Source of the DNA: Novosphingobium sp. ERN07
Lineage (GTDB): Bacteria; Pseudomonadota; Alphaproteobacteria; Sphingomonadales; Sphingomonadaceae
Length of the DNA: 64,000 nucleotides
Assembly: GCF_012641335.1 (NCBI RefSeq)
Contig: NZ_JABAID010000013.1
Location: forward strand, 1-64,000
Direction of reading: 5' to 3'
How positions within the stretch are numbered: the stretch's first letter is position 1; every line of letters begins with the position of its first letter. The notes beneath the pieces are model-generated. The model was not told where the DNA came from and ran no database searches. It saw only the letters and a list, made by a program, of their open reading frames with translations. This document shows, piece after piece, positions 1 to 64,000 of the stretch. Position numbers and translations under genes: made by a program.

Positions 1-1
1 T

Positions 2-109
2 GCATCGACTGCCGATTGCTCCCATGCGAAAGGCGCGTGGATCACCGTCGGAGAGCAGGTTTTTAATCCCGTCGACGTGTTCGAAGCGTACCAAACGCTC
101 AACCGTTGA
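2..109 (+). CDS. C-terminal fragment of an unidentified protein (cut by window edge)
   Basis: An open frame enters from the left edge and runs 35 codons to a TGA, ending in FEAYQTLNR. It has no start in the window. It lies just upstream of a phage terminase gene in the same direction, so a phage packaging gene is possible, but the fragment is too short to recognise. The coding call rests only on the uninterrupted frame and plausible residue use. Confidence 0.3.
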   Translation, partial: ASTADCSHAKGAWITVGEQVFNPVDVFEAYQTLNR

Positions 110-234
110 TCACGGTGATACGCGAACCCGCTTCACGCCAATTTGTCCACGCCACCTAACCTAAATCCCCCTGCCGCGATTCAACCCCATGAGTGACCAG
201 CCCATCCTGCGATCATGCAACAGGATTGGCAACA

Positions 235-1074
235 ATGACGCCCGACCAAGTCCGCCGCGAGGTTATCGCAGACCTTGGCCGCTTCACCCATGATCCGCTT
301 GGCTTCGTCCTGTGGGCCTTCCCTTGGGGTGTGCAGGGAACGTCGCTGGAAAGCGAGGACGGGCCTGACACGTGGCAGCGCGAGCAACTCAAAGCCCTTG
401 GCGACGATCTGCAGGTTGACCCGTTCAAGGTCATTCAGGACGCCACGGCATCGGGTCACGGCATCGGCAAATCCAGTCAGGTGTCATGGCTAATCCTGTG
501 GGCGATCATGACGCACGAGGATACGCGTGGCGTCGTTACCGCCAACACTGAGGGACAGCTTCGCACCAAGACATGGCCGGAGTTGTCGAAGTGGTATTCG
601 CTGCTGCAGTTCGACTGCCTGCGCGAAATGTTCGTCCTAGAAGCAACGTCGATCCATTCGACCGAAGCGGGCCACGAACGCACCTGGCGCATAGACGCTA
701 TCCCTTGGTCCGAGCGCAACACGGAAGCATTCGCAGGCCTTCACAATGCCGGGAAGCGGGTAATCCTGCTGTTCGACGAAGCCTCATCGATCATTGACGC
801 GATCTGGGACACGGCAAGCGGTGGCCTGACCGATGCCGGAACAGAAATCATGTGGCTGGCCTATGGCAACCCGACCCGAAACACCGGGCGGTTTCATCAG
901 GCCATAGTTGGGCGTTTCCGCAACCAATGGCGTCATCGGATGATCGATGGCCGCAATGTGAAGCGCACCAACAAAGACCTGCTGGCGAAGTGGGTGGAAA
1001 CCTACGGCGAGGACAGCGACTTTGTTCGGGTGCGCGTGAAGGGGCAGTTTCCGCGTGCGAGTTCGGCGCAGTTT
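235..1074 (+). pseudogene. Phage terminase large subunit, truncated after the ATPase domain
   Basis: The large terminase subunit is the ATPase and nuclease that packages phage DNA into capsids. From the ATG at 235 (MTPDQVRREV) the protein shows a Walker A loop (SGHGIGKSS) and a Walker B strand (VILLFDEASS), followed by the QFPRASSAQF segment that usually ends the ATPase half. Homology stops there, near 1074. The frame stays open to 1470 but the rest is arginine/serine-rich, unlike a terminase, and overlaps the next gene by 172 bp. The nuclease domain is therefore lost. An alternative GTG start at 193 adds 14 residues. Prophage remnant, not expected to function. Confidence 0.75.
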
Positions 1075-1079
1075 GAGGA

Positions 1080-1247
1080 TCATGGTTCGACCTCAAGGTT
1101 CAGGGCTTCGATCAAGAGACGGCGTATTTCGTGGACTTCATCCAAAGCCTTCATCAATGCCGCTTCCGTATCCGGAGTCACGGGCAGACTATCCGCGAAG
1201 TACGGGTGCTTGTCCGGTAAACCTGCGCAATGTGTTGGTTCGCCTGA
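1080..1247 (-). pseudogene. Short minus-strand coding remnant at the terminase breakpoint
   Basis: Reading the minus strand, a frame of about 55 codons ends at a TGA (1080-1082), six bases beyond the point where the terminase homology breaks. It contains protein-like segments such as PDKHPYFADSLPVTPDTEAA and EVHEIRRLLIEALNLEVEP. No usable start precedes it, only a stop at 1248-1250. It looks like the 3' end of another gene joined to the terminase by a deletion or recombination. I do not recognise the family. Chance open frame is the main alternative. Confidence 0.3.
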
Positions 1248-1298
1248 TCACGATCGAACGATAGGCTGGATCGGCAAAGTGCAAGAAGGGATGAGGAC

Positions 1299-2069
1299 AT
1301 GCGTTTCAAGGACAAGGTTGTTATCGTCACAGGCGCTGGCTCCGGGCTGGGGCTGGCGACCGTGCAGCGGTTGGCCGAAGAAGGTGCGGCGCTTGCCCTG
1401 GTCGATCTGCGTGAAGATTGGCTGGAATCTGCAAAGGCAAGCTTGCCCGAAGCAACCCGGGCCAAGTTGATCAAGGCCGACGTGGCGGATGTGGAGCAAG
1501 TGCAGGCCTATGTCGATGCCGCGCTGGCCGAGTTTGGGCGCATCGATGGGTTCTTCAACAACGCAGGGATCGAAGGGCGGCAGAACCTGACCGAGAATTT
1601 CGGTGCCGACGAGTTCCATCGCGTGATATCGATCAACCTTGATGGCGTGTTCTTCGGAATGGCGGCGGTTCTCAAGGTCATGCGCGAGCAAGGCTTTGGT
1701 GCAATCGTCAACACCGCCTCGGTTGGCGGCATTCGCGGCGTTGGCAACCAGAGCGGCTATGCGGCTGCCAAGCACGGTGTCGTCGGTCTTACCCGCAACT
1801 CGGCGGTGGAATACGGGCAGTATGGCGTGCAGATTAACGCTATCGCACCAGGGGCGATCATGACGGCAATGGTCGAAGGTTCACTGCGCCAGATCGGCGG
1901 GGACGATTGGGAGGAAACTGGCCGACAGTTCGTATCGGTCAATCCGATGAAACGTTTTGGCCGACCGGAAGAAGTCGCGGCGCTGGTCGCGTTTCTGCTT
2001 TCTGGCGAGGCACCGTTTATCAATGGCGCGACCATTCCCATAGATGGCGGACAGTCATACAAGTATTGA
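1299..2069 (+). CDS. SDR family NAD(P)-dependent oxidoreductase
   Basis: A 256-residue classical short-chain dehydrogenase/reductase, cytoplasmic, oxidising or reducing an unknown alcohol or ketone. The sequence shows the cofactor motif TGAGSGLG (11-18), the NNAG motif, and catalytic Ser141, Tyr154 and Lys158 (YAAAK). The C-terminus has the usual INGATIPIDGG. The ATG at 1299 is preceded by a GGATGAGG-like ribosome site. The gene stands alone between a phage remnant and a recombinase remnant, so it may be cargo of a decayed element or a resident gene flanked by scars. Substrate cannot be read from sequence. Confidence 0.88.
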   Translation: MRFKDKVVIVTGAGSGLGLATVQRLAEEGAALALVDLREDWLESAKASLPEATRAKLIKADVADVEQVQAYVDAALAEFGRIDGFFNNAGIEGRQNLTENFGADEFHRVISINLDGVFFGMAAVLKVMREQGFGAIVNTASVGGIRGVGNQSGYAAAKHGVVGLTRNSAVEYGQYGVQINAIAPGAIMTAMVEGSLRQIGGDDWEETGRQFVSVNPMKRFGRPEEVAALVAFLLSGEAPFINGATIPIDGGQSYKY

Positions 2070-2127
2070 GCAGCGCGGTGCTGTTGATAGGAGTGGCGAG
2101 GTTAGTTGATCATCCCGTCATGTTCCT

Positions 2128-2172
2128 GATATAATGTTTTCACCTGCACGAATAAGGTGAAAACATTATATC
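2128..2172. repeat. Perfect inverted repeat, 18-bp arms with 9-bp spacer
   Basis: The left arm GATATAATGTTTTCACCT (2128-2145) and the right arm AGGTGAAAACATTATATC (2155-2172) are exact reverse complements separated by GCACGAATA. It is AT-rich, unlike its surroundings, and has no T-run, so it does not resemble an intrinsic terminator. It sits in the accessory scar between the SDR gene and the recombinase remnant. A protein-binding site, recombination site or element end is possible. Confidence 0.85.
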
Positions 2173-2289
2173 CAGAGGAAGTGACTGTAAGTGACCATTG
2201 GTGGCATTGTTCCCGCTCTTGGTTATTTAACCTATCAGAAATATACATGATTAAGTAGCAATGAAATTATGATTTTCCAGTTATTACCT

Positions 2290-2671
2290 TCATCTGGTAC
2301 GGCGCATCATTCTCTCGAGCGAAAGAGAGAAATCCATCAGCTGATTCATCAGATTCGGCAATGTTGCTCTCATCAGAACGGACTTTGAGCCGTAAATCTG
2401 AATGAGGGCGTCGTTCACAGAAACTTCGTCAAGCAACAGCCTTGCGTACGCTTGATGAAGCTCTGGTTCCCCGATGCAATTGCTTGTTCAGCGGCATTTC
2501 AAGCTTGCTAACCTTATCAGGAGTGATGGTGGGGGCAGCGCAGGCAAGACGTTGTGATAGCTTGGCGATCTCGGCCGCCAGTTCGTTACGGCGGAAGCGA
2601 AACCTGATCATGCGCTCCCAAAGTGCCTTATCCTTCACTGACCAACGTCGGAGCAGGGCCTGCATCGCCAA
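2290..2671 (-). pseudogene. Serine-recombinase C-terminal remnant with a frameshift
   Basis: On the minus strand, 2671 to about 2450 encodes a segment with RRNELAAEIAKLSQRL and PTITPDKVSKLE, typical of the region after the zinc-ribbon/coiled coil in large serine recombinases. Near 2440-2455 the frame shifts, and a second frame continues with AYARLLLDEVSVNDALIQIY to a TGA at 2290-2292, matching the usual tail (LLLDEVSV...I.I.GSK). The catalytic N-terminal domain is absent and a stop lies just upstream of 2671. This is a decayed integrase-like gene, consistent with the neighbouring phage debris. Confidence 0.65.
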
Positions 2672-2809
2672 TCAGCAGATGCGGCATGGGTGCCACTCAG
2701 ATCACTTGGTGCGGGGGCCAGATGCGGCTGCTCTGTAGCAACTCTGCTTGTTGTATAACTGAGTTCATGAATGGAGCGTCGAAACGATCTCTTGCTCCTC
2801 CCATTTTTG

Positions 2810-2824
2810 GAACATAATAAGAAC
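2810..2824. promoter_or_regulatory. LexA (SOS) box for imuA-imuB-dnaE2
   Basis: GAAC-ATAATAA-GAAC matches the alphaproteobacterial LexA consensus (direct repeat GTTC-N7-GTTC, here in the complementary orientation) exactly. It ends 2 bp before the imuA ATG at 2827, so it occupies the place of a ribosome site. Bound LexA would block transcription of the cassette until DNA damage. The family rule is established knowledge; the site itself is seen directly. Confidence 0.88.
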
Positions 2825-2826
2825 AT

Positions 2827-3588
2827 ATGAGAATCGTCCTTACCCCGATGCACGGCAGCGCAGAGCCGTTGGAGGTTTGTCGCCACCAGTTCGGGGTCGC
2901 CTCGCTCGATGCGGCGTTGGGGGGTGGGCTGATGCGTGGGCGTATCCATGAAATCTACGCAGCCGAAAGCGATGATCTTGCCAGTGCTGCGGGATTTGCC
3001 TTGGGCATGGCAAAAGGCATGAACGATCCGCAAGGAACGGTTCTGTGGTTGCGAATGCAGCGGGCCGCACGCCTTGGCGGGGTTGTGCAAGCTAATGGCT
3101 GCGCCGAACTCGGCGGTGCACCGGGGCAGATGCTGGTGGGTGTTGTGCCCGACGTCATGGCTTTGTTGCGCGCGGCGGTAGATGCCTTGCGCTGTGCTGC
3201 GCTGGGTGCAGTCGTGGTCGAAGGGTGGGGCGCGATGCGCGAACTGGACCTTACCGCCAGTCGCCGCCTTGCGTTGGCAGCGGAAAAATCGGGCGTGCCC
3301 TTGCTGCTGCTGCGCTATGACGCCGTACCCGTGCCTAGCGCTGCGCAGACCCGCTGGCAGGTGACCTCTGCGCCTTCATTGGCGCTTCCCGGAAACGCGC
3401 CGGGGATACCGACTTTCGATGTGACCTTACTGCGCCAGCGATCCGGCCCTTGCGGCCTTTCCTGGCGGCTGGAGTGGGACCGTGACCGACGCTTGTTCCG
3501 TGAAACGACGCTATCTGGCGCTGTGGTTTCCTTTCCTGCCGACCGAACGACTGCGGATACAGGAGGAAAGGACAGGCAGGCGGCCTGA
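2827..3588 (+). CDS. imuA: ImuA, RecA-like accessory protein of the translesion mutasome
   Basis: 253 residues. ImuA works with ImuB and DnaE2 in damage-induced mutagenesis. The RecA-like core starts at FGVASLDAALGGGLMRGRIH, but where RecA has a Walker A loop this protein reads AAESDDLAS, so nucleotide binding is probably lost, as usual in this family. It is first in a three-gene operon; imuB begins inside its 3' end. No Shine-Dalgarno is visible at the ATG at 2827 because the LexA box lies there, so the mRNA may be leaderless or a later start (ATG 2848) may be used. Confidence 0.88.
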   Translation: MRIVLTPMHGSAEPLEVCRHQFGVASLDAALGGGLMRGRIHEIYAAESDDLASAAGFALGMAKGMNDPQGTVLWLRMQRAARLGGVVQANGCAELGGAPGQMLVGVVPDVMALLRAAVDALRCAALGAVVVEGWGAMRELDLTASRRLALAAEKSGVPLLLLRYDAVPVPSAAQTRWQVTSAPSLALPGNAPGIPTFDVTLLRQRSGPCGLSWRLEWDRDRRLFRETTLSGAVVSFPADRTTADTGGKDRQAA

Positions 3589-5044
3589 CACGCCGCTGGT
3601 CCTCGTTGCCAAGATCAAGGGTGCGCTGCGACTAGGTGCTGTCGATGTCCATGCCCGCGGGCTGGGAATCACGTCCGGCCAAACGCTGGCCGATGCACGC
3701 GCGCTGCATCCCGACCTCACTGTGGCTGATATGAACGAGGACGCGGACCGTCACTGGTTGCAGCGGTTGGCCGAGCACTGCATCGCCTGGTCGCCGCGCG
3801 TGACTGTTGTCCCGCCTGATGGCGTGACGCTGGACATCGCGGGAAGCGAACACTTGTTCGGCGGTGAGGCAGGCCTTCTCGCGCAGGTTGAGGATACTTT
3901 CACGACAATCGGGATGAGCGTGCGCATGGCTACGGCCTCCACTGCGCAAGGCGCTCAGGCGCTGGCCCGTCATTCCCGGCTGCCTGTCATGGACGAACGG
4001 CAGGCCTTGCGGATGCTGCCCGTGGTTGCGCTAGGGCTGGACGAAGAAGCGACGCTTGCTCTGCGCCGTGCGGGTCTGAAGACCATCGGTGATGTTGCGG
4101 CACGTGCCGCAGCCAGCATTGCTGCGCGCTTTGGTGCGGAGGCTGTGACTGCGCTCCGTCGCCTGCTGGGTGAGGAACACGCTCCGATCGACCCGCTGGC
4201 GCAACCCGAACCGCTTCATTTTGAGCGCCGCTTTGCTGAGCCGGTTGCACTTCAGGCCAGCATTGCCGCCTGTTTCCTCGACCTGCTGCGCGAGGCGGCG
4301 CGGACGCTCGAACAACGCGGGCTTGGCGGGCGGCGCTTTGTCCTGACGCTGTTCCGCAGCGATGGGGCGCGCCACCGGCTGGCAATCGAGACAGGTCTGC
4401 CTACGCGCGATCCGGTGCCGGTGCTGCGACTGTTCGACGAACGGATCGCTGCGCTGGCCGATCCGCTAGACCCCGGTTTCGGCTATGATCGCATAACGCT
4501 GTTTCTGCCGGTGACCGAACCGCTCGCCGCCAGCCAGTCCGCGCTTGATGGCGGCGAACAGAGCGCAAGCGTTCTGGCAGACTTGATCGACCGGCTCAGC
4601 ACGCGACTGGGGCCGACCAGCCTGTGCCGTCTCATCCCGCAGGATAGCCACATTCCCGAACAGGCGCAGCTTGCACTCCCTGCCATCCACGCGCGCGAAC
4701 CTGCCCGGTGGCCCGCATCGCCAGCAGGCGAACCACCGTTGCGGCCGCTGTTCCTGTTCGATCCGCCGCAACCCGTGGAAGTTATCGCACAAGTGCCCGA
4801 TGGGCCACCGCACCGTTTCCGCTGGAAGCGAAAACTGCACGAGGTGCGGCTTTACGAAGGACCTGAACGGATCGCCTCCGAGTGGTGGCGACGCAAGGGC
4901 GGCGAAGCCACCGGTAAGGGTGGGCTGACACGCGATTACTACCGGGTCGAGGATGTGCGCGGTCGACGCTACTGGATATTTCGCCACGGGCTCTATGATG
5001 AAAAGCCCGATCCGAACTGGTATCTGCACGGGCTGTTTGCATGA
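3500..5044 (+). CDS. imuB: ImuB, Y-family polymerase-like mutasome hub
   Basis: 514 residues from the GTG at 3500 (VKRRYLALWFPFLPTERL); a GTG at 3482 would add six codons. ImuB resembles Y-family polymerases but is inactive as a polymerase in studied relatives. Here the N-terminal strand lacks the usual catalytic Asp (LWFPFL rather than a DCD-type motif). It bridges ImuA, DnaE2 and the beta clamp; QLALPAI near residue 400 is a weak candidate clamp motif. The C-terminus has the conserved RDYYRVED and RYWIFRHGLY segments. It overlaps imuA by 89 bp and its stop overlaps the dnaE2 start (ATGA), indicating translational coupling. Confidence 0.9.
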   Translation: MKRRYLALWFPFLPTERLRIQEERTGRRPDTPLVLVAKIKGALRLGAVDVHARGLGITSGQTLADARALHPDLTVADMNEDADRHWLQRLAEHCIAWSPRVTVVPPDGVTLDIAGSEHLFGGEAGLLAQVEDTFTTIGMSVRMATASTAQGAQALARHSRLPVMDERQALRMLPVVALGLDEEATLALRRAGLKTIGDVAARAAASIAARFGAEAVTALRRLLGEEHAPIDPLAQPEPLHFERRFAEPVALQASIAACFLDLLREAARTLEQRGLGGRRFVLTLFRSDGARHRLAIETGLPTRDPVPVLRLFDERIAALADPLDPGFGYDRITLFLPVTEPLAASQSALDGGEQSASVLADLIDRLSTRLGPTSLCRLIPQDSHIPEQAQLALPAIHAREPARWPASPAGEPPLRPLFLFDPPQPVEVIAQVPDGPPHRFRWKRKLHEVRLYEGPERIASEWWRRKGGEATGKGGLTRDYYRVEDVRGRRYWIFRHGLYDEKPDPNWYLHGLFA

Positions 5045-8000
5045 CCGGTCCTTCTTCTTTTGCCGAACAGCCTCCTTTTGCCGAACTGGTCGCGGCCACC
5101 AACTACAGCTTTCTGCGGGGTGCCTCGCATCCGGCGCAGATGGTGGCGCGGGCGCATCATCTGGGGATGGCGGGGATCGGCATTGCAGATCGCAACACCG
5201 TGGCGGGGGTGGTGCGTGCGCATGTCGGCTGGCGCGAAGTGGGTGGTATTGCGGGCGGCTTTCGCCTTGCCGTGGGTACGCGGCTGGTCTTTGCCGACGG
5301 TACGCCAGACGTGGTCGCCTACCCCGCCACGCGTCATGGCTGGGGACGGCTGACGCGGTTGCTGACGCTGGGCAATCGTCGCGCTGAAAAGGGCGGTTGC
5401 ACACTGCACCTGCCGGATCTGCTGGATCATGCCGATGACCTGCTGCTGATCGCCACTGGGCGCGATCGGGCAGTCCTGGAGCGATTGACCGAGGCGCGCC
5501 GCGGCGCGGTATGGCTGGCCGCGATCATGAAACGTAGCGGCAGCGATGCGCGACGCTTGGCGCAAGCACAAGCTCTGGGTTCGGCCTGCGGCGTACCGCT
5601 GCTTGCCACCTGCGATGCGCTCTACGACCATCCCGATGCGCGCCCCTTGCACGATGTGCTTACCTGTATCCGTGAGGGCGTGACCATAATGGAGGCTGGG
5701 CGCCGACTACTCGCCAATGCCGAGCGCCACCTCAAACCGCCCGCTGAAATGGTGCGCTTGTTCCGTGCCTGCCCGGAAGCTGTCACGGCGACGACCGAGT
5801 TCCTTTCGCGCATCGATTTCTCACTTGACGACCTGCACTACGAATATCCGCATGAACCGGTGCCTGAAGGCTGGCAGCCGCAGGCATGGCTCGAACATCT
5901 GGTTCAGCAAGGCGGGCGGGCGCTATTCCCCGATGGCCTGGCTGAAAGCTACCGGGCCGTGCTGAGGCAGGAGTTCGACCTGATCCGGCAGAAGAACTAC
6001 GCTTCCTATTTCTTGACTGTGCATGACATCGTGCACCATGCCCGCAGCCTCGATCCACCAATCCTTTGCCAAGGGCGAGGCAGCGCCGCCAATTCGCTGG
6101 TCTGCTATTTCCTCGGCATCACACCCATTGATCCGGTGCGCGAAAAGCTGCTGTTCTCGCGCTTCCTGTCCGAAGAACGCGATGAGCCGCCCGATATCGA
6201 CGTGGACTTCGAGCATGAGCGCCGTGAGGAGATCATGCAGTACATCTACGCTCGTTATGGCCGCGAACGTGCGGGCATTGCCGCTACGGTGATCCACTAT
6301 CGCCCGCGCAGCGCGCTTCGCGAAGTGGGCAAGGTGCTGGGCCTGACCGAAGACGTGACCGCGCGGCTCGCCTCCACGATCTGGGGGAACTGGGGCGATG
6401 ACGTGCCTGAAGCACGTGTAAAGGAAGCCGGGTTTGACATCGCCAACCCGCAGATCGCGCGACTTAAGGCGCTGGTCGATCAAGTGCTGACCTTCCCGCG
6501 CCATCTTTCGCAGCACGTTGGCGGTTTTGTGCTGACCGAAACCCGGCTCGACGAACTGGTGCCGATCCACAATGCGGCCATGCCTGACCGCACCTTTATC
6601 GAGTGGGACAAGAACGACATCGACGCGTTGGGGCTGATGAAGGTGGACGTTCTGGCGCTGGGTATGCTGACGTGCATCCGCAAAAGCTTTGATCTGATGC
6701 GCCAGCATGGCCTGCCTGACCTGTCGCTGGCCTCTGTCCCGCGCGAGGACAACGCCACCTATGAGATGCTGCAAAAGGGCGATAGCATTGGCACGTTTCA
6801 GGTGGAAAGCCGCGCGCAGATCGCAATGCTACCGAGGATGAAGCCGAAAGAACTGTACGATCTGGTCATTCAGGTAGCGATCGTCCGGCCCGGTCCCATT
6901 CAGGGTGGCATGGTCCATCCTTATCTGCGGCGGCGCAACGGTGAAGAGGCCGCGCTCTTCCCAAGTCCCGCACCTCCACACGATCCGAACGAACTGCGAG
7001 AGGTTCTGGGAAAGACGCTGGGCGTACCGCTGTTTCAGGAACAGGCGATGAAGCTGGCTATCGTGGCGGCCAATTTCACCCCACCACAGGCTGACGGCCT
7101 GCGCCGCGCGATGGCTACGTTTCGCAACCACGGAACGGTACACAATTACGAGGATCTGCTGATCGATGGCATGGTGGCGCGCGGTTATGAGCGCGATTTT
7201 GCCGAACGCTGCTATCAACAAATCAAGGGCTTTGGTGAGTACGGCTTTCCTGAAAGCCATGCACAGGCCTTCGCATGGCTGGCCTATGTCTCGTCATGGC
7301 TTAAGCGCCACCACCCGGCTGCATTCACCTGCGCGCTGCTCAACAGCCAGCCGATGGGCTTTTATGCACCTGCGCAATTGGTCCGTGATGCGCAGGAGCA
7401 TGGGGTCGAAGTGCGTGCTGTGGATGTGAATTCCAGCCATTGGGACTGTACGCTGGAAAGGGCCGAAAACCACGCGCTTGCGCTGCGGCTGGGTTTTTCC
7501 CGTATCGATGGTATCCGCAAAGATTGGGCCGATGCCATCGTTGAAGCTCGACTACACGGTACTTTCGTTTCGGTTGAGGATATCGCCCGGCGCGCCGCTT
7601 TGCCGCCACAGGCCTTGCGCAGACTGGCCGATGCCGATGCCTTCGGATCATGTGCACAATCTCGCCGCGATGCCCTGTGGGAGGTACGCCGCACGCCGCC
7701 CACCCAGTTGGCGCTCTTTGCCTTTGCCGATGCTCCCGAACTTGGTCAGGAACCTGCTGCGCACCTGCCTCCTATGCCCCTGACCGATGAGGTCATAACC
7801 GATTATCAGACAGCACGCCTCTCGCTGAAAGGGCACCCGATGCAGTTCCTGCGGGCGAGGCTGACGTCTGAGGGCGTGCTATCCTGCGCAGATGCCAATG
7901 TGTTGCCCGATGGCCGCAAAGCAAGCGTCGCCGGTGTCGTCCTTACCCGGCAGCGTCCCGGCAAAGGCAATGCCGTGTTTATCACGATTGAGGACGAAAC

Positions 8001-8295
8001 CGGCGTGGTCAACGCGCTGCTATGGTCCCGCGATCTCGACAAGCAACGCCGTGCCGTCATGGCCGCGCGCCTGATGTTGATCCAAGGCGAAATTCAGAAA
8101 AGCAAGGAAGGTGTGGTCCACCTGATGGTCAAGCGCGTGATCGACCGCACGGCGATGCTCGACCACCTCACCGATCAACAACCCTTGGCACAGCAAACCT
8201 CGCGTGGTGACGAAATCCACCATCCCCAGCGTCCCCGCCAGCATGGCCATCCCCGCGACGTCAGAATCCTGCCAAGATCGCGGGATTTCCATTGA
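5041..8295 (+). CDS. dnaE2: Error-prone DNA polymerase III alpha subunit DnaE2
   Basis: 1084 residues, about the family length. It is the C-family polymerase that synthesises across lesions under SOS control. It begins with the PHP domain (FAELVAATNYSFLRGASHP), followed by the palm with CQGRGSAANSLVCYFLGI and the acidic PPDIDVDFEHERREE segment, then HhH and OB-fold regions (VAGVVLTRQRPGKGNAVFI) near the C-terminus. It starts in a 4-bp overlap with imuB. The end at 8295 is 54 bp from the convergent CopC-like gene with no clear terminator between them. Confidence 0.95.
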   Translation: MTGPSSFAEQPPFAELVAATNYSFLRGASHPAQMVARAHHLGMAGIGIADRNTVAGVVRAHVGWREVGGIAGGFRLAVGTRLVFADGTPDVVAYPATRHGWGRLTRLLTLGNRRAEKGGCTLHLPDLLDHADDLLLIATGRDRAVLERLTEARRGAVWLAAIMKRSGSDARRLAQAQALGSACGVPLLATCDALYDHPDARPLHDVLTCIREGVTIMEAGRRLLANAERHLKPPAEMVRLFRACPEAVTATTEFLSRIDFSLDDLHYEYPHEPVPEGWQPQAWLEHLVQQGGRALFPDGLAESYRAVLRQEFDLIRQKNYASYFLTVHDIVHHARSLDPPILCQGRGSAANSLVCYFLGITPIDPVREKLLFSRFLSEERDEPPDIDVDFEHERREEIMQYIYARYGRERAGIAATVIHYRPRSALREVGKVLGLTEDVTARLASTIWGNWGDDVPEARVKEAGFDIANPQIARLKALVDQVLTFPRHLSQHVGGFVLTETRLDELVPIHNAAMPDRTFIEWDKNDIDALGLMKVDVLALGMLTCIRKSFDLMRQHGLPDLSLASVPREDNATYEMLQKGDSIGTFQVESRAQIAMLPRMKPKELYDLVIQVAIVRPGPIQGGMVHPYLRRRNGEEAALFPSPAPPHDPNELREVLGKTLGVPLFQEQAMKLAIVAANFTPPQADGLRRAMATFRNHGTVHNYEDLLIDGMVARGYERDFAERCYQQIKGFGEYGFPESHAQAFAWLAYVSSWLKRHHPAAFTCALLNSQPMGFYAPAQLVRDAQEHGVEVRAVDVNSSHWDCTLERAENHALALRLGFSRIDGIRKDWADAIVEARLHGTFVSVEDIARRAALPPQALRRLADADAFGSCAQSRRDALWEVRRTPPTQLALFAFADAPELGQEPAAHLPPMPLTDEVITDYQTARLSLKGHPMQFLRARLTSEGVLSCADANVLPDGRKASVAGVVLTRQRPGKGNAVFITIEDETGVVNALLWSRDLDKQRRAVMAARLMLIQGEIQKSKEGVVHLMVKRVIDRTAMLDHLTDQQPLAQQTSRGDEIHHPQRPRQHGHPRDVRILPRSRDFH

Positions 8296-8348
8296 TGCTT
8301 TAGAAGCAAACGCTCCTTATCGAAGCATGGCAAATCAGCAACTTCCGA

Positions 8349-8861
8349 TCATCCGCACAGTGGGTGCACCTTTGCAGTCTCAGGATTTCCGCATCCAACG
8401 CTGCCGTTTACGTCCTCAACCTGCGCCAGACCGACGGAATTGCCGACATCTTTGGTATCATGCTCTGCTTCGGGAACTTCAAACTCGATGAAGCCGTTGA
8501 GCGATTTGAAGGACTTTGACGTCAGGAGGTAGGAAATCTTGTATTGGCCTGCTGCTGATACCGACGTGGGAAGCCTGAAGTTGAAGGTTTTTCCCTTCGA
8601 CACCGCCGCGTCGATATCGTTATCCGAAGGATAGACGCTTATCTCGCTGTCATCGGGCAGGTAGAGCGTGACGCTTATCAGCTTGGCGGGTTCGGCAAAG
8701 TTCAGCCCGATTGCGCTGATGCCGTTGCGTTGCGCCGAATCTGCTGCGGGCGACGACGATACGAGCATGTCCTGCGCGGCAATCGGGGCTGCTTGCGCCG
8801 ATACGCTAAGCGCCATTGCGCCAAGGCTGGCGAATATCGACAGGTGGTTCGCGAATTGCAT
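8349..8861 (-). CDS. Exported CopC-fold protein lacking the copper-ligand histidines
   Basis: 170 residues from the ATG at 8861 (MQFANHL; RBS CGGAG). A signal peptide ends near SAQA. The mature part follows the CopC/YobA pattern: a DMLVSSSPAADS start, the LNFAEPAKL strand, and an ISYLLTSKSFKSLNGFIEFE end. In CopC a His precedes LVSS and another lies in the S.DGHPV.G loop; here they are Asp-Met and Phe-Lys, so copper binding is unlikely. A C-terminal tail has two Cys (GCGNPETAKVHPLCG). A terminator-like hairpin lies 15 bp upstream, so expression may be separate from, or attenuated after, the Cys-rich genes. Periplasmic; role unknown. Confidence 0.7.
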   Translation of the reverse strand: MQFANHLSIFASLGAMALSVSAQAAPIAAQDMLVSSSPAADSAQRNGISAIGLNFAEPAKLISVTLYLPDDSEISVYPSDNDIDAAVSKGKTFNFRLPTSVSAAGQYKISYLLTSKSFKSLNGFIEFEVPEAEHDTKDVGNSVGLAQVEDVNGSVGCGNPETAKVHPLCG

Positions 8862-8875
8862 CGCCGGAAACTCCG

Positions 8876-8916
8876 AAAAAGGCGGGTGTGCGATGTCGAG
8901 GGACACGCACACCCGC
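8876..8916 (-). terminator. Intrinsic-terminator-like hairpin between the Cys-rich genes and the CopC-like gene
   Basis: Read on the minus strand, an 11-bp perfect stem (GCGGGTGTGCG/CGCACACCCGC, 8882-8892 with 8906-8916) is followed by C and five T residues (8880-8876). A second near-perfect stem (GGCTTCCCCAA with TTGGGGGAAGCC, 8923-8933/8951-8962) lies just before it. The terminator ends 14 bp before the CopC-like start codon, so it either ends the upstream operon or acts as a leader attenuator. Confidence 0.7.
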
Positions 8917-8976
8917 AGTCATGGCTTCCCCAAGGGTCGGTCGCAGTGAGTTGGGGGAAGCCAAATCTCGCAATGA

Positions 8977-9780
8977 TCAGCAGCCGGATTTCTTCTTTTT
9001 GCCAAAGCCGCCGAGCATCCCACCAATCACGACTCCCGCCTGACCACCAATCGCACCGCCGATGGCGGCTCCGCTGGCATCGGGTTGGCATGGAGTCTGC
9101 GCCGCAGGTGTGCTTGCGGCGGCTGAAGCGCTGGATGGCGATGCAGATTTTGCGCTTCCCGCTGGGAAAAGCGCGAGAATGCCGGGGGTGTTTTCATACT
9201 CGGCCCCCTGCGGCGAGGTCTTGCCGCCGGACAGCGCAAACAGATTGTTCACGTCAGCCACTGCGGTGTTCTCGGCCTCGGAGCGGGTCAGCTTGTGCAG
9301 GCGCGATGTGCAGTAGATGCCCCATTCATCGACTTCTTCCCCGCTGCATGCCGCGCCACGCTTGAGCCGCGATGCAGGGGCCTTGCCCTGATAGGGCGTG
9401 GAGCAGATATTGAGATTGCCCTCATCGGTCCAGTACCCCACCGGGCAGCGATCAAGCTGGTTGGCCTTGGTGATCGACCCGTATGTCGGCGGAACATAGG
9501 TGGCCGATACCTTGCTGGTGCAATAGCCGAACTCGCTTTGATAACCGGCGGCGCAGGCACCGTTCTTGACATAGACCGAAGGTGCGCCCGATCCGGGATA
9601 GCACATGTTCGGATTGGGCTTGCTGTTCTGCGCGGTCGAGCCTTGGGTGTAGCCCGATGGGCAGGTGCCGCCCACGCGGGTGATCGGGCCGGTCGAGCCT
9701 TGCGCATGTGCGGGTACTGTCAAACTGGTGAATCCCGCCAATGCCAGCGCCGTTGCGGCAGCGAATGAAACAGTACGCAT
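8977..9780 (-). CDS. Exported protein with two four-cysteine modules and a glycine-rich tail
   Basis: 267 residues; I recognise no known family. The signal peptide ends at PAHAQ (27). Two modules follow: Cys40-60-76-87 and Cys112-126-145-157, each starting CP.GY and ending GYCTSK or IYCTSR. The second has the same Cys spacing as the single module of the next protein (9822-10118). Residues 205-230 are Ser/Ala/Pro-rich and 238-260 form a glycine-zipper-like stretch (AIGGAIGGQAGVVIGG) before a KKKK tail and final Cys, which could insert in or pack against a membrane. It probably shares a transcript with 9822-10118 (41-bp gap). The cysteines suggest periplasmic disulfides. Confidence 0.75.
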   Translation of the reverse strand: MRTVSFAAATALALAGFTSLTVPAHAQGSTGPITRVGGTCPSGYTQGSTAQNSKPNPNMCYPGSGAPSVYVKNGACAAGYQSEFGYCTSKVSATYVPPTYGSITKANQLDRCPVGYWTDEGNLNICSTPYQGKAPASRLKRGAACSGEEVDEWGIYCTSRLHKLTRSEAENTAVADVNNLFALSGGKTSPQGAEYENTPGILALFPAGSAKSASPSSASAAASTPAAQTPCQPDASGAAIGGAIGGQAGVVIGGMLGGFGKKKKSGC

Positions 9781-9821
9781 GAAACTGCTCCTGCTTGTTC
9801 GATGACTTCAGAGAGGGAAGA

Positions 9822-10118
9822 TCAGGGACGCTTGGTCGAACACCAGACGCGGTAGACCTCGTAGTATCCGGCGGCGCAGCTTTCGCTTTCGGCCTTGCCA
9901 TAGATCTTGGGCGAACTGCTGACCTGCGGTGCGCAGATGCTGGTGTCGCCATCAGGGTGGCTCCATCCCGATGGGCAGGCGACAGAGCGCTTCGGCTTCA
10001 CCACCGGTCCCTGATTGGTGCCCTGCGCCGATGCGGGAGCCGAAAGGCTCGACAGCACAACAGCGGACAGCAGGCTGAGGTGCAGGCCACCAAGGCCGAT
10101 GGCCAGGCGCATTTTCAT
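9822..10118 (-). CDS. Small exported protein with one four-cysteine module
   Basis: 98 residues: a signal peptide to about residue 32 (SAPASAQ), then one module with Cys48, Cys62, Cys81 and Cys93 (ACPSGW, SIC, SCAAGY, WCST). The spacing 14-19-12 equals that of module 2 in the neighbouring 267-residue protein, so the two are paralogous. It is first of a minus-strand unit, diverging from the sensor-kinase gene across a 223-bp region that contains palindromic operator candidates. Function unknown; a sensed ligand-binding or envelope protein is possible. Confidence 0.72.
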   Translation of the reverse strand: MKMRLAIGLGGLHLSLLSAVVLSSLSAPASAQGTNQGPVVKPKRSVACPSGWSHPDGDTSICAPQVSSSPKIYGKAESESCAAGYYEVYRVWCSTKRP

Positions 10119-10221
10119 GACGATATCTCCTCGCGATGGCGGGCCGACCGGCAGGTAGGCTTTGCCTGATGAGGGGCTTGCTAGCGGGGCGGGGGAGGGT
10201 CGCCCATGCCATCAGACATGG

Positions 10222-10238
10222 TGCCATATCGTGGCATG
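10222..10238. promoter_or_regulatory. Palindromic operator candidate, copy 1 (before the sensor kinase)
   Basis: TGCCATATCGTGGCATG contains TGCCA and TGGCA half-sites around a 5-bp centre. The same 17-bp word, differing at one base, lies before the response-regulator gene at 12249. It sits in the divergent region between the exported-protein genes and the kinase. Another ATGCCAT half-site is at 10206-10212. Likely bound by the adjacent LuxR-type regulator (inference). Confidence 0.6.
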
Positions 10239-10262
10239 TCGCGGGCGGCAGTGGCTGAATTC

Positions 10263-10279
10263 TGCCATTTCGACGCATC
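10263..10279. promoter_or_regulatory. Degenerate copy of the palindromic operator
   Basis: TGCCATTTCGACGCATC keeps the left half TGCCATNTCG and part of the right half (GCAT) of the motif at 10222 and 12249. It begins 41 bp after copy 1 starts, about four helical turns, on the same face. It ends 63 bp before the kinase start. Confidence 0.4.
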
Positions 10280-10341
10280 CTTGCGGTTGCATCGCGGAAC
10301 TGCGTGGCTACGATGGGTCAGGGAAAGGGTCGGGGGAAGCA

Positions 10342-12228
10342 GTGGCCGTGCAAGTGAACTGGCGCCAGTTGGGCAGGCTGGTGGTGATGATCTGTCTGGT
10401 ACAGGCCGTCTATTGGCTGCTTGTCGAAAAGCCGCTGTTCCGGGTGAACGTCAGTGAGGCTCCGCCATCGGCAGAGCAGGTCAGAACACAGATCGCCCGG
10501 CTTTCTGCACCGACCCTTGGCAATGTTGCGGATGCGGACTTCAGGGATGTCGAACTGCCGTGGACGCACTGCTGCGATACCGCGATGTTTGCTGTTCGGA
10601 TCACATTCCGGCTTGATGACGTGCCGTCGGCCGGGCTTGGCCTGATTTCGCACCTGCAGGTTGATAACTACCGCCTTTATGTGAACGACAGCCTGCTTTT
10701 TGGCGAAGGCCGCATGGGGCCGGGCAACGGCACATTCCACGGTCAGAAGACCTTCCTGACTCGAATACCGGCAGGACTGGTGAAGCGCGGCGACAATGTG
10801 CTGACCTACATCACCGTTCGCGATGGCTTTCCCTATACCGATATTTTCCCGCCCCAGATTGGCGAGTTCGAGGCGATGCGCAGCTTTTCCGCGCGCAGGC
10901 TGTGGGCGCTGAACGACTTTCCGCGTTATAGCGCCGGGTTGCTGGGGCTGTTGGGCCTTCTGGCCACGGTCATGGTCTTCCGGTCTGATGACTGGCGCTT
11001 TGCCGCATGGTTGAGCGCGCTGTGCGGGGCGTTCGTGGCGAACTATCTTTACGGTGTAGAACTGGCTCCGCCCTTTGATGGATGGGGACGGATGCTGGCG
11101 TTCTTTGCGATCAACATGTTCATACCCACGGCGCTTCTCTGCTTCATTGATACCTGGACCCGCAGGCCCCTGCGGTGGCTGATGCCGCTTGTACTGGGCA
11201 TTTATCTGGCCGCAGTCGGGTATATCGCATGGCGCATCTATGCCACCCCGATGCCCGATGCGTTTGATGTTCCGGCAATCGTGTGGATATGGATGCTGGC
11301 CGGCTTGAGCATCGCCACGCTGGTCCGGTTGTTGTGGCATTTTGCCCGTGCACCAGAAGACCGTATGGTCGAAAGCGCGTTGATGTCGGTTCTGGCGGTG
11401 GCAACGCTGCTTGATGCCTTGTGCAACTGGTTTCCCGAATGGGAATTGCGCGAAGGCTATCTGATAAACGCCGCGCCTTTCCTGATGCTCGCGATGCTTA
11501 CCGCGTTTCTGGCCCGGAATTTCCGGTTGTTCCAATCGCAAGCCGCGCTCACCACCCTGTTGCAGGCCAAGGTCGAACAGCGCGAAGCCGAACTTGCCGT
11601 TGCCCATGCGCGCGAGCAGGAGTTCGTGCGGCAACAGGCCCATGATGTCGAGCGTCGCCGCATCATGCAGGACATTCATGACGGGCTGGGCAGTCAACTC
11701 ATGTCGATGATGCTGTCGGCGCGGTTGGGGGAAGCCGAACCGGCACAAGTTGCCGAAGGGCTGCAAGCGGTGATCGACGAGATGCGGCTGATGGTCGATT
11801 CGATGGACTCCGTAGGTGAATCGCTGGAAGCCGCGCTTGCCACGTTCCGTGCGCGGATGCAGCCGCGCGTGGCCGCGGCGGGGCTGCAGCTTGACTGGCT
11901 TCAGGCAGAGAGCCTTGCTTTGCCTGATTATGGCCCGCGCGAAGTCCTGCAGTTATTCCGTATCCTGCAGGAAGCGGTGACCAATGCGTTGAAGCATTCG
12001 GGGGCAGATCGCCTTGCGGTGGAGATCGGGCCAGAGGGCGATGGCGCCGTGGCTATTCGCGTATCCGACAACGGAAAGGGCAGCGCCAAGTCAGGTGTTG
12101 GCAGGGGCCTGACCAATATGGCGCGGCGTGCCGAAGCTATTGGCGCACGCTTTGCGCTTTCGTCCGAGCCGGGGGCGGGCACGCAGGTTTGCCTGCATTT
12201 GCGGCGTGATGCGGTGGCCACGGCCTAA
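10342..12228 (+). CDS. 7TM sensor histidine kinase (NarX/LiaS-type core)
   Basis: 628 residues from the GTG at 10342, which has a CGGGGGAAG ribosome site. After an N-terminal membrane segment comes a beta-rich extracytoplasmic domain (LQVDNYRLYVNDSLLFGEG is jelly-roll-like), then about seven membrane helices (roughly residues 195-400, as in 7TMR-DISM receptors), a coiled segment, and a HisKA_3 dimerisation helix with phospho-acceptor His446 (MQDIHDGLGSQL). The ATPase has N-box EAVTNALKHS and G-box SDNGKG. The partner is the response regulator 70 bp downstream. The periplasmic domain may sense a carbohydrate or one of the exported proteins encoded divergently; that is inference. Confidence 0.87.
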   Translation: MAVQVNWRQLGRLVVMICLVQAVYWLLVEKPLFRVNVSEAPPSAEQVRTQIARLSAPTLGNVADADFRDVELPWTHCCDTAMFAVRITFRLDDVPSAGLGLISHLQVDNYRLYVNDSLLFGEGRMGPGNGTFHGQKTFLTRIPAGLVKRGDNVLTYITVRDGFPYTDIFPPQIGEFEAMRSFSARRLWALNDFPRYSAGLLGLLGLLATVMVFRSDDWRFAAWLSALCGAFVANYLYGVELAPPFDGWGRMLAFFAINMFIPTALLCFIDTWTRRPLRWLMPLVLGIYLAAVGYIAWRIYATPMPDAFDVPAIVWIWMLAGLSIATLVRLLWHFARAPEDRMVESALMSVLAVATLLDALCNWFPEWELREGYLINAAPFLMLAMLTAFLARNFRLFQSQAALTTLLQAKVEQREAELAVAHAREQEFVRQQAHDVERRRIMQDIHDGLGSQLMSMMLSARLGEAEPAQVAEGLQAVIDEMRLMVDSMDSVGESLEAALATFRARMQPRVAAAGLQLDWLQAESLALPDYGPREVLQLFRILQEAVTNALKHSGADRLAVEIGPEGDGAVAIRVSDNGKGSAKSGVGRGLTNMARRAEAIGARFALSSEPGAGTQVCLHLRRDAVATA

Positions 12229-12248
12229 ACGTTCTTGTGCGCGGGTCA

Positions 12249-12265
12249 TGCCATGTCGTGGCATG
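12249..12265. promoter_or_regulatory. Palindromic operator candidate, copy 2 (before the response regulator)
   Basis: TGCCATGTCGTGGCATG extends to a CATGCCA-N5-TGGCATG palindrome. It matches copy 1 at 16 of 17 bases. It lies in the 70-bp gap between the kinase and regulator genes, 33 bp before the regulator ATG, consistent with autoregulation from an internal promoter. Confidence 0.6.
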
Positions 12266-12298
12266 GTGGCGGTTTCGTTGCCGTGGTAGTTCAAGGTC

Positions 12299-12958
12299 AT
12301 GTCAGAACCGTCCGAACGCAAAACTGTCCGCATTGCCATCATCGAGGATGATCCGATGGTGCGGAAGTATTTCATGCGCATCCTTTCGGCTGAAGAGGGC
12401 TTCGATGTGGTGGGCGTCGCGCCCGACATCGCTACCGGCAAGGCATTGATCGCGCTTTGCCCGGACCTGTTCCTGATGGACATCGGTCTGCCCGATGGCA
12501 GCGGCTATGATCTGGTGCCCGATATCAAGGCGCGCTCTTCGGCCAAGGCTCTGATCATCAGCGCCTTTGGCGATCGCGACACGGTGGTGCGTGCGCTTTC
12601 TGCGGGTGCGGACGGCTATCTTCTGAAAGACAGCACGCCTGCACAGGTGTTGGATGGCATCGCCATCACGCTCGATGGCGGCGCGCCGGTCAGTCCGGCG
12701 GCGGCGGTCTATCTGCTCGATCTGCTGCGCAATCCTGCTGCCTCGCCCGCCATCGAAACCCCACCACACGATACGGGGCTGACGCCGCGCGAAATGGACC
12801 TGCTCAGGGCGTTCGCTGCGGGCCGAAGCTACAAGGAAGCCGCGCGCGATCTTGCAATATCGCCGCATACGGTCGGGAACCACGTGAAGTCGATCTACCG
12901 CAAGCTGGAAGTCCAATCTCGCAGCGATGCGCTACGGGCGGCGGGATTGCGGCGGTAG
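12299..12958 (+). CDS. LuxR/NarL-family response regulator
   Basis: 219 residues. The receiver domain has the acidic pair in IIEDDPM (16-18), phospho-acceptor Asp61 (LFLMDIGLPDGSG) and the conserved Lys in GYLLKD. The C-terminal LuxR-type helix-turn-helix starts LTPREMDLLRAFAAG and contains SPHTVGNHVKSIYRKL. It pairs with the upstream kinase and probably binds the shared palindrome upstream of both genes. The 3' end overlaps the convergent acyltransferase gene by 27 bp. Target genes beyond the locus cannot be seen. Confidence 0.92.
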   Translation: MSEPSERKTVRIAIIEDDPMVRKYFMRILSAEEGFDVVGVAPDIATGKALIALCPDLFLMDIGLPDGSGYDLVPDIKARSSAKALIISAFGDRDTVVRALSAGADGYLLKDSTPAQVLDGIAITLDGGAPVSPAAAVYLLDLLRNPAASPAIETPPHDTGLTPREMDLLRAFAAGRSYKEAARDLAISPHTVGNHVKSIYRKLEVQSRSDALRAAGLRR

Positions 12959-14815
12959 CCCAGCCGCGATCACCGCCCTTGCGCCGCTCAGGCTGAGGTG
13001 GTGAGCATCGAAATAGGCCGGGCGGCCCGCGACGATAAGGCGCGATCGGCTGCCATCGCGCAGGGCATCCAGCGGATCGATCACGGTCACGCCCCGTTGC
13101 ACCCAGCGGCGGTAGTGGGCGGTGAGCCATATGGTCTGCGCATGGTATTGCGCCATGCTGGCACCTTCCGCCTTGTCCACTCCGCCACGCGCGGCGGCAT
13201 GGGCCAGATGGCGGGGAACATCGAAGGTTTGCGGCGGGACCGGGCCGATCAGCACCACCTGCTTTCCTCCTGCCTGAAGGCGCGCAATCGTCTGGTCGAT
13301 CAAGGCCGCCATGCCCGGCTGGTTATACGCCGGGCTGGCCCAGAAAGCGACGAGATAGACTTGGCGGATCTGCGGGGAGGCCAGCAGATGCTGCAATGTG
13401 CTGGCGTTGCTTTGCGCGCAGCCGGGATCGATCGCGACGGTATAGCCGATGACGGGAGGGCAACTCGCGCGGGTGCGCTGCGTGATCGAACTGCCGGTTT
13501 GACCCAGACGTTCACCCAGCGCCCATGCCAGTTCGACACCGTGGCTGTCGCCCCACAACATCGCTGTGGCACGAACTGGCGCGCCCAGTGTGCAGGCCGC
13601 GCTCTCGCCGCCCGCGCTGTCGATGATACAGGCCCCGCGTTTGGGGCTGACGTCGTGCACCGCGTCGGCCATCTGCGTGACTTGCGCCGGGAAGCGCGCA
13701 GGCCATCCGCCAAGCGGCAGCATGGCAAGTGCCACCGCGTTGATAGCCCCCATGCCGCCTGCACTCAGGATGAAAACCCGCCGCCGATCAAAGCGCTGCG
13801 CATTGCGGAAGGGCCGTTCGATAATGCGCCAGCTTGCCCAGGCCAACGCAAAGCTGGCTGCGATGACCGTAATTTGCCGGATGCCGCCAAGCGGCGCGTC
13901 GGCGGTATATTCCGCAAAAACGATCAGCGGCCAGTGCCACAGATAGAGCGAGTAGGAAATCAAACCCACGCCCACCATCGCCGGCAATGATAGAATGCGC
14001 CCCATCAGCGTGCCGGGCGCAAAGCGGATAAGCAGGACCGCACCCAGAACGGGAGCCAGCGCCGCAACGCCCGGAAACACGGTGCTCCGATCATAACTCG
14101 CCACCGACCACACGATCAGCCCCAAACCCGACAGCGCCAGAATCTGGGCCTGTGGACGACTGTCCGCCTTCGCCGGAGCCGAGAGCGCAAGCAGAGACCC
14201 GGCCATCAGTTCCCACGCGCGGGCGGGCAGCAGATAGAATGCAAAGCCATCGGTATCGGCCTGTTTCCACACCGCCAGTGTAAAGCTGACCAGCGCAAGC
14301 AGGACGACGATCATCACGCGCTGGCGCGGTGCCGCCTTGGCGCATATCCATAGCACCGCCGGGAAAACGACGTAGAACTGCTCTTCCACTGCCAGCGACC
14401 AACAATGCAGCAGCGGCATGGAATCTGCGGGACCGCCGAAATAGCCCGTCTGGGTGAAGAACCAGACGTTGGCGAGAAAGCCTAGCGTCATCAGTGCTGA
14501 TCGCGGCACGCCAGCAAAGTCGGCTGGCAGATAGAACCATGCAGCCAAGACAAGGACGATTGCGATCATTACCAGCAAGGCTGGCAGGATGCGCCGGGCA
14601 CGGCGCTCGTAAAACTGCAAAATCGAGAATTGCCCGGCGTCGATCTCGCGCGCGATGATCCCCGTGATCAGAAAACCCGATATCACGAAGAAGATATCCA
14701 CGCCAACGAAGCCGCCAGAAAAGCCGGGAAGCTTGGCATGAAAGGCAAGCACAGGCAGGATTGCCAGTGCGCGTAGTCCGTCAATGTCCCGGCGATAGGC
14801 GGCTGATGCAGTCAT
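12932..14815 (-). CDS. OafA-type membrane O-acyltransferase with C-terminal SGNH domain
   Basis: 627 residues. The N-terminal half (MTASAAYRRDIDGLRALAIL) is an acyltransferase-3 domain with about ten membrane helices; motif VVLFHA-like VLAFHAKLPG and the FFVISGFLI segment are present. The C-terminal periplasmic half is an SGNH hydrolase-like domain with the block I motif LWGDSHG and the late FDAHHLSLSGA (Asp-x-x-His). Such fusions acetylate cell-surface polysaccharide or lipopolysaccharide in the inner membrane. Acceptor unknown. It stands alone, convergent with the response regulator. Confidence 0.88.
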   Translation of the reverse strand: MTASAAYRRDIDGLRALAILPVLAFHAKLPGFSGGFVGVDIFFVISGFLITGIIAREIDAGQFSILQFYERRARRILPALLVMIAIVLVLAAWFYLPADFAGVPRSALMTLGFLANVWFFTQTGYFGGPADSMPLLHCWSLAVEEQFYVVFPAVLWICAKAAPRQRVMIVVLLALVSFTLAVWKQADTDGFAFYLLPARAWELMAGSLLALSAPAKADSRPQAQILALSGLGLIVWSVASYDRSTVFPGVAALAPVLGAVLLIRFAPGTLMGRILSLPAMVGVGLISYSLYLWHWPLIVFAEYTADAPLGGIRQITVIAASFALAWASWRIIERPFRNAQRFDRRRVFILSAGGMGAINAVALAMLPLGGWPARFPAQVTQMADAVHDVSPKRGACIIDSAGGESAACTLGAPVRATAMLWGDSHGVELAWALGERLGQTGSSITQRTRASCPPVIGYTVAIDPGCAQSNASTLQHLLASPQIRQVYLVAFWASPAYNQPGMAALIDQTIARLQAGGKQVVLIGPVPPQTFDVPRHLAHAAARGGVDKAEGASMAQYHAQTIWLTAHYRRWVQRGVTVIDPLDALRDGSRSRLIVAGRPAYFDAHHLSLSGARAVIAAGLPPQSRRP

Positions 14816-14956
14816 TCGCAGTGGTCACTACCTCCACAAGGTTAATCGCCGGTATCGTGCAAGCGATCCGCCTTTCGGCAATGTTTGCGTTGGGGTGAAT
14901 GCGGAGTGGGACTTTGCCGCTTGATCCGCAGAGTCTTTTGTGATTCAACAAAAATC

Positions 14957-15268
14957 ATGAATACCCGCCGGTCGCCTCTGCTTCCCAAAGACAGCCTTAC
15001 CCAGTCGCTTGCGCTGCTTGCGCTGCTGGTTCTTGGCGCGATTGGCGTTGCTGGGCCAAGCGGCCTGCTTGCATGGGGTGAAAATGCCCGATTGTTGCAG
15101 CAGCGGGAGGTTGAAATCGCCCAGCTCTCCGCAGAGCGGGACCGGGTAAAGAACCGTGTCGATCTGCTCGACCCGCGCCATGCCGATCCCGATCTGGTCG
15201 GGGAATTGCTGCGCAGCAACCTTAATGTTGCCCATCCCGATGAACTGGTGATCCCCGTCGACAACTGA
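14957..15268 (+). CDS. ftsB: FtsB/DivIC-like septum formation initiator protein
   Basis: 103 residues. One membrane helix (about 17-37, LALLALLVLGAIGVAG) is followed by a coiled coil (LLQQREVEIAQLSAERDRVKNRVDLL) and the conserved end DPDLVGELLRSNLNVAHPDELVIP. FtsB bridges FtsL and FtsQ at the division septum. In sphingomonads this family often precedes pdhA; here a phospholipase D-family gene follows 76 bp later, so either the context was rearranged or the window species differs. Start chosen at MNTRR because the upstream in-frame ATG lacks family similarity. Confidence 0.8.
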   Translation: MNTRRSPLLPKDSLTQSLALLALLVLGAIGVAGPSGLLAWGENARLLQQREVEIAQLSAERDRVKNRVDLLDPRHADPDLVGELLRSNLNVAHPDELVIPVDN

Positions 15269-15344
15269 TCTCGGCGTCATATCTGCTCACGTCGTGCCGT
15301 GGTGGGCGGGAACGCTTTGCCCTTTTCCGGCTTGATCGTACTTG

Positions 15345-16928
15345 ATGGCAAGGGCGCATGAGTGGGGGCATGATCGCGTGGCAGAAGTGATCGCGAAGGA
15401 TCAGAGCGGAATCGGCTTGGGCGGCGTGCCGGAACCTGAAGATCCTGCCAGCGAAGATACCGAACCGCATTCCGCATCCGTATGGCGCTACGCCCATGCC
15501 AGCCGCGCCCATGCCGTTATCGATGCGGCAGATTACTTTGCACTGATGCGCGAAGCGATGATGCGGGCAAGGCAACGGATATTTCTGATCGGTTGGGATT
15601 TTGACACACGCATCCTGATCGGCGGAGGGCGCCGCTGGTGGAACCTGCCGCGCCGCCGCATTTCGCCCGCTCGGTTGGGGCCGTTCATCGTCTGGCTCGC
15701 CACGCGCCGCAAGAAGCTCGACATTCGTGTGCTGAAATGGAACTTCGGCGCGTTCAAGGCGATTTTCCGGGGTTCGATGATGCTGGATCTGCTGCGCTGG
15801 TGGCGGCACCCGCGCATCGTGTTCAAGCTGGACAGCGCGCACCCGCTGGGGTGCAGTCATCACCAGAAGATTGCCGTGATTGACGATCGTTTCGCAGTGT
15901 GTGGCGGGATCGATATGGCGGGTGACCGGTGGGATACGCCCGAACATCTTGATGATGATCCGCGCCGCAGAAAGCCTGGCAGTAAGAAGCTGTACGGGCC
16001 GTGGCACGATTGCACTATGTTGCTTGAAGGCGAAGCTGCGCGGGTGCTGGGCGATTTTGGCCGAAAGCGGTGGGAGCAGGCGAAGGGCAAACCCTTCGGT
16101 CCTTGTAAGCCGCAGGAATCCTCACCTTGGCCATCACGCATAGAGGCGGAATTCCGCAACGTGGAAATAGGCATCGCCCGAACCCGCTCACATTTTGCCG
16201 AGGCGCGCGAAGTGCGCGAGGTGGAGGCCCTTTTTCTTGAACATATCGCGCGGGCGAAACGGTTCATCTATTTTGAAAACCAGTATTTTTCCTCCCGCAA
16301 AATTGCCGAGGCCATCGCGCAACGGATGGCTGAGGCTGACCCGCCCGAAGTCGTGCTGATCAACCCGCAAAGTTCGGATGGATGGCTTGAACAGACCGCG
16401 ATGGATGGTGCCCGTGTGCGGCTGGTCCGGGCGATTGAACAGGTTGATCACAAGCGGCGCTTTTCGATCTGGCACCCGTTCACAGCAGGCGGAAACCCCA
16501 TCTACGTCCATTCCAAACTGACCATCGTCGATGACGAGATACTGCGCATCGGCTCGGCCAATCTGAACAACCGCTCGATGGGGCTGGACAGTGAATGCGA
16601 TGTTTTTATCGATTGCGCGCGACCGGGAAATGGCCATTGCGGCGATCCCATCCGCAGATTGCGTATTTCGCTACTGGCAGAGCATTGCGGTATTCCGCCT
16701 GAACAGGTAGCGGAACTAATCGATCAGTATGGTTCGATGGCAGGGATGATTGCGGCTGCACCAAAGGACGGAAAGACAGTGCGCGCATTTGTCCCCCATG
16801 AGCTGACCGAGGCTGAGCAGGCGCTGGCCGATAATGAGGTGCTCGATCCAGAGCGGCCGGAGGAGATGCTCTCCTTCTATCGCAAAGGGTTGTTCAGGAG
16901 CCGTTTTCTCAGACGGCCCGGCAAGTGA
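15345..16928 (+). CDS. Phospholipase D-family enzyme
   Basis: 527 residues with two PLD catalytic motifs, HHQKIAVID in the first half and HSKLTIVDD in the second, each followed by the usual Gly/Ser-rich strand (CGGIDMAGDRWD; GSANLNNRSMG). The family hydrolyses or transfers phosphodiester groups of phospholipids; long bacterial versions are PLDc or cardiolipin synthase-like. No signal peptide or membrane helix is visible, so it is probably peripheral on the inner membrane. It lies 28 bp upstream of folE in the same direction. Exact substrate is unknown; start between ATG 15345 and downstream GTG codons is uncertain. Confidence 0.87.
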   Translation: MARAHEWGHDRVAEVIAKDQSGIGLGGVPEPEDPASEDTEPHSASVWRYAHASRAHAVIDAADYFALMREAMMRARQRIFLIGWDFDTRILIGGGRRWWNLPRRRISPARLGPFIVWLATRRKKLDIRVLKWNFGAFKAIFRGSMMLDLLRWWRHPRIVFKLDSAHPLGCSHHQKIAVIDDRFAVCGGIDMAGDRWDTPEHLDDDPRRRKPGSKKLYGPWHDCTMLLEGEAARVLGDFGRKRWEQAKGKPFGPCKPQESSPWPSRIEAEFRNVEIGIARTRSHFAEAREVREVEALFLEHIARAKRFIYFENQYFSSRKIAEAIAQRMAEADPPEVVLINPQSSDGWLEQTAMDGARVRLVRAIEQVDHKRRFSIWHPFTAGGNPIYVHSKLTIVDDEILRIGSANLNNRSMGLDSECDVFIDCARPGNGHCGDPIRRLRISLLAEHCGIPPEQVAELIDQYGSMAGMIAAAPKDGKTVRAFVPHELTEAEQALADNEVLDPERPEEMLSFYRKGLFRSRFLRRPGK

Positions 16929-16956
16929 AAAGGCCGGCAAGTAAAAAGGGTGGTTG

Positions 16957-17571
16957 ATGAGCAGTCTGGTTGGTCCTGACGAAGACGACGATCTGGCCCG
17001 AGGCAAAGAGCCGGTGCCGCAGGATGTGCAGGATGCAATCCGCACTTTGCTACGCTGGGCTGGCGATGATCCGACCCGTGAAGGCTTGCTGGATACGCCA
17101 AAGCGCGTTGCACGGGCGTGGAAGGAATACTGCCAGGGCTATGGTGAAGATCCAGCCTTCCACCTTTCGCGCCAGTTCGAGGAAGTCGGCGGCTATGACG
17201 AGATCGTCCTGCTAAAGGACATTCCGTTCCAAAGCCACTGCGAACACCATATGGCACCAATCATCGGCAAGGCCGCCATCGCCTATCTGCCGCGAGACAA
17301 GGTTGTCGGCATTTCGAAACTCGCCCGCGTGCTGCACGGCTTTGCCCGACGGCTGCAAATTCAGGAACGCCTGACGGCAGAAGTGGCCCAGTGTATCTGG
17401 GACAATCTCAAGCCGCACGGTGTTGCCGTGGTAATCGAGGCGAGCCACGCCTGCATGACGGCGCGCGGCGTGCGCACGTCTGGTGTGGGCATGGTCACCA
17501 GCCGCATGATGGGCACCTTCCTTGAAGACACGCGCAGCCGCAAGGAAGTGCTAAGCCTGATGGGTTACTGA
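16957..17571 (+). CDS. folE: GTP cyclohydrolase I
   Basis: 204 residues. It converts GTP to dihydroneopterin triphosphate, the first step to folate and, in some bacteria, to queuosine. The zinc ligands Cys95, His98 (HCEHH) and Cys166 are present, as are [15 protein letters not shown] and the [16 protein letters not shown] end. It is a type I enzyme of normal length. ATG at 16957 follows the phospholipase D-family gene closely, so the two may be cotranscribed without evident functional link. Confidence 0.95.
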
Positions 17572-17699
17572 TCCGCGCGGGATATGTGCTGCTCGCCAGC
17601 AACGAAACATTACCGTTCAGTTGCTTGGTTGCACATCGCCAAGGGCCTATCTTGCAGGCGTCACCGGGAAAAAACCGGGACGCAGCAGGAGACAGGAAC

Positions 17700-18149
17700 A
17701 TGAAGACTTTGGCGTTTGCCGCCATCGGGGCAAGTCTGGCCTTTGGCGCGTCGGCACAGGCGATGGAGCACAAGGTGGTGATCGAGCATCCGGTCGGTCC
17801 TATCGCGGCTGACTATTCCGGTGCTACCCGCGTCGAGATGCAGCAACTCGGTTCAGCCGGAGCGGCGGGGCGTCCGTCGTCTCTTCGTTGCCAATGGACG
17901 GTTTCGCTGGAAGTGCAGCGCAGCGCGCAAGTGGGGGCAAGCCTTCAGGCAAAACGCTCGATGTCGCGTGACAATGTGTTGAAGGGGACTGCGCCGGGCT
18001 GGTGTTCCGAACGGGGCAGCGGCATCGACCGGATGGTCGAAGCGCGCCGCGATGATCTGCGCAGCGCCATGATGGCAATGGTGGCGCAGGATCGCGACGT
18101 CATCCTCGTTGAAGCTGATGGTGCCCACGCCAAGCTGCGCGAGGGCTGA
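17700..18149 (+). CDS. Exported protein of unknown function
   Basis: 149 residues from the ATG at 17700, which has GCAGGAGACAGG upstream. The N-terminus MKTLAFAAIGASLAFGASAQA is a signal peptide. The mature protein has two Cys (SLRCQW and GWCSERG) that could form a disulfide, and an Arg-rich helix near IDRMVEARRDDLRSAMMAM. I recognise no family. The gene ends 14 bp before the putative porin gene and is probably in its operon, suggesting an envelope role. Confidence 0.68.
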   Translation: MKTLAFAAIGASLAFGASAQAMEHKVVIEHPVGPIAADYSGATRVEMQQLGSAGAAGRPSSLRCQWTVSLEVQRSAQVGASLQAKRSMSRDNVLKGTAPGWCSERGSGIDRMVEARRDDLRSAMMAMVAQDRDVILVEADGAHAKLREG

Positions 18150-18163
18150 GGAGATTGATTAGC

Positions 18164-18913
18164 ATGACCGGTATTCATCGACTTTCTGGGCTGGCTTTTG
18201 CCGGTGCGGCTGCAATCGTAATCGCACCCTCATCGCAGGCCCAGTCGGTGGATGCCGGTGTTGAGGCTACGACCGACGAAGTGCGGCGCGGCCTTAGCTG
18301 GAGCGATGGCGAAGTGTCGGCCTCCGCCGATGCGCGTGTCGGTTTTGGAGGCCTCGATGCTTCGGTGCGGGTGGCCGCGCTGCGCAAATCGGATCGCCAT
18401 GCCAATGCCGATGTCGTGGGCGATCTTGCAATCGGCAAGGACTGGGAAGCCGGAGCCTTCACCCTGCGGACCGAGGCTGTCGGCCACGTTTTCAGCAATG
18501 CCGACAGCAACATGAACTACGGCGAACTCGGCCTTGGGGCGCGCTACACCATCGGGCCGCTGCAATTTGGCACGATGGCATGGTATGCGCCAAAGCAGGA
18601 CAATATCGGCGGCGACAACCTGCATTTGCGTGCAACCGCCGACGCGGGTCTGCCGGGGTTTCCGGTGACGGTATTCGGCGCGGTAGGGTATACCACGGGT
18701 GATACGCGCGATGCACGGTCGGCGCGCTTGCGTCCTGCCGGAGATTATGCGGACTGGAAGATCGGCGCGGAATACACGCAATTCCCGTTCACCATCGGCG
18801 TCGATTATGTCGGAACCGATATCGACACGTCGAACACGGTTTCAGTTTCGCCCTTTGCAGACCTGAAGCACGCCGGGGATCGCGTTCTGGCGCGCGTGCG
18901 CCTTTCCTTCTGA
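18164..18913 (+). CDS. TorF-like putative outer-membrane porin
   Basis: 249 residues from the ATG at 18164, ten bases after GAGGAG. A signal peptide ends at SSQAQS. The mature protein alternates polar and aromatic residues in short strands (GELGLGARYTIGPLQFGTMAWYAP, VTVFGAVGYTTG) and ends in RVRLSF with a C-terminal Phe, the outer-membrane barrel signature. This matches the proteobacterial TorF/TIGR02001 group, which includes TonB-island porins; substrate unknown. It follows the small exported gene and precedes a bidirectional hairpin terminator. Confidence 0.75.
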   Translation: MTGIHRLSGLAFAGAAAIVIAPSSQAQSVDAGVEATTDEVRRGLSWSDGEVSASADARVGFGGLDASVRVAALRKSDRHANADVVGDLAIGKDWEAGAFTLRTEAVGHVFSNADSNMNYGELGLGARYTIGPLQFGTMAWYAPKQDNIGGDNLHLRATADAGLPGFPVTVFGAVGYTTGDTRDARSARLRPAGDYADWKIGAEYTQFPFTIGVDYVGTDIDTSNTVSVSPFADLKHAGDRVLARVRLSF

Positions 18914-18918
18914 TACAA

Positions 18919-18946
18919 GAAAGCCCCCGCGTTTGCAGGGGCTTTC
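18919..18946. terminator. Hairpin between convergent porin and peroxiredoxin genes
   Basis: GAAAGCCCC and GGGGCTTTC (18919-18927 and 18938-18946) form a stem over an 10-base loop. The stem's own AAAG/CTTT ends give short T-runs on each strand, so it can terminate both converging transcripts. Confidence 0.7.
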
Positions 18947-18976
18947 CGGTTTATCAGACTGCGGAGTGCTCCGGGG

Positions 18977-19456
18977 TCAGATGTTTTCGATCATGTGTTC
19001 GGCAGAGCTGACCTTGAAGTCGCCCGGTGCTTCGACGAAAAGCTGCTCGACCACACCATCGTTGACGACCATCGAGAAGCGCTGCCCGCGCTTGCCAAGG
19101 CCGAAGCCCGAACCGTCCATCGTCAGACCCAGCGCTTCGGCAAGGTCGCCGTTGCCATCGGCCAGCATCGTCACGTCAGACGAGCCGGACGCTGCACCCC
19201 AAGCCTTCATCACGAAAGCATCATTGACGGCGGTGCAGGCGATTTCATCGATGCCCTTTGCCTTCAGGTCAGCGGCTTTTTCCACATAGCCCGGCAGGTG
19301 CTTGGCCGAGCAGGTCGGGGTGAATGCGCCGGGGACCGAGAACAGAGCAACCTTCTTGCCCTTGAAATAGTCGGTGGACTGGACGGCTTCTGGACCTTCG
19401 GCGGTCGCCTTGACGATCTTCACGTCGGGCAGCTTGTCTCCAACAGCGATAGTCAT
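18977..19456 (-). CDS. Peroxiredoxin, Prx5-type (thiol peroxidase)
   Basis: 159 residues from the ATG at 19456 ([14 protein letters not shown]). It reduces H2O2 or organic hydroperoxides. The peroxidatic Cys49 lies in [16 protein letters not shown], the Prx5/AhpE-like signature; a second Cys74 (EIACTAVND) may resolve it. The conserved [16 protein letters not shown] strand is present. Cytoplasmic, no signal. It is transcribed away from ahcY, with a 223-bp shared intergenic region. An extension further upstream to 19702 lacks family similarity. Confidence 0.92.
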
Positions 19457-19573
19457 CCCCAATTTCCTTTCGTTCTGGCAGGGCGAGCGTGCCCCGCACC
19501 GGTATGGCCGCACGGATATAGGCGCGGCATTGCGGTCTGCAACCGCGCGACGACGATCCGTCAAAATGAAGCG

Positions 19574-19593
19574 ATATAAAGAAAACTTTATAT
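19574..19593. promoter_or_regulatory. Palindrome upstream of ahcY, candidate SahR-type operator
   Basis: ATATAAAGAAAACTTTATAT is an 8-4-8 perfect palindrome 86 bp before the ahcY start. ArsR-family SahR repressors that sense S-adenosylhomocysteine control ahcY in many proteobacteria and bind AT-rich palindromes; I infer this role from position and form only. It lies between divergent ahcY and the peroxiredoxin gene, so could act on either. Confidence 0.5.
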
Positions 19594-19679
19594 TAAGTTT
19601 GCGCATGGGCGGCTGGCGCGCTATGGGCACTTCAGAGGCGCGCTTGCCGCGCAAATATTTTCTATCAGGAGACTGCTTC

Positions 19680-21089
19680 GTGGCCAGCGTGCTTGACGCC
19701 AAGAACGATTATGTGATCGCCGATATCGGCCTTGCCGACTTTGGCCGCGCCGAAATCAAGATCGCTGAAACCGAAATGCCGGGCCTCATGGCCCTGCGCG
19801 AGGAATTCGGCGCATCGCAGCCGCTCAAGGGCGCGCGCATCACCGGTTCGCTGCACATGACGATCCAGACCGCGGTGCTGATCGAAACGCTTGTCGCGCT
19901 GGGTGCTGACGTGCGCTGGGCCACCTGCAACATCTTCTCGACGCAGGACCACGCTGCCGCCGCCATTGCCGCTGCCGGTATCCCGGTTTTCGCGGTGAAG
20001 GGTGAAAGCCTGGCAGAATACTGGGACTATGTTGGCTCGATCTTCGATTGGGGCGATGATCAGACCGCCAACATGATCCTCGACGATGGTGGCGATGCAA
20101 CCATGTTCGCGCTGTGGGGCGCGCGTGTGGAAGCAGGCGAAAAGCTGTTTGAACCTTCGAACGCCGAAGAAATCGAATTCGTTCGCGCGCTGAATGCTTT
20201 CCTCAAGGCGAAGCCCGGCTACCTCACGCAGTCGGTCAAGAACATCAAGGGCGTTTCGGAAGAAACCACCACGGGCGTTCACCGCCTGTATCAGATCGCC
20301 AAGGACGGCAAGCTGCCTTTCCCCGCGATCAACGTGAACGATTCGGTCACCAAGTCGAAGTTCGACAACCTTTATGGCTGCAAGGAATCGCTGGTTGACG
20401 CGATCCGTCGCGCTACCGACGTGATGCTCGCTGGTAAGGTCGCTTGCGTTGCCGGCTTCGGCGATGTGGGCAAGGGTTCGGCCGCTTCGCTGCGTCAGGG
20501 CGGCGCGCGCGTGATGGTGACTGAAATCGATCCGATCTGCGCACTGCAGGCGGCGATGGAGGGCTATGAAGTTGTCACGATGGAAGAAGCGGTCAAGCGC
20601 TGCGACATCTTCGTGACCGCGACCGGCAACGAAGACGTCATCACTGCCGAGCACATGAAGGCGATGAAGCCGATGAGCATCGTCTGCAACATCGGCCACT
20701 TCGACAGCGAAATCCAGATCGCTGCTCTCGACAATTACAACTGGACCGAAGTGAAGCCGGGCACCGACCTGGTGGAATTCCCCGACGGCAAGCAGATCAT
20801 CATTCTGGCCAAGGGCCGTCTGGTGAATCTGGGTTGCGCCACCGGCCACCCCAGCTTCGTGATGAGCGCCAGCTTCACCAACCAGACGCTCGCGCAGATC
20901 GAACTCTTCACCAAGAGCGAGAACTACAAGAACGACGTCTACGTGCTGCCCAAGCACCTCGACGAAAAGGTCGCTGCGCTTCACCTCGAAAAGCTGGGCG
21001 TGCAACTGACCAAGCTGAGCAAGAAGCAGGCCGATTACATCGGCGTGCCCGAAGTCGGCCCGTTCAAGCCGGATCATTATCGCTACTAA
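19680..21089 (+). CDS. ahcY: Adenosylhomocysteinase
   Basis: 469 residues from the GTG at 19680, behind ATCAGGAGAC. It cleaves S-adenosylhomocysteine to homocysteine and adenosine, removing the methylation product inhibitor. The N-terminal fold has [16 protein letters not shown] and the NAD domain carries [12 protein letters not shown]. The protein ends in the invariant HYRY motif (KPDHYRY). A GTG start is chosen because the longer in-frame upstream extension is not protein-like and would overlap the operator. A long hairpin encloses the stop codon. Confidence 0.97.
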
Positions 21090-21107
21090 AAGTTGCGATA
21101 ATGATCC
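21071..21107. repeat. 13-bp-stem hairpin spanning the ahcY stop codon
   Basis: GGATCATTATCGC (21071-21083) pairs perfectly with GCGATAATGATCC (21095-21107). The TAA stop (21087-21089) lies in the 11-base loop. No T-run follows. It may stabilise the mRNA end or assist termination together with the following GC hairpins. Confidence 0.8.
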
Positions 21108-21248
21108 GAGTCCCCGCGAAGGCGGGGACCTCAGTCGGCCTATACCGACCGAGCCGGAATACGCAGAAGCCCTCGCCATCGTGCGGGGGCTTCTGTGCGT
21201 CTGGGGCTTCATTAAACCGACTTAGGCCCTCGCTTTGGCGGGGGCCCA
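21108..21248. repeat. REP-like hairpin pair in inverted orientation, ahcY-divL gap
   Basis: A REP-like unit GTCCCCGC-GAAG-GCGGGGAC (21110-21129) followed by CTCAGTCGG has an inverted relative at 21225-21246 (GGCCCTCGC-TTTG-GCGGGGGCC preceded by CGACTTA). Between them is a further hairpin of about 13 pairs (21164-21195; CAGAAGCCC with GGGCTTCTG). Similar units recur at 32700 and 53787-53863. The pair layout is that of a REPIN; any transposase (RAYT) is outside the window. Confidence 0.65.
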
Positions 21249-21342
21249 CTCCCTAAGTTGCGTCGCAGGTAACGCATGGTTGATTGCACCAAAGCAATTC
21301 GCCGCATTGTAATTGTGCAGCGCACGCCGTAGCGAAAGCGGG

Positions 21343-23691
21343 ATGCCGTTGTTCAACCAGACTGCGCTGGTACTGATCGGAGTGCTTCTTGCCGCGTGGA
21401 CGGTGGGGGCGGGATGGTTCGTGCTCGATGCCCGCCGCCGTGCGCGCAAGGGTGAAGCGGTCCAGCGGCAGGCGCGCAAACTGGCGCGGATGGTTGATGA
21501 ATCGCCCGCGTTGCCGCTGCTGGTACGGGCCGATGGCCGGATCGAAGGCCCTGCGCGGCTGGCCGGATGGTTCGGTTTCGATACCATGCCGGGCTACCTG
21601 TCCGAACTCGATGCCGAAGGGCGCGGCTTTGATGAGGTGCAGCTTTCATGGCTGAGCGATGCGGTGCGCAAGGCGCAGAAGACCGGCGCGCCGTTCCGCA
21701 TGGCGCTGACGCCGAAATGCGGTACGCGCAGTCTTGCCGCGCACGGCCACCTTGCCGATCCGCAGGTATCGCCGGGCGGGTCGGCGCTGGTGTGGTTCTT
21801 TGATTTTTCGGAAAGTCAGGAAGAACTCGTCCGCCTTCGCGAGGAGACGCAAGGGGCCAAGGCCGATTTTGCAGGGCTGGCCGGGCTGATTGAAGCGGCC
21901 CCGCTCCCGATGTGGTTCCGCGGTGCGGACCTGCGGCTGCGCCTGGTCAACAGCGCCTATGTAAAAGCGGTCGGCGCGGTGAGCGCGGATGCCGTGATTG
22001 CGCAAGGCATCGAGTTGATCGAACCGATCGAAGGTCTTAGCGCCGCACAAGTGGCCCGGCAGGCACAGGCGCGGCGCGTGCCGGTGGAGCGCTCGGTCCT
22101 TGCCACGATCAAGGGGCAGCGCCGCGCGGTTCGCGTAACCGATCTGCCGCTGGGCGATGATGGCATTGCCGGATACGCGGTCGATATCGAGGAAATGGAA
22201 GAGCTGATCCGCCAGTTCCGCCGCTTCCGGGAAGCTCAGCGCGAAATGCTCGACACGCTGTCGGCCGGGATCGCGCAGTTCGACGAGAAGCGAAACCTCG
22301 TTTTTGCCAACCAGCCTTTCCTGCGCATCTTCGGCGTGCCGCAGGCGTGGGTGGTCGATACGCCGCCGTTCGACCGTGTGATCGACCGGATGCGCGATGC
22401 GGGGCGACTACCTGAAGTGCGCGATTTCCCGGAATGGCGGCGCGAGAGGCAGGCGTGGTTCCTGTCGCGCGTGCCGGTTGAGGAATCGTGGCACCTTTCG
22501 GGCGGTACGCATTTGCGCGTGGTGGGTCAGCCCATGCCCGATGGCGGTTTGTTGATGATCTTCGAAGATCGCACCGAACAGTTGCAGTTGTCCGCCACGC
22601 GCGACACGCTGCTGCGCACGCGCACCGCCACGTTCGACAATCTGTTCGAATCGCTCGCCGTCTTCGCGCCCGATGGAAAGCTGCAACTGTGGAACCGGCG
22701 CTTTGCCGCCGACTGGGCGCTGGAGGAGGAGTTTCTTTCCACACATCCGCGCGCCGATGTGCTGCTGGGGCGCATCGCATCGCAGCTTAAGCGACCCGCC
22801 CAGATTGGCACCATCGCGCAGGTGATTCAGGCCGCTACGCTTGAGCGTAAGCAGCGCGCCGGGCGGCTGACGCTGGCGGACGGGCGGCATCTTGCGCTGG
22901 CTGGCGTTCCGCTGCCCGATGGCAACGGGATGCTCACCGTTCTCGATATTACCGACAGCCAGAAGGCAGAAGCCGCCCTGCGCGAACGCAATGCCGCGCT
23001 GGTCGAGGCTGATGCTGTAAAGACGCGCTTCATCGCCAACATGAGTTATGAATTCCGCACGCCGCTCACCTCCATCGGCGGCTTTGCTGAACTTCTGCAA
23101 AGCGGCATCGCGGGCGATCTGACCGACCAGCAGAACGAATATGTCGCCGCCATTCTCGCTTCGGTAGAGCGGCTGGGCGAGCAGATCGAGAACGTGCTGG
23201 ACCTGTCGCAAAGCGAGGCAGGCACGCTGCCACTGGCGCAGGAGCCGGTCGAGGTGTTCCCTCTGCTGACAGAAGTGGTGACGGAACGCGCCGAACGTAT
23301 ATCCGCCGCAGGGCTGACGCTCGATCTGCGGGGCGACAAGTCTGCCGGAACGGTAACGGGCGATGCCCGCCGTCTGCGCCGCGCCTTCGGGCAACTGCTG
23401 GACAATGCCATTGCGGCTACGTCTGAAGGCGGGCGCATTCTGGTCGAGGCCGCGCGCAAGAAGGGGGGGCACTTGCAGGTCGTGGTGTCAGATAACGGGC
23501 GTGGCATGGAACCTGCCGTGCTGGCGCGGGCGCTGGAAGGCTTGAAAGTCAGCCCGGATGGCAAAGCGGTAGAGCGGCGGCAGGGCCTGGGATTGCCCTT
23601 GGTGCGCCAACTCGTCGAAGCGCATGGCGGCACGCTGGAACTGCTGTCCGAACCGGGCCTTGGCACCAGCGCGATTGTGGTTCTGCCATGA
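21343..23691 (+). CDS. divL: DivL-type PAS sensor pseudokinase (Tyr replaces phospho-acceptor His)
   Basis: 782 residues from the ATG at 21343. One membrane helix (about 7-27) is followed by PAS-like domains (about 190-470), a HisKA helix and a HATPase domain (LDNAIAATSEGGRI, SDNGRGM, GLGLPLVRQL). The H-box reads NMSYEFRTPLTSIGG: residue 569 is Tyr instead of His, as in Caulobacter DivL (Tyr550), which regulates the CckA-CtrA cell-cycle pathway via DivK. The gene is the first of a run overlapping tsaE by 4 bp. Polar localisation and partners are inferred from the Caulobacter orthologue. Confidence 0.85.
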   Translation: MPLFNQTALVLIGVLLAAWTVGAGWFVLDARRRARKGEAVQRQARKLARMVDESPALPLLVRADGRIEGPARLAGWFGFDTMPGYLSELDAEGRGFDEVQLSWLSDAVRKAQKTGAPFRMALTPKCGTRSLAAHGHLADPQVSPGGSALVWFFDFSESQEELVRLREETQGAKADFAGLAGLIEAAPLPMWFRGADLRLRLVNSAYVKAVGAVSADAVIAQGIELIEPIEGLSAAQVARQAQARRVPVERSVLATIKGQRRAVRVTDLPLGDDGIAGYAVDIEEMEELIRQFRRFREAQREMLDTLSAGIAQFDEKRNLVFANQPFLRIFGVPQAWVVDTPPFDRVIDRMRDAGRLPEVRDFPEWRRERQAWFLSRVPVEESWHLSGGTHLRVVGQPMPDGGLLMIFEDRTEQLQLSATRDTLLRTRTATFDNLFESLAVFAPDGKLQLWNRRFAADWALEEEFLSTHPRADVLLGRIASQLKRPAQIGTIAQVIQAATLERKQRAGRLTLADGRHLALAGVPLPDGNGMLTVLDITDSQKAEAALRERNAALVEADAVKTRFIANMSYEFRTPLTSIGGFAELLQSGIAGDLTDQQNEYVAAILASVERLGEQIENVLDLSQSEAGTLPLAQEPVEVFPLLTEVVTERAERISAAGLTLDLRGDKSAGTVTGDARRLRRAFGQLLDNAIAATSEGGRILVEAARKKGGHLQVVVSDNGRGMEPAVLARALEGLKVSPDGKAVERRQGLGLPLVRQLVEAHGGTLELLSEPGLGTSAIVVLP

Positions 23692-24137
23692 TCGTTGATC
23701 TGCCTGATCTTGCGGCATCCGAAGCTTTCGCGCAGCGCATCGCCGCAGCCTTGCGCAGTGGGGATGTTGTGGCGCTTTCGGGCGGTTTAGGTGCAGGCAA
23801 GACCACGCTTGCACGCGGCGTAATCGCGTCGCTTGGCCATGAAGGCGAAGTGCCCAGCCCCAGTTTTGCGATCATCGAAGTCTACGATCCGCCTGCCGTG
23901 CGCATTCCGCTGGTCCATGCCGACTTCTATCGCTTGGAAGATCCGGCCGAAGTCGAAGAGATCGGTCTGGACGATTATCGACACGGTGCGGCCCTTCTGG
24001 CGGAATGGCCTGAGCACGCAGGCGGCTTCGCGCACGAGGCGGGCTGCCTTTCCATTATGCTGGAATCCACGGAAAAGGGCAGGCGGGCCATTGTAACTGC
24101 CGGACCCGATTGGCTAGAGCGAGGCGCATGGATCTGA
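23688..24137 (+). CDS. tsaE: tRNA threonylcarbamoyladenosine biosynthesis ATPase TsaE
   Basis: 149 residues. TsaE is the ATPase that drives turnover of the TsaB-TsaD complex making t6A37 in ANN-decoding tRNAs. The P-loop is LSGGLGAGKTTLARG (about 26-40), followed by SPSFAIIEVYD and the HADFYRLEDPAEVEEIGLDDY segment, all family hallmarks. It is coupled by a 4-bp overlap to divL and by 10 bp to amgK. Confidence 0.93.
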   Translation: MIVDLPDLAASEAFAQRIAAALRSGDVVALSGGLGAGKTTLARGVIASLGHEGEVPSPSFAIIEVYDPPAVRIPLVHADFYRLEDPAEVEEIGLDDYRHGAALLAEWPEHAGGFAHEAGCLSIMLESTEKGRRAIVTAGPDWLERGAWI

Positions 24138-25111
24138 CCATTCCTCCGGGTGCCGAAACCTTCCTCACGCAGGCAGGTTGGGGCGGTGCCGTGATCGAAC
24201 CTTTGCCGGGGGACGCATCGTTCCGCCGCTATTTCCGCATCCGCCGTTCCAATGGCAACGCGATGCTGATGCACGCGCCGCCGCCCACGGAAGACCCGCA
24301 GCCTTTCCTGCGCGCGGCGAAGTGGCTTGATGCCAATGGCTTGCGTGCGCCTCTGATTCTTGCCGAAGATGCGGAGCAGGGCTTTGTCCTGCTGGAGGAT
24401 TTCGGTGACGTGCGGATGCGCGAATACCTCGATGCTTGGCCGCAGGACGAGGATGAGGTTTACCGCAACGCCATCGACGCGCTGGTGCAATTGCGCAAGC
24501 TGCCGCCGGGGCCGTTCACCGGCTACACGCTGGCCGAATATCAGCGCGAAGCGCAACTTTTTATAGACTGGTATGTACCCACGCGCGGCCTCTACGTTGA
24601 TAGCCGCGCATGGTCGAACGCCTGGGAAGAGGTGATTTCACAACTTCTGCCGCGCCAGCGCCCCGGTGTTACCGTGCTGCGCGATTATCATGCCGAAAAC
24701 GTGATGCTGCTGGGCGGGCTGGAAAAGCAGGGCCTGCTTGATTTTCAGGACGCGCTGGCTGGGCACCCTGCCTATGATCTCGTCTCGCTGCTGCAGGATG
24801 CCCGGCGTGATGTTTCGCCGCAGCTCGAAGCGCAGATGCTGGATTATTACATGCAGAAAACGGGCGAGGGCGATGATTTCCTTGCCGACTACGCCCGCCT
24901 TGGCGCGCAGCGCAATGCCAAGATCGTAGGTATTTTCGTGCGACTGTGGAAGCGGGACGGCAAGCCGCGCTACCTTGATTACATCCCGCGCGTTTGGGCC
25001 TTGCTGGAGCGCGATCTTGCGCATCCGGCGCTCGGCCCTGTGGCACGGTGGTTTGACGAACATATCCCGGCGGACCTGCGCGCTGCGGGCGGAGGCAAGT
25101 TCGAGGTATGA
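24128..25111 (+). CDS. amgK: Sugar kinase of the aminoglycoside phosphotransferase fold, AmgK-like
   Basis: 327 residues from ATG 24128. APH-type kinase with the catalytic loop VLRDYHAENVMLL, the Mg motif LLDFQDALAGHPAYDLVSLL and the GDASFRRYFRI N-lobe strand. Next to a MurU-like nucleotidyltransferase in a 4-bp overlap, this matches the AmgK-MurU peptidoglycan-recycling shunt that phosphorylates MurNAc/GlcNAc at the anomeric carbon and bypasses de novo UDP-MurNAc synthesis. It is not an antibiotic-resistance enzyme by context. The symbol is inferred from pairing; start could be 18 bp upstream. Confidence 0.78.
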   Translation: MDLTIPPGAETFLTQAGWGGAVIEPLPGDASFRRYFRIRRSNGNAMLMHAPPPTEDPQPFLRAAKWLDANGLRAPLILAEDAEQGFVLLEDFGDVRMREYLDAWPQDEDEVYRNAIDALVQLRKLPPGPFTGYTLAEYQREAQLFIDWYVPTRGLYVDSRAWSNAWEEVISQLLPRQRPGVTVLRDYHAENVMLLGGLEKQGLLDFQDALAGHPAYDLVSLLQDARRDVSPQLEAQMLDYYMQKTGEGDDFLADYARLGAQRNAKIVGIFVRLWKRDGKPRYLDYIPRVWALLERDLAHPALGPVARWFDEHIPADLRAAGGGKFEV

Positions 25112-25830
25112 CGAAAGTGCTTGCCAGCGATGTGGCCATGGTCCTGTCCGCAGGCCTTGGCAAACGGATGCGCCCGCTTACCGCATCACGGCCAAAGCCG
25201 TTGGTGCAGGTGGCCGGAAAGCTGCTGATCGATCATGCGCTGGACAAGCTGAGCAAAGCCGGGGTGGCGCGAGCTGTTGTCAACGTCCACTATCTTGCCG
25301 ATGCAATGGAGGCTTACCTCGCCAAACGGCAGGTTCCCGCCATCACCATTTCGGACGAACGCTCCGCTTTGCTGGAAACCGGCGGAGGCATGGTAAAGGC
25401 GCTGCCGCTGATCGGCAGCGATCCGTTTTTCTGCCTCAATTCCGATAACATCTGGCTGGATGGGCCGCGCAATGTATTCGCGCACCTTTCAGATCATTGG
25501 AACGCTGAAAGGATGGATGCGCTGTTGCTGCTGGTGCCGCACGCCCGCGCATACAACTATCGCGGTAAGGGCGATTTCCACATGGATGCACTGGGGCGCA
25601 TCTCGCGCCGCCGGTCTGGGCGTGTCGCGCCGTTCATCTACAGCGGCATCCAGATCGTATCGCACCGACTGCTGCGCGATGCGCCCGGAGGCGCGTTCGG
25701 CACGATGACTTTGTGGCAGCGCGCGATGGATGAAGGGCGGCTCTATGGCCTCTCGCACCTTGGCCTGTGGTATGAAGTGGGCGAACCGCAGATGATCGCG
25801 CCGACCGAGGCAGCGCTGAAAAGCGATTGA
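25108..25830 (+). CDS. murU: Nucleotidyltransferase, MurU-like (MurNAc-1-P uridylyltransferase)
   Basis: 240 residues. The sugar-nucleotide transferase signature is AMVLSAGLGKRMRPLTASRPKPLVQV near the N-terminus; catalytic Lys and the GGGMVKALPLIG and FFCLNSDNIW metal-site segments follow. It would convert MurNAc-1-phosphate plus UTP to UDP-MurNAc after AmgK. Overlaps with amgK (4 bp) and addB (1 bp) show tight coupling. A generic mannose-1-phosphate guanylyltransferase is the alternative, less likely in this context. Confidence 0.8.
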   Translation: MTKVLASDVAMVLSAGLGKRMRPLTASRPKPLVQVAGKLLIDHALDKLSKAGVARAVVNVHYLADAMEAYLAKRQVPAITISDERSALLETGGGMVKALPLIGSDPFFCLNSDNIWLDGPRNVFAHLSDHWNAERMDALLLLVPHARAYNYRGKGDFHMDALGRISRRRSGRVAPFIYSGIQIVSHRLLRDAPGGAFGTMTLWQRAMDEGRLYGLSHLGLWYEVGEPQMIAPTEAALKSD

Positions 25831-28802
25831 TGGGCATAAGCTCCATCCGTCCGCGCGTCTGGTCAATCGCGGCACACCGGGGTTTTGCCGATGCGCTGGT
25901 CGCGGGCTTGATCCCGCGATATCGCGAGGATCGCTTTGGGCTGGCCCGTCTTACGCTGCTTTTGCCAAGCCAGCGTGCGGTGCGCACCATTACCGAAGCG
26001 TTCGTGCGGGCGAGTGGCGCGGGCCTGTTGCTGCCGCGCATGGCCGTGGTTGGCGATCTCGATCTGGACGAGACGCTGGGCCCGCTGCTCGATCCCATTG
26101 GGGCAGGGGCCGACATTCCCGCGGCAGTCGATCCCACATTCCGCCTGCTGCGCCTTGCCGCGCTGCTGCGCAATGAACTGGGCGATGAGGCACCCGGCGA
26201 AGCGGCGCTGATCCGGCAGGCCAAGGGCATGGCGCAAGGCATTGACCGGCTGCTGGTCGAAGGTGTGCGCGTGGAAGACATGCTGGACGAAAGCGTCGTC
26301 GGCGTGGCGGCGGAACTTTCGGGTCACTGGCAGGATGCCACGCGGCTGTTCGCCACGATCTTTGCCAGATGGCAGCTTGAACTGTTGGCGTTGGGCAAGG
26401 TCGATGCGCCGGAACGCCGCAATCGCCTGCTCGATCATGCGGCGCAAAGCTGGAGAGCCAGCCCTCCTGTCCACCCGGTGATCGCGGCTGGTGTGACGTC
26501 AGCCTCGCCCGCTGTGGCGCGATTGCTGCGGGTGGTGGCCGATATGCCCGATGGCGGGGTGATCCTGCCCGATCTCGATCTGGCGCTGGACCCTATGGTG
26601 TGGGATGCACTTGGCTCGGCTGGCGGCCCCGATGGCGCGGTGTTCGAACGCGGCGATGTGGTTACCCATCCGCAATATCACCTGAAGCTGCTGCTCAATC
26701 GCATGGGCGTGGCGCGTGACGAGGTGGAGCCTTGGCACCGTTCAGGCCTTTCGCCCGCGCCGCCCGAACGCAGCCGCGCGATTTCGAACCTGTTCCTGCC
26801 GCCCGAAGCGAGCGTGGCATGGGTCTCGCTCGAAGCAAAGGATCGCCGACTGTCAGGCGTGCGCGTGATGGAAAGCGCACACCCGGAAGAGGAAGCGCAG
26901 GCCATCGCCGTTTTGGTGCGCGAGGCGCTGGCCGAACCTGAACGCCGCGTGGCCGTGATCACGCCGGATCGCAGCCTTGCGGCGCGTGTCGTCGCGCATC
27001 TGGCGCGCTGGAACGTGGTGGCCGACGATACCGCAGGGCGCCCGCTGCCGCAGACAGCCGCCGGACGTGTCCTGCTGGAACTGGCAGAGCTTGTGGCCGA
27101 ACGCGCTGCGCCGGTGCCGTTGCTGGCCCTGCTTGGCCACCCGCTGGTGCAGCCGGGAGAGGCGCGCGCGGCGTGGCTTGAGCGGGTGCGCCAGCTTGAC
27201 TTGGTGTTGCGCGGGCCAAGGCCGGGACCGGGCCTTCCCGCGATCCGTCAGCGCATTGATGAGAACGAGCGCCGATATCCCGGCCTTGCCGCTTGGTGGT
27301 CTGGCGTGGAAGACCTGCTTTTCCCCGTCGTGGCGCTTGAAGGTGAAGTAACGCTGGATGCGGCGTTAATCGCCCTGTCCGAAGCAGGCGAAGCATTGTG
27401 CGGCACAGGCCTGTGGGCGCAAGCCGATGGCCGCTGCCTTTCGCAGTTCGTCGAACGCTGGCGGGAAGCTGCCACTGCCGCTCCCACACTCCTTGCCTGC
27501 GAGGAACTGCCGGCGCAGCTGCGCGATGCGATGGAGGACGTTTCGGTGCGCCCGCCCTATGGCGGTCACCCGCGCCTTGCCATTTACGGCCTGCTCGAAG
27601 CGCGGATGAGCCGCGCCGATCTGGTGATCTGCGGCGGGTTGACCGAGGGGACATGGCCCGGCAACCCCACGCCCGATCCCATGCTCGCCCCGCCGGTGCT
27701 GCGCGCGCTGGGCATTCCCGGGGCGGATTTCCGCATTGGGCTCTCTGCACACGATCTGGCCGCCGCCCTTGGCGCGCCCGAAGTGGTGCTGAGCCACGCT
27801 CTGCGCGATGCAAGCGGCCCGGTGATCCCGTCGCGCTTCCTGCTGCGTATCCACGCCATGCTGGGCGAACAATTGCGCCATGAAACCCGCGCGGTGCAGC
27901 TTGCTCAAACGCTGTCGAACCCGCCACCGGTTGCGCCGCATCCCCGCCCGCATCCCATGCCCAGCGTCGAACAGCGCAAAGTGGAGATCGCTGTCACTGC
28001 GCTGGACCGTCTGCGCGGCGATCCGTACCAGTTCTATGCCTCGGCCATTCTCGGCTTGCGCAGTCTGGATCCGGTCGATGCCGATCCCACGCCCGCGTGG
28101 AAGGGCGATGCGGTCCACAAGATTCTTCAGGACTGGCACGAGGCTGGCGGGTTGCCCGGCCAACTCGTGCCTTTGGCGGAACAGCGGTTCGACGAAATGA
28201 GCGCGCACCCCTTCATGCGCGCCATGTGGAAACCACGCCTGATCGACGCGCTGCACTGGATTGAGGAAGAAACTGACCGCCTTGCGGGTGAGGGGCGCGA
28301 GGTCTTCGCCATCGAGAAGCGGGGTGAGATGCGGATCGACGGCATCCGCATTCACGGCAGGGCTGACCGTATCGACAAGCTGGCCGATGGCACGCTGGCG
28401 GTGGTCGACTACAAAACCGGCAAGCCGCCTTCGGGCCGCATGGTACAGGAAGGCTATGCGCTCCAGCTTGGACTGATCGGCATGATCGCGGCACAGGGCG
28501 GCATGGATGGTGTGAACGGCCAAACATCGCGCTTCGAATACTGGTCGCTCGGCCGCAATAAGGATCGCGGCTTCGGCTTCATGGAAACGCCGGTGCTCGA
28601 AGGCCGCAAGAAGTCGGGCATCCCGCTCGATGATTTTCTGCCCGAAACCGAACGATATTTGCGTGAAGCCATCGCACGTTGGCTGCTTGGAAACGAGCCT
28701 TTCACCGCGCGGCTCAATCCCGATCTGCCGGGCTATGCCGACTACGACCAGTTGATGCGCCTCGACGAATGGCAGGGCCGCGAAGGCGAGGGTGAGGTAT
28801 GA
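25830..28802 (+). CDS. addB: AddB subunit of the double-strand-break repair nuclease
   Basis: 990 residues. AddB pairs with AddA to resect DNA ends to recombinogenic tails at Chi-like sites. The N-terminal helicase-like half reads LTLLLPSQRAVRTITEAFVR where a Walker A would be expected, lacking GKT, so it is an inactive helicase as in other alphaproteobacteria. The C-terminal nuclease domain has VDYKTGKPP with the Asp/Glu-x-Lys signature. No cysteine cluster for the iron-sulfur centre of Bacillus AddB is visible near the C-terminus. The stop overlaps the addA start by 4 bp. Confidence 0.9.
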   Translation: MGISSIRPRVWSIAAHRGFADALVAGLIPRYREDRFGLARLTLLLPSQRAVRTITEAFVRASGAGLLLPRMAVVGDLDLDETLGPLLDPIGAGADIPAAVDPTFRLLRLAALLRNELGDEAPGEAALIRQAKGMAQGIDRLLVEGVRVEDMLDESVVGVAAELSGHWQDATRLFATIFARWQLELLALGKVDAPERRNRLLDHAAQSWRASPPVHPVIAAGVTSASPAVARLLRVVADMPDGGVILPDLDLALDPMVWDALGSAGGPDGAVFERGDVVTHPQYHLKLLLNRMGVARDEVEPWHRSGLSPAPPERSRAISNLFLPPEASVAWVSLEAKDRRLSGVRVMESAHPEEEAQAIAVLVREALAEPERRVAVITPDRSLAARVVAHLARWNVVADDTAGRPLPQTAAGRVLLELAELVAERAAPVPLLALLGHPLVQPGEARAAWLERVRQLDLVLRGPRPGPGLPAIRQRIDENERRYPGLAAWWSGVEDLLFPVVALEGEVTLDAALIALSEAGEALCGTGLWAQADGRCLSQFVERWREAATAAPTLLACEELPAQLRDAMEDVSVRPPYGGHPRLAIYGLLEARMSRADLVICGGLTEGTWPGNPTPDPMLAPPVLRALGIPGADFRIGLSAHDLAAALGAPEVVLSHALRDASGPVIPSRFLLRIHAMLGEQLRHETRAVQLAQTLSNPPPVAPHPRPHPMPSVEQRKVEIAVTALDRLRGDPYQFYASAILGLRSLDPVDADPTPAWKGDAVHKILQDWHEAGGLPGQLVPLAEQRFDEMSAHPFMRAMWKPRLIDALHWIEEETDRLAGEGREVFAIEKRGEMRIDGIRIHGRADRIDKLADGTLAVVDYKTGKPPSGRMVQEGYALQLGLIGMIAAQGGMDGVNGQTSRFEYWSLGRNKDRGFGFMETPVLEGRKKSGIPLDDFLPETERYLREAIARWLLGNEPFTARLNPDLPGYADYDQLMRLDEWQGREGEGEV

Positions 28803-31800
28803 GCAAGGTCTATCCGCTCAGGGACAATCAGGCCCAAGCCGTCCACCCGCAGCGCACCGTCTGGCTCTCGGCCTCGGCGGGCACCGGCAAGACGCAGGTG
28901 CTCTCCGCTCGCGTGCTGCGCCTGCTGTTGCAGGATGGGGTGGAGCCTGAACAGATACTCTGCCTGACTTTCACCAAGGCAGGCGCGGCGGAAATGGCCA
29001 CGCGCGTCAACGAAGTGCTGGCGGGCTGGGTGCGCCTGCCGGAGATCGAACTGGCCGCGCAACTGAAAGCCATCGGCGCACCATTCGGCCCCGAAACCGT
29101 GGCCCGCGCCCGCAGCCGCTTTGCCGCCGTGCTGGATTGTCCGGGCGGCGGCTTGCGGATCGAAACGATCCACGCCTTCTGCCAGTGGCTGCTCGCCTCC
29201 TTCCCGGTCGAAGCAGGCTTGCGGCCCGGCACGCGCGCAATGGAAGACCGTGATCGCGCGCTGCTGGTGCGCCAGGTGCTGGCCGAAATGCTGGTGACGG
29301 CGCAGCAACACGGCGACGAAGCCCTGATCGATAACCTCGCCACGCTTTCACGCCGGATGAGCGAGGATCAGGTCGAAGCGTTCCTGCTGCGCTGCGCCAG
29401 CGCGCTCGATCTGTGGCAGGGCAATGGTGCATGGCAACCGCCGCTGCGCCCGCGCATCAACCGCGTGATCGGGCTAGGTGAGAATGATGGGCCGGAGAGC
29501 CTCGCCGCGATGTGCGCCGACGATGCGTTTGATGCGCCCGCGCTGCGCTCCTGCATGGAAGTCCTGCTCGACTGGAACACCGCCAATGGTGCGAAGATGG
29601 CAGGCCCGATTGCCGAATGGCTGGCCGCTGCGCCAGAAGATCGCGCGCGCGATATCGAAGTTCTCGCCGCTGCTTTGTGCAACAAGGATGGCGAGCCAAA
29701 ATGGCTCAAGAACTTGTTGAAGATCGATGGTTCCTACGCCGACGCCGCCGAGCGCGTCATCACCTGCATAGAGGTCGTGCGCGCGCGCAAGGCGCAGCTT
29801 GATCTGGCCGACCTGCTCGACACCGCGCTCAGCGTCGGTCGCCGCTTCGCGCTCGCATGGGATGCGGCCAAGGCGCGCGAAGGTTTCATCGATTTCGACG
29901 ACCAGATACGCACCGCCGCCGAACTGCTGACCAAGCGCGCCAGTGCAGACTGGATACGCTTCAAGCTCGACCGCCGTTTCGACCACATCCTTGTCGATGA
30001 AGCGCAGGATACCAATGCCTCGCAGTGGGAAATAGTGCTCGAAGGGCTGGTGTCAGACTTCTTCACTGGCGAAGGCCAGCGCGGCCCTGCGGTGCGCACC
30101 CTGTTCGTGGTGGGCGATTACAAGCAGGCGATCTTCGGCTTTCAGGGCACCAGCCCCGAAAACTTTGCCCGCGCCAGCCACAAGGTGCGTGCCCAATTGG
30201 CCGATGTGGCCGATATCCTGCGCGATCCCAACCGCGAACTACTGGAACTCGGCCTTGGCCAGTCGTTCCGCACCGCGCGCCCGATCCTCGATTTCGTCGA
30301 TGCGGCCATCGATCACATCGGCTGGGACCGGCTTGGTCTGGAAAGCAAGCCCGAACGCCATGTCGGGCTGGATATTCCCGGCACGGTCGGCCTCTGGCGC
30401 GTGGTAGGTGACGATGCTGCCGAGGACGAGGATGCTGGCGAGAGCGCAGGCGATGAAGGCGCGGAAAGCTGGCTTTCCCGCCCTGATCGCAAGCTGGCCG
30501 ATCAGATCGCGCTACAGGTCAAAGGCTGGATCGACAGCGGTTTTCCGTTGAGCAAAGGCGGGCCGAAGAACGCTGGTCCCGGCGATGTGATGGTGCTTGT
30601 CCGCAAGCGCAAGGAACTGGCCGGATTGATCGTGGCGCGCCTTCATGCTCGCGGTGTGCCTGTCGCAGGTGTCGACAGGTTGCGTTTAGGTGCGCCTCTG
30701 GCGGTAAAGGATCTGGTCGCGGCGCTGCGCTTTGCCGCGCAGCCGCTGGACGATCTCAACCTTGCGGCCCTGCTGGTTTCGCCACTGATCGGATGGTCGC
30801 AGGAAGAGCTGTTGGAACATGGCTACCGCACGCCCGATCAGGTGAAGGGCAGGGTGCGGTTGTGGGAACTGCTGCGGCGAAGCACGCATCCGTTGGTTGC
30901 GGAAACCCTGGAGAAACTTGGCAGTCTGTTGCGCCGCGCCGACTACGAACCGCCGCAAGCGCTGCTGCACTGGCTGCTGGTCGGCCCGTGGGATGGCCGT
31001 GCGCGGCTCGTTGCACGGCTGGGGCGTGAAGCGAACGATCCGATCGACGAATTGCTCAATGCCGCAATGGCCTATGCCAGCGCGAACGTGCCAAGCCTTG
31101 TCGGCTTCCTGCAATGGTTCGATGCGGGCGAAGGCGAATTGAAGCGCGAGGCGGGCAAGGCTGAAGGGCTGGTGCGGGTGATGACCGTGCACGGGTCAAA
31201 AGGTCTGCAAGCGCCGATCGTCATCCTTGCGGATGCGGCGGATGATCCTGACGCTTCGCCACCGCGCGGCCTTCAATTGGTCGAGGATGTCCTTGGCCAT
31301 CAGCGCAAGGTTCCGCTTCCGCCCCTGCGCAAGGAAGAGAAGGCGCCCGCCGTGCTTGATGCCGAGGCTGAAATCGCGCGGACAGAGCGCGAGGAACACT
31401 GGCGTCTGCTCTATGTAGCGATGACCCGTGCCGAGGAAGCCCTGTTCATCGCAGGCGCAAAGGGCAAAAAGCGCAGGAAGAGCGGTGGCGAATTGCCCGA
31501 AGACAGTTGGTACGCACAGCTTGAACCCCTTTTCGACGAAGACTGGCGCGACGATGCGCTGTGGGGCGGCATCCGGCAGATCGGCGGGCCGCCACCGTTC
31601 GGTGCTGCCCGGCTGGAGCCAGTGGCCGCCTCGCGCATGGCCTTGCCGGAGGTGCTGCTTACGCCAGTTGGCGCCGAGCCACGCCCACCACGTCCGCTGG
31701 CACCATCGTCGTTGCGAGAAGACGATGCGCCCGATCCGCCCGCGCCGCCGGGGCCGCACGCTATGCTGGCGGCACGGCGTGGCACGCTCATGCACCGGTT

Positions 31801-32293
31801 GATCGAACGCTTGCCTGAACTCACGCCGGAACAGCGGCGCGATGCCGGTCTGGCATGGCTGGCGCGAACGGACGATGCGTTCGATGCTGCTGATCACGCC
31901 AGCATGGTCGATTCAGCCCTGGCCGTGCTGTCGCACCCCGGCTGGGCCGACGTATTCGGCGCGGAATCGCTGGCCGAAGTGCCGCTAGCTGCCGTGGTGG
32001 GCGGGCGCGTAGTCAGCGGCACGGTGGACCGGCTGGTGATCGGCGCAGACCGCATCCGCATTGTCGATTTCAAGACGGCGCGGCGGCCGCCAGCCTCGTT
32101 GCGGGATGTTCCGGTAGCCTACGTCCGCCAGATGGCAGCCTATGTCGCGGCGCTGGAAGCGATCCATCCCGGCCTGCCGGTTGAGGCGGCGCTGCTTTAT
32201 ACCCACACCCCGGAATTGTTCGTGCTGCCGGGCGATGTGGTCGCTGCGCAAAAGCTGCGCCTTGCAGGGGTTCAGGAATCCTTGTCCGGCTGA
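28799..32293 (+). CDS. addA: AddA helicase-nuclease subunit
   Basis: 1164 residues. UvrD-type superfamily 1 helicase: motif I SASAGTGKTQVLSARV (about 24-39), motif Ia LCLTFTKAGAAEMATRV, motif II ILVDEAQDTNASQW, motif III VVGDYKQAIFGFQG, motif VI LLYVAMTRAEEAL. The C-terminal nuclease domain has IRIVDFKTARRPP with the catalytic Asp-x-Lys and QMAAYVAAL. It is the motor and second nuclease of AddAB. The unusually acidic insert DEDAGESAGDEGAE (about 545-560) is a linker. trxA follows 60 bp later. Confidence 0.95.
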   Translation: MSKVYPLRDNQAQAVHPQRTVWLSASAGTGKTQVLSARVLRLLLQDGVEPEQILCLTFTKAGAAEMATRVNEVLAGWVRLPEIELAAQLKAIGAPFGPETVARARSRFAAVLDCPGGGLRIETIHAFCQWLLASFPVEAGLRPGTRAMEDRDRALLVRQVLAEMLVTAQQHGDEALIDNLATLSRRMSEDQVEAFLLRCASALDLWQGNGAWQPPLRPRINRVIGLGENDGPESLAAMCADDAFDAPALRSCMEVLLDWNTANGAKMAGPIAEWLAAAPEDRARDIEVLAAALCNKDGEPKWLKNLLKIDGSYADAAERVITCIEVVRARKAQLDLADLLDTALSVGRRFALAWDAAKAREGFIDFDDQIRTAAELLTKRASADWIRFKLDRRFDHILVDEAQDTNASQWEIVLEGLVSDFFTGEGQRGPAVRTLFVVGDYKQAIFGFQGTSPENFARASHKVRAQLADVADILRDPNRELLELGLGQSFRTARPILDFVDAAIDHIGWDRLGLESKPERHVGLDIPGTVGLWRVVGDDAAEDEDAGESAGDEGAESWLSRPDRKLADQIALQVKGWIDSGFPLSKGGPKNAGPGDVMVLVRKRKELAGLIVARLHARGVPVAGVDRLRLGAPLAVKDLVAALRFAAQPLDDLNLAALLVSPLIGWSQEELLEHGYRTPDQVKGRVRLWELLRRSTHPLVAETLEKLGSLLRRADYEPPQALLHWLLVGPWDGRARLVARLGREANDPIDELLNAAMAYASANVPSLVGFLQWFDAGEGELKREAGKAEGLVRVMTVHGSKGLQAPIVILADAADDPDASPPRGLQLVEDVLGHQRKVPLPPLRKEEKAPAVLDAEAEIARTEREEHWRLLYVAMTRAEEALFIAGAKGKKRRKSGGELPEDSWYAQLEPLFDEDWRDDALWGGIRQIGGPPPFGAARLEPVAASRMALPEVLLTPVGAEPRPPRPLAPSSLREDDAPDPPAPPGPHAMLAARRGTLMHRLIERLPELTPEQRRDAGLAWLARTDDAFDAADHASMVDSALAVLSHPGWADVFGAESLAEVPLAAVVGGRVVSGTVDRLVIGADRIRIVDFKTARRPPASLRDVPVAYVRQMAAYVAALEAIHPGLPVEAALLYTHTPELFVLPGDVVAAQKLRLAGVQESLSG

Positions 32294-32353
32294 TCGGTTG
32301 CACCGCGACGCGCAGTGCCTAGATTGCATTCAACCAAACAGGAGTTCATCGAA

Positions 32354-32674
32354 ATGTCGACCAAGGCCGTAACCGACGCCACTTTTGCCAGCGAAGTTCT
32401 CGGCAGCAGCAAGCCCGTGCTCGTCGATTTCTGGGCAGACTGGTGCGGCCCGTGCAAGATGATCGCGCCCGCGCTTGAAGAAATCTCGGAAGAACTGGCC
32501 GACAAGGTGGAAATCGCCAAGGTCGACATCATGGAAAACACCGACACTGCCAGCCAGTTCGGCGTGCAGTCGATCCCGCTGATGATCCTGTTCAAGGATG
32601 GCAAGCCGGTGGCGCAGAAGCTGGGCGCAGCGCCCAAGAGCCAACTCAAGGGCTGGCTGGAAAGCGTTCTCTGA
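32354..32674 (+). CDS. trxA: Thioredoxin
   Basis: 106 residues. Cytoplasmic protein-disulfide reductant with the active site WCGPCKM (Cys31, Cys34), the cis-Pro loop VQSIPLMILF and the family's standard length. The start at MSTKAVTDATF follows AACAGGAG. It is the last gene of the divL-addA run, followed by a GC-rich REP-like hairpin with a T-run that may terminate transcription. Confidence 0.97.
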   Translation: MSTKAVTDATFASEVLGSSKPVLVDFWADWCGPCKMIAPALEEISEELADKVEIAKVDIMENTDTASQFGVQSIPLMILFKDGKPVAQKLGAAPKSQLKGWLESVL

Positions 32675-32699
32675 TCACTGCCGTTGGGGCACACTTTGC

Positions 32700-32719
32700 G
32701 CCCCCGCGAAAGCGGGGGC
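32700..32719. repeat. REP-like hairpin after trxA, possible terminator
   Basis: GCCCCCGC-GAAA-GCGGGGGC forms a strong stem followed by CTCGGTGTTTTT. The core matches the REP-like units at 21110 and 53787, here as a single copy. The T-run eight bases later could make it a terminator for trxA. Confidence 0.65.
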
Positions 32720-32751
32720 CTCGGTGTTTTTACGGAACGAATCGTCAGAAA

Positions 32752-33816
32752 TCAGGCCGGTTCAGCCTCACGCACGGGCTGCACGGCTTCGCTGACCGCA
32801 GCCAGAAATTCGTCTGTCGCGCGATCCCAATTGTAGCGCGCGCCTTGCACCGCAGCGCCGATGCGGTCGCAGCGCAAAGCCTTCTGGATGGCCAGCGCAA
32901 GATCGTCGTCCAGCGCACCGATCCGCATCGGCAAATCGCCACGCGGGCCGTAGCCGGACTTGCCGATCACATCGAGCGGGCCGGGAACGGCGAACGCCGC
33001 AACCGGTAGCCCACAAGCCAGCGCTTCGATCATGACCAGCCCGAAGGTGTCCGTGCGGCTGGGGAAAACAAACACATCTGCGGCGGCATAGGCGCTGGCC
33101 AGATCCTCGCCATGCATCGCGCCGACGAACTGAACGTGCGGATAAGCAGCTTTCAGACGTGCCAGATCCGGCCCGTTGCCAACAACCACCTTGGTTCCGG
33201 GTACTTCGGCATCGAGAAACGCGGTCAGGTTCTTTTCAATCGCCACGCGCCCGACATTGAGCATGATGGGGCGGGGCAGGTCTGCCAGCGCGGGAAGCGG
33301 TTCGTGGCCCGGGCGGAACAGCGCGCGGTCGATTCCGCGTGTCCACAGGCGCGTGTGGCCAATGCCCTGTGCGGCCAGTTCGCCCGCCAGCGTTGGCGTT
33401 GACACCAGAACCGCGCGGCTCGCCCCGTGGAACCTGCGCATCAGCGGCCAGAAGTGGTCTGCGCTAAGGCCGGTGCGGACGGCGGCGTATTCAGGAAACC
33501 GGGTGTGAAAGGCGCTGGTAAAGGGCACGCCATTGGCCTTGCACCAACTGCGCGCGCTCCAGCCAATCGGGCCTTCGGTGGCGATGTGAACAACGTCGGG
33601 GCGGAAATCGGCCAGCGTGCGGCGCGTGCCAAAGCGCGGTGCCATCGCCAGTCGGATTTCGCTGTAACCGGGCAGGGGCAGGGTGCGGAACTGGCCCGGC
33701 GTGATCAGTTCAACCTCGTGCCCGCGTGACGTGAGCCGGTCTACCGTGGCAGAAAGCGTGCGGACCACGCCATTGACTTGCGGATGCCAGGCATCGGTAC
33801 AGATCGCGATTCTCAT
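32752..33816 (-). CDS. GT4-family glycosyltransferase
   Basis: 354 residues, GT-B fold. The N-terminus MRIAICTDAWHPQVNGVVRT and the C-terminal donor-site motif SRTDTFGLVMIEALACGLPVAAF are typical of GT4 mannosyl- or glycosyl-diacylglycerol/lipid transferases. No membrane helix is evident, so it is a peripheral cytoplasmic enzyme. The start overlaps the stop of the LpxH-like gene by 4 bp, so the two are translationally coupled and may act together on a lipid or lipid-linked sugar. Donor and acceptor unknown. Confidence 0.82.
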   Translation of the reverse strand: MRIAICTDAWHPQVNGVVRTLSATVDRLTSRGHEVELITPGQFRTLPLPGYSEIRLAMAPRFGTRRTLADFRPDVVHIATEGPIGWSARSWCKANGVPFTSAFHTRFPEYAAVRTGLSADHFWPLMRRFHGASRAVLVSTPTLAGELAAQGIGHTRLWTRGIDRALFRPGHEPLPALADLPRPIMLNVGRVAIEKNLTAFLDAEVPGTKVVVGNGPDLARLKAAYPHVQFVGAMHGEDLASAYAAADVFVFPSRTDTFGLVMIEALACGLPVAAFAVPGPLDVIGKSGYGPRGDLPMRIGALDDDLALAIQKALRCDRIGAAVQGARYNWDRATDEFLAAVSEAVQPVREAEPA

Positions 33817-34724
33817 GCCACTTCCTCCTCAAGCGCGGGAATGGGTTTGAGCGCGGCCTTTACCGCTGCCGCGCGGCGGGTTTCGTCCGCCCAGTCAAGA
33901 ATGCTGATCTGGCCCATCTGATCTTCGACCAGCGCCGTGCAGCTTTCCACCCAGTCACCGTCGTTGTAATAAGTGATATCGCCGATCTGGCGGATTTCGG
34001 CGCAGTGGATGTGCCCACAAACCACGCCTTCCACACCCATGTCCCGCGCGGCGTGGGCCACGGCTTCCTCAAAATCGCAGACGAACTGGACTGCGTTCTT
34101 CACCCGCTTCTTCAGATAGGATGACAGCGACCAGTACGGCATCTTGAACTGGCGGCGGATCATGTTGACCCACACATTCGCCCGCAGCAGCACCGAATAG
34201 GCCTTGTCGCCAAGAAACGCGAGCCAGCGGGCATAGAGCACCACGCCATCGAACCCGTCGCCATGCGTCACCAGCAGGCGGCGACCATCGGCGGTTTCAT
34301 GGATCGTATCGAGCGCCAGTTCCACACCGCCAAAGCTCATGCCAGCGTAAGGGCGCAGCATTTCGTCATGATTGCCCGCGATCAGGATGACGCGCGTTCC
34401 GCGATGCGCCATCTTCAGGATGCGGCGGACCACTTCGTTGTGCGCATCGGGCCAGTACCAGCCCTTGCTCAGCCGCCAGCCATCCACGATGTCGCCGACC
34501 AGATAGAGCGTTTCGCATTCGATGGCCGAAAGGAAGTCCAGCAGCATCGTGGCATTGCAGCCGCGCGTGCCGAGATGGAGGTCGGAAATCCACACGGTTC
34601 GGTATTTCCGCTTCGGGCGGAAGCCGCGCGGCTCTGGCAGGTCGAGCCATGCCGGAATCGAGGAAACCAGGTCTGCTGCGGATTTGAACGGGGTCTTGCC
34701 GTCATGCTTGGCATTGGTAGCCAT
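33813..34724 (-). CDS. LpxH-like metallophosphoesterase
   Basis: 303 residues from the ATG at 34724. Calcineurin-type metallophosphatase: DLHLG (metal site), LVGDIVDGW, LIAGNHDEML, GVVCGHIHCAEIR. It resembles UDP-2,3-diacylglucosamine pyrophosphatase LpxH but has an N-terminal extension and is longer. A true LpxH for lipid A, or a related hydrolase in a glycolipid path, cannot be told apart here. The downstream overlap with a GT4 glycosyltransferase favours an envelope-lipid role. A longer start at 34805 lacks similarity. Confidence 0.78.
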   Translation of the reverse strand: MATNAKHDGKTPFKSAADLVSSIPAWLDLPEPRGFRPKRKYRTVWISDLHLGTRGCNATMLLDFLSAIECETLYLVGDIVDGWRLSKGWYWPDAHNEVVRRILKMAHRGTRVILIAGNHDEMLRPYAGMSFGGVELALDTIHETADGRRLLVTHGDGFDGVVLYARWLAFLGDKAYSVLLRANVWVNMIRRQFKMPYWSLSSYLKKRVKNAVQFVCDFEEAVAHAARDMGVEGVVCGHIHCAEIRQIGDITYYNDGDWVESCTALVEDQMGQISILDWADETRRAAAVKAALKPIPALEEEVA

Positions 34725-34869
34725 GAGCGCACCTCTTTCGATGTGAGCCTCATTTGACGGATTCGCATTGCGCCTGTGTGGCACTGTGTAACCTCGATGA
34801 AACAAGTGTAGAACGAATGGTGACGTCCTATGGTGACGCGCAAGATTTCAGGCGCTAGAGAATCACGCG

Positions 34870-36534
34870 ATGCTCACCAGCCTTTCGATCCGCAATGTCG
34901 TGCTCATCGAAGCGCTAGACCTATCGTTCGCCGGTGGGCTGGGCGTGCTCACGGGTGAAACCGGCGCGGGCAAATCGATCCTGCTCGATGCGTTGGGTTT
35001 GGTGCTGGGGGATCGGGCCGACAGCGGTCTGGTGCGGGCTGGTGAAGATCAGGCAAGCGTTGTCGCCACTTTCGAGTTTGACCGCCTGCCAGATGCGATT
35101 CGCTACGCTTTGGCCGAGGCTGAGGTGGATGTGGAGCCGGGCGAACCGCTCATCGTGAAGCGCCGCCTGAAGGCTGATGGCGGTTCCAAAGCTTTCGTCA
35201 ACGATCAGCCGGTTGGCGTGGCCCTTCTGCGCGAACTGGCGCGCAGCCTTGTCGAACTGCATGGCCAGCACGATGATCGCGGTCTGGTAAACGCCCGCGG
35301 CCACCGCGCCTTGCTGGATCGCTATGCCGGCGCCGATGTCGCTGGCGTAGAGGCGGCGTGGACCAAATGGCGCAAGGCCGAAGACGCGCTCGAAACGGCG
35401 CAATCCCGCGTGGCGAGGGCGGCGGAGGAGCAGGATCTGCTGTTCGCACACCTTGCCGAACTCAACGCACTCCAGCCTGTCATCGGTGAGGAAGATGACC
35501 TCGCCGGCCAGCGCGCCGATATGCAGAAGGGCGAACGCCTTTCGGGTGATCTGGTGGAACTGCAACGCCTGTGGGAAGGTTCGGATTCGGCGCTTGCCAC
35601 CTTACGCAGCGCTGCGCGCAGGCTGGACCGGATTGCGGGCGAGCATCCGATGCTGGCCGAAGCGCTGGAATCGCTTGACCGCGCAGTGATCGAAGCGGGT
35701 GAGGCCGAGGACAAGCTTGCGCGCGCTGCTGAAGCACTGGCCCACGATCCGTCGCTGCTGGACCGTATCGAAACACGCCTGTTCGACTTGCGCGCCGCGG
35801 CCCGTAAACACGGCTGCACGGTAGACGAACTGCCGCACAAGATGCACGAAATGCGCGCCGCGCTCGATGCCATCGAAGGCGGCGAAGCGCAGATTGCAGG
35901 CCTTGAACGCGCTGCGCGCGAAGCCGCGCTCGATTATCAGGCCAAAGCTGAAACGCTCTCTGTCACGCGGGCCGAAGCCGCGCGCAGGCTCGACAAGGCG
36001 GTGGCCGCCGAACTTGCGCCTCTCAAACTCGATGCCGCCAAGTTCCACACCGCCGTTTTGCGTCTGCCGGAAGATCGCTGGGGCGCGGGCGGGATCGATG
36101 CGGTGGAGTTTCTCATCTCCACCAACCCCGGCGCGGAGTTCGCCCCGCTCGGCAAGATCGCTTCGGGCGGCGAACTTTCCCGCTTCATCCTCGCGCTCAA
36201 GGTCGCGCTGGCGGAAGAGGGCGGGGCCGCCACGATCATCTTCGACGAAATCGATCGCGGCGTTGGCGGCGCGGTCGCCAGCGCCATCGGTGATCGTCTG
36301 TCGCGCCTTGCCAGCAACGGACAACTGCTTGCTGTCACGCACAGCCCGCAAGTGGCCGCGCGCGGGGACCGGCACTATATGATTGCCAAATCCTCTGAAG
36401 GCACCGTCACGCGCACCTCTGTCGGCCTGCTCGATGCCGCAGCCCGCAAGGAAGAAATCGCGCGGATGCTTTCGGGCGCGGAGGTCACGGCAGAAGCGCG
36501 CGCGCAGGCAGACCGCCTGCTGGAAAAGGCGTGA
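34870..36534 (+). CDS. recN: DNA repair protein RecN
   Basis: 554 residues, an SMC-like ABC ATPase that gathers DNA double-strand breaks. Walker A is GETGAGKSILLDAL near residue 30; a coiled-coil arm (about 150-350) separates it from the ABC signature SGGELSRFILALKVAL, Walker B IIFDEIDRGVGG and the H-loop VTHSPQVAA. No consensus LexA box precedes it; GAAC near 34811 lacks the second half. Its stop overlaps the next gene by 1 bp. Confidence 0.95.
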   Translation: MLTSLSIRNVVLIEALDLSFAGGLGVLTGETGAGKSILLDALGLVLGDRADSGLVRAGEDQASVVATFEFDRLPDAIRYALAEAEVDVEPGEPLIVKRRLKADGGSKAFVNDQPVGVALLRELARSLVELHGQHDDRGLVNARGHRALLDRYAGADVAGVEAAWTKWRKAEDALETAQSRVARAAEEQDLLFAHLAELNALQPVIGEEDDLAGQRADMQKGERLSGDLVELQRLWEGSDSALATLRSAARRLDRIAGEHPMLAEALESLDRAVIEAGEAEDKLARAAEALAHDPSLLDRIETRLFDLRAAARKHGCTVDELPHKMHEMRAALDAIEGGEAQIAGLERAAREAALDYQAKAETLSVTRAEAARRLDKAVAAELAPLKLDAAKFHTAVLRLPEDRWGAGGIDAVEFLISTNPGAEFAPLGKIASGGELSRFILALKVALAEEGGAATIIFDEIDRGVGGAVASAIGDRLSRLASNGQLLAVTHSPQVAARGDRHYMIAKSSEGTVTRTSVGLLDAAARKEEIARMLSGAEVTAEARAQADRLLEKA

Positions 36535-36914
36535 TGTTCGCCCGCCGCACGGTGCTTGTCGGCGCAGGTGCCGCGCTTCTCGTTTCAAGAAAAGGTCTGG
36601 CGATGGAAGAGATCGAACCCGAAAACGTCTACGCCATCATCGGCCAGATGATGTCTGGCCCCGGCAAGCGCGAGGAACTGATCACCTATCTGGGCGAAGG
36701 GTCGAAGGACATGCCCGGCAACCTCGCCTACCAGATCTGGCGCGATAAGGGCGACGAGAACAGCGTGTGGATCACCGAAGTATGGCGCGATGAAGCCTCG
36801 CACAAAGCGAGCCTAGCCCTGCCACAAGTGCAGGAAGCCATCCGCAAGGCCCGCCCGATCATAGCGGGGTTTGGGGCGAGGGCTGAGGTGGAGCGGGCAG
36901 GTAGCGGCCAGTGA
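36534..36914 (+). CDS. Exported antibiotic-biosynthesis-monooxygenase (ABM)-fold protein
   Basis: 126 residues. The N-terminus MFARRTVLVGAGAALLVSRK resembles a twin-arginine or Sec signal (RR followed by a hydrophobic stretch), with a likely cleavage near GLA. The rest matches the ABM dimeric alpha-beta barrel: VYAIIGQMMSGPGKREELI, LAYQIWRDKGDENSVWITEVW, SHKASLALPQVQEAI. Family members are heme-free monooxygenases or quinol/heme-related enzymes. It overlaps recN by one base and the next gene by four, so expression is coupled to repair, with no obvious functional link. Confidence 0.75.
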   Translation: MFARRTVLVGAGAALLVSRKGLAMEEIEPENVYAIIGQMMSGPGKREELITYLGEGSKDMPGNLAYQIWRDKGDENSVWITEVWRDEASHKASLALPQVQEAIRKARPIIAGFGARAEVERAGSGQ

Positions 36915-37261
36915 GCCTCAGAATGCCCTCTGGTAACACTATCAGGGCGGCACTTGACACGATCGCTATGCCATTTGTTGCCCTGGCTTGGGGTGCCAGT
37001 TCGCTTGGCTGCCTCGCCTGGTCCTTGGCCCTGCTCTTTTTTGCCGGATCTGCCGTAAAGGCACTTTTCGTAGCCACGTCATTCCCCGATGCAGCTTGGG
37101 TTCTGGGTTGGAGCATTATTGCGTTGCCAGTGGGTTGGTGGAACTTCGGACGGTTCATGAGGTACTTTGGCGGAGAGTCTGACCGTTGGCGTGGGTTGGC
37201 ATGGGTAACCGTAAACTCTGCACTACTAGTGTTGACTAATCCATTTCTTTGGGGGTTTTGA
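36911..37261 (+). CDS. Small membrane protein of unknown function
   Basis: 116 residues from a GTG at 36911 overlapping the ABM gene by 4 bp. Three or so hydrophobic helices are visible (AMPFVALAWGASSLGCLAWSLALLFFAG; VLGWSIIALPVGWWNFG; WVTVNSALLVLTNPFLWGF). No motif I recognise. Codon use is somewhat less G/C-biased at third positions than in neighbours (many T/A endings), which may indicate a later arrival or weak expression. Confidence 0.6.
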   Translation: MSLRMPSGNTIRAALDTIAMPFVALAWGASSLGCLAWSLALLFFAGSAVKALFVATSFPDAAWVLGWSIIALPVGWWNFGRFMRYFGGESDRWRGLAWVTVNSALLVLTNPFLWGF

Positions 37262-37307
37262 CGTGTCTGTCTACTTTCCGCATATTCTGCTTTCGGACGT
37301 TGTGTGA

Positions 37308-39431
<2,124 letters not shown>

Positions 39432-39435
39432 GCTG

Positions 39436-39939
39436 ATGCTTGCTGCGCTGGCCGATATAGCCGCAGAGGCGGGTGCCTTGCTCAAGGCGCGCAGGCAGAC
39501 CATCGCGGTCGTCGACGGATCGACCGGTGGACTGATCTCTGCCAGCCTTCTCGCGATGCCCGGCGCGTCGGCATTCTATCTTGGCGGCGGGGTGATCTAT
39601 ACTCTCAAAGGGCGGCGGATCGTGCTCGATCATCCGCCCGGTTCCCTGCGGGGTTTTACCTCTGCCACTGAGGATTATGCCATCGCGCAGGCCCGCCTGA
39701 TCCGCGAACGCTACGGCGCGGACTGGGGTATTGCCGAAACCGGTGCTTCGGGCGGCAGCGCCCATCCGCTTGGCGTGGCATCCGGCACCAGCGCGGTGGG
39801 ATTGGCCGGCCCCGATGGAATTGCAGCGTCAACGCTGACCGTGACTGACAGTAACGACAGACTAGCAAACATGCAGAGCTTTACGCAGCGCGCGCTGGAG
39901 CTTTTGCGCGATGCGCTGGTCGCTCATTCTGGCAAGTAG
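39436..39939 (+). CDS. CinA C-terminal-domain protein (PncC-like) with altered active-site motif
   Basis: 167 residues from ATG 39436. CinA C-terminal domains deamidate nicotinamide mononucleotide (PncC). The fold is clear from GASAFYLGGGVIYTLKGR and LGVASGTSAVGLAGPDG. The usual A-E-S-C-T-G-G motif reads VDGSTGG and the Y-S-N-E-A-K segment reads YTLKGR, so key polar residues differ; activity is uncertain. It follows ligA by 4 bp, and its product would act on NMN, which LigA releases: a plausible functional pairing. The 3' end overlaps the convergent enoyl-CoA hydratase gene by 16 bp. Confidence 0.7.
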   Translation: MLAALADIAAEAGALLKARRQTIAVVDGSTGGLISASLLAMPGASAFYLGGGVIYTLKGRRIVLDHPPGSLRGFTSATEDYAIAQARLIRERYGADWGIAETGASGGSAHPLGVASGTSAVGLAGPDGIAASTLTVTDSNDRLANMQSFTQRALELLRDALVAHSGK

Positions 39940-40721
39940 TTCGGCTTCCGCTTTTCCAGAAATGCCTGCATTCCTTCGCGGAAATTTGGGCTGGCCGATG
40001 TCATCAGCTGGTTGCGGTTTTCGATGGCCATCGCGGCTTCAAGGCTGGGCGCATCAATGGCAAGGTTCAAGCCTTCCTTGGTCATCCGCAGCCCCATTGG
40101 CGATGCGGCAAGCAGGTCTTCGACATAGCTTTCGCCAGCAGCCTCAAGCTCTGCGTCAGGCACCACCTGCGAAACCAGTCCTGTCGCCAAGGCGCGGGGC
40201 GCATGGATAAAGCGGCCGGTCAGCATCAGTTCGCTCGCCACAGAAGTGCCGACAAGGCGCGGCAGGAAATAGCTGCATCCCATGTCGCAGGCAGAAAGGC
40301 CCAGCTTGATATAGGCGGCGTTCATCTTCGCACTTTCGCCTGCAACGCGGATGTCCGATGCCAGCACGAAGGAAAATCCGCCTCCGCAGGCCGCACCGTG
40401 AACAAGGCTTACGATCGGCTGCGGGCAGCGCCGCATCTTGATATAGACGTCCGCAAGCAAGCCCTGAAATCCGAACCCGCCCGCAAACGGCACTTCATCG
40501 CGGCTCCCTGCGCGCTCCTTGATATCCAGCCCCGCGCAGAACGCCTTGCCTGCGCCGCGCATCACCACCACGCGCGTATCGCGATCGTGGAACAGCTGGC
40601 CGAAATAGCCCGACAGTTCCTGCACCATCAGCAGCGAAATCGCGTTCAGCACATCCGGACGATTGAGCGTCAACCAGTCCGCAGCCCCGCGCTTTTCAAT
40701 GGTGAAAGTTTGGTAGCCCAT
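39924..40721 (-). CDS. Enoyl-CoA hydratase/isomerase-family protein
   Basis: 265 residues, crotonase fold. The oxyanion-hole motifs are GAGKAFCAGLDIKE and VHGAACGGGFSFVLASDIRVAG; the region where catalytic Glu residues occur reads AAYIKLGLSACDMGCSYFLPR, with Asp at the second position. It hydrates or isomerises an acyl-CoA of unknown kind, likely in fatty- or aromatic-acid degradation. It is a single gene; TTAATC-GAGT-GATTAA (40737-40752) just upstream is a candidate repressor site. Confidence 0.87.
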   Translation of the reverse strand: MGYQTFTIEKRGAADWLTLNRPDVLNAISLLMVQELSGYFGQLFHDRDTRVVVMRGAGKAFCAGLDIKERAGSRDEVPFAGGFGFQGLLADVYIKMRRCPQPIVSLVHGAACGGGFSFVLASDIRVAGESAKMNAAYIKLGLSACDMGCSYFLPRLVGTSVASELMLTGRFIHAPRALATGLVSQVVPDAELEAAGESYVEDLLAASPMGLRMTKEGLNLAIDAPSLEAAMAIENRNQLMTSASPNFREGMQAFLEKRKPNYLPE

Positions 40722-40736
40722 CCTGCATCTCCCGAT

Positions 40737-40752
40737 TTAATCGAGTGATTAA
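40737..40752. promoter_or_regulatory. Short palindrome upstream of the enoyl-CoA hydratase gene
   Basis: TTAATCGAGTGATTAA has 6-bp arms around GAGT and begins 16 bp before the start codon on the minus strand, where a repressor would block transcription or lie in the leader. No regulator gene is adjacent. Small size makes chance possible. Confidence 0.35.
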
Positions 40753-40893
40753 GCAGGCGAGGCAGGTCGAGCAAACCATTTTCCTACACGGCCGCGAAAA
40801 GGCATGGTCTGTCGATGGAAAACGACCGTGCCCTCAATGTTTTGAACGCCATAAATGCGTCCGTGCAGGGCTTGGCCGTTTTCTCTCTGGACC

Positions 40894-40940
40894 GTGTAAA
40901 CTGTGTAAACCTGTTCAGGCTTGCAAGCGTGAACCTGAAC
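40894..40940. repeat. Tandem 9-mer and hairpin downstream of prmA
   Basis: GTGTAAACT and GTGTAAACC stand in tandem (40894-40911). Beside them GTTCAGG (40913-40919) pairs with CCTGAAC (40934-40940) enclosing CTTGCAAG. The hairpin lies 4 bp past the prmA stop and may aid termination on the minus strand, though no good T-run follows. The rest of 40753-40893 shows nothing I can name. Confidence 0.4.
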
Positions 40941-40943
40941 GGC

Positions 40944-41900
40944 TCACCACCGTTTCGACCACTCCGGCAACTGCCCAACGCGACTCGACCGAACGCGCCC
41001 ACCCGCGCGGCGGCGCAGCCACAGGATCGACCAGTCGCCGCGCACCATCCGTGCAGCAAGACGCAGGCCAGCCTTGCGATAGGCGGCACGCACAGTGGCC
41101 TCCTGCGTTTCGAGCAGGCCTGCCAGCAGCACCGATCCACCGGGCACCACAGCGCGGGCGAACGCCGGGGCCAGTTCCACCAGCGGCCCGGCAAGGATGT
41201 TGGCGATCAGCAGATCGTATGGCCCGGCGGCTTCCAGCAATGGATGGTCCATGCCCGCCGCGATCACCATCGCCATGCGGCCCGATCCGTCGCCCAGCGG
41301 CACATCGTTGTTGGTGGCGTTTTCAGCCACCACCGGGCCGCACACCGAATCAATATCGCTGGCGATGGCGCGGGCGGTGGGCCACAGACGCAATCCGGCA
41401 AAGGCGAGCAGGCCGGTGCCCGTGCCGATATCGGCAAGGTTGCGCACGCGCACGCCCTGCTGTTTCATGTGGCTCAACATCGCGAGGCAACCGGCGGTCG
41501 TTGCGTGCTGGCCGGTGCCGAACGCTTGGCTCGCCGGGATCACGAAATCTCGCACGCCCGGTTGGGCAAGCGGCGGATACTCCGGCGTGTGAACGTGGAA
41601 CACGCCCTCGCGGATCGGTTCGACGCCCTGCTGGCTGAGTGTTACCCAATCTTCGTCGGGCAACTTTTCGATGTTGAGCTTTGGCGCTGCGCCTTCGAAC
41701 AGGTTCGCGATGGCTTTCTGGTCGGCCTTGGTCGGCTTGCGATCCAGCCAAGCTTCGAGCTGCCAGTCTTCCGGCTTGTCCTCGGCAATTTCGCTGCCCG
41801 CGATCACGATATCGTGGTCCCAGTCCCACGCATCCTCATGCGCGATGAGGGCGGCCTGAACAACATCGCGCGGGGCAAAGATTGTGACTTTCCAGCTCAC
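40944..41900 (-). CDS. prmA: Ribosomal protein L11 methyltransferase
   Basis: 318 residues from the GTG at 41900, overlapping the upstream gene stop by 4 bp. PrmA trimethylates L11 using S-adenosylmethionine. The AdoMet motif is LADIGTGTGLLAFAGLRLWP, and the substrate-site motif DLLIANILAGPLVEL is the characteristic N-I-L-A. IPASQAFGTGQHATTAGCL matches the conserved FGTG.H.TT segment. Cytoplasmic. It is coupled to the metallo-beta-lactamase-like gene without evident functional link. Confidence 0.94.
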   Translation of the reverse strand: MSWKVTIFAPRDVVQAALIAHEDAWDWDHDIVIAGSEIAEDKPEDWQLEAWLDRKPTKADQKAIANLFEGAAPKLNIEKLPDEDWVTLSQQGVEPIREGVFHVHTPEYPPLAQPGVRDFVIPASQAFGTGQHATTAGCLAMLSHMKQQGVRVRNLADIGTGTGLLAFAGLRLWPTARAIASDIDSVCGPVVAENATNNDVPLGDGSGRMAMVIAAGMDHPLLEAAGPYDLLIANILAGPLVELAPAFARAVVPGGSVLLAGLLETQEATVRAAYRKAGLRLAARMVRGDWSILWLRRRAGGRVRSSRVGQLPEWSKRW

Positions 41901-42769
41901 TTTGCCAGCGCCTTTTCCAGACGGTCGCGCGCTCCGGCAGCAAGGTTCTTGCAAGCTGCCGGATCGGCGAGCGGTCGCTCACCGGTCATCCGCTCGAACA
42001 TGGCGCTGGCGGACGGATGCGGGGTGAGGAGAATGCCGCATTCCAGCGCCTCGACTTGCGCGAAAGTGCTGCGGAACATGGCAACGCGATCAGGATGATC
42101 TGCAAAGCGGTAGGTGCCGAGCGGAAGCGCTGTCAGGCTGTCGATATAGGTCACCGTGCGGCAATCGGTGCCCTCGCAGGATTTCCAGTACCAGCTTGTC
42201 GACCCTTCGGTGTGGCCGGGCGTGGCGAAAGCGGTAAGCCGCAGCGGGCCGAGGCTCATGACATCGCCCGTGCGGATGATATGATCGACCCTTGCCTTGG
42301 GCGAACCGTGGATTTCCTGCGCCTGCGGATCGGCGGGGCTGACCTTGCCGGAGCGAATGACCTTCGCGGCTTCTGCGGTGGCGACGAACCTTGCGCCGGT
42401 GGCTTTTTGCAGCGCGGCGAGGCCGCCGACATGATCGAAGTGTTCGTGGCTCGATACGATCAGGCCAATATCCTTGGGATTGAAGCCCAGCTTGCGAACG
42501 TTGGCCAGAACCTGCGGCACGGCATCTTCCATGCCCGCATCGACCAGCACATGCTTTTCCGGGCCAGTCACCAGAAGCACGGAAACGGTACAGGTGCCGA
42601 CATACCAAACGTTGCCGAAGATGCGCGCGGGCGGGGCCGGGTCGGAAAAACCGTCCTTGCCTTCGCACTGGCGGACGATTTCCTGTGCGGCCCGGGGATC
42701 GGCAGGGGCGGGCGCAGGGGCAGGCGATGTGGCTGTGGCGGCGGCCAGAGCGGCTAGGACAATGCTCAT
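41897..42769 (-). CDS. Subclass B3 metallo-beta-lactamase-family protein
   Basis: 290 residues with a short hydrophobic start (VLAALAAATA), probably a signal peptide. Zinc ligands of the B3 group are present: His108, His110, Asp112, His113 (SHEHFDHVGG), His186 (TPGHTEGSTSW) and His251 (LTPHPSAS). The long B3-specific segments STSWYWKSC, YIDSLTALPLGTYRF and the late cysteine before ACKNLA resemble L1-, CAU- and ERY/NOV-type chromosomal enzymes of environmental alphaproteobacteria. Whether it hydrolyses carbapenems or serves another lactonase-type role needs assay. It is expressed upstream of prmA. Confidence 0.85.
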   Translation of the reverse strand: MSIVLAALAAATATSPAPAPAPADPRAAQEIVRQCEGKDGFSDPAPPARIFGNVWYVGTCTVSVLLVTGPEKHVLVDAGMEDAVPQVLANVRKLGFNPKDIGLIVSSHEHFDHVGGLAALQKATGARFVATAEAAKVIRSGKVSPADPQAQEIHGSPKARVDHIIRTGDVMSLGPLRLTAFATPGHTEGSTSWYWKSCEGTDCRTVTYIDSLTALPLGTYRFADHPDRVAMFRSTFAQVEALECGILLTPHPSASAMFERMTGERPLADPAACKNLAAGARDRLEKALAK

Positions 42770-42879
42770 GAACCGACCGTCTAGGCACCCCGATCAATCA
42801 GTGCAACCGGCTGTCCTTTTTTACATCCCGCATACGCTTGCGTGGCCGGTCTTTTCGACTAATAGGACTTGGCAATCCT

Positions 42880-42897
42880 GTCGCGGACGTCCGCGAC
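42880..42897. promoter_or_regulatory. Perfect 18-bp palindrome upstream of sdhC
   Basis: GTCGCGGACGTCCGCGAC is fully self-complementary with no spacer. A TTGCGT and TAATAG pair, 16 bp apart, at 42838-42865 could be its promoter, placing the palindrome near the transcript start. It sits 29 bp before the sdhC ATG, so it may be an operator or a 5'-leader hairpin. Confidence 0.55.
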
Positions 42898-42925
42898 CGC
42901 TGTACCTAGTCGAGGGGGTATGTTC

Positions 42926-43351
42926 ATGGCGCAGACGCGCAAGGCACGGCCGATTTCTCCGCATCTCCAGATTTGGCGCTGGGGACCGGCCATGCTGGTT
43001 TCGATCCTGCATCGCATCACCGGCAACGGTCTTGCGTTCGGGGGGCTGGGTCTGCTGCTGTGGTGGATCGGTGCGCTGGCAAGCGGGGCTGAGGCCTATC
43101 AGACGTTCCTCGATTGGGTGTGGCTGGGCACTGATGGCGGTTTGCAGACCGTAACGTCGCTCCTTGGTAAAGTGGTGCTGGTCGGCCTGACCTGGGCTTT
43201 CTTTCAGCACGCCGCTTCTGGCATCCGCCACCTGATCCTTGATATCGGTGCAGGTTACGAGCTGGAAACCAACGCCCGCTGGTCGAGCCTGACGATCGTC
43301 TTCTCGATCCTCCTCACCATCGCATTCTGGGCTTTCGTGCTGCTGCGCTGA
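42926..43351 (+). CDS. sdhC: Succinate dehydrogenase cytochrome b556 subunit
   Basis: 141 residues from the ATG at 42926, eight bases after GAGGGGG; an ATG six bases earlier is less well placed. Three membrane helices carry the quinone/heme site. RPISPHLQIWRWGPAMLVSILHRITG has the conserved SPHL and SILHR..G motifs with heme/quinone residues, and FQHAASGIRHLILD contains the heme-ligand His segment. It anchors SdhA/SdhB to the inner membrane. First of the sdhCDA operon. Confidence 0.94.
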   Translation: MAQTRKARPISPHLQIWRWGPAMLVSILHRITGNGLAFGGLGLLLWWIGALASGAEAYQTFLDWVWLGTDGGLQTVTSLLGKVVLVGLTWAFFQHAASGIRHLILDIGAGYELETNARWSSLTIVFSILLTIAFWAFVLLR

Positions 43352-43389
43352 GCGCCGGCACGGATCGCATAGCAAGAGAGGCTACCATC

Positions 43390-43773
43390 ATGGGTAACGG
43401 CACCTCCATCGGTCGGGTTCGTGGGCTGGGTTCTTCCCACGAAGGCACGCATCACTGGCTCACCGCGCGGCTTACCGCTGTGGGCAACCTTGTCCTGATC
43501 ACGTTCATCGTCGTCAGCCTCGCGCTGCTGCCGGACTACAGCTACGCCACGGTGCGTGGCTGGGTTGCGCGCCCGCTGCCGTCGATCGCGCTGATCCTGA
43601 CGATGATCAACACCTTCACCCATGCCCGCATGGGCGTGCAGGTGATGCTTGAAGATTACGTCCACGAAGAAGGCGGCAAGATCGCGGCATGGCTGCTGGT
43701 CAATATCGTGCCCTTCGCGGCAGCCGCCTTTGGCATCCTTTCGGTTCTGCGCATTGCGCTCGGGGGCGCATAA
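43390..43773 (+). CDS. sdhD: Succinate dehydrogenase membrane anchor subunit
   Basis: 127 residues with three membrane helices. The GLGSSHEGTHHWLTARLTAVGN segment and HARMGVQVMLEDYVHEEG match SdhD, where the His of HARMG-type motifs ligates heme b and Asp-Tyr forms part of the quinone site. 38 bp after sdhC, 3 bp before sdhA; with SdhC it forms the membrane part of complex II. Confidence 0.94.
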   Translation: MGNGTSIGRVRGLGSSHEGTHHWLTARLTAVGNLVLITFIVVSLALLPDYSYATVRGWVARPLPSIALILTMINTFTHARMGVQVMLEDYVHEEGGKIAAWLLVNIVPFAAAAFGILSVLRIALGGA

Positions 43774-43776
43774 GAC

Positions 43777-45588
43777 ATGACGACACAGCCTGCCTACAAG
43801 ATCATCGACCATACTTACGACACGGTTGTCGTGGGTGCGGGCGGTTCTGGCCTGCGCGCAACGATGGGGTCGGCTCAGGCCGGTCTGCGCACTGCCTGCA
43901 TCACCAAGGTCTTCCCGACGCGCTCGCACACCGTGGCGGCGCAGGGCGGCATCGCCGCCTCGCTTGGCAACAATTCGCCCGATCACTGGACCTGGCACAT
44001 GTATGACACCGTCAAGGGGTCTGACTGGCTGGGCGATCAGGACGCCATCGAATACATGGTGCGTGAAGCGCCCGCTGCGGTTTACGAACTGGAGCACGCT
44101 GGCGTGCCGTTCAGCCGCAATCCCGAAGGCACGATCTATCAGCGCCCCTTCGGCGGCCACATGCAGAACATGGGTGAAGGCCCGCCGGTTCAGCGCACTT
44201 GCGCCGCGGCTGACCGCACCGGCCACGCCATGCTCCATGCGCTCTATCAGCAGAGCCTGAAGTACGATGCGGACTTCTTCATCGAATACTTCGCCATCGA
44301 CCTGATCATGGAAAACGGTGAATGCCGTGGTGTGATCGCGCTGTGTATGGACGATGGTTCGATCCACCGCTTCCGCAGCCACGCCGTGGTGCTGGCAACC
44401 GGCGGCTATGGCCGTTCGTATTTCACTGCCACGTCGGCCCACACCTGCACCGGTGATGGCGGCGGCATGGTGCTGCGCGCAGGGCTCCCGCTGCAGGACA
44501 TGGAATTCGTGCAGTTCCATCCGACCGGTATTTACGGCGCGGGCGTGCTGATCACCGAAGGCGCGCGTGGCGAAGGTGGTTACCTGACCAACTCCGAAGG
44601 CGAGCGCTTCATGGAACGCTATGCACCTTCGGCCAAGGATCTGGCATCGCGCGACGTGGTTTCACGGTCTATGGCAATGGAAATCCGCGAAGGTCGCGGC
44701 GTTGGTCCGCACAAGGACCATATCTTCCTGCACCTCGATCACATCGACCAGAAGGTTCTGGCCGAACGCCTGCCCGGCATCACAGAAAGCGGCAAGATCT
44801 TTGCTGGCGTGGACCTTACGCGCCAGCCTTTGCCGGTTGTGCCGACCGTCCACTACAACATGGGCGGCATTCCGACGAACTATCACGGCGAAGTGGTGAC
44901 CATCGGTGCCGACGGCAACCCGGAAACCATCGTTCCGGGCCTGTTCGCGGTTGGCGAAGCGGCTTGCGTTTCGGTTCATGGTGCGAACCGCCTCGGTTCG
45001 AATTCGCTGATTGACCTTGTGGTTTTCGGTCGTGCAACCGGCCTGCGCCTGAAGGAACTGATCAAGCCGGGCACTGCGCACAATTCGCTGCCCAAGGACA
45101 GCGCCGACCTTTCGCTCACGCGCCTCGACCACTTCCGCAATGCCAAGGGCGGTTCGCCCACGGCAGAAGTGCGCACCGAAATGCAGCGCACGATGTCGGC
45201 CCACGCGGCGGTGTTCCGCACCGACGAGCTGATGGCCGAAGGCAAGGTCAAGCTGGCCGAAACCTACAAGCGCATGGAAGACATCCACGTTTCAGACCGT
45301 TCGCTGATCTGGAACTCGGACCTTGTGGAAACGCTCGAACTCGACAACCTGATTAGCCAGGCGAGCGTGACCATGCATTCGGCGCACAACCGCAAGGAAA
45401 GCCGTGGCGCCCACGCGCACGAGGATTTCCCTGATCGCAACGATGCTGAATGGATGAAGCACACCGCTACGTGGTTCAACGGCTGGGGCGGCAAGGGCGG
45501 CGAAGTCCGCATCGACTATCGCCCGGTGCACGAATTCACGCTGACCGACGATGTGGAATACATCAAGCCCAAGAAGCGCGTGTACTAA
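43777..45588 (+). CDS. sdhA: Succinate dehydrogenase flavoprotein subunit
   Basis: 603 residues. It oxidises succinate to fumarate. FAD is covalently attached via His51 in [20 protein letters not shown] is the FAD dinucleotide motif and [24 protein letters not shown] the active-site region with catalytic Arg further on. The C-terminus has [12 protein letters not shown]. The iron-sulfur partner sdhB would normally follow, but after the 3' end comes a perfect-stem terminator and unrelated genes, so sdhB must be elsewhere. Confidence 0.97.
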
Positions 45589-45654
45589 CAGGCTTTGACG
45601 GCACTCTGCGCTGGTCCAGTGTGGCCAGCGGTTTGTCGATCATGACATGCGATG

Positions 45655-45690
45655 ACGCCGGGGTAGGGATACCCCGGCGTTATTGTTTCT
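45655..45690 (+). terminator. Intrinsic terminator after sdhA
   Basis: ACGCCGGGGTA (45655-45665) and TACCCCGGCGT (45670-45680) form a perfect 11-bp stem with a GGGA loop, followed by TATTGTTTCT. It lies 67 bp after the sdhA stop and ends the sdhCDA transcript before the next gene. Confidence 0.88.
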
Positions 45691-45725
45691 GGCCGACGCG
45701 GCCGGAGTGCCGGGGAGGCAATGTG

Positions 45726-46361
45726 ATGACGTTCGACAAGAGGAATATGGCGCTGGGCTTGCTGCTGGGCGCGGGCATTGTAGCATTGGCAGCAGGGGCC
45801 GTGGCGCAAGTTGCGCCGCCGCTGCCGCCTGCTCCGCCGGAACCAGCAGCAGCAGTTGCACCGCCTGCGCCGCCCGCACCACCGATTCCGCCGGACGCAC
45901 CGGACGTTCAGGTGATGACGGGGCAGGGCACGCGGGTGGTCATCGTCGAGCGGGATGGCAAACGCGGTGAAGCTGCGCATGTCCGCGCCGCGATGCGCGA
46001 CGGCAAGACGTTCGTGTTCAAGACCGATCGTCCTTTATCGGATGCCGAGTTAGAGCGCCGGATTGCCGAAGCGGAGCGTGGCATCCCGCCGCTGCCACCA
46101 GTGCGACCGGTTCCGCCCGTCGCCGGGCTATCCGACGGCCATCAGAAGCATCGCGTGATTGTGATGCGCGATGGCAAGCGCGGTGCGCAGACGATCATCG
46201 ATGCCGACAAAATCGAGCGTGACGCCATGACGCAGGCGATCAATGGCATCCGGTCTGCCCGCGAAGCGATTGCGGGCAATACGGCTCTGTCTGATGAGGT
46301 GCGCCACGAAGTGCTTCAGGAACTTGACGCAGAAATCGCCAAGTTGCAGGCGAAATCCTGA
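45726..46361 (+). CDS. Exported proline-rich protein with an internal repeat
   Basis: 211 residues from the ATG at 45726 (RBS GGGGAGG). After a signal/hydrophobic N-terminus (MALGLLLGAGIVALAAGAVA) a Pro-rich stretch (about 30-62) follows, then two similar segments: RVVIVERDGKRGEAAHV and HRVIVMRDGKRGAQTI, separated by a Pro-rich linker. The C-terminal helix ends in LDAEIAKLQAKS. Unknown function, envelope-located. The sdhA terminator separates it from the operon, and its stop abuts the convergent gene end at 46362 without a gap. Confidence 0.65.
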   Translation: MTFDKRNMALGLLLGAGIVALAAGAVAQVAPPLPPAPPEPAAAVAPPAPPAPPIPPDAPDVQVMTGQGTRVVIVERDGKRGEAAHVRAAMRDGKTFVFKTDRPLSDAELERRIAEAERGIPPLPPVRPVPPVAGLSDGHQKHRVIVMRDGKRGAQTIIDADKIERDAMTQAINGIRSAREAIAGNTALSDEVRHEVLQELDAEIAKLQAKS

Positions 46362-47018
46362 TTACTGGGCCCGCTGGACGACCGGTTTGCTGACGTAGCT
46401 GACTGGTTGATTCTTGCCCGATTTGGCCTTGGCCGATTTGGAATCGCCCTTGTTCTTGTCGTCCTTTTCCTTTTCCTTTGCAGCGTCGCGCGCCGCGTGG
46501 ATGGCGGCTGCGTCCTTTGCTGTGGCAGCACGGGCAGGGTAGGCGCAGCCACGCTGCTGGCCCACGCCTTTCAGATAGGCGCGGCGAACGGACCCAGCAT
46601 AGATCGCTTCCTGCCATTTGCGCTGCTGCGCGTTGGCGCCGCTGATTTCGCGGATGACGCCGCCGAAGGGAATGAGCGATCCGACGACCGACTTGGCCAG
46701 ATTGCCCATATCGATGGTGGCGTTGCCATCATCGCTGGCCACATCGATATCGTCGCCCAGCACAGCGTCGAGATTCGCAACCGCAGCAGCGATGGCCGGG
46801 CAGCGTTTGAGGCCGGTCAGATCATAGGGCTTCTCGCGCGCCGTCACGAGGATTTCGGGCACTTCGTCTTTCTTGATATTCAGATCGCTGAGTGGTTTGG
46901 TCACCACATCGCCTGCGGTCACTTTTTCTTGCGAAACGGCGGTTTGTGCCAAGGCCGGAGCCGAAAGCGCGAGCGTGCAGGGCAGGAGCGTTGCGAAGCG
47001 AAAAGCGTGGCGAAGCAT
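46362..47018 (-). CDS. Exported protein of unknown function
   Basis: 218 residues from MLRHAFRF at 47018; a longer start exists at 47042. The signal peptide ends near LSAPALAQ. The middle has ILVTAREKPYDLTGLKRCPAIAAA, which resembles small exported alphaproteobacterial proteins but no family I can name, and ALKG-type helices; two Cys occur (KRCPA, RGCAYPAR). The C-terminus is Lys/Asp/Glu-rich. It overlaps nothing and its stop meets the preceding gene. Likely periplasmic. Confidence 0.62.
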   Translation of the reverse strand: MLRHAFRFATLLPCTLALSAPALAQTAVSQEKVTAGDVVTKPLSDLNIKKDEVPEILVTAREKPYDLTGLKRCPAIAAAVANLDAVLGDDIDVASDDGNATIDMGNLAKSVVGSLIPFGGVIREISGANAQQRKWQEAIYAGSVRRAYLKGVGQQRGCAYPARAATAKDAAAIHAARDAAKEKEKDDKNKGDSKSAKAKSGKNQPVSYVSKPVVQRAQ

Positions 47019-47089
47019 GGTGAAAATCCCCTTTTGCCTCAACTACGCCACTCCCTGCCTTTCGGTTCCGTGAATTGTTGTGTCAGCCG

Positions 47090-47956
47090 TCAAAGCGCCT
47101 TGAACGTGTCGCACTGATCCTCGTCCGCTGTTTCCAGCCCGCGCCGCAACCATTCCATGCGCTGGGCGGAACTGCCGTGGGTAAAGCCTTCCTCTACCGG
47201 ACGACGGCCTGCAGCCTTCATCAAGGTATCGTCACCGATCTGGTGCGCAGCGCGCATACCTTCTTCGATATCGCCCGCTTCGATCCGGTCACGATTGCGG
47301 CCAGCCCAGACCCCGGCATAGCAATCGGCCTGAAGTTCCAATGCGACCGACAGGCGGTTGGCCTGGCTGGGGCTGCGCTGCTGCATCTGGCGCATCTGCG
47401 TGGAAGTGCCGAGCACGTTCTGGATGTGGTGCCCATATTCGTGCGCCATCACATAGACCCGCGCGAAATCGCCGCCCGCGCCCATCTGCTGGTCCATCTG
47501 CGTGTAGAAATCGGTGTCGATGTAAATGCCTTGATCCGCCGGGCAATAGAACGGTCCCATTGCACTTTGCGCCGCGCCGCAGCCGGAATTGCCGTTTTGT
47601 GAATAGAACACCAGCTTGGGCGTTTCGAACGGAATGTTGGCCTGTGCGAAGAGCGGCGTCCATGTCTTGTTGAGCGATGATAGCGCGTTGCAGCTTTCGC
47701 GGCTGAATTCATTGGCAGAGCAGCTTTCGGCAAGGCTGGTGCCGCCCTGCTGCTGTTGCTGCGCCGGGGCTTGATTCTGGACCTGTTCCAGCGTGCCAAG
47801 CATCTGTGCAGGATCGACGCCGAAAACCACTGCCGCGATCAGGGCGATCACGATCGATCCGCAGCCCAGCTTGCCACCGCCGCCCAGCGGAAACCGTCCG
47901 CCGCCGCCGCGCTGGTCTTCGACATTGATGGAACTGTCGAAATCGTCGAGCCGCAT
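47090..47956 (-). CDS. ypfJ: YpfJ-type neutral zinc metallopeptidase
   Basis: 288 residues from the ATG at 47956. A Gly-rich, charged N-terminus (GGGGRFPLGGGG) precedes a single membrane helix (SIVIALIAAVVFGV), so the catalytic part is outside. The HEYGHH motif (172-177) and ELQADCYAGVWA give the HExxH...E zinc site, and Cys pairs SCSANEFSRESC and GCGAAQ...FYC suggest disulfides. The YpfJ family is uncharacterised as to substrate. It diverges from bdhA by 96 bp. Confidence 0.88.
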   Translation of the reverse strand: MRLDDFDSSINVEDQRGGGGRFPLGGGGKLGCGSIVIALIAAVVFGVDPAQMLGTLEQVQNQAPAQQQQQGGTSLAESCSANEFSRESCNALSSLNKTWTPLFAQANIPFETPKLVFYSQNGNSGCGAAQSAMGPFYCPADQGIYIDTDFYTQMDQQMGAGGDFARVYVMAHEYGHHIQNVLGTSTQMRQMQQRSPSQANRLSVALELQADCYAGVWAGRNRDRIEAGDIEEGMRAAHQIGDDTLMKAAGRRPVEEGFTHGSSAQRMEWLRRGLETADEDQCDTFKAL

Positions 47957-48052
47957 CGGCCTACCCCTCTTTTTGCACTTGCGACTGGACAAGCGGGAAG
48001 CGGCCAGCAATGCCAGTGCGATCAACCCATCCAGAAACCCCGGAGTAATCGA

Positions 48053-48838
48053 ATGTTCCTGAAGGGCAAGTGCGCGCTTGTTACCGGCTCCACCTCTGGC
48101 ATCGGCCTTGCCTATGCGCGGGCGCTGGCGGCGGAAGGGGCGAATGTCGTGCTAAACGGCTTCGGTGACGCAGATCAGATTGCGACGCTGTGCGAAGAAC
48201 TGGCTGCAACCAGTGGTGGTCGTGCGATTTTTGCCGCGGGAGACCTGACCAAGCGCGAAGGCACCGAGGCGATGGTGGCAACCGCGCTGGCCGAATTTGG
48301 CGCAGTGGACATTCTGATCAACAATGCCGGGATGCAGCACGTTGCCCCGGTGGATGAATTTCCCGTGGAGAAGTGGGACGCGATCATCGCGCTGAACCTC
48401 ACGTCCGCTTTCGATGCCTGCCGTCTGTGCATTCCGGGAATGAAGGCGAAGGGCTGGGGGCGCATCCTGTTTACGGCATCGGCCCATTCGCTCACGGCCT
48501 CGCCCTTCAAGGCGGCCTATGTTTCCGCCAAGCACGGCATTGCAGGGCTGACCAAGACGCTGGCGCTGGAACTGGCGACAGAAGGGGTGACGGCGAACTG
48601 TATCAGCCCCGGCTATGTCTGGACGCCGCTGGTGGAGAACCAGATTCCCGATACGATGAAAGCGCGCGGCATGACGCGCGAACAGGTGATCAACGACGTG
48701 ATGCTGGAGCGCCAGCCCAGCAAGCAGTTCGTTCAGCCTGACGAACTGGCAGCACTCGCGCTGTTCCTCTGCCGGGATGAGGCACGTAATATTACCGGGG
48801 CCAACTACAATGTCGATGGCGGCTGGGTGGCGCAATAA
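48053..48838 (+). CDS. bdhA: D-beta-hydroxybutyrate dehydrogenase
   Basis: 261 residues from the ATG at 48053. It interconverts D-3-hydroxybutyrate and acetoacetate with NAD, used for polyhydroxybutyrate turnover. The SDR cofactor motif is TGSTSGIGLAYARAL, the active site HSLTASPFKAAYVSAKHG with Tyr-x-x-x-Lys, and the family-specific CISPGYVWTPLVENQIPD and RNITGANYNVDGGW. A longer start lacks similarity. Substrate call rests on the CISPGYV.TPLV segment shared with known BdhA. Confidence 0.88.
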   Translation: MFLKGKCALVTGSTSGIGLAYARALAAEGANVVLNGFGDADQIATLCEELAATSGGRAIFAAGDLTKREGTEAMVATALAEFGAVDILINNAGMQHVAPVDEFPVEKWDAIIALNLTSAFDACRLCIPGMKAKGWGRILFTASAHSLTASPFKAAYVSAKHGIAGLTKTLALELATEGVTANCISPGYVWTPLVENQIPDTMKARGMTREQVINDVMLERQPSKQFVQPDELAALALFLCRDEARNITGANYNVDGGWVAQ

Positions 48839-48956
48839 GGCGACCTGCCGAGCACCTGCGTAAAGCTCTGTTCATATTCGCGCCCGCAATTGGGAACTTG
48901 CGCCACGCCCCGGCTTTTGAGAGCAAGGGATTGCGACAAGGCGTTTGGGGTTGGCG

Positions 48957-50498
48957 ATGAAGCGTGCGGGGGTGTGGCGGAGTGCTGTGGCGGGGGTGCT
49001 GCTTGTCGGCGCGCTCGTTCCCGGTTCTGCACCCGCTGCGCCCAAACGCGCGACACCCCTTGAAATCGCGCTGAAGGCCCATGTCGAGACGCTGGCCAGC
49101 GACGATTTTGGCGGGCGCGAACCGGGGACCGATGGCGAGACGAAGACGCTGCGCTATCTGGCGCGGCAGTGGTTCGACATCGGGCTTGAAGCGGGCACCA
49201 ATATTCCAGGCTCTGGCTGGTTTGCGCCGGTCGAACTGGTTGAGCGCGAACCGGTGCTTTCGCGCGCCACATTCGTGCGCGGAAAGAAGCGAGTCTCTCT
49301 GCCTACCGACAGCGTGTTCGTGGTCACATCGGGGCTGAGGAGCCTTGTGCAGGATGCGCCGCTACTGTTCGTGGGCCACGCCACGGGCGGCGGGGTGGGC
49401 CGTGCGGAACTGGCAGGCCGGGTAGCCGTGATGCTTGATAGTCTTCCCGCCGGAATGTCTGCCGCCGATGCAGGGGATCGGGCGGGGCGCTTGCTTGATG
49501 CAGGGGCTCTGGGCGTGCTGACCGTGCTCGACGGTGATCGCGGGCTGGAGGATGTTGTCGCACGGCGGCGGCGGGCGGGCTATGCAGTCGCGGGCGACAG
49601 CCTGAGCAATGAAATTGAGGCTTTCATCTCGCCTGCCACGACGGACCTTTTGCTCACTGGCACCGCGCACCCCACGGTGGCGGAGCTGCGCGCAGATGCC
49701 AATGCGCACAGGTTTACGCCTTATCCGCTGGGAATTGCCGGAACGTTTGAGGCGACCAGCGACGAGACACGGATCAAGACGCATAACCTGATCGGGCGTT
49801 TGCCGGGGCGCAATGCGACAGCAGGCGCGGTGCTGGTCATGGCGCACTGGGATCATTTTGGCGAATGCGCTTCTGCCCCGGCCGAAGATCTGATCTGCAA
49901 CGGGGCGATAGACAATGCTTCGGGCCTTGCCGTGATAACAGAAGCGGCAAGAACGCTGGCCAAAGGTAAACCGCTGGATCGCGATGTCTATTTCGTTGCC
50001 ACCACGGCCGAGGAACTGGGCTTGTTAGGGGCAATGGCATTTGCCGAAAATCCGCCGATCCGGCTCGACCGCTTTGTTGCCGCGTTCAATGTGGACAGCA
50101 CCGGCCTTGTTCCTGCAGGTGGCCCGATTGGTGTGGTGGGCAAGGGGATGACACGGCTCGATCCGCTGATTGCCGATGTTGTGCGTCGCATGAAGCGCAA
50201 GCTGGCGGTGGGCGAGGGGGCAAATGCCTATATCAAGCGACAGGATTCGTGGGTACTGATGCAGCATGATGTGCCAACGGTCATGGTCAGCGGCAGCTAT
50301 GGCAATATGGAGCGGATCGAGCGCTTCATGGAAGACACCTATCATAGGCCGGGCGATGAAGCCGGGGACCGGATCGACTACGGTGGCATGGCCGATGATG
50401 TGAACCTGCAGGTCGAACTGGTGCGCGCTTTTGCCGATGTGAAGCGATATCCGACAAAGGCTTCGACAGCCGTTCAAAAGCGGGGTCAAACCCCCTAG
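48957..50498 (+). CDS. Exported M28-family metallopeptidase
   Basis: 513 residues from MKRAGVWRS at 48957. The signal peptide ends near PAAPK. A PA (protease-associated) insert lies before the M28 catalytic domain with the metal motifs MAHWDHFGE, AIDNASGLA and TTAEELGLLGA, then later VSGSYGNMERIE. M28 enzymes are aminopeptidases/carboxypeptidases using two zincs. Periplasmic or outer-membrane associated. The gene lies alone upstream of guaB; no substrate can be named. Confidence 0.88.
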   Translation: MKRAGVWRSAVAGVLLVGALVPGSAPAAPKRATPLEIALKAHVETLASDDFGGREPGTDGETKTLRYLARQWFDIGLEAGTNIPGSGWFAPVELVEREPVLSRATFVRGKKRVSLPTDSVFVVTSGLRSLVQDAPLLFVGHATGGGVGRAELAGRVAVMLDSLPAGMSAADAGDRAGRLLDAGALGVLTVLDGDRGLEDVVARRRRAGYAVAGDSLSNEIEAFISPATTDLLLTGTAHPTVAELRADANAHRFTPYPLGIAGTFEATSDETRIKTHNLIGRLPGRNATAGAVLVMAHWDHFGECASAPAEDLICNGAIDNASGLAVITEAARTLAKGKPLDRDVYFVATTAEELGLLGAMAFAENPPIRLDRFVAAFNVDSTGLVPAGGPIGVVGKGMTRLDPLIADVVRRMKRKLAVGEGANAYIKRQDSWVLMQHDVPTVMVSGSYGNMERIERFMEDTYHRPGDEAGDRIDYGGMADDVNLQVELVRAFADVKRYPTKASTAVQKRGQTP

Positions 50499-52025
<1,527 letters not shown>

Positions 52026-52035
52026 GGCTACCGGA

Positions 52036-53223
52036 GTGACGCCTTCGGCGCGGGGCCAAGCCGCGATTGACCTGCTCGACGCGGTGATCGCTGCGGCGCG
52101 GGGGCAGGGAGCCTCGGCAGACCGGATTGCGGCGGAGTGGTTCCGGGCGCGGCGTTATGTCGGCTCGAAAGACCGTCGCGCCATACGCGAACTGGTATGG
52201 AGTGCGATCCGGGCCTGCGGGCCGGTTCCCATGACTGGACGTGCCGCGATGCTGCGATTGGCGGCGGATGATACCGCGCTCGCTGCGCTGTTCGATGGCT
52301 CCAATTATGGCCCTGCGCCGATAGAGGCGGGGGAGGCTATGGCCGATGGCGGCATCGCATCGGCATGGCTGGTCGAGCAATTGAGCGCGTCGGGCCTTGA
52401 TGCCGAAGCGCAAGGTTCCTTGTTGGGGCGTGCCCCGCTCGACATCCGGGCAAACACGCTCAAGATCACGCGCGATGATCTGCGCGCAAGGTTGCCTGTG
52501 GACGCGCAACCTGCCATTGCACCGCACGCCTTGCGCCTTCCTTCGGGCACGGCGGCGGAAAGCTGGCCCGAATTTGGCGAAGGCCTGTTCGAAGTGCAGG
52601 ATGCAGGCAGCCAGATTACCTGCATGGCGTTGGACGCGCAGCCGGGCGAAGCGGTAGTTGATCTTTGTGCCGGGGCAGGCGGCAAGACGCTGGCGCTGGG
52701 CGCGGCGATGGCCAACAAGGGCCAACTGCTTGCCTGCGACATCGACCGTGCGCGCCTTTCGCGCCTGCCAGATCGTGCCGCACGCGCCGGAGTGCTGGCC
52801 GAAACGCGCCTCCTTAATCCGGGGCGTGAGATCGAGATGCTGGCCGACTGGCAAGGCAAGGCCGATGCCGTGATGATCGACGCGCCATGTTCGGGCACCG
52901 GCACATGGCGGCGCAATCCCGAAGCGCGCTGGCGGCTCGATGCCAAGGCGATTGACCGCTATTGCGCGATGCAGGGCAACGTCCTGACCGTAGGAGCAAG
53001 TCTGGTGCGTCCCGGTGGGCGGCTGACGTATGTGGTCTGTTCGCTGCTCGATGCGGAAGGGAAAGACCGTATCGATACCTTTCTTGCGGCCAATCCGGGC
53101 TGGGACGTGGCCTTGCCACCGCTGCCTGCGGGCAGTCAGCACGGCTCTGGCTGGCGGCTCGTGCCCTTTCGGGACGGGACCGACGGGTTTTTCTTCGCAA
53201 CACTCGTGCGGCGTGTTAATTGA
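52036..53223 (+). CDS. rsmB: RsmB-like 16S rRNA m5C methyltransferase
   Basis: 395 residues from a GTG at 52036. The N-terminal NusB-like domain (KDRRAIRELVWSAIRA) precedes the RsmB/Sun catalytic domain: VVDLCAGAGGKTLAL (AdoMet site), DAPCSGTGTWRRNPEARW and the final LTYVVCSLLDAEGKDRI with the second catalytic Cys. It is in the RsmB family, which methylates C967; paralogues exist in alphaproteobacteria, so exact target is not certain. Coupled to guaB. Confidence 0.85.
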   Translation: MTPSARGQAAIDLLDAVIAAARGQGASADRIAAEWFRARRYVGSKDRRAIRELVWSAIRACGPVPMTGRAAMLRLAADDTALAALFDGSNYGPAPIEAGEAMADGGIASAWLVEQLSASGLDAEAQGSLLGRAPLDIRANTLKITRDDLRARLPVDAQPAIAPHALRLPSGTAAESWPEFGEGLFEVQDAGSQITCMALDAQPGEAVVDLCAGAGGKTLALGAAMANKGQLLACDIDRARLSRLPDRAARAGVLAETRLLNPGREIEMLADWQGKADAVMIDAPCSGTGTWRRNPEARWRLDAKAIDRYCAMQGNVLTVGASLVRPGGRLTYVVCSLLDAEGKDRIDTFLAANPGWDVALPPLPAGSQHGSGWRLVPFRDGTDGFFFATLVRRVN

Positions 53224-53277
53224 AGCGTCATGCAGGCCGGTTCATCCAGTGATCGTCTCCGGCTCAAGGAGTTGCTG

Positions 53278-53784
53278 ATGCGTTACGCCCCCGTTGCCTT
53301 TGCCCTGTCGCTGGTTGTCGGCGTGACCGGAAGCATGGGCGTGGCGAGGAGTTCGGCCCCTGTTGACCCGCGCGTGGAAGCTCTTCTCAAAGAGGGTCGC
53401 GCTGCGCTGGCCAAAGGCGATGCAGGCACGGCTACCGACAGTTTCGAAACGGCGCTGGTGATTGATCCTGCCAGCAGTGCGGCGCTTCTTGGGCTTGCCG
53501 ATGCCGCGCGCCGCGATGGGTTGCAAGGCAAGGCGATCCACTATTACCGCGAGGTTCTCTCGCGCGAACCCAACAACGTCGTTGCCATTTCAGGTGAAGG
53601 TGGGGCGATGGTGGAAAAGGGCGCGGTCGAAAAGGCCAAGCGCAACTTGACCCGGCTTGAAGGCCTGTGTGGCAAGGGCTGCGCCGAAACGGCAGAACTT
53701 TCCGCCGCGATTTCACGCGGGCCTGCGCCAAAGGTGCTTTCGGCAGAGGCGGTTACGGCAGAGCCAAAGGTCGAGAATAACTGA
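53278..53784 (+). CDS. Exported TPR-repeat protein
   Basis: 168 residues from the ATG at 53278, which follows CAAGGAGTTGCTG. Signal peptide MRYAPVAFALSLVVGVTGSM is followed by TPR-like helices: LLKEGRAALAKGDAGTATDS, FETALVIDPASSAALLGLAD and AIHYYREVLSREPNNVVAIS. A Cys pair (GLCGKGCAET) lies near 140. TPR modules mediate protein contacts; periplasmic role unknown. Confidence 0.75.
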   Translation: MRYAPVAFALSLVVGVTGSMGVARSSAPVDPRVEALLKEGRAALAKGDAGTATDSFETALVIDPASSAALLGLADAARRDGLQGKAIHYYREVLSREPNNVVAISGEGGAMVEKGAVEKAKRNLTRLEGLCGKGCAETAELSAAISRGPAPKVLSAEAVTAEPKVENN

Positions 53785-53870
53785 GACCCCGCGAAGGCGG
53801 GGATCTTGGTGGTGTTATGGAACTTTGATGTAAATCGGCTGAGGCCTCCGCCTTCGCGAGGGCGCGTAGC
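53785..53870. repeat. REP-like inverted pair after the TPR gene
   Basis: ACCCCGC-GAAG-GCGGGG (53786-53802) followed by ATCTTGG, and an inverted relative GCCTCCGC-CTTC-GCGAGGGC (53844-53863), 41 bp apart, face each other as at 21.1 kb. The reverse complement of the second has GCCCTCGCGAAGGCGGAGGC, matching the first unit's core. It lies between convergent TPR and rppH genes and may double as terminator. Confidence 0.6.
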
Positions 53871-53882
53871 ACTCTGCGCGGG

Positions 53883-54374
53883 TCAGATCAGCCCGCGAAA
53901 CTCTTCCACGACCTGCCGATAGACTCGCTTCTTGAACGGCACGATCAGGTCGGGCAGTAGTTCAGGTTCAACCCATTTCCATGCTTCGAACTCTGCATGT
54001 TCATGCGCTTCGAGGTTGATGTCGGCATCCTCTCCGGCAAAGCGCATCAGCAGCCACTTCTGGCGCTGGCCGCGATACTTGCCGCCCCACAACTTGCCCA
54101 TCAGGAAATCGGGCAGATCGTAGAGATGCTCCTCGCGGCTTTCCGCGATGATCGTGACGAGATGCGACGGTACCCCGGTTTCCTCTTCCAACTCGCGCAG
54201 CGCGGCGGGGTGAAGCTCCTCGCCCTCGTCAATCCCGCCCTGCGGCATTTGCCAGGCGTCCGCATTCACTTCCTTGTTGTCGATCCGCTTGCCCACGAAC
54301 ACGCGCCCAGCGCTGTTCACAAGCATGACACCGACACAGGGGCGATAGGGAAGCCCGGCAAATTCGTCGTTCAT
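53883..54374 (-). CDS. rppH: RNA pyrophosphohydrolase
   Basis: 163 residues. It removes pyrophosphate from 5'-triphosphate mRNA to start RNase E decay. The Nudix box is GGIDEGEELHPAALRELEEETG, with the RppH N-terminus YRPCVGVMLVNSAGRVFVGKR and the C-terminal YRQVVEEF. Length matches short alphaproteobacterial RppH. It overlaps the alpha/beta-hydrolase gene by 4 bp as the second gene of a minus-strand pair. Confidence 0.93.
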   Translation of the reverse strand: MNDEFAGLPYRPCVGVMLVNSAGRVFVGKRIDNKEVNADAWQMPQGGIDEGEELHPAALRELEEETGVPSHLVTIIAESREEHLYDLPDFLMGKLWGGKYRGQRQKWLLMRFAGEDADINLEAHEHAEFEAWKWVEPELLPDLIVPFKKRVYRQVVEEFRGLI

Positions 54375-55324
54375 TTCAACCTTTCCAGCAGCAGTCGCAC
54401 GGCCTTGAAGATCGACTGCATATCGTCCTGCGCGCTTGGGATCGCCTTGCGCACTTGGGTAAAGCCGTGAATCGTCCCTTTCATTTCAAGGAACACAACT
54501 TCGGAACCGGAACGGATCAGTTCCGCGCCATAGACCCGCCCGCTGTCACGAATCGGATCGAGACCTGCCGTCACTAGCACCGTTGGCGGCGTAGTCGAAT
54601 GATCGCCATAGATCGGATAGGCCCGTTTGTGCCCGGTAACAGCTTGATAGGCTTGTGCAAACCATTGCATCGAATCTGCGGTCAGCAGAAACCCTTCTGC
54701 AAAATCGCGGAACGACTGGTGATCGGGTTTATCATCAGAGAGCGGATAGATCGGCACCTGCATGATCACCGGCACGGCAGCAGGCGTTTCGGTGAGGGCT
54801 TGCGTCACCACGATGGTCAGGTTGCCGCCCGCAGAATCGCCCATCGGGATCAGACCCGTGATTTCGCGGCCCAGTGCTGCCGAATTGGCGGCGACCCAGC
54901 GTGCTGCGGCTTCGCAATCATCTGGCGCGGCGGGGAAGGGGTGTTCAGGGGCAAGGCGATAGTCCACCGCGATCAGCGGCATATCGAGTTCTGCTGCGAT
55001 TTCGGTGCAAAGGCTGTGGTGGCTTTCCAGATCGCCAATCACGAAGCCGCCACCGTGGAGGAATACCACTGCTGGGCCGGGATCGCGCGTCTCGCGCAGA
55101 TCATAAAGCCGCAGCGGAATGTCGCCTGCAGGGCCGGGGCAGGTCAGATCCCGGATGACCGCCAGTTCACGCGGCTCTGCCTCTGCCAGTTGTCCCATTG
55201 CGATGTAGCTGGCGCGCGCCGCCTCCAGCCCAAGCTGACTCATCGGCGGGGCATCGGTTCCGTTGAGAAAGGCCAGAAAGGCCTGCACGTCTGGTCGCAC
55301 GTAATGTGGGGTAGGCTCGGTCAT
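54371..55324 (-). CDS. Alpha/beta hydrolase of the hormone-sensitive-lipase family
   Basis: 317 residues, cytoplasmic esterase. The oxyanion-hole motif HGGGFVIGDLESH and the nucleophile elbow GDSAGGNL (Ser in the GDSAGG motif of HSL/bacterial esterases) are clear; catalytic Asp in LVTAGLDPIRDSG and His in MKGTIHGF follow. Substrate unknown (short acyl esters likely). It precedes rppH with a 4-bp overlap. Confidence 0.88.
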   Translation of the reverse strand: MTEPTPHYVRPDVQAFLAFLNGTDAPPMSQLGLEAARASYIAMGQLAEAEPRELAVIRDLTCPGPAGDIPLRLYDLRETRDPGPAVVFLHGGGFVIGDLESHHSLCTEIAAELDMPLIAVDYRLAPEHPFPAAPDDCEAAARWVAANSAALGREITGLIPMGDSAGGNLTIVVTQALTETPAAVPVIMQVPIYPLSDDKPDHQSFRDFAEGFLLTADSMQWFAQAYQAVTGHKRAYPIYGDHSTTPPTVLVTAGLDPIRDSGRVYGAELIRSGSEVVFLEMKGTIHGFTQVRKAIPSAQDDMQSIFKAVRLLLERLK

Positions 55325-55528
55325 GGCAGATCCTCGTTCCCGTGACAGGATTCGTTATAAACATCGCAGTAAGTTTGTGTTTGCAACTTGACGGGCAAGC
55401 GCGTTCGGAATCAAGAGCGCAGGAGGATTTTTCGTCATGCGCAGATTTTCTTCTTTGCGAAGGCAGCGAGAGGGGCATAGGCGCGTTTCAGCATCGGGTG
55501 AAATTCCCGGCGCGCAGCAGAGGACGAT

Positions 55529-57478
55529 ATGGCTACACTTGTTGATGGACCGGACGCGCTGACGGGCGGCAAGGAATCTCCCACCCCCGAAGCGGTGGTC
55601 GTGCGTTTTGCCGGTGACTCCGGCGACGGTATGCAGCTTACCGGCGGTCAGTTCACGCTTTCCACTGCGCTGGCGGGCAACGATCTGGCGACTTTCCCGG
55701 ACTTTCCGGCAGAAATCCGTGCGCCACAAGGCACGCTGTTCGGCGTCTCTGCCTTCCAGATCAATTTCGGTTCGACCGAGATCGACACTGCGGGCGATCA
55801 GCCCGATGTCCTGGTGGCCATGAACCCTGCTGCGCTCAAGACCAATGTCGGCGCGCTCAAGGTGGGCGGGTTGATCATCGCCGACACGGGCGAGTTCAAC
55901 AAGCGCAACCTTGAAAAGGCCAAGTACGAGATCAACCCGCTTGAGGATGGCAGCCTTGAAAAGTGGCAGCTCCTCGCGTTTGACATTTCGGCACTTACGC
56001 TTGAAGCGGTGAAGCCTTTCGGCCTTGGCAACAAGGAAGCGCTGCGCTGCAAGAACATGTGGACGCTGGGCCTTGCGCTGTGGATGTTCGACCGTGACCG
56101 GCAGCCGCTGATCGACTGGCTGAACGCCAAGTTCGCAAAGAACCCGGTTCTGGCCGAGGCGAATATTGCTGCGCTCAATGCTGGGCACGCCTATGGCGAA
56201 ACGGCTGAACTGGCAGGGCCGCTCAAGCAGTATCACATCGCTCCGGTCGAGAGCGAACCGGGCCTGTACCGCACGGTTACTGGGGCAGAGGCCATCAGTC
56301 TCGGTCTTGTTGCCGGTGCGCAGCTTGCCGAATTGCCGATGTTCTTCGGCGGTTATCCGATCACGCCTGCATCGGCGATCCTGCACAACCTTGCGCGGTT
56401 GAAGGAATATGGCGTCACCACCTTCCAAGCAGAAGACGAGATTGCCGCAATCGCCTCGGCTATCGGTGCAAGCTATGCGGGCCAACTTGGTGTGACGTCT
56501 TCATCCGGCCCCGGTATCGCGCTCAAGGGTGAGGCGATGGGCCTTGCGATCATGACCGAACTGCCGCTGGTCATCGTCAACTCGCAGCGTGGCGGTCCTT
56601 CCACGGGCCTGCCGACAAAGACCGAGCAGTCGGACCTTTACCAGGCCGTCTATGGTCGCAACGGTGACGCGCCGATGCCGGTCATCGCCTCCCGCAGCCC
56701 TTCGGATTGCTTCGAGGTGGCCATCGAGGCCTGCCGCATCGCGGTGGAATACATGACCCCGGTTATGCTCCTGACCGACGGCTACATCGCCAACGCGGCC
56801 GAGCCGTGGAAGGTGCCCGATCCGGAGAGCTTCAAGCCGTTCCCGGTCACGTTCCTCGAAGAGAAGAACGGCCCTAATGGCGAACTGCTGCCCTTCGCGC
56901 GCGATGAAAAGGGCGCGCGTCCGTGGATCAAGCCCGGCACCCCGGGCCTGATGCACCGCATTGGCGGCATCGAGAAGAACCCCGGCACCGGCAACATCGA
57001 CTACTCACCTGCCAGCCACCAGATCATGACCGACGCGCGCAAGGCCAAGGTCGAAGGCGTTGCGAACTCGATCCCCTTGCAGGAAGTCAACCACGGTGAG
57101 ACTTCGGGCAAGCTCGTGGTCGTTGGCTGGGGCAGCACGTATGGCCCGATCTATCAGGCCGTGCGCCGCGCCCGCCGCAAGGGCCTCGACGTCAGCCACG
57201 TCCACGTCCGCCACATCTGGCCGATGCCGTCGAACCTGGGTGACCTGCTCAAGTCCTACGACAAGGTGCTGGTGCCAGAGATGAACACCGGCCAGTTCAA
57301 GACGGTGCTGCGCGACCAGTTCCTGATCGACGCCCAGCCGCTCAACAAGACCAGCGGCCAGCCCTTCACCATCGCGGAAATCGAAGCCGCTATCGTGGAC
57401 ACGCTCGGCGGCCACGCCGGTGGCGAGGTCGATGCCGACAAGACGCAGCTGCCCAGCATCAAGAGTGACAATCCATGA
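55529..57478 (+). CDS. korA: 2-oxoacid:ferredoxin oxidoreductase, fused gamma-alpha subunit
   Basis: 649 residues. The N-terminal gamma-like domain (FAGDSGDGMQLTGGQF) is fused to an alpha domain (LPMFFGGYPITPASAILHNL, TSSSGPGIALKGEAMGLAIM, VVNSQRGGPSTGLPTKTEQSDL). With KorB it converts 2-oxoglutarate plus CoA to succinyl-CoA and reduced ferredoxin. The two-gene, oxygen-tolerant type is known from aerobes. It overlaps korB by 4 bp. No CoA-dependent delta ferredoxin gene is adjacent. Confidence 0.92.
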   Translation: MATLVDGPDALTGGKESPTPEAVVVRFAGDSGDGMQLTGGQFTLSTALAGNDLATFPDFPAEIRAPQGTLFGVSAFQINFGSTEIDTAGDQPDVLVAMNPAALKTNVGALKVGGLIIADTGEFNKRNLEKAKYEINPLEDGSLEKWQLLAFDISALTLEAVKPFGLGNKEALRCKNMWTLGLALWMFDRDRQPLIDWLNAKFAKNPVLAEANIAALNAGHAYGETAELAGPLKQYHIAPVESEPGLYRTVTGAEAISLGLVAGAQLAELPMFFGGYPITPASAILHNLARLKEYGVTTFQAEDEIAAIASAIGASYAGQLGVTSSSGPGIALKGEAMGLAIMTELPLVIVNSQRGGPSTGLPTKTEQSDLYQAVYGRNGDAPMPVIASRSPSDCFEVAIEACRIAVEYMTPVMLLTDGYIANAAEPWKVPDPESFKPFPVTFLEEKNGPNGELLPFARDEKGARPWIKPGTPGLMHRIGGIEKNPGTGNIDYSPASHQIMTDARKAKVEGVANSIPLQEVNHGETSGKLVVVGWGSTYGPIYQAVRRARRKGLDVSHVHVRHIWPMPSNLGDLLKSYDKVLVPEMNTGQFKTVLRDQFLIDAQPLNKTSGQPFTIAEIEAAIVDTLGGHAGGEVDADKTQLPSIKSDNP

Positions 57479-58527
57479 ACGAGATGACCAAGATCGCGGT
57501 CCAGACCACGCTCAAGGACTGGGAAACCGACCAGGAAGTGCGCTGGTGCCCGGGTTGCGGCGACTACGCGATTCTCAAGGCGGTGCAGCGCACCCTGCCT
57601 GAGATCAGCGCCGATCCTTCGAACACCGTGTTCGTTTCGGGCATCGGCTGCTCGAGCCGCTTCCCCTACTACGTGGAAAGCTACGGCTTCCACACGATCC
57701 ACGGCCGTGCGCCGGCTTTTGCCACCGGCATCAAGCTGGCGAACCCGGACCTCGATGTGTGGCTGGTCACGGGTGACGGCGATGGCATGTCCATCGGCGG
57801 TAATCACACGATGCACATCCTGCGTCGCAACGTGAACGTGCAGATCCTGCTGTTCAACAACGAGATCTACGGCCTGACCAAGGGCCAGTTCTCGCCGACC
57901 AGCCGCGAAGGCACCAATTCGCCCACGTCGCCGCTGGGTTCGGTGGACCGTCCCGCGCTGCCTTGCGCCTTTGCGCTCGGTTCGGGCGCGCGTTTCATCG
58001 CGCGGGCCTATGACGTGTCGAAGAACCTGCCTGCCGTGCTCAAGGCGGCCCATGCCCACAAGGGCGCAGCCTTCGTGGAAATCTTCCAGAACTGCATCGT
58101 CTACAACAAGGATCGCTTCGCCGATTTCGTCGCCAAGGGCGTCGCCGACCAGAACCAGCTGTGGCTGACGGATGGCGAGCCGATGCTGTTCGGTTCGGAA
58201 AAGTCGGGCGGGGTTAAGGGCATCGCGCTCGACATGGACACGCTTAGTCTCAAGGTCGTCGATGTTGCAGGTGGTGATTGGCAGGCGGCGGGCGTCATCG
58301 TCCACAACGTGAAGAACCGCGCTATTGCCCACATGCTGGTCGAAATGCCGTTCGGCCCATTCCCGATGGCGCTTGGCGTGATCTACGACGATGCGCGCCC
58401 AAGCTATGAAGACGTGCTGCTGGGGCAAGACGAACAGGCCCGCAAGGGCAAGGACGCCAACCTCGCCAAGCTCCTTGGCAAGGGCCAGACCTGGACAGTC
58501 AGCGGCACGGCTGCTGATCCGATCTGA
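57475..58527 (+). CDS. korB: 2-oxoacid:ferredoxin oxidoreductase beta subunit
   Basis: 350 residues. Thiamine-diphosphate-binding subunit with CPGCGDYAI (Cys25, Cys28, iron-sulfur ligands), GIGCSSRFPYY, and the TPP/Mg motif GDGDGMSIGGNH. The VEIFQNCIVYN strand completes the KorB pattern. It is in the same operon as korA and ends before a strong terminator. A pyruvate rather than 2-oxoglutarate substrate cannot be fully ruled out. Confidence 0.93.
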   Translation: MNEMTKIAVQTTLKDWETDQEVRWCPGCGDYAILKAVQRTLPEISADPSNTVFVSGIGCSSRFPYYVESYGFHTIHGRAPAFATGIKLANPDLDVWLVTGDGDGMSIGGNHTMHILRRNVNVQILLFNNEIYGLTKGQFSPTSREGTNSPTSPLGSVDRPALPCAFALGSGARFIARAYDVSKNLPAVLKAAHAHKGAAFVEIFQNCIVYNKDRFADFVAKGVADQNQLWLTDGEPMLFGSEKSGGVKGIALDMDTLSLKVVDVAGGDWQAAGVIVHNVKNRAIAHMLVEMPFGPFPMALGVIYDDARPSYEDVLLGQDEQARKGKDANLAKLLGKGQTWTVSGTAADPI

Positions 58528-58551
58528 CAATCCTGCTTCATCCGCATTCGC

Positions 58552-58592
58552 AAGGCCGCAAGAACGCGATTCTGTCGCGCTCTTGCGGCCTT
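58552..58592 (+). terminator. Strong intrinsic terminator after korB
   Basis: AAGGCCGCAAGA pairs with TCTTGCGGCCTT (58552-58563/58581-58592), and an inner CGCGA/TCGCG stem over a TTCTG loop extends it. TTGCTTG follows. It lies 25 bp after the korB stop. Confidence 0.85.
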
Positions 58593-58609
58593 TTGCTTGA
58601 GGTCAAACA

Positions 58610-59584
58610 ATGGACAACCTGACCCACAGCCTCGTCGGTTGGGCACTGGCTGAAACGGGCCTCAAGAACCGCACGCGCAAAGGGCTTGTCGCTTGCGTCC
58701 TTGCGGCGAACATGCCGGATATCGATGTGTTTTTTGGCTGGGTGCCGTGGGCACCGCTGGCGATGCACCGGGGTTTCACGCACGGGTTGGTCGGCGGTGT
58801 GCTGGTGATGCCGTTGATGCTGGCGGGCTTGCTCTGGTTGCTTGACCGCTGGCAAGCGGCGAGGGGGCGCATTGATGATGGTGCCCTGCCGATGCACTTC
58901 GGCTGGTTGGTCACGCTGTGCTATCTCGGCGCGTTAACGCATCCGCTGCTCGATCTGCAAAACGTCTATGCGGTGCAACTGATGTCGCCGCTCAGCGACC
59001 GCTGGTTCCACACCGATGGCTTGTTCATCGTGTCACCGTGGCTGCTGGCGGTACTCGGGCTGGGCATCTGGATGGCGCGGCGCAAGAGGAACGGCGTGCC
59101 GACTCTAGCAGCGCTGGCGATAGCTTTTGTCTTTATCCTCATCAACATCGGCATATCGCGGATGGCTGGAGATGCCCTGCGCATGTCCGCACCGTATCCG
59201 GCACCGGATCGCGTGTTCGCCTCGCCAGAGCCATTGCTGTTTTGGCGGCGCGACATGCTCTGGCGGCAGCATGGCATTATTGGCCGCGCACAATATGACC
59301 CACTGCGCAGCCTTAAGGCGGTTTATGATCACCAACCGCCGCTGCCAGACAAGATGGCCGATCCGCTCGTCAGGCGAGCAACGATTGCCACGCATGACGT
59401 GCGCGATTTTCTGGCATGGTCGCAAATGCCCTTCGCCATGATCGAACAACGACAATGCATCGCGCGGGTGACATTTGGCGATGCGCGCTTTGCCGCACCG
59501 GCCATGCGCGAAAACTTCAATGCCAGCGCGATGATAGTATTGAGTAAAGCGGAGTGCGCCGCGGCGACGGTCTCAAACCACTGA
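58610..59584 (+). CDS. YdjM-type membrane-bound metal-dependent hydrolase
   Basis: 324 residues. The N-terminus MDNLTHSLVGWALAETGL with HSL..WA, and ANMPDIDVFF and HRGFTHGLVGGVL, gives the His/Asp metal-site pattern of the YdjM (DUF457) family. Four or five membrane helices follow (VLVMPLMLAGLLWLL; GWLVTLCYLGALTHPLLDL; PWLLAVLGLGIWMA). A soluble C-terminal domain of about 120 residues is present. Reaction unproven. In E. coli YdjM is LexA-controlled; no LexA box is seen here. Confidence 0.8.
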   Translation: MDNLTHSLVGWALAETGLKNRTRKGLVACVLAANMPDIDVFFGWVPWAPLAMHRGFTHGLVGGVLVMPLMLAGLLWLLDRWQAARGRIDDGALPMHFGWLVTLCYLGALTHPLLDLQNVYAVQLMSPLSDRWFHTDGLFIVSPWLLAVLGLGIWMARRKRNGVPTLAALAIAFVFILINIGISRMAGDALRMSAPYPAPDRVFASPEPLLFWRRDMLWRQHGIIGRAQYDPLRSLKAVYDHQPPLPDKMADPLVRRATIATHDVRDFLAWSQMPFAMIEQRQCIARVTFGDARFAAPAMRENFNASAMIVLSKAECAAATVSNH

Positions 59585-59660
59585 CCTTTCACCGCACCCT
59601 GCCCAAAGGGGCATGTCGGCAAGGGTGGAAAGCCGGGCGGTGAGTGGCCAATGTATCTTC

Positions 59661-61025
59661 ATGTCCGCTCCCATTATTGTCTGGTTCCGCCGCGACCTTC
59701 GTCTTGCCGATCAGGGCGCTTTGCTGGCTGCTGCGGCAGAAGGGCCGGTAATTCCGGTCTATGTGCTGGACGACGAAACACCCAAGCACCGCCGCCTGGG
59801 TGGAGCATCACGCTGGTGGTTGCACTTCAGCCTTTCCAGTCTGGACAAGGCCTTGCGCCAGCGCGGCTCGCGTCTGATCCTGCGTCGCGGCAAGTGTCAT
59901 GAAGAACTTGCCGCGATCCGCCGGGAAACGGGCGCGCGCACGGTTCATGCCTTGCATCACTACGAGCCGTGGTGGCGCAATGCTGAAAAGGCGGTGGCCA
60001 AGGCGCTGCGACTGGAACTGCACCACGGCAATTACCTTGCTCCCGCTGGCACTGTGCTTACAGGCAGTGGTGCGCCGTACAAGATCTACACCCCGTTCTG
60101 GAATGCGCTGAAAGAACGTATGCCTCCTGCGGCGCCAACCCCGGCGCCGGACAGCCTCAGCCCGCCGCCGACGTGGCCCAAAAGCGATGCGCTGGACGAT
60201 TGGGGGTTGCTGCCGACCAAACCCGATTGGGCAGGCGGGATGCGTGAGGAATGGACGCCGGGCGAGGCAGGCGCGCTGGTACGCCTTGATGACTTCGCGG
60301 ATCGTGCCGACCGCTATGGCGAGTGTCGCAACCTGCCGTCGGTCGAAGGCACCTCGCGTCTTTCGCCTCATCTCCATTTCGGCGAGATTTCTCCAGCGAC
60401 GATCTGGCACCGGGTGGCCGATGCAGGCGGTTCAGTCGATGTGTTTCTCGGCGAGCTCGGCTGGCGCGATTATGCACAGAACGTGATCCTGCAATTCCCC
60501 GATTACGGCACAAAGAACGCGCGCGAAGCCTATGATCGCTTGGAATGGCGCGATGATGATGCGGGTTTGAAGGCATGGCAGCACGGCCGGACCGGCTACC
60601 CCATCGTCGATGCCGGAATGCGAGAATTGTGGCACACCGGCTGGATGCACAACCGCGTCCGCATGATCGCCGCCAGCTTTCTGGTAAAGCACCTGCTGAT
60701 CGACTGGCGCGAGGGCGAGCGGTGGTTCTGGGATACGCTGGTCGACGCAGACTACGGTTCGAACGCTGTCAATTGGCAGTGGACGGCGGGCACAGGCGTC
60801 GATTCGAACATGTTCGTGCGGATTATGGCTCCGCTCACGCAATCGCCAAAGTTCGATGCGGCAGGTTACATCCGCCAGTGGGTGCCGGAACTGGCGCACT
60901 TACCAGACGATGATATTCACGATCCCGCTATCCCTCCAAGCGGATATCCGGCCAAGATCGTGCCCCATGCAGAGGCGCGGGCCCGCGCGCTTGCCGCGCA
61001 TGGTGAAATGAAAGCTGCCGGTTGA
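59661..61025 (+). CDS. phrB: Deoxyribodipyrimidine photolyase (class I)
   Basis: 454 residues from ATG 59661 (MSAPIIVWFRRDLRLADQGA). It repairs cyclobutane pyrimidine dimers using light and FADH-. The photolyase N-domain FRRDLRL.D segment, the FAD motif TSRLSPHLHFGEISP and GYPIVDAGMRELWHTGWMHN, and the DNA-contacting WQWTAGTGVD (Trp pair) are present. A cryptochrome-like alternative is less likely given these. It precedes cfa by 34 bp. Confidence 0.92.
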   Translation: MSAPIIVWFRRDLRLADQGALLAAAAEGPVIPVYVLDDETPKHRRLGGASRWWLHFSLSSLDKALRQRGSRLILRRGKCHEELAAIRRETGARTVHALHHYEPWWRNAEKAVAKALRLELHHGNYLAPAGTVLTGSGAPYKIYTPFWNALKERMPPAAPTPAPDSLSPPPTWPKSDALDDWGLLPTKPDWAGGMREEWTPGEAGALVRLDDFADRADRYGECRNLPSVEGTSRLSPHLHFGEISPATIWHRVADAGGSVDVFLGELGWRDYAQNVILQFPDYGTKNAREAYDRLEWRDDDAGLKAWQHGRTGYPIVDAGMRELWHTGWMHNRVRMIAASFLVKHLLIDWREGERWFWDTLVDADYGSNAVNWQWTAGTGVDSNMFVRIMAPLTQSPKFDAAGYIRQWVPELAHLPDDDIHDPAIPPSGYPAKIVPHAEARARALAAHGEMKAAG

Positions 61026-61059
61026 CCTTGCAGGTTCTGCTCGCCCACGACATATCGAC

Positions 61060-62334
61060 ATGATGAACGCACAGACGCCAACGAGGGGAGGGCATCTGGT
61101 TGCCGGAGGCTGGAACATGTCCGCCGTCGGCCGCCGGTTGGCGCACCTGTTTTCCGGTTCCTTCAGCAAAGTGGTGGACCGCATCGACCGGGGCCTTGTG
61201 CAGGGAACGATCCACGCCACGCTTCCCGACGGATCGCAGCGCAGCGTAGGCGGGCGGGGTGAAGGGCCGGTTGCGCGCATCCATCTGAAAAGCTGGAACG
61301 CCTTGATTCGCCTCGGCACCGCAGGCTCTATCGGCTGGTACGAGGCATGGGTGGCGGGCGAATGGGATAGCCCGGATCCCGTGCCGATCTTCGATCTGTT
61401 CATGCGCAATGCGGCCACACTGGGCGATGTTGGTCGCGCCAAGGGACCGTGGCGGCTGGCGGGGCGCGTGCTTAATTTCCTGCGCAAGAACTCGAAGGCG
61501 CAGGCCCGCCGGAACATCGCCGCGCACTATGATCTCGGCAACGACTTCTACCGCCAGTGGCTCGATGAAACGATGAGTTATTCCAGCGCGCTGTGGCACG
61601 GCCTCGCACCTGATGCTCCACTGGCAGTGGCGCAGGCCAACAAGGTTGACCGTCTGGGGGCGCGTCTGCACCTGTCGCCGGGCAGCGATGTGCTGGAGAT
61701 CGGTTGCGGCTGGGGCTATCTTGCGCGGCGCTTTGCCGAAACCACTGGCGCCAACGTCACCGGCATCAGCCTGTCGGACGAGCAGTTGGAATGGGCGCGT
61801 CTGGAACTGGCCACATCAGGCCTTTCGGGCATAGAATACCGCCATCAGGACTATCGCGACGTTACCGGCCAATACGATGCTATCGCCAGCGTCGAAATGG
61901 TCGAGGCGGTGGGGCGCGAATATTGGCCGTCCTATTTCGATTGCCTCGCCCGTTGCCTGAAGCCCGCCGGCCGGGCGGCGCTGCAATATATCACGATCCG
62001 CGATGATCTGTTCGATGCCTATGCCGCCAGCGCCGACTTCATTCAGGCCTATGTTTTCCCCGGTGGCCTGCTGATCAGCGAGCGCGAGTTCGCCCGCCTT
62101 GCGCAGGAGCGCGGCCTGACATGGCAGGATCGTGAGGACTTCGGCCTCGATTATGCCCGCACGCTGAAACAGTGGCGCGATACTCTGGATCGTGCGCTGG
62201 ACGAGGGGCGTCTGCCGCACGGTTTCGATCGCCGTTTCGTCGATCTTTGGCGGTATTACCTGATGTATTGCGAGGGCGGTTTCCGTGGTGGTGGCATCAA
62301 CGTCAGCCAGATCACGCTGGTCAAATCCGCTTGA
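61060..62334 (+). CDS. cfa: Cyclopropane-fatty-acyl-phospholipid synthase family
   Basis: 424 residues. It transfers a methylene from AdoMet to the double bond of membrane unsaturated fatty acids. The N-terminal lipid-binding half is followed by the AdoMet motif VLEIGCGWGYLARRFAETTG and the active-site region (QYITIRDDLFDAYAASADFI, YAFPGG-type YVFPGGLL). ALGQ-type ends (VNVSQITLVKSA). The 3' end overlaps the convergent PilZ gene by 14 bp. Confidence 0.9.
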   Translation: MMNAQTPTRGGHLVAGGWNMSAVGRRLAHLFSGSFSKVVDRIDRGLVQGTIHATLPDGSQRSVGGRGEGPVARIHLKSWNALIRLGTAGSIGWYEAWVAGEWDSPDPVPIFDLFMRNAATLGDVGRAKGPWRLAGRVLNFLRKNSKAQARRNIAAHYDLGNDFYRQWLDETMSYSSALWHGLAPDAPLAVAQANKVDRLGARLHLSPGSDVLEIGCGWGYLARRFAETTGANVTGISLSDEQLEWARLELATSGLSGIEYRHQDYRDVTGQYDAIASVEMVEAVGREYWPSYFDCLARCLKPAGRAALQYITIRDDLFDAYAASADFIQAYVFPGGLLISEREFARLAQERGLTWQDREDFGLDYARTLKQWRDTLDRALDEGRLPHGFDRRFVDLWRYYLMYCEGGFRGGGINVSQITLVKSA

Positions 62335-62674
62335 ACGCCCCGTCGCCGCGATAGCGGGCAAGGATGGTGTCATGGACGATCGGGCTAAGGAGGTTTGCAA
62401 AGGCGCAGCCAACGCGGCCAGCATCCCACCACACCACTTCGGCCTGCAGACCCTGCGTGCCGGGCAGCTTCAACCAGCAGCGATCTCCCGGAGACATTCG
62501 CTGCAGGGCATTCGCGCAGAAGCCGCCAAGCGCTAGATCGAGAACGACTGTATGAAAAACCTGCCCACCGGACGGCCGCAGCGTGGCGGGAATGTTTACG
62601 CGCTGCCGTTGCGCGCTGCGATCTTCCAGCGCCGCCTGCGCATAGATGTCTGTGTTCCAGTCCGTCGCAGTCAT
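62321..62674 (-). CDS. PilZ-domain protein
   Basis: 117 residues from MTATDWNTD at 62674 (MPRMTATD, nine bases upstream, is also possible). The PilZ fold binds cyclic di-GMP: R-x3-R is RSAQR and the (D/N)-x-S-x-x-G motif reads DLALGG, with Ala for Ser, which weakens but may not abolish binding. Single-domain, cytoplasmic. The gene follows no operon partner. Confidence 0.8.
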   Translation of the reverse strand: MTATDWNTDIYAQAALEDRSAQRQRVNIPATLRPSGGQVFHTVVLDLALGGFCANALQRMSPGDRCWLKLPGTQGLQAEVVWWDAGRVGCAFANLLSPIVHDTILARYRGDGAFKRI

Positions 62675-62769
62675 GCGGGGCATCCTTGACCCATTGGCAT
62701 CATAAGCCTGCCGCAAACGCTTCGGCAAACTGACGTCAAGAATCCGCCCAGATTGTTAAAACGGGATAA

Positions 62770-63477
62770 TCAATCCTGGTTAACGCGAATCCGGTGTGGA
62801 CTGGCAAACTGTTCACCAAGAAGCGCAACTACGGCGTCAGCCACCGCTTCGGGCGGTTTCACGCTTTCCGGGTTCTCGCCAGGATAGGCTTTGGCGCGCA
62901 TCTTGGTGCGGGTCGCACCCGGGTCAACCACGGCCACGCGGATCGAAGCGGTATTGCGCACTTCCTGCGCATAGCAATTGAGCAGGGTATCGAACGCGGC
63001 CTTGGATGCGCCATAGGCACCCCAATAAGCGCGCGGATTTGCGCCAACGCTGCTGGTGACGCCAATCACCCGCGCGTCCTTGCTCTTGCGCAGCATTCCG
63101 TCAAACCCGGCGAGCAGGGCCTGCGTCGCCAGCACGTTCAGCGTCAGCGCCTGATTGAATTCACGTGGGTCGATCTGCCAGACAGGGGTCAGCGTGGGGA
63201 AGGTGGCAGCGTTGATTACCAGCACGTCCAGTGCCGTCCACCGCCCGGAAATGGCCGTGGCAAGGCGTGCAATGCTGTCAGGCTCGGCAAGATCAACAGG
63301 GGCGATGGTGGCACTGCCACCCGCCTCGAAGATATCTTCCTCGATCTTTTCCAGATCCTTGGCACTGCGCGCCACCAGCACGACGTGTGCGCCTGCTGCC
63401 GCCAGCGCCTTGGCCGTGGCCGCGCCAATGCCGCGACTTGCGCCGGTCACCAGCGCGATCTGGCCGGTCAGGTCCAT
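62770..63477 (-). CDS. SDR family oxidoreductase
   Basis: 235 residues from MDLTGQIALVTGASRGIGAA at 63477. The cofactor motif TGASRGIG, NAAT in place of NNAG, and the catalytic YGASKAAFDTL with Tyr-x-x-x-Lys are present; the C-terminus PHRIRVNQD is atypical. The family acts on unknown carbonyl substrates. The start lies 2 bp from the purF stop, so the two are cotranscribed. Confidence 0.86.
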   Translation of the reverse strand: MDLTGQIALVTGASRGIGAATAKALAAAGAHVVLVARSAKDLEKIEEDIFEAGGSATIAPVDLAEPDSIARLATAISGRWTALDVLVINAATFPTLTPVWQIDPREFNQALTLNVLATQALLAGFDGMLRKSKDARVIGVTSSVGANPRAYWGAYGASKAAFDTLLNCYAQEVRNTASIRVAVVDPGATRTKMRAKAYPGENPESVKPPEAVADAVVALLGEQFASPHRIRVNQD

Positions 63478-63478
63478 G

Positions 63479-64000
63479 TCAGGCAACCTTTTCGACCGGC
63501 AGCGAAAGCTGATCGGGGTTTTCGCGCTGGGCAAGGTCGGTCAACCGGGTCGGATATTCGCCGGTGAAACAGGCATCGCAATACTGCGGGCAAGACTTCT
63601 TGCGCTCAGGCTCACCGACGGCACGGTATAGGCCGTCGATGGAAACAAAGGCCAGACTATCGGCATGAATGAAGTCTGCCATCGCCTGCACATCCATACG
63701 TGCGGCGAGCAGTTTCGATCTTTCGGGCGTGTCCACGCCATAGAAGCATGAATGTTCGGTCGGCGGGCTGGCGATGCGCATATGCACTTCTGCGGCCCCT
63801 GCATCGCGCATCATCTGCACGATCTTGAGGCTGGTGGTGCCGCGCACGATTGAATCGTCGATCAGCACGATGCGCTTACCCGCCACCAGTGCGCGGTTTG
63901 CGTTATGCTTGCGCTTCACGTCGGCATTGCGCGCGCCATCTGAAGGCTGGATGAACGTGCGGCCAACATAGTGCGAACGAATGATGCCAAGCTCGAACGG
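63479..64000 (-). CDS. purF: Amidophosphoribosyltransferase, C-terminal part (cut by window edge)
   Basis: The last 173 codons of PurF, open to the right edge, so the start is not visible. PurF makes 5-phosphoribosylamine in purine synthesis. It includes FELGIIRSHYVGRTFIQPS and the PRPP-binding loop VLIDDSIVRGTTSLKIVQMM, then RIASPPTEHSCFYGVDTP. The C-terminus has a CPQYCDACFTGEYPT cysteine cluster typical of bacterial PurF. It heads the SDR gene by 2 bp. Confidence 0.93.
   Translation of the reverse strand, partial: PFELGIIRSHYVGRTFIQPSDGARNADVKRKHNANRALVAGKRIVLIDDSIVRGTTSLKIVQMMRDAGAAEVHMRIASPPTEHSCFYGVDTPERSKLLAARMDVQAMADFIHADSLAFVSIDGLYRAVGEPERKKSCPQYCDACFTGEYPTRLTDLAQRENPDQLSLPVEKVA

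Follow-up and report, generated by a model that had tools for sequence, protein, structure and literature searches.

The window, i.e., the whole stretch of 64,000 nucleotides that was analysed, contains a locus in which the genes COPC, CYS267 and CYS98 lie on the minus strand, divergent from a kinase gene and an adjacent regulator gene on the plus strand (Table 1). The first-pass annotation had described three exported minus-strand proteins diverging from such a pair, and this description held when the ORFs, the domains and the signal-peptide-like starts of the three minus-strand ORFs (the latter judged by eye) were checked. Its designation as an export locus is valid for the exported products only, because no gene for an exporter was observed there. 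The ORFs to the left of the locus are presumably ImuB-like and DnaE2-like, and its right neighbour is an acyltransferase with an SGNH domain. Both 17-mers reported at 10222 and 12249 are present at these positions, but a supposed degenerate copy at 10263 is absent from the matches of the mismatch search in the window and of the searches in the locus. The palindrome at 10222 had been described as preceding the kinase gene; more correctly, it is situated around 112 bp from the start of CYS98 and from that of the kinase gene alike. Searches of the open-licence PubMed Central literature returned no paper on the locus.

Table 1. Genes and candidate regulatory features of the locus, with the support for each.
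Feature	Coordinates	Strand	Support
COPC: CopC-like exported protein, 170 aa	8349..8861	-	Pfam CopC; Cu(II) ligands missing
CYS267: exported protein, 267 aa, two four-Cys modules	8977..9780	-	17 aligned relatives; predicted model
CYS98: exported protein, 98 aa, one four-Cys module	9822..10118	-	relatives in named genomes; homology to CYS267
-10-like TA, CYS98 promoter	10182..10183	-	exactly 23 bp from third half-site; 14/14 loci
Third half-site, minus-strand GATGGCA	10207..10213	-	8 bp from palindrome; conserved element
Candidate operator palindrome TGCCATATCGTGGCA, CYS98-kinase gap	10222..10236	.	motif searches, leave-one-out matrix
7TM histidine kinase (HisKA_3, HATPase_c), GTG start	10342..12228	+	Pfam, AlphaFold2 model
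Candidate operator palindrome TGCCATGTCGTGGCA	12249..12263	.	centre 43 bp before regulator start
-10-like TA, regulator promoter	12287..12288	+	23 bp from proximal half-site
NarL/LuxR-type response regulator	12299..12958	+	Pfam Response_reg and GerE

The HisKA_3 and HATPase_c domains of the kinase and the receiver and GerE domains of the regulator all score above their Pfam cut-offs, and both kinase domains are matched in each of 20 aligned kinases. The AlphaFold2 model of the kinase comprises an N-terminal helix, a beta domain, seven helices (residues 176-393) and a kinase core. In this predicted model, the 7TM part resembles GPCR-like folds (Z 15-16.5 over about 200 residues) and the core aligns with DesK and VraS at Z 17. 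A periplasmic jelly-roll had been proposed for the sensor: a beta domain is indeed predicted, but its naming as a jelly-roll was not confirmed, and the periplasmic domain was barely probed because kinase and 7TM matches filled the fold-search results. According to the model, the order of periplasmic domain, seven helices and kinase core is that of the 7TMR-DISM sensor kinases such as RetS and LadS, as presented in the accessible text of PMC6107284. Nonetheless, the window kinase family differs from these, as none of the 20 kinases matches a 7TMR-DISM_7TM or 7TMR-DISMED profile at E <= 0.5. A kinase tree of 33 rows was used only to delimit a broad group of 15 rows with Cys-linked kinases, because the chimeric kinase of Sphingomonas ursincola (see below) and the long-branched L064 distort it.

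Among the exported proteins, COPC passes the Pfam cut-off for CopC (34.8 bits versus 23.3), in agreement with the CopC fold initially assigned to it, and the profile of the CopC-like family matches CopC structures in the PDB. CYS267 has no Pfam match and CYS98 matches no Pfam family above its cut-off. CYS98 is homologous to module 1 of CYS267. Across 17 aligned CYS267 relatives, module 2 retains its four cysteines and module 1 has four as well, except for two in 4/17, while the sequences also share a glycine-zipper-like stretch and an invariant cysteine at the end, and most of them a lysine run. The tail alone gives weak matches to Gly-zipper_Omp in six of the 17 relatives, and the match of a four-Cys protein in NCBIfam (14 bits) is likewise to the tail. 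CYS267 is modelled as two small beta modules followed by a disordered tail (mean pLDDT 68.5). Fold searches with this model yielded no Foldseek hit at E <= 0.001 and no VIA-align match with Z >= 2 among 110 chains, a null result that does not show the predicted fold to be new.

The locus is recurrent in the Sphingomonadales, where its fuller copies also encode DUF4424, LprI-like and further CopC-like proteins. When named genomes were scanned with the CYS98 alignment, 10 loci emerged (two in Sphingomonas, one in Novosphingobium, one in Porphyrobacter, two in Blastomonas, two in Erythrobacter and two in other assembled genomes), nine of which have the kinase-regulator pair alongside CYS98. The tenth, L072, begins at a contig edge, its first gene lying at base 228. 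The commonest order is regulator, kinase and then, divergently, LprI-like, DUF4424, CYS98, CYS267 and CopC-like, with variable membership. The DUF4424 match reaches 284.5 bits in L033, while the window genome contains no DUF4424 at all. LprI-like profile matches occur in L056 (25 bits; cut-off 22) and, just under the cut-off, in L030 (21.4 bits); the window locus lacks this member. In 2013, DUF4424 was described as lacking a clearly recurrent gene context, at least in the accessible part of PMC3848476, whereas a recurrent context is found here.

Co-occurrence at the genome level agrees with this picture. In a genus sample of 149 genomes, a close kinase (at least 68% identity) is encoded by three (G000, G217 and G226), and the same three encode CYS98 (E <= 1e-49). 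A weaker CYS98 match in G203 is located in a Cys-CopC operon with no adjoining kinase. In the order sample of 396 genomes, the Cys family is present in 11 and a close kinase (at least 60% identity, plus the G001 chimera) in eight, all of them among those 11. The naive hypergeometric probability of 1e-14 for this overlap overstates the co-occurrence because the genomes are related. The remaining three Cys genomes carry a B-type pair (G554, see below), a lone Cys gene (G520) and a lone operon (G203). The first-pass annotation had named a non-conserved neighbourhood as an objection to its own proposal; instead, the gene set recurs across named genomes, the pair stands beside CYS98 in nine of 10 loci, and all eight genomes with the kinase have a Cys gene. 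No CYS98 match was found in plasmid records.

Taken alone, the window is weak evidence for the palindrome: three matches occur at up to three mismatches (0.48 expected), one of which is the 12249 site read in reverse, and 3/100 shuffles reach as many. Judged from the comparison with other genomes, the palindrome is more than a product of chance. A search for the 17-bp word in the 4.69-Mb draft genome of the window, allowing up to two mismatches, recovered the two locus sites and a single further site, which has two mismatches and lies inside a coding sequence on contig 27. An operator motif, TSCCATATCATGGSA, was derived from the compared loci. Across 14 genomes it gives 32 sites at up to one mismatch, compared to three for the reversed control. 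All 14 exact sites belong to genes of the set, standing upstream of CYS98, the kinase, the regulator or a YadA-like gene, which is not the scatter over random sites that the first-pass annotation had named as the alternative. The 18 one-mismatch sites comprise seven at set genes and 11 elsewhere.

Because many of the searched loci had defined the motif, the out-of-sample sites matter. In G226, the kinase pair and a CYS98-DUF4424 operon reside on different contigs with an exact site each, and it was the motif alone that led to the CYS98 site. A second, unlinked CYS-CopC-DUF4424 operon in G095 has an out-of-sample site 99 bp upstream, and in three genomes outside the motif set (G303, G552 and G592) sites occur at the expected places. 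A leave-one-locus-out matrix, a mild test since related loci share identical sites, finds a site scoring 23-31 upstream of CYS98 in 12/12 A-type loci, ranking first or second, whereas two loci of a second regulator subtype, here called B, score -6.9 and 2.4. Neither the A nor the B palindrome is found at L032 (G107), which has a more distant kinase, a regulator and a Cys gene nearby.

The gene set and the operator-to-TA layout are both conserved. Each of the 14 A-type CYS98 genes examined has the palindrome upstream. Read on the CYS98 strand, a third half-site, mostly CATGGSA, lies 8 bp (TGCC type) or 9 bp (TCCC type) beyond the palindrome, and exactly 23 bp beyond this half-site comes a -10-like TA in 14/14 loci; at each of the other offsets from 10 to 39, a TA occurs at most once. 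The regulator promoters are less uniform. The half-site is 23 bp from the TA in 7/13 loci (the window, L056, L057, L067, L070, L073 and L169) and 27 bp in five (L029, L033, L065, L069 and L074); no half-site was found in the regulator promoter of L170. In L057, L067, L070 and L073, the outer half-site stands, by eye, 13 bp away instead of 1, which accounts for the weak matrix scores of these four. In the second operon of G095, the third half-site is degenerate and a TA at 23 bp is missing.

Six loci were inspected on the kinase side of the shared gap, and in none of them does a TA lie 23 bp from a half-site. Control of the kinase gene by the 10222 palindrome is therefore not supported so far and was dropped. 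By contrast, the first-pass suggestion that the regulator controls itself and perhaps the exported genes is supported by the comparison, the position of the palindrome implying control of both. A composite word, CCAYGAYATGGSA-N8,9-SRTGGSA, occurs once each in eight of 396 genomes (reversed control: 0), and these eight are the genomes that encode the close kinase together with CYS98. Since these very loci supplied the word, what is informative is that it does not occur in the remaining 388 genomes, three of which have Cys genes only. An RNA hairpin over the CYS98 ribosome-binding site was predicted in the eight TCCC-type leaders folded (z -2.0 to -5.7; L117 left out). It was kept out of the mechanism because it is missing in the window (z -0.44) and in L069 (z -0.27).

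Two natural variations bear on the link between regulator and palindrome. L030, L031 and L068 carry a B-type pair, in which the regulator gene precedes the kinase gene, beside the same exported families. The A word is absent from these three loci, and palindromes like ATCCCGTGATCGCGGGAT occur upstream of the regulator instead. In L030 and L031, the Cys genes are preceded by copies of the B palindrome with three differences, about 76 bp away from centre to start, and L068 has one B site in its shared gap. At L167, the fourth locus of the B type, a search at up to three mismatches gave no B copy; by eye, the B arms are mostly kept there around another spacer. In Sphingomonas ursincola, the kinase is a chimera whose sensor half is B-type (62-66% identity to B) and whose kinase half is A-type (74-75% to the nearest A types), accompanied by an A-type regulator (85%) and A-type operators. 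As the operators of this chimera remained A-type, the sensors look exchangeable while the output appears constant.

We propose that the locus constitutes a two-component regulon in which the kinase acts through the regulator on the regulator's own gene and on the operon of exported proteins, and we put the probability of this reading at roughly 75%. The 7TM kinase would sense a signal outside the inner membrane and phosphorylate the NarL-type regulator. The latter would then bind pairs of heptamers (TSCCATR ... CATGGSA), the proximal one at about -42 to -36 when the TA is taken as -12/-11, and activate its own gene as well as the operon of CYS98, CYS267 and the CopC-like gene, with DUF4424 and LprI-like members in fuller copies. 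The comparison of genomes strongly supports this regulatory scheme, and we infer that the regulator binds the palindrome and activates rather than represses. Activation seems the likelier sense by analogy only, because the proximal half-site is near an activating position of NarL at the Escherichia coli ogt promoter, where sites are centred at -44.5 and -77.5 in the accessible text of PMC7419079. As far as that text describes the NarX/NarQ-NarL regulon, it shares with the present system a HisKA_3-type kinase, a NarL-type regulator and inverted, also single, heptamers next to the -35 region. By contrast, the NarL operator has a 7-2-7 arrangement and the window palindrome a 7-1-7 arrangement with different heptamers, and the sensor here is a 7TM protein with exported proteins as candidate targets.

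The palindrome may belong to another regulator or reflect a nucleic-acid structure, with the linked pair not binding it at all, which we consider unlikely. The 11 one-mismatch sites away from the set would fit this, as would the hairpins in some CYS98 leaders; against it, different regulator subtypes have different words, the word still follows the regulator where the sensor half has been exchanged, and it stands at a distance from the -10-like TA equal to the working distance of NarL-type activators (PMC7419079, in part). The same geometry bears on the sign of control. A regulator that mainly represses, so that production of the exported proteins would go with a kinase that is silent or works as a phosphatase, is quite unlikely in our view: the sign is not given by the position of a site alone, yet a proximal half-site at -42 to -36, at a constant distance of 23 bp from the TA, would correspond to the layout of NarL-activated promoters, as far as described in PMC7419079. 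Coincidence, with chance neighbours and a chance palindrome, might be argued from the shuffles of the window alone, but it is extremely improbable given the conserved gene sets, positions and spacing and the reversed controls (three versus 32 and zero versus eight sites).

Other explanations concern what the exported proteins do. They may, along the lines of the first-pass annotation, bind, present or protect a ligand for the periplasmic domain of the kinase, closing a sensing loop, an idea compatible with the regulon proposed above and favoured by the tight genetic linkage and co-regulation, as well as by the retention of the same exported set after the sensor swap in S. ursincola. However, targets on another contig without the kinase (G226) and second operons (G095) fit outputs better than sensor accessories, and such a loop is quite improbable. 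A copper-handling locus, as the Pfam score of COPC and the PDB matches of its family profile might suggest, is highly unlikely. The Cu(II) ligands of CopC are an N-terminal His and a DxH motif (PMC12362106, accessible text), and by eye both are absent in 15/15 aligned CopC-like members; for that reason, a copper function of the locus was discarded. COPC also scores only 21.8 bits against NCBIfam copper_CopC (NF033814), below the curated cut-off of 95. The window family thus shares its domain family with the copper proteins but lacks their Cu(II) ligands, and it most resembles the C0-0 class without Cu sites in the part of PMC12362106 concerned.

A surface or envelope role of the exported set is a low-confidence guess by analogy, favoured because sister loci adjoin autotransporters and because a YadA-like gene has the same promoter layout. 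The sister loci comprise the same kinase and regulator families, mostly in the order kinase, then regulator. They differ in their neighbours: 10 of 18 have a PF03797 autotransporter nearby, often directly after the regulator, and blastp found no Cys genes beside them. One more has a PKD-repeat protein lacking PF03797, and no autotransporter was seen in the other seven, one of which is at a contig end. In Novosphingobium sp. B1, whose locus is held by G217 of the genus sample, a protein with YadA head repeats (41.9 bits) is encoded beside the set, with the palindrome, the third half-site and a TA at 23 bp. The window genome has no YadA_head match, so the YadA link is drawn from Novosphingobium sp. 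B1 alone; a trimeric adhesin in the window genome was discarded as a candidate on the same ground. The exported proteins would thus most likely, as a guess, act together at the cell envelope or surface. For the LprI-like members, recognised by profile matches to the lysozyme inhibitor LprI, wall protection would fit as a candidate role. We tentatively entertain the possibility, on balance doubtful, that the four-Cys proteins, the copper-less CopC-like proteins and DUF4424 form an undescribed envelope or surface-assembled complex of Sphingomonadales, governed by exchangeable 7TM sensors and one rigid promoter grammar.

The promoter layout (palindrome, 8-9 bp, half-site, 23 bp, TA) is sufficiently specific for members to be recognised by their DNA sequence alone. 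The sensor swap in S. ursincola gives access to the question of which signals the two types of sensor respond to. The locus brings several unstudied exported families (the four-Cys module, the copper-less CopC, DUF4424 and the LprI-like proteins) together in a single gene set that can be tested and has a predicted on-switch. If the complex is real, it would provide DUF4424 with a recurrent genetic context.

The ribosome-binding site of CYS98, the exported protein with one four-Cys module, is predicted to be paired in a hairpin at the transcript's predicted 5' end in leaders of the TCCC type, a class of A-subtype CYS98 sites. Across the eight such leaders that were folded, z-scores range from -2.0 to -5.7, and some base changes between leaders preserve the pairing. 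By the same score, the hairpin lacks significance in the window and in L069. It also occurs in TCCC-type leaders other than those tabulated.

Coordinates of leader hairpins and Blastomonas neighbour regions
Feature	Locus	Position	Remark
CYS98 leader hairpin	L033	8757-8800	TCCC type
CYS98 leader hairpin	L029	10964-11007	TCCC type
CYS98 leader hairpin	L065	9936-9979	TCCC type
CYS98 leader hairpin	L074	4373-4416	TCCC type
1064-aa and TonB-receptor-like proteins	L068	10724-15864	Blastomonas
1064-aa and TonB-receptor-like proteins	L074	8105-13245	Blastomonas

The Sphingomonas ursincola kinase (L033/L071) is a natural chimera, joining a B-subtype sensor half to an A-subtype kinase half. At L170 (G592; 8895-13376), two ORFs of 508 and 246 aa, resembling insertion-sequence genes of the IstA/IstB kind, split the kinase gene into two pieces; CYS98 and the exact candidate operator are still present despite this split. 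Cys genes in G203 (L136, 6254-7591) and a Cys gene in G520 (L168, 9982-10677) have neither a linked kinase nor an A operator. G203 also carries a DUF4424 gene, at the separate locus L137.

Immediately left of the Cys/kinase locus, the window holds ORFs (3482-8295) that we take to be ImuB-like and DnaE2-like, for mutagenic repair. Each of the two Blastomonas loci also encodes, close to its Cys genes, a protein of 1064 aa and another that, judged by eye, is TonB-receptor-like. Sister kinase-regulator pairs, outside the Cys-linked group, are adjoined by autotransporter proteins, many with PKD repeats, at L035, L036, L037, L040, L043, L044, L059, L060, L061 and L063. Together, these pairs and autotransporters possibly form a wider family of adhesin-linked two-component systems.
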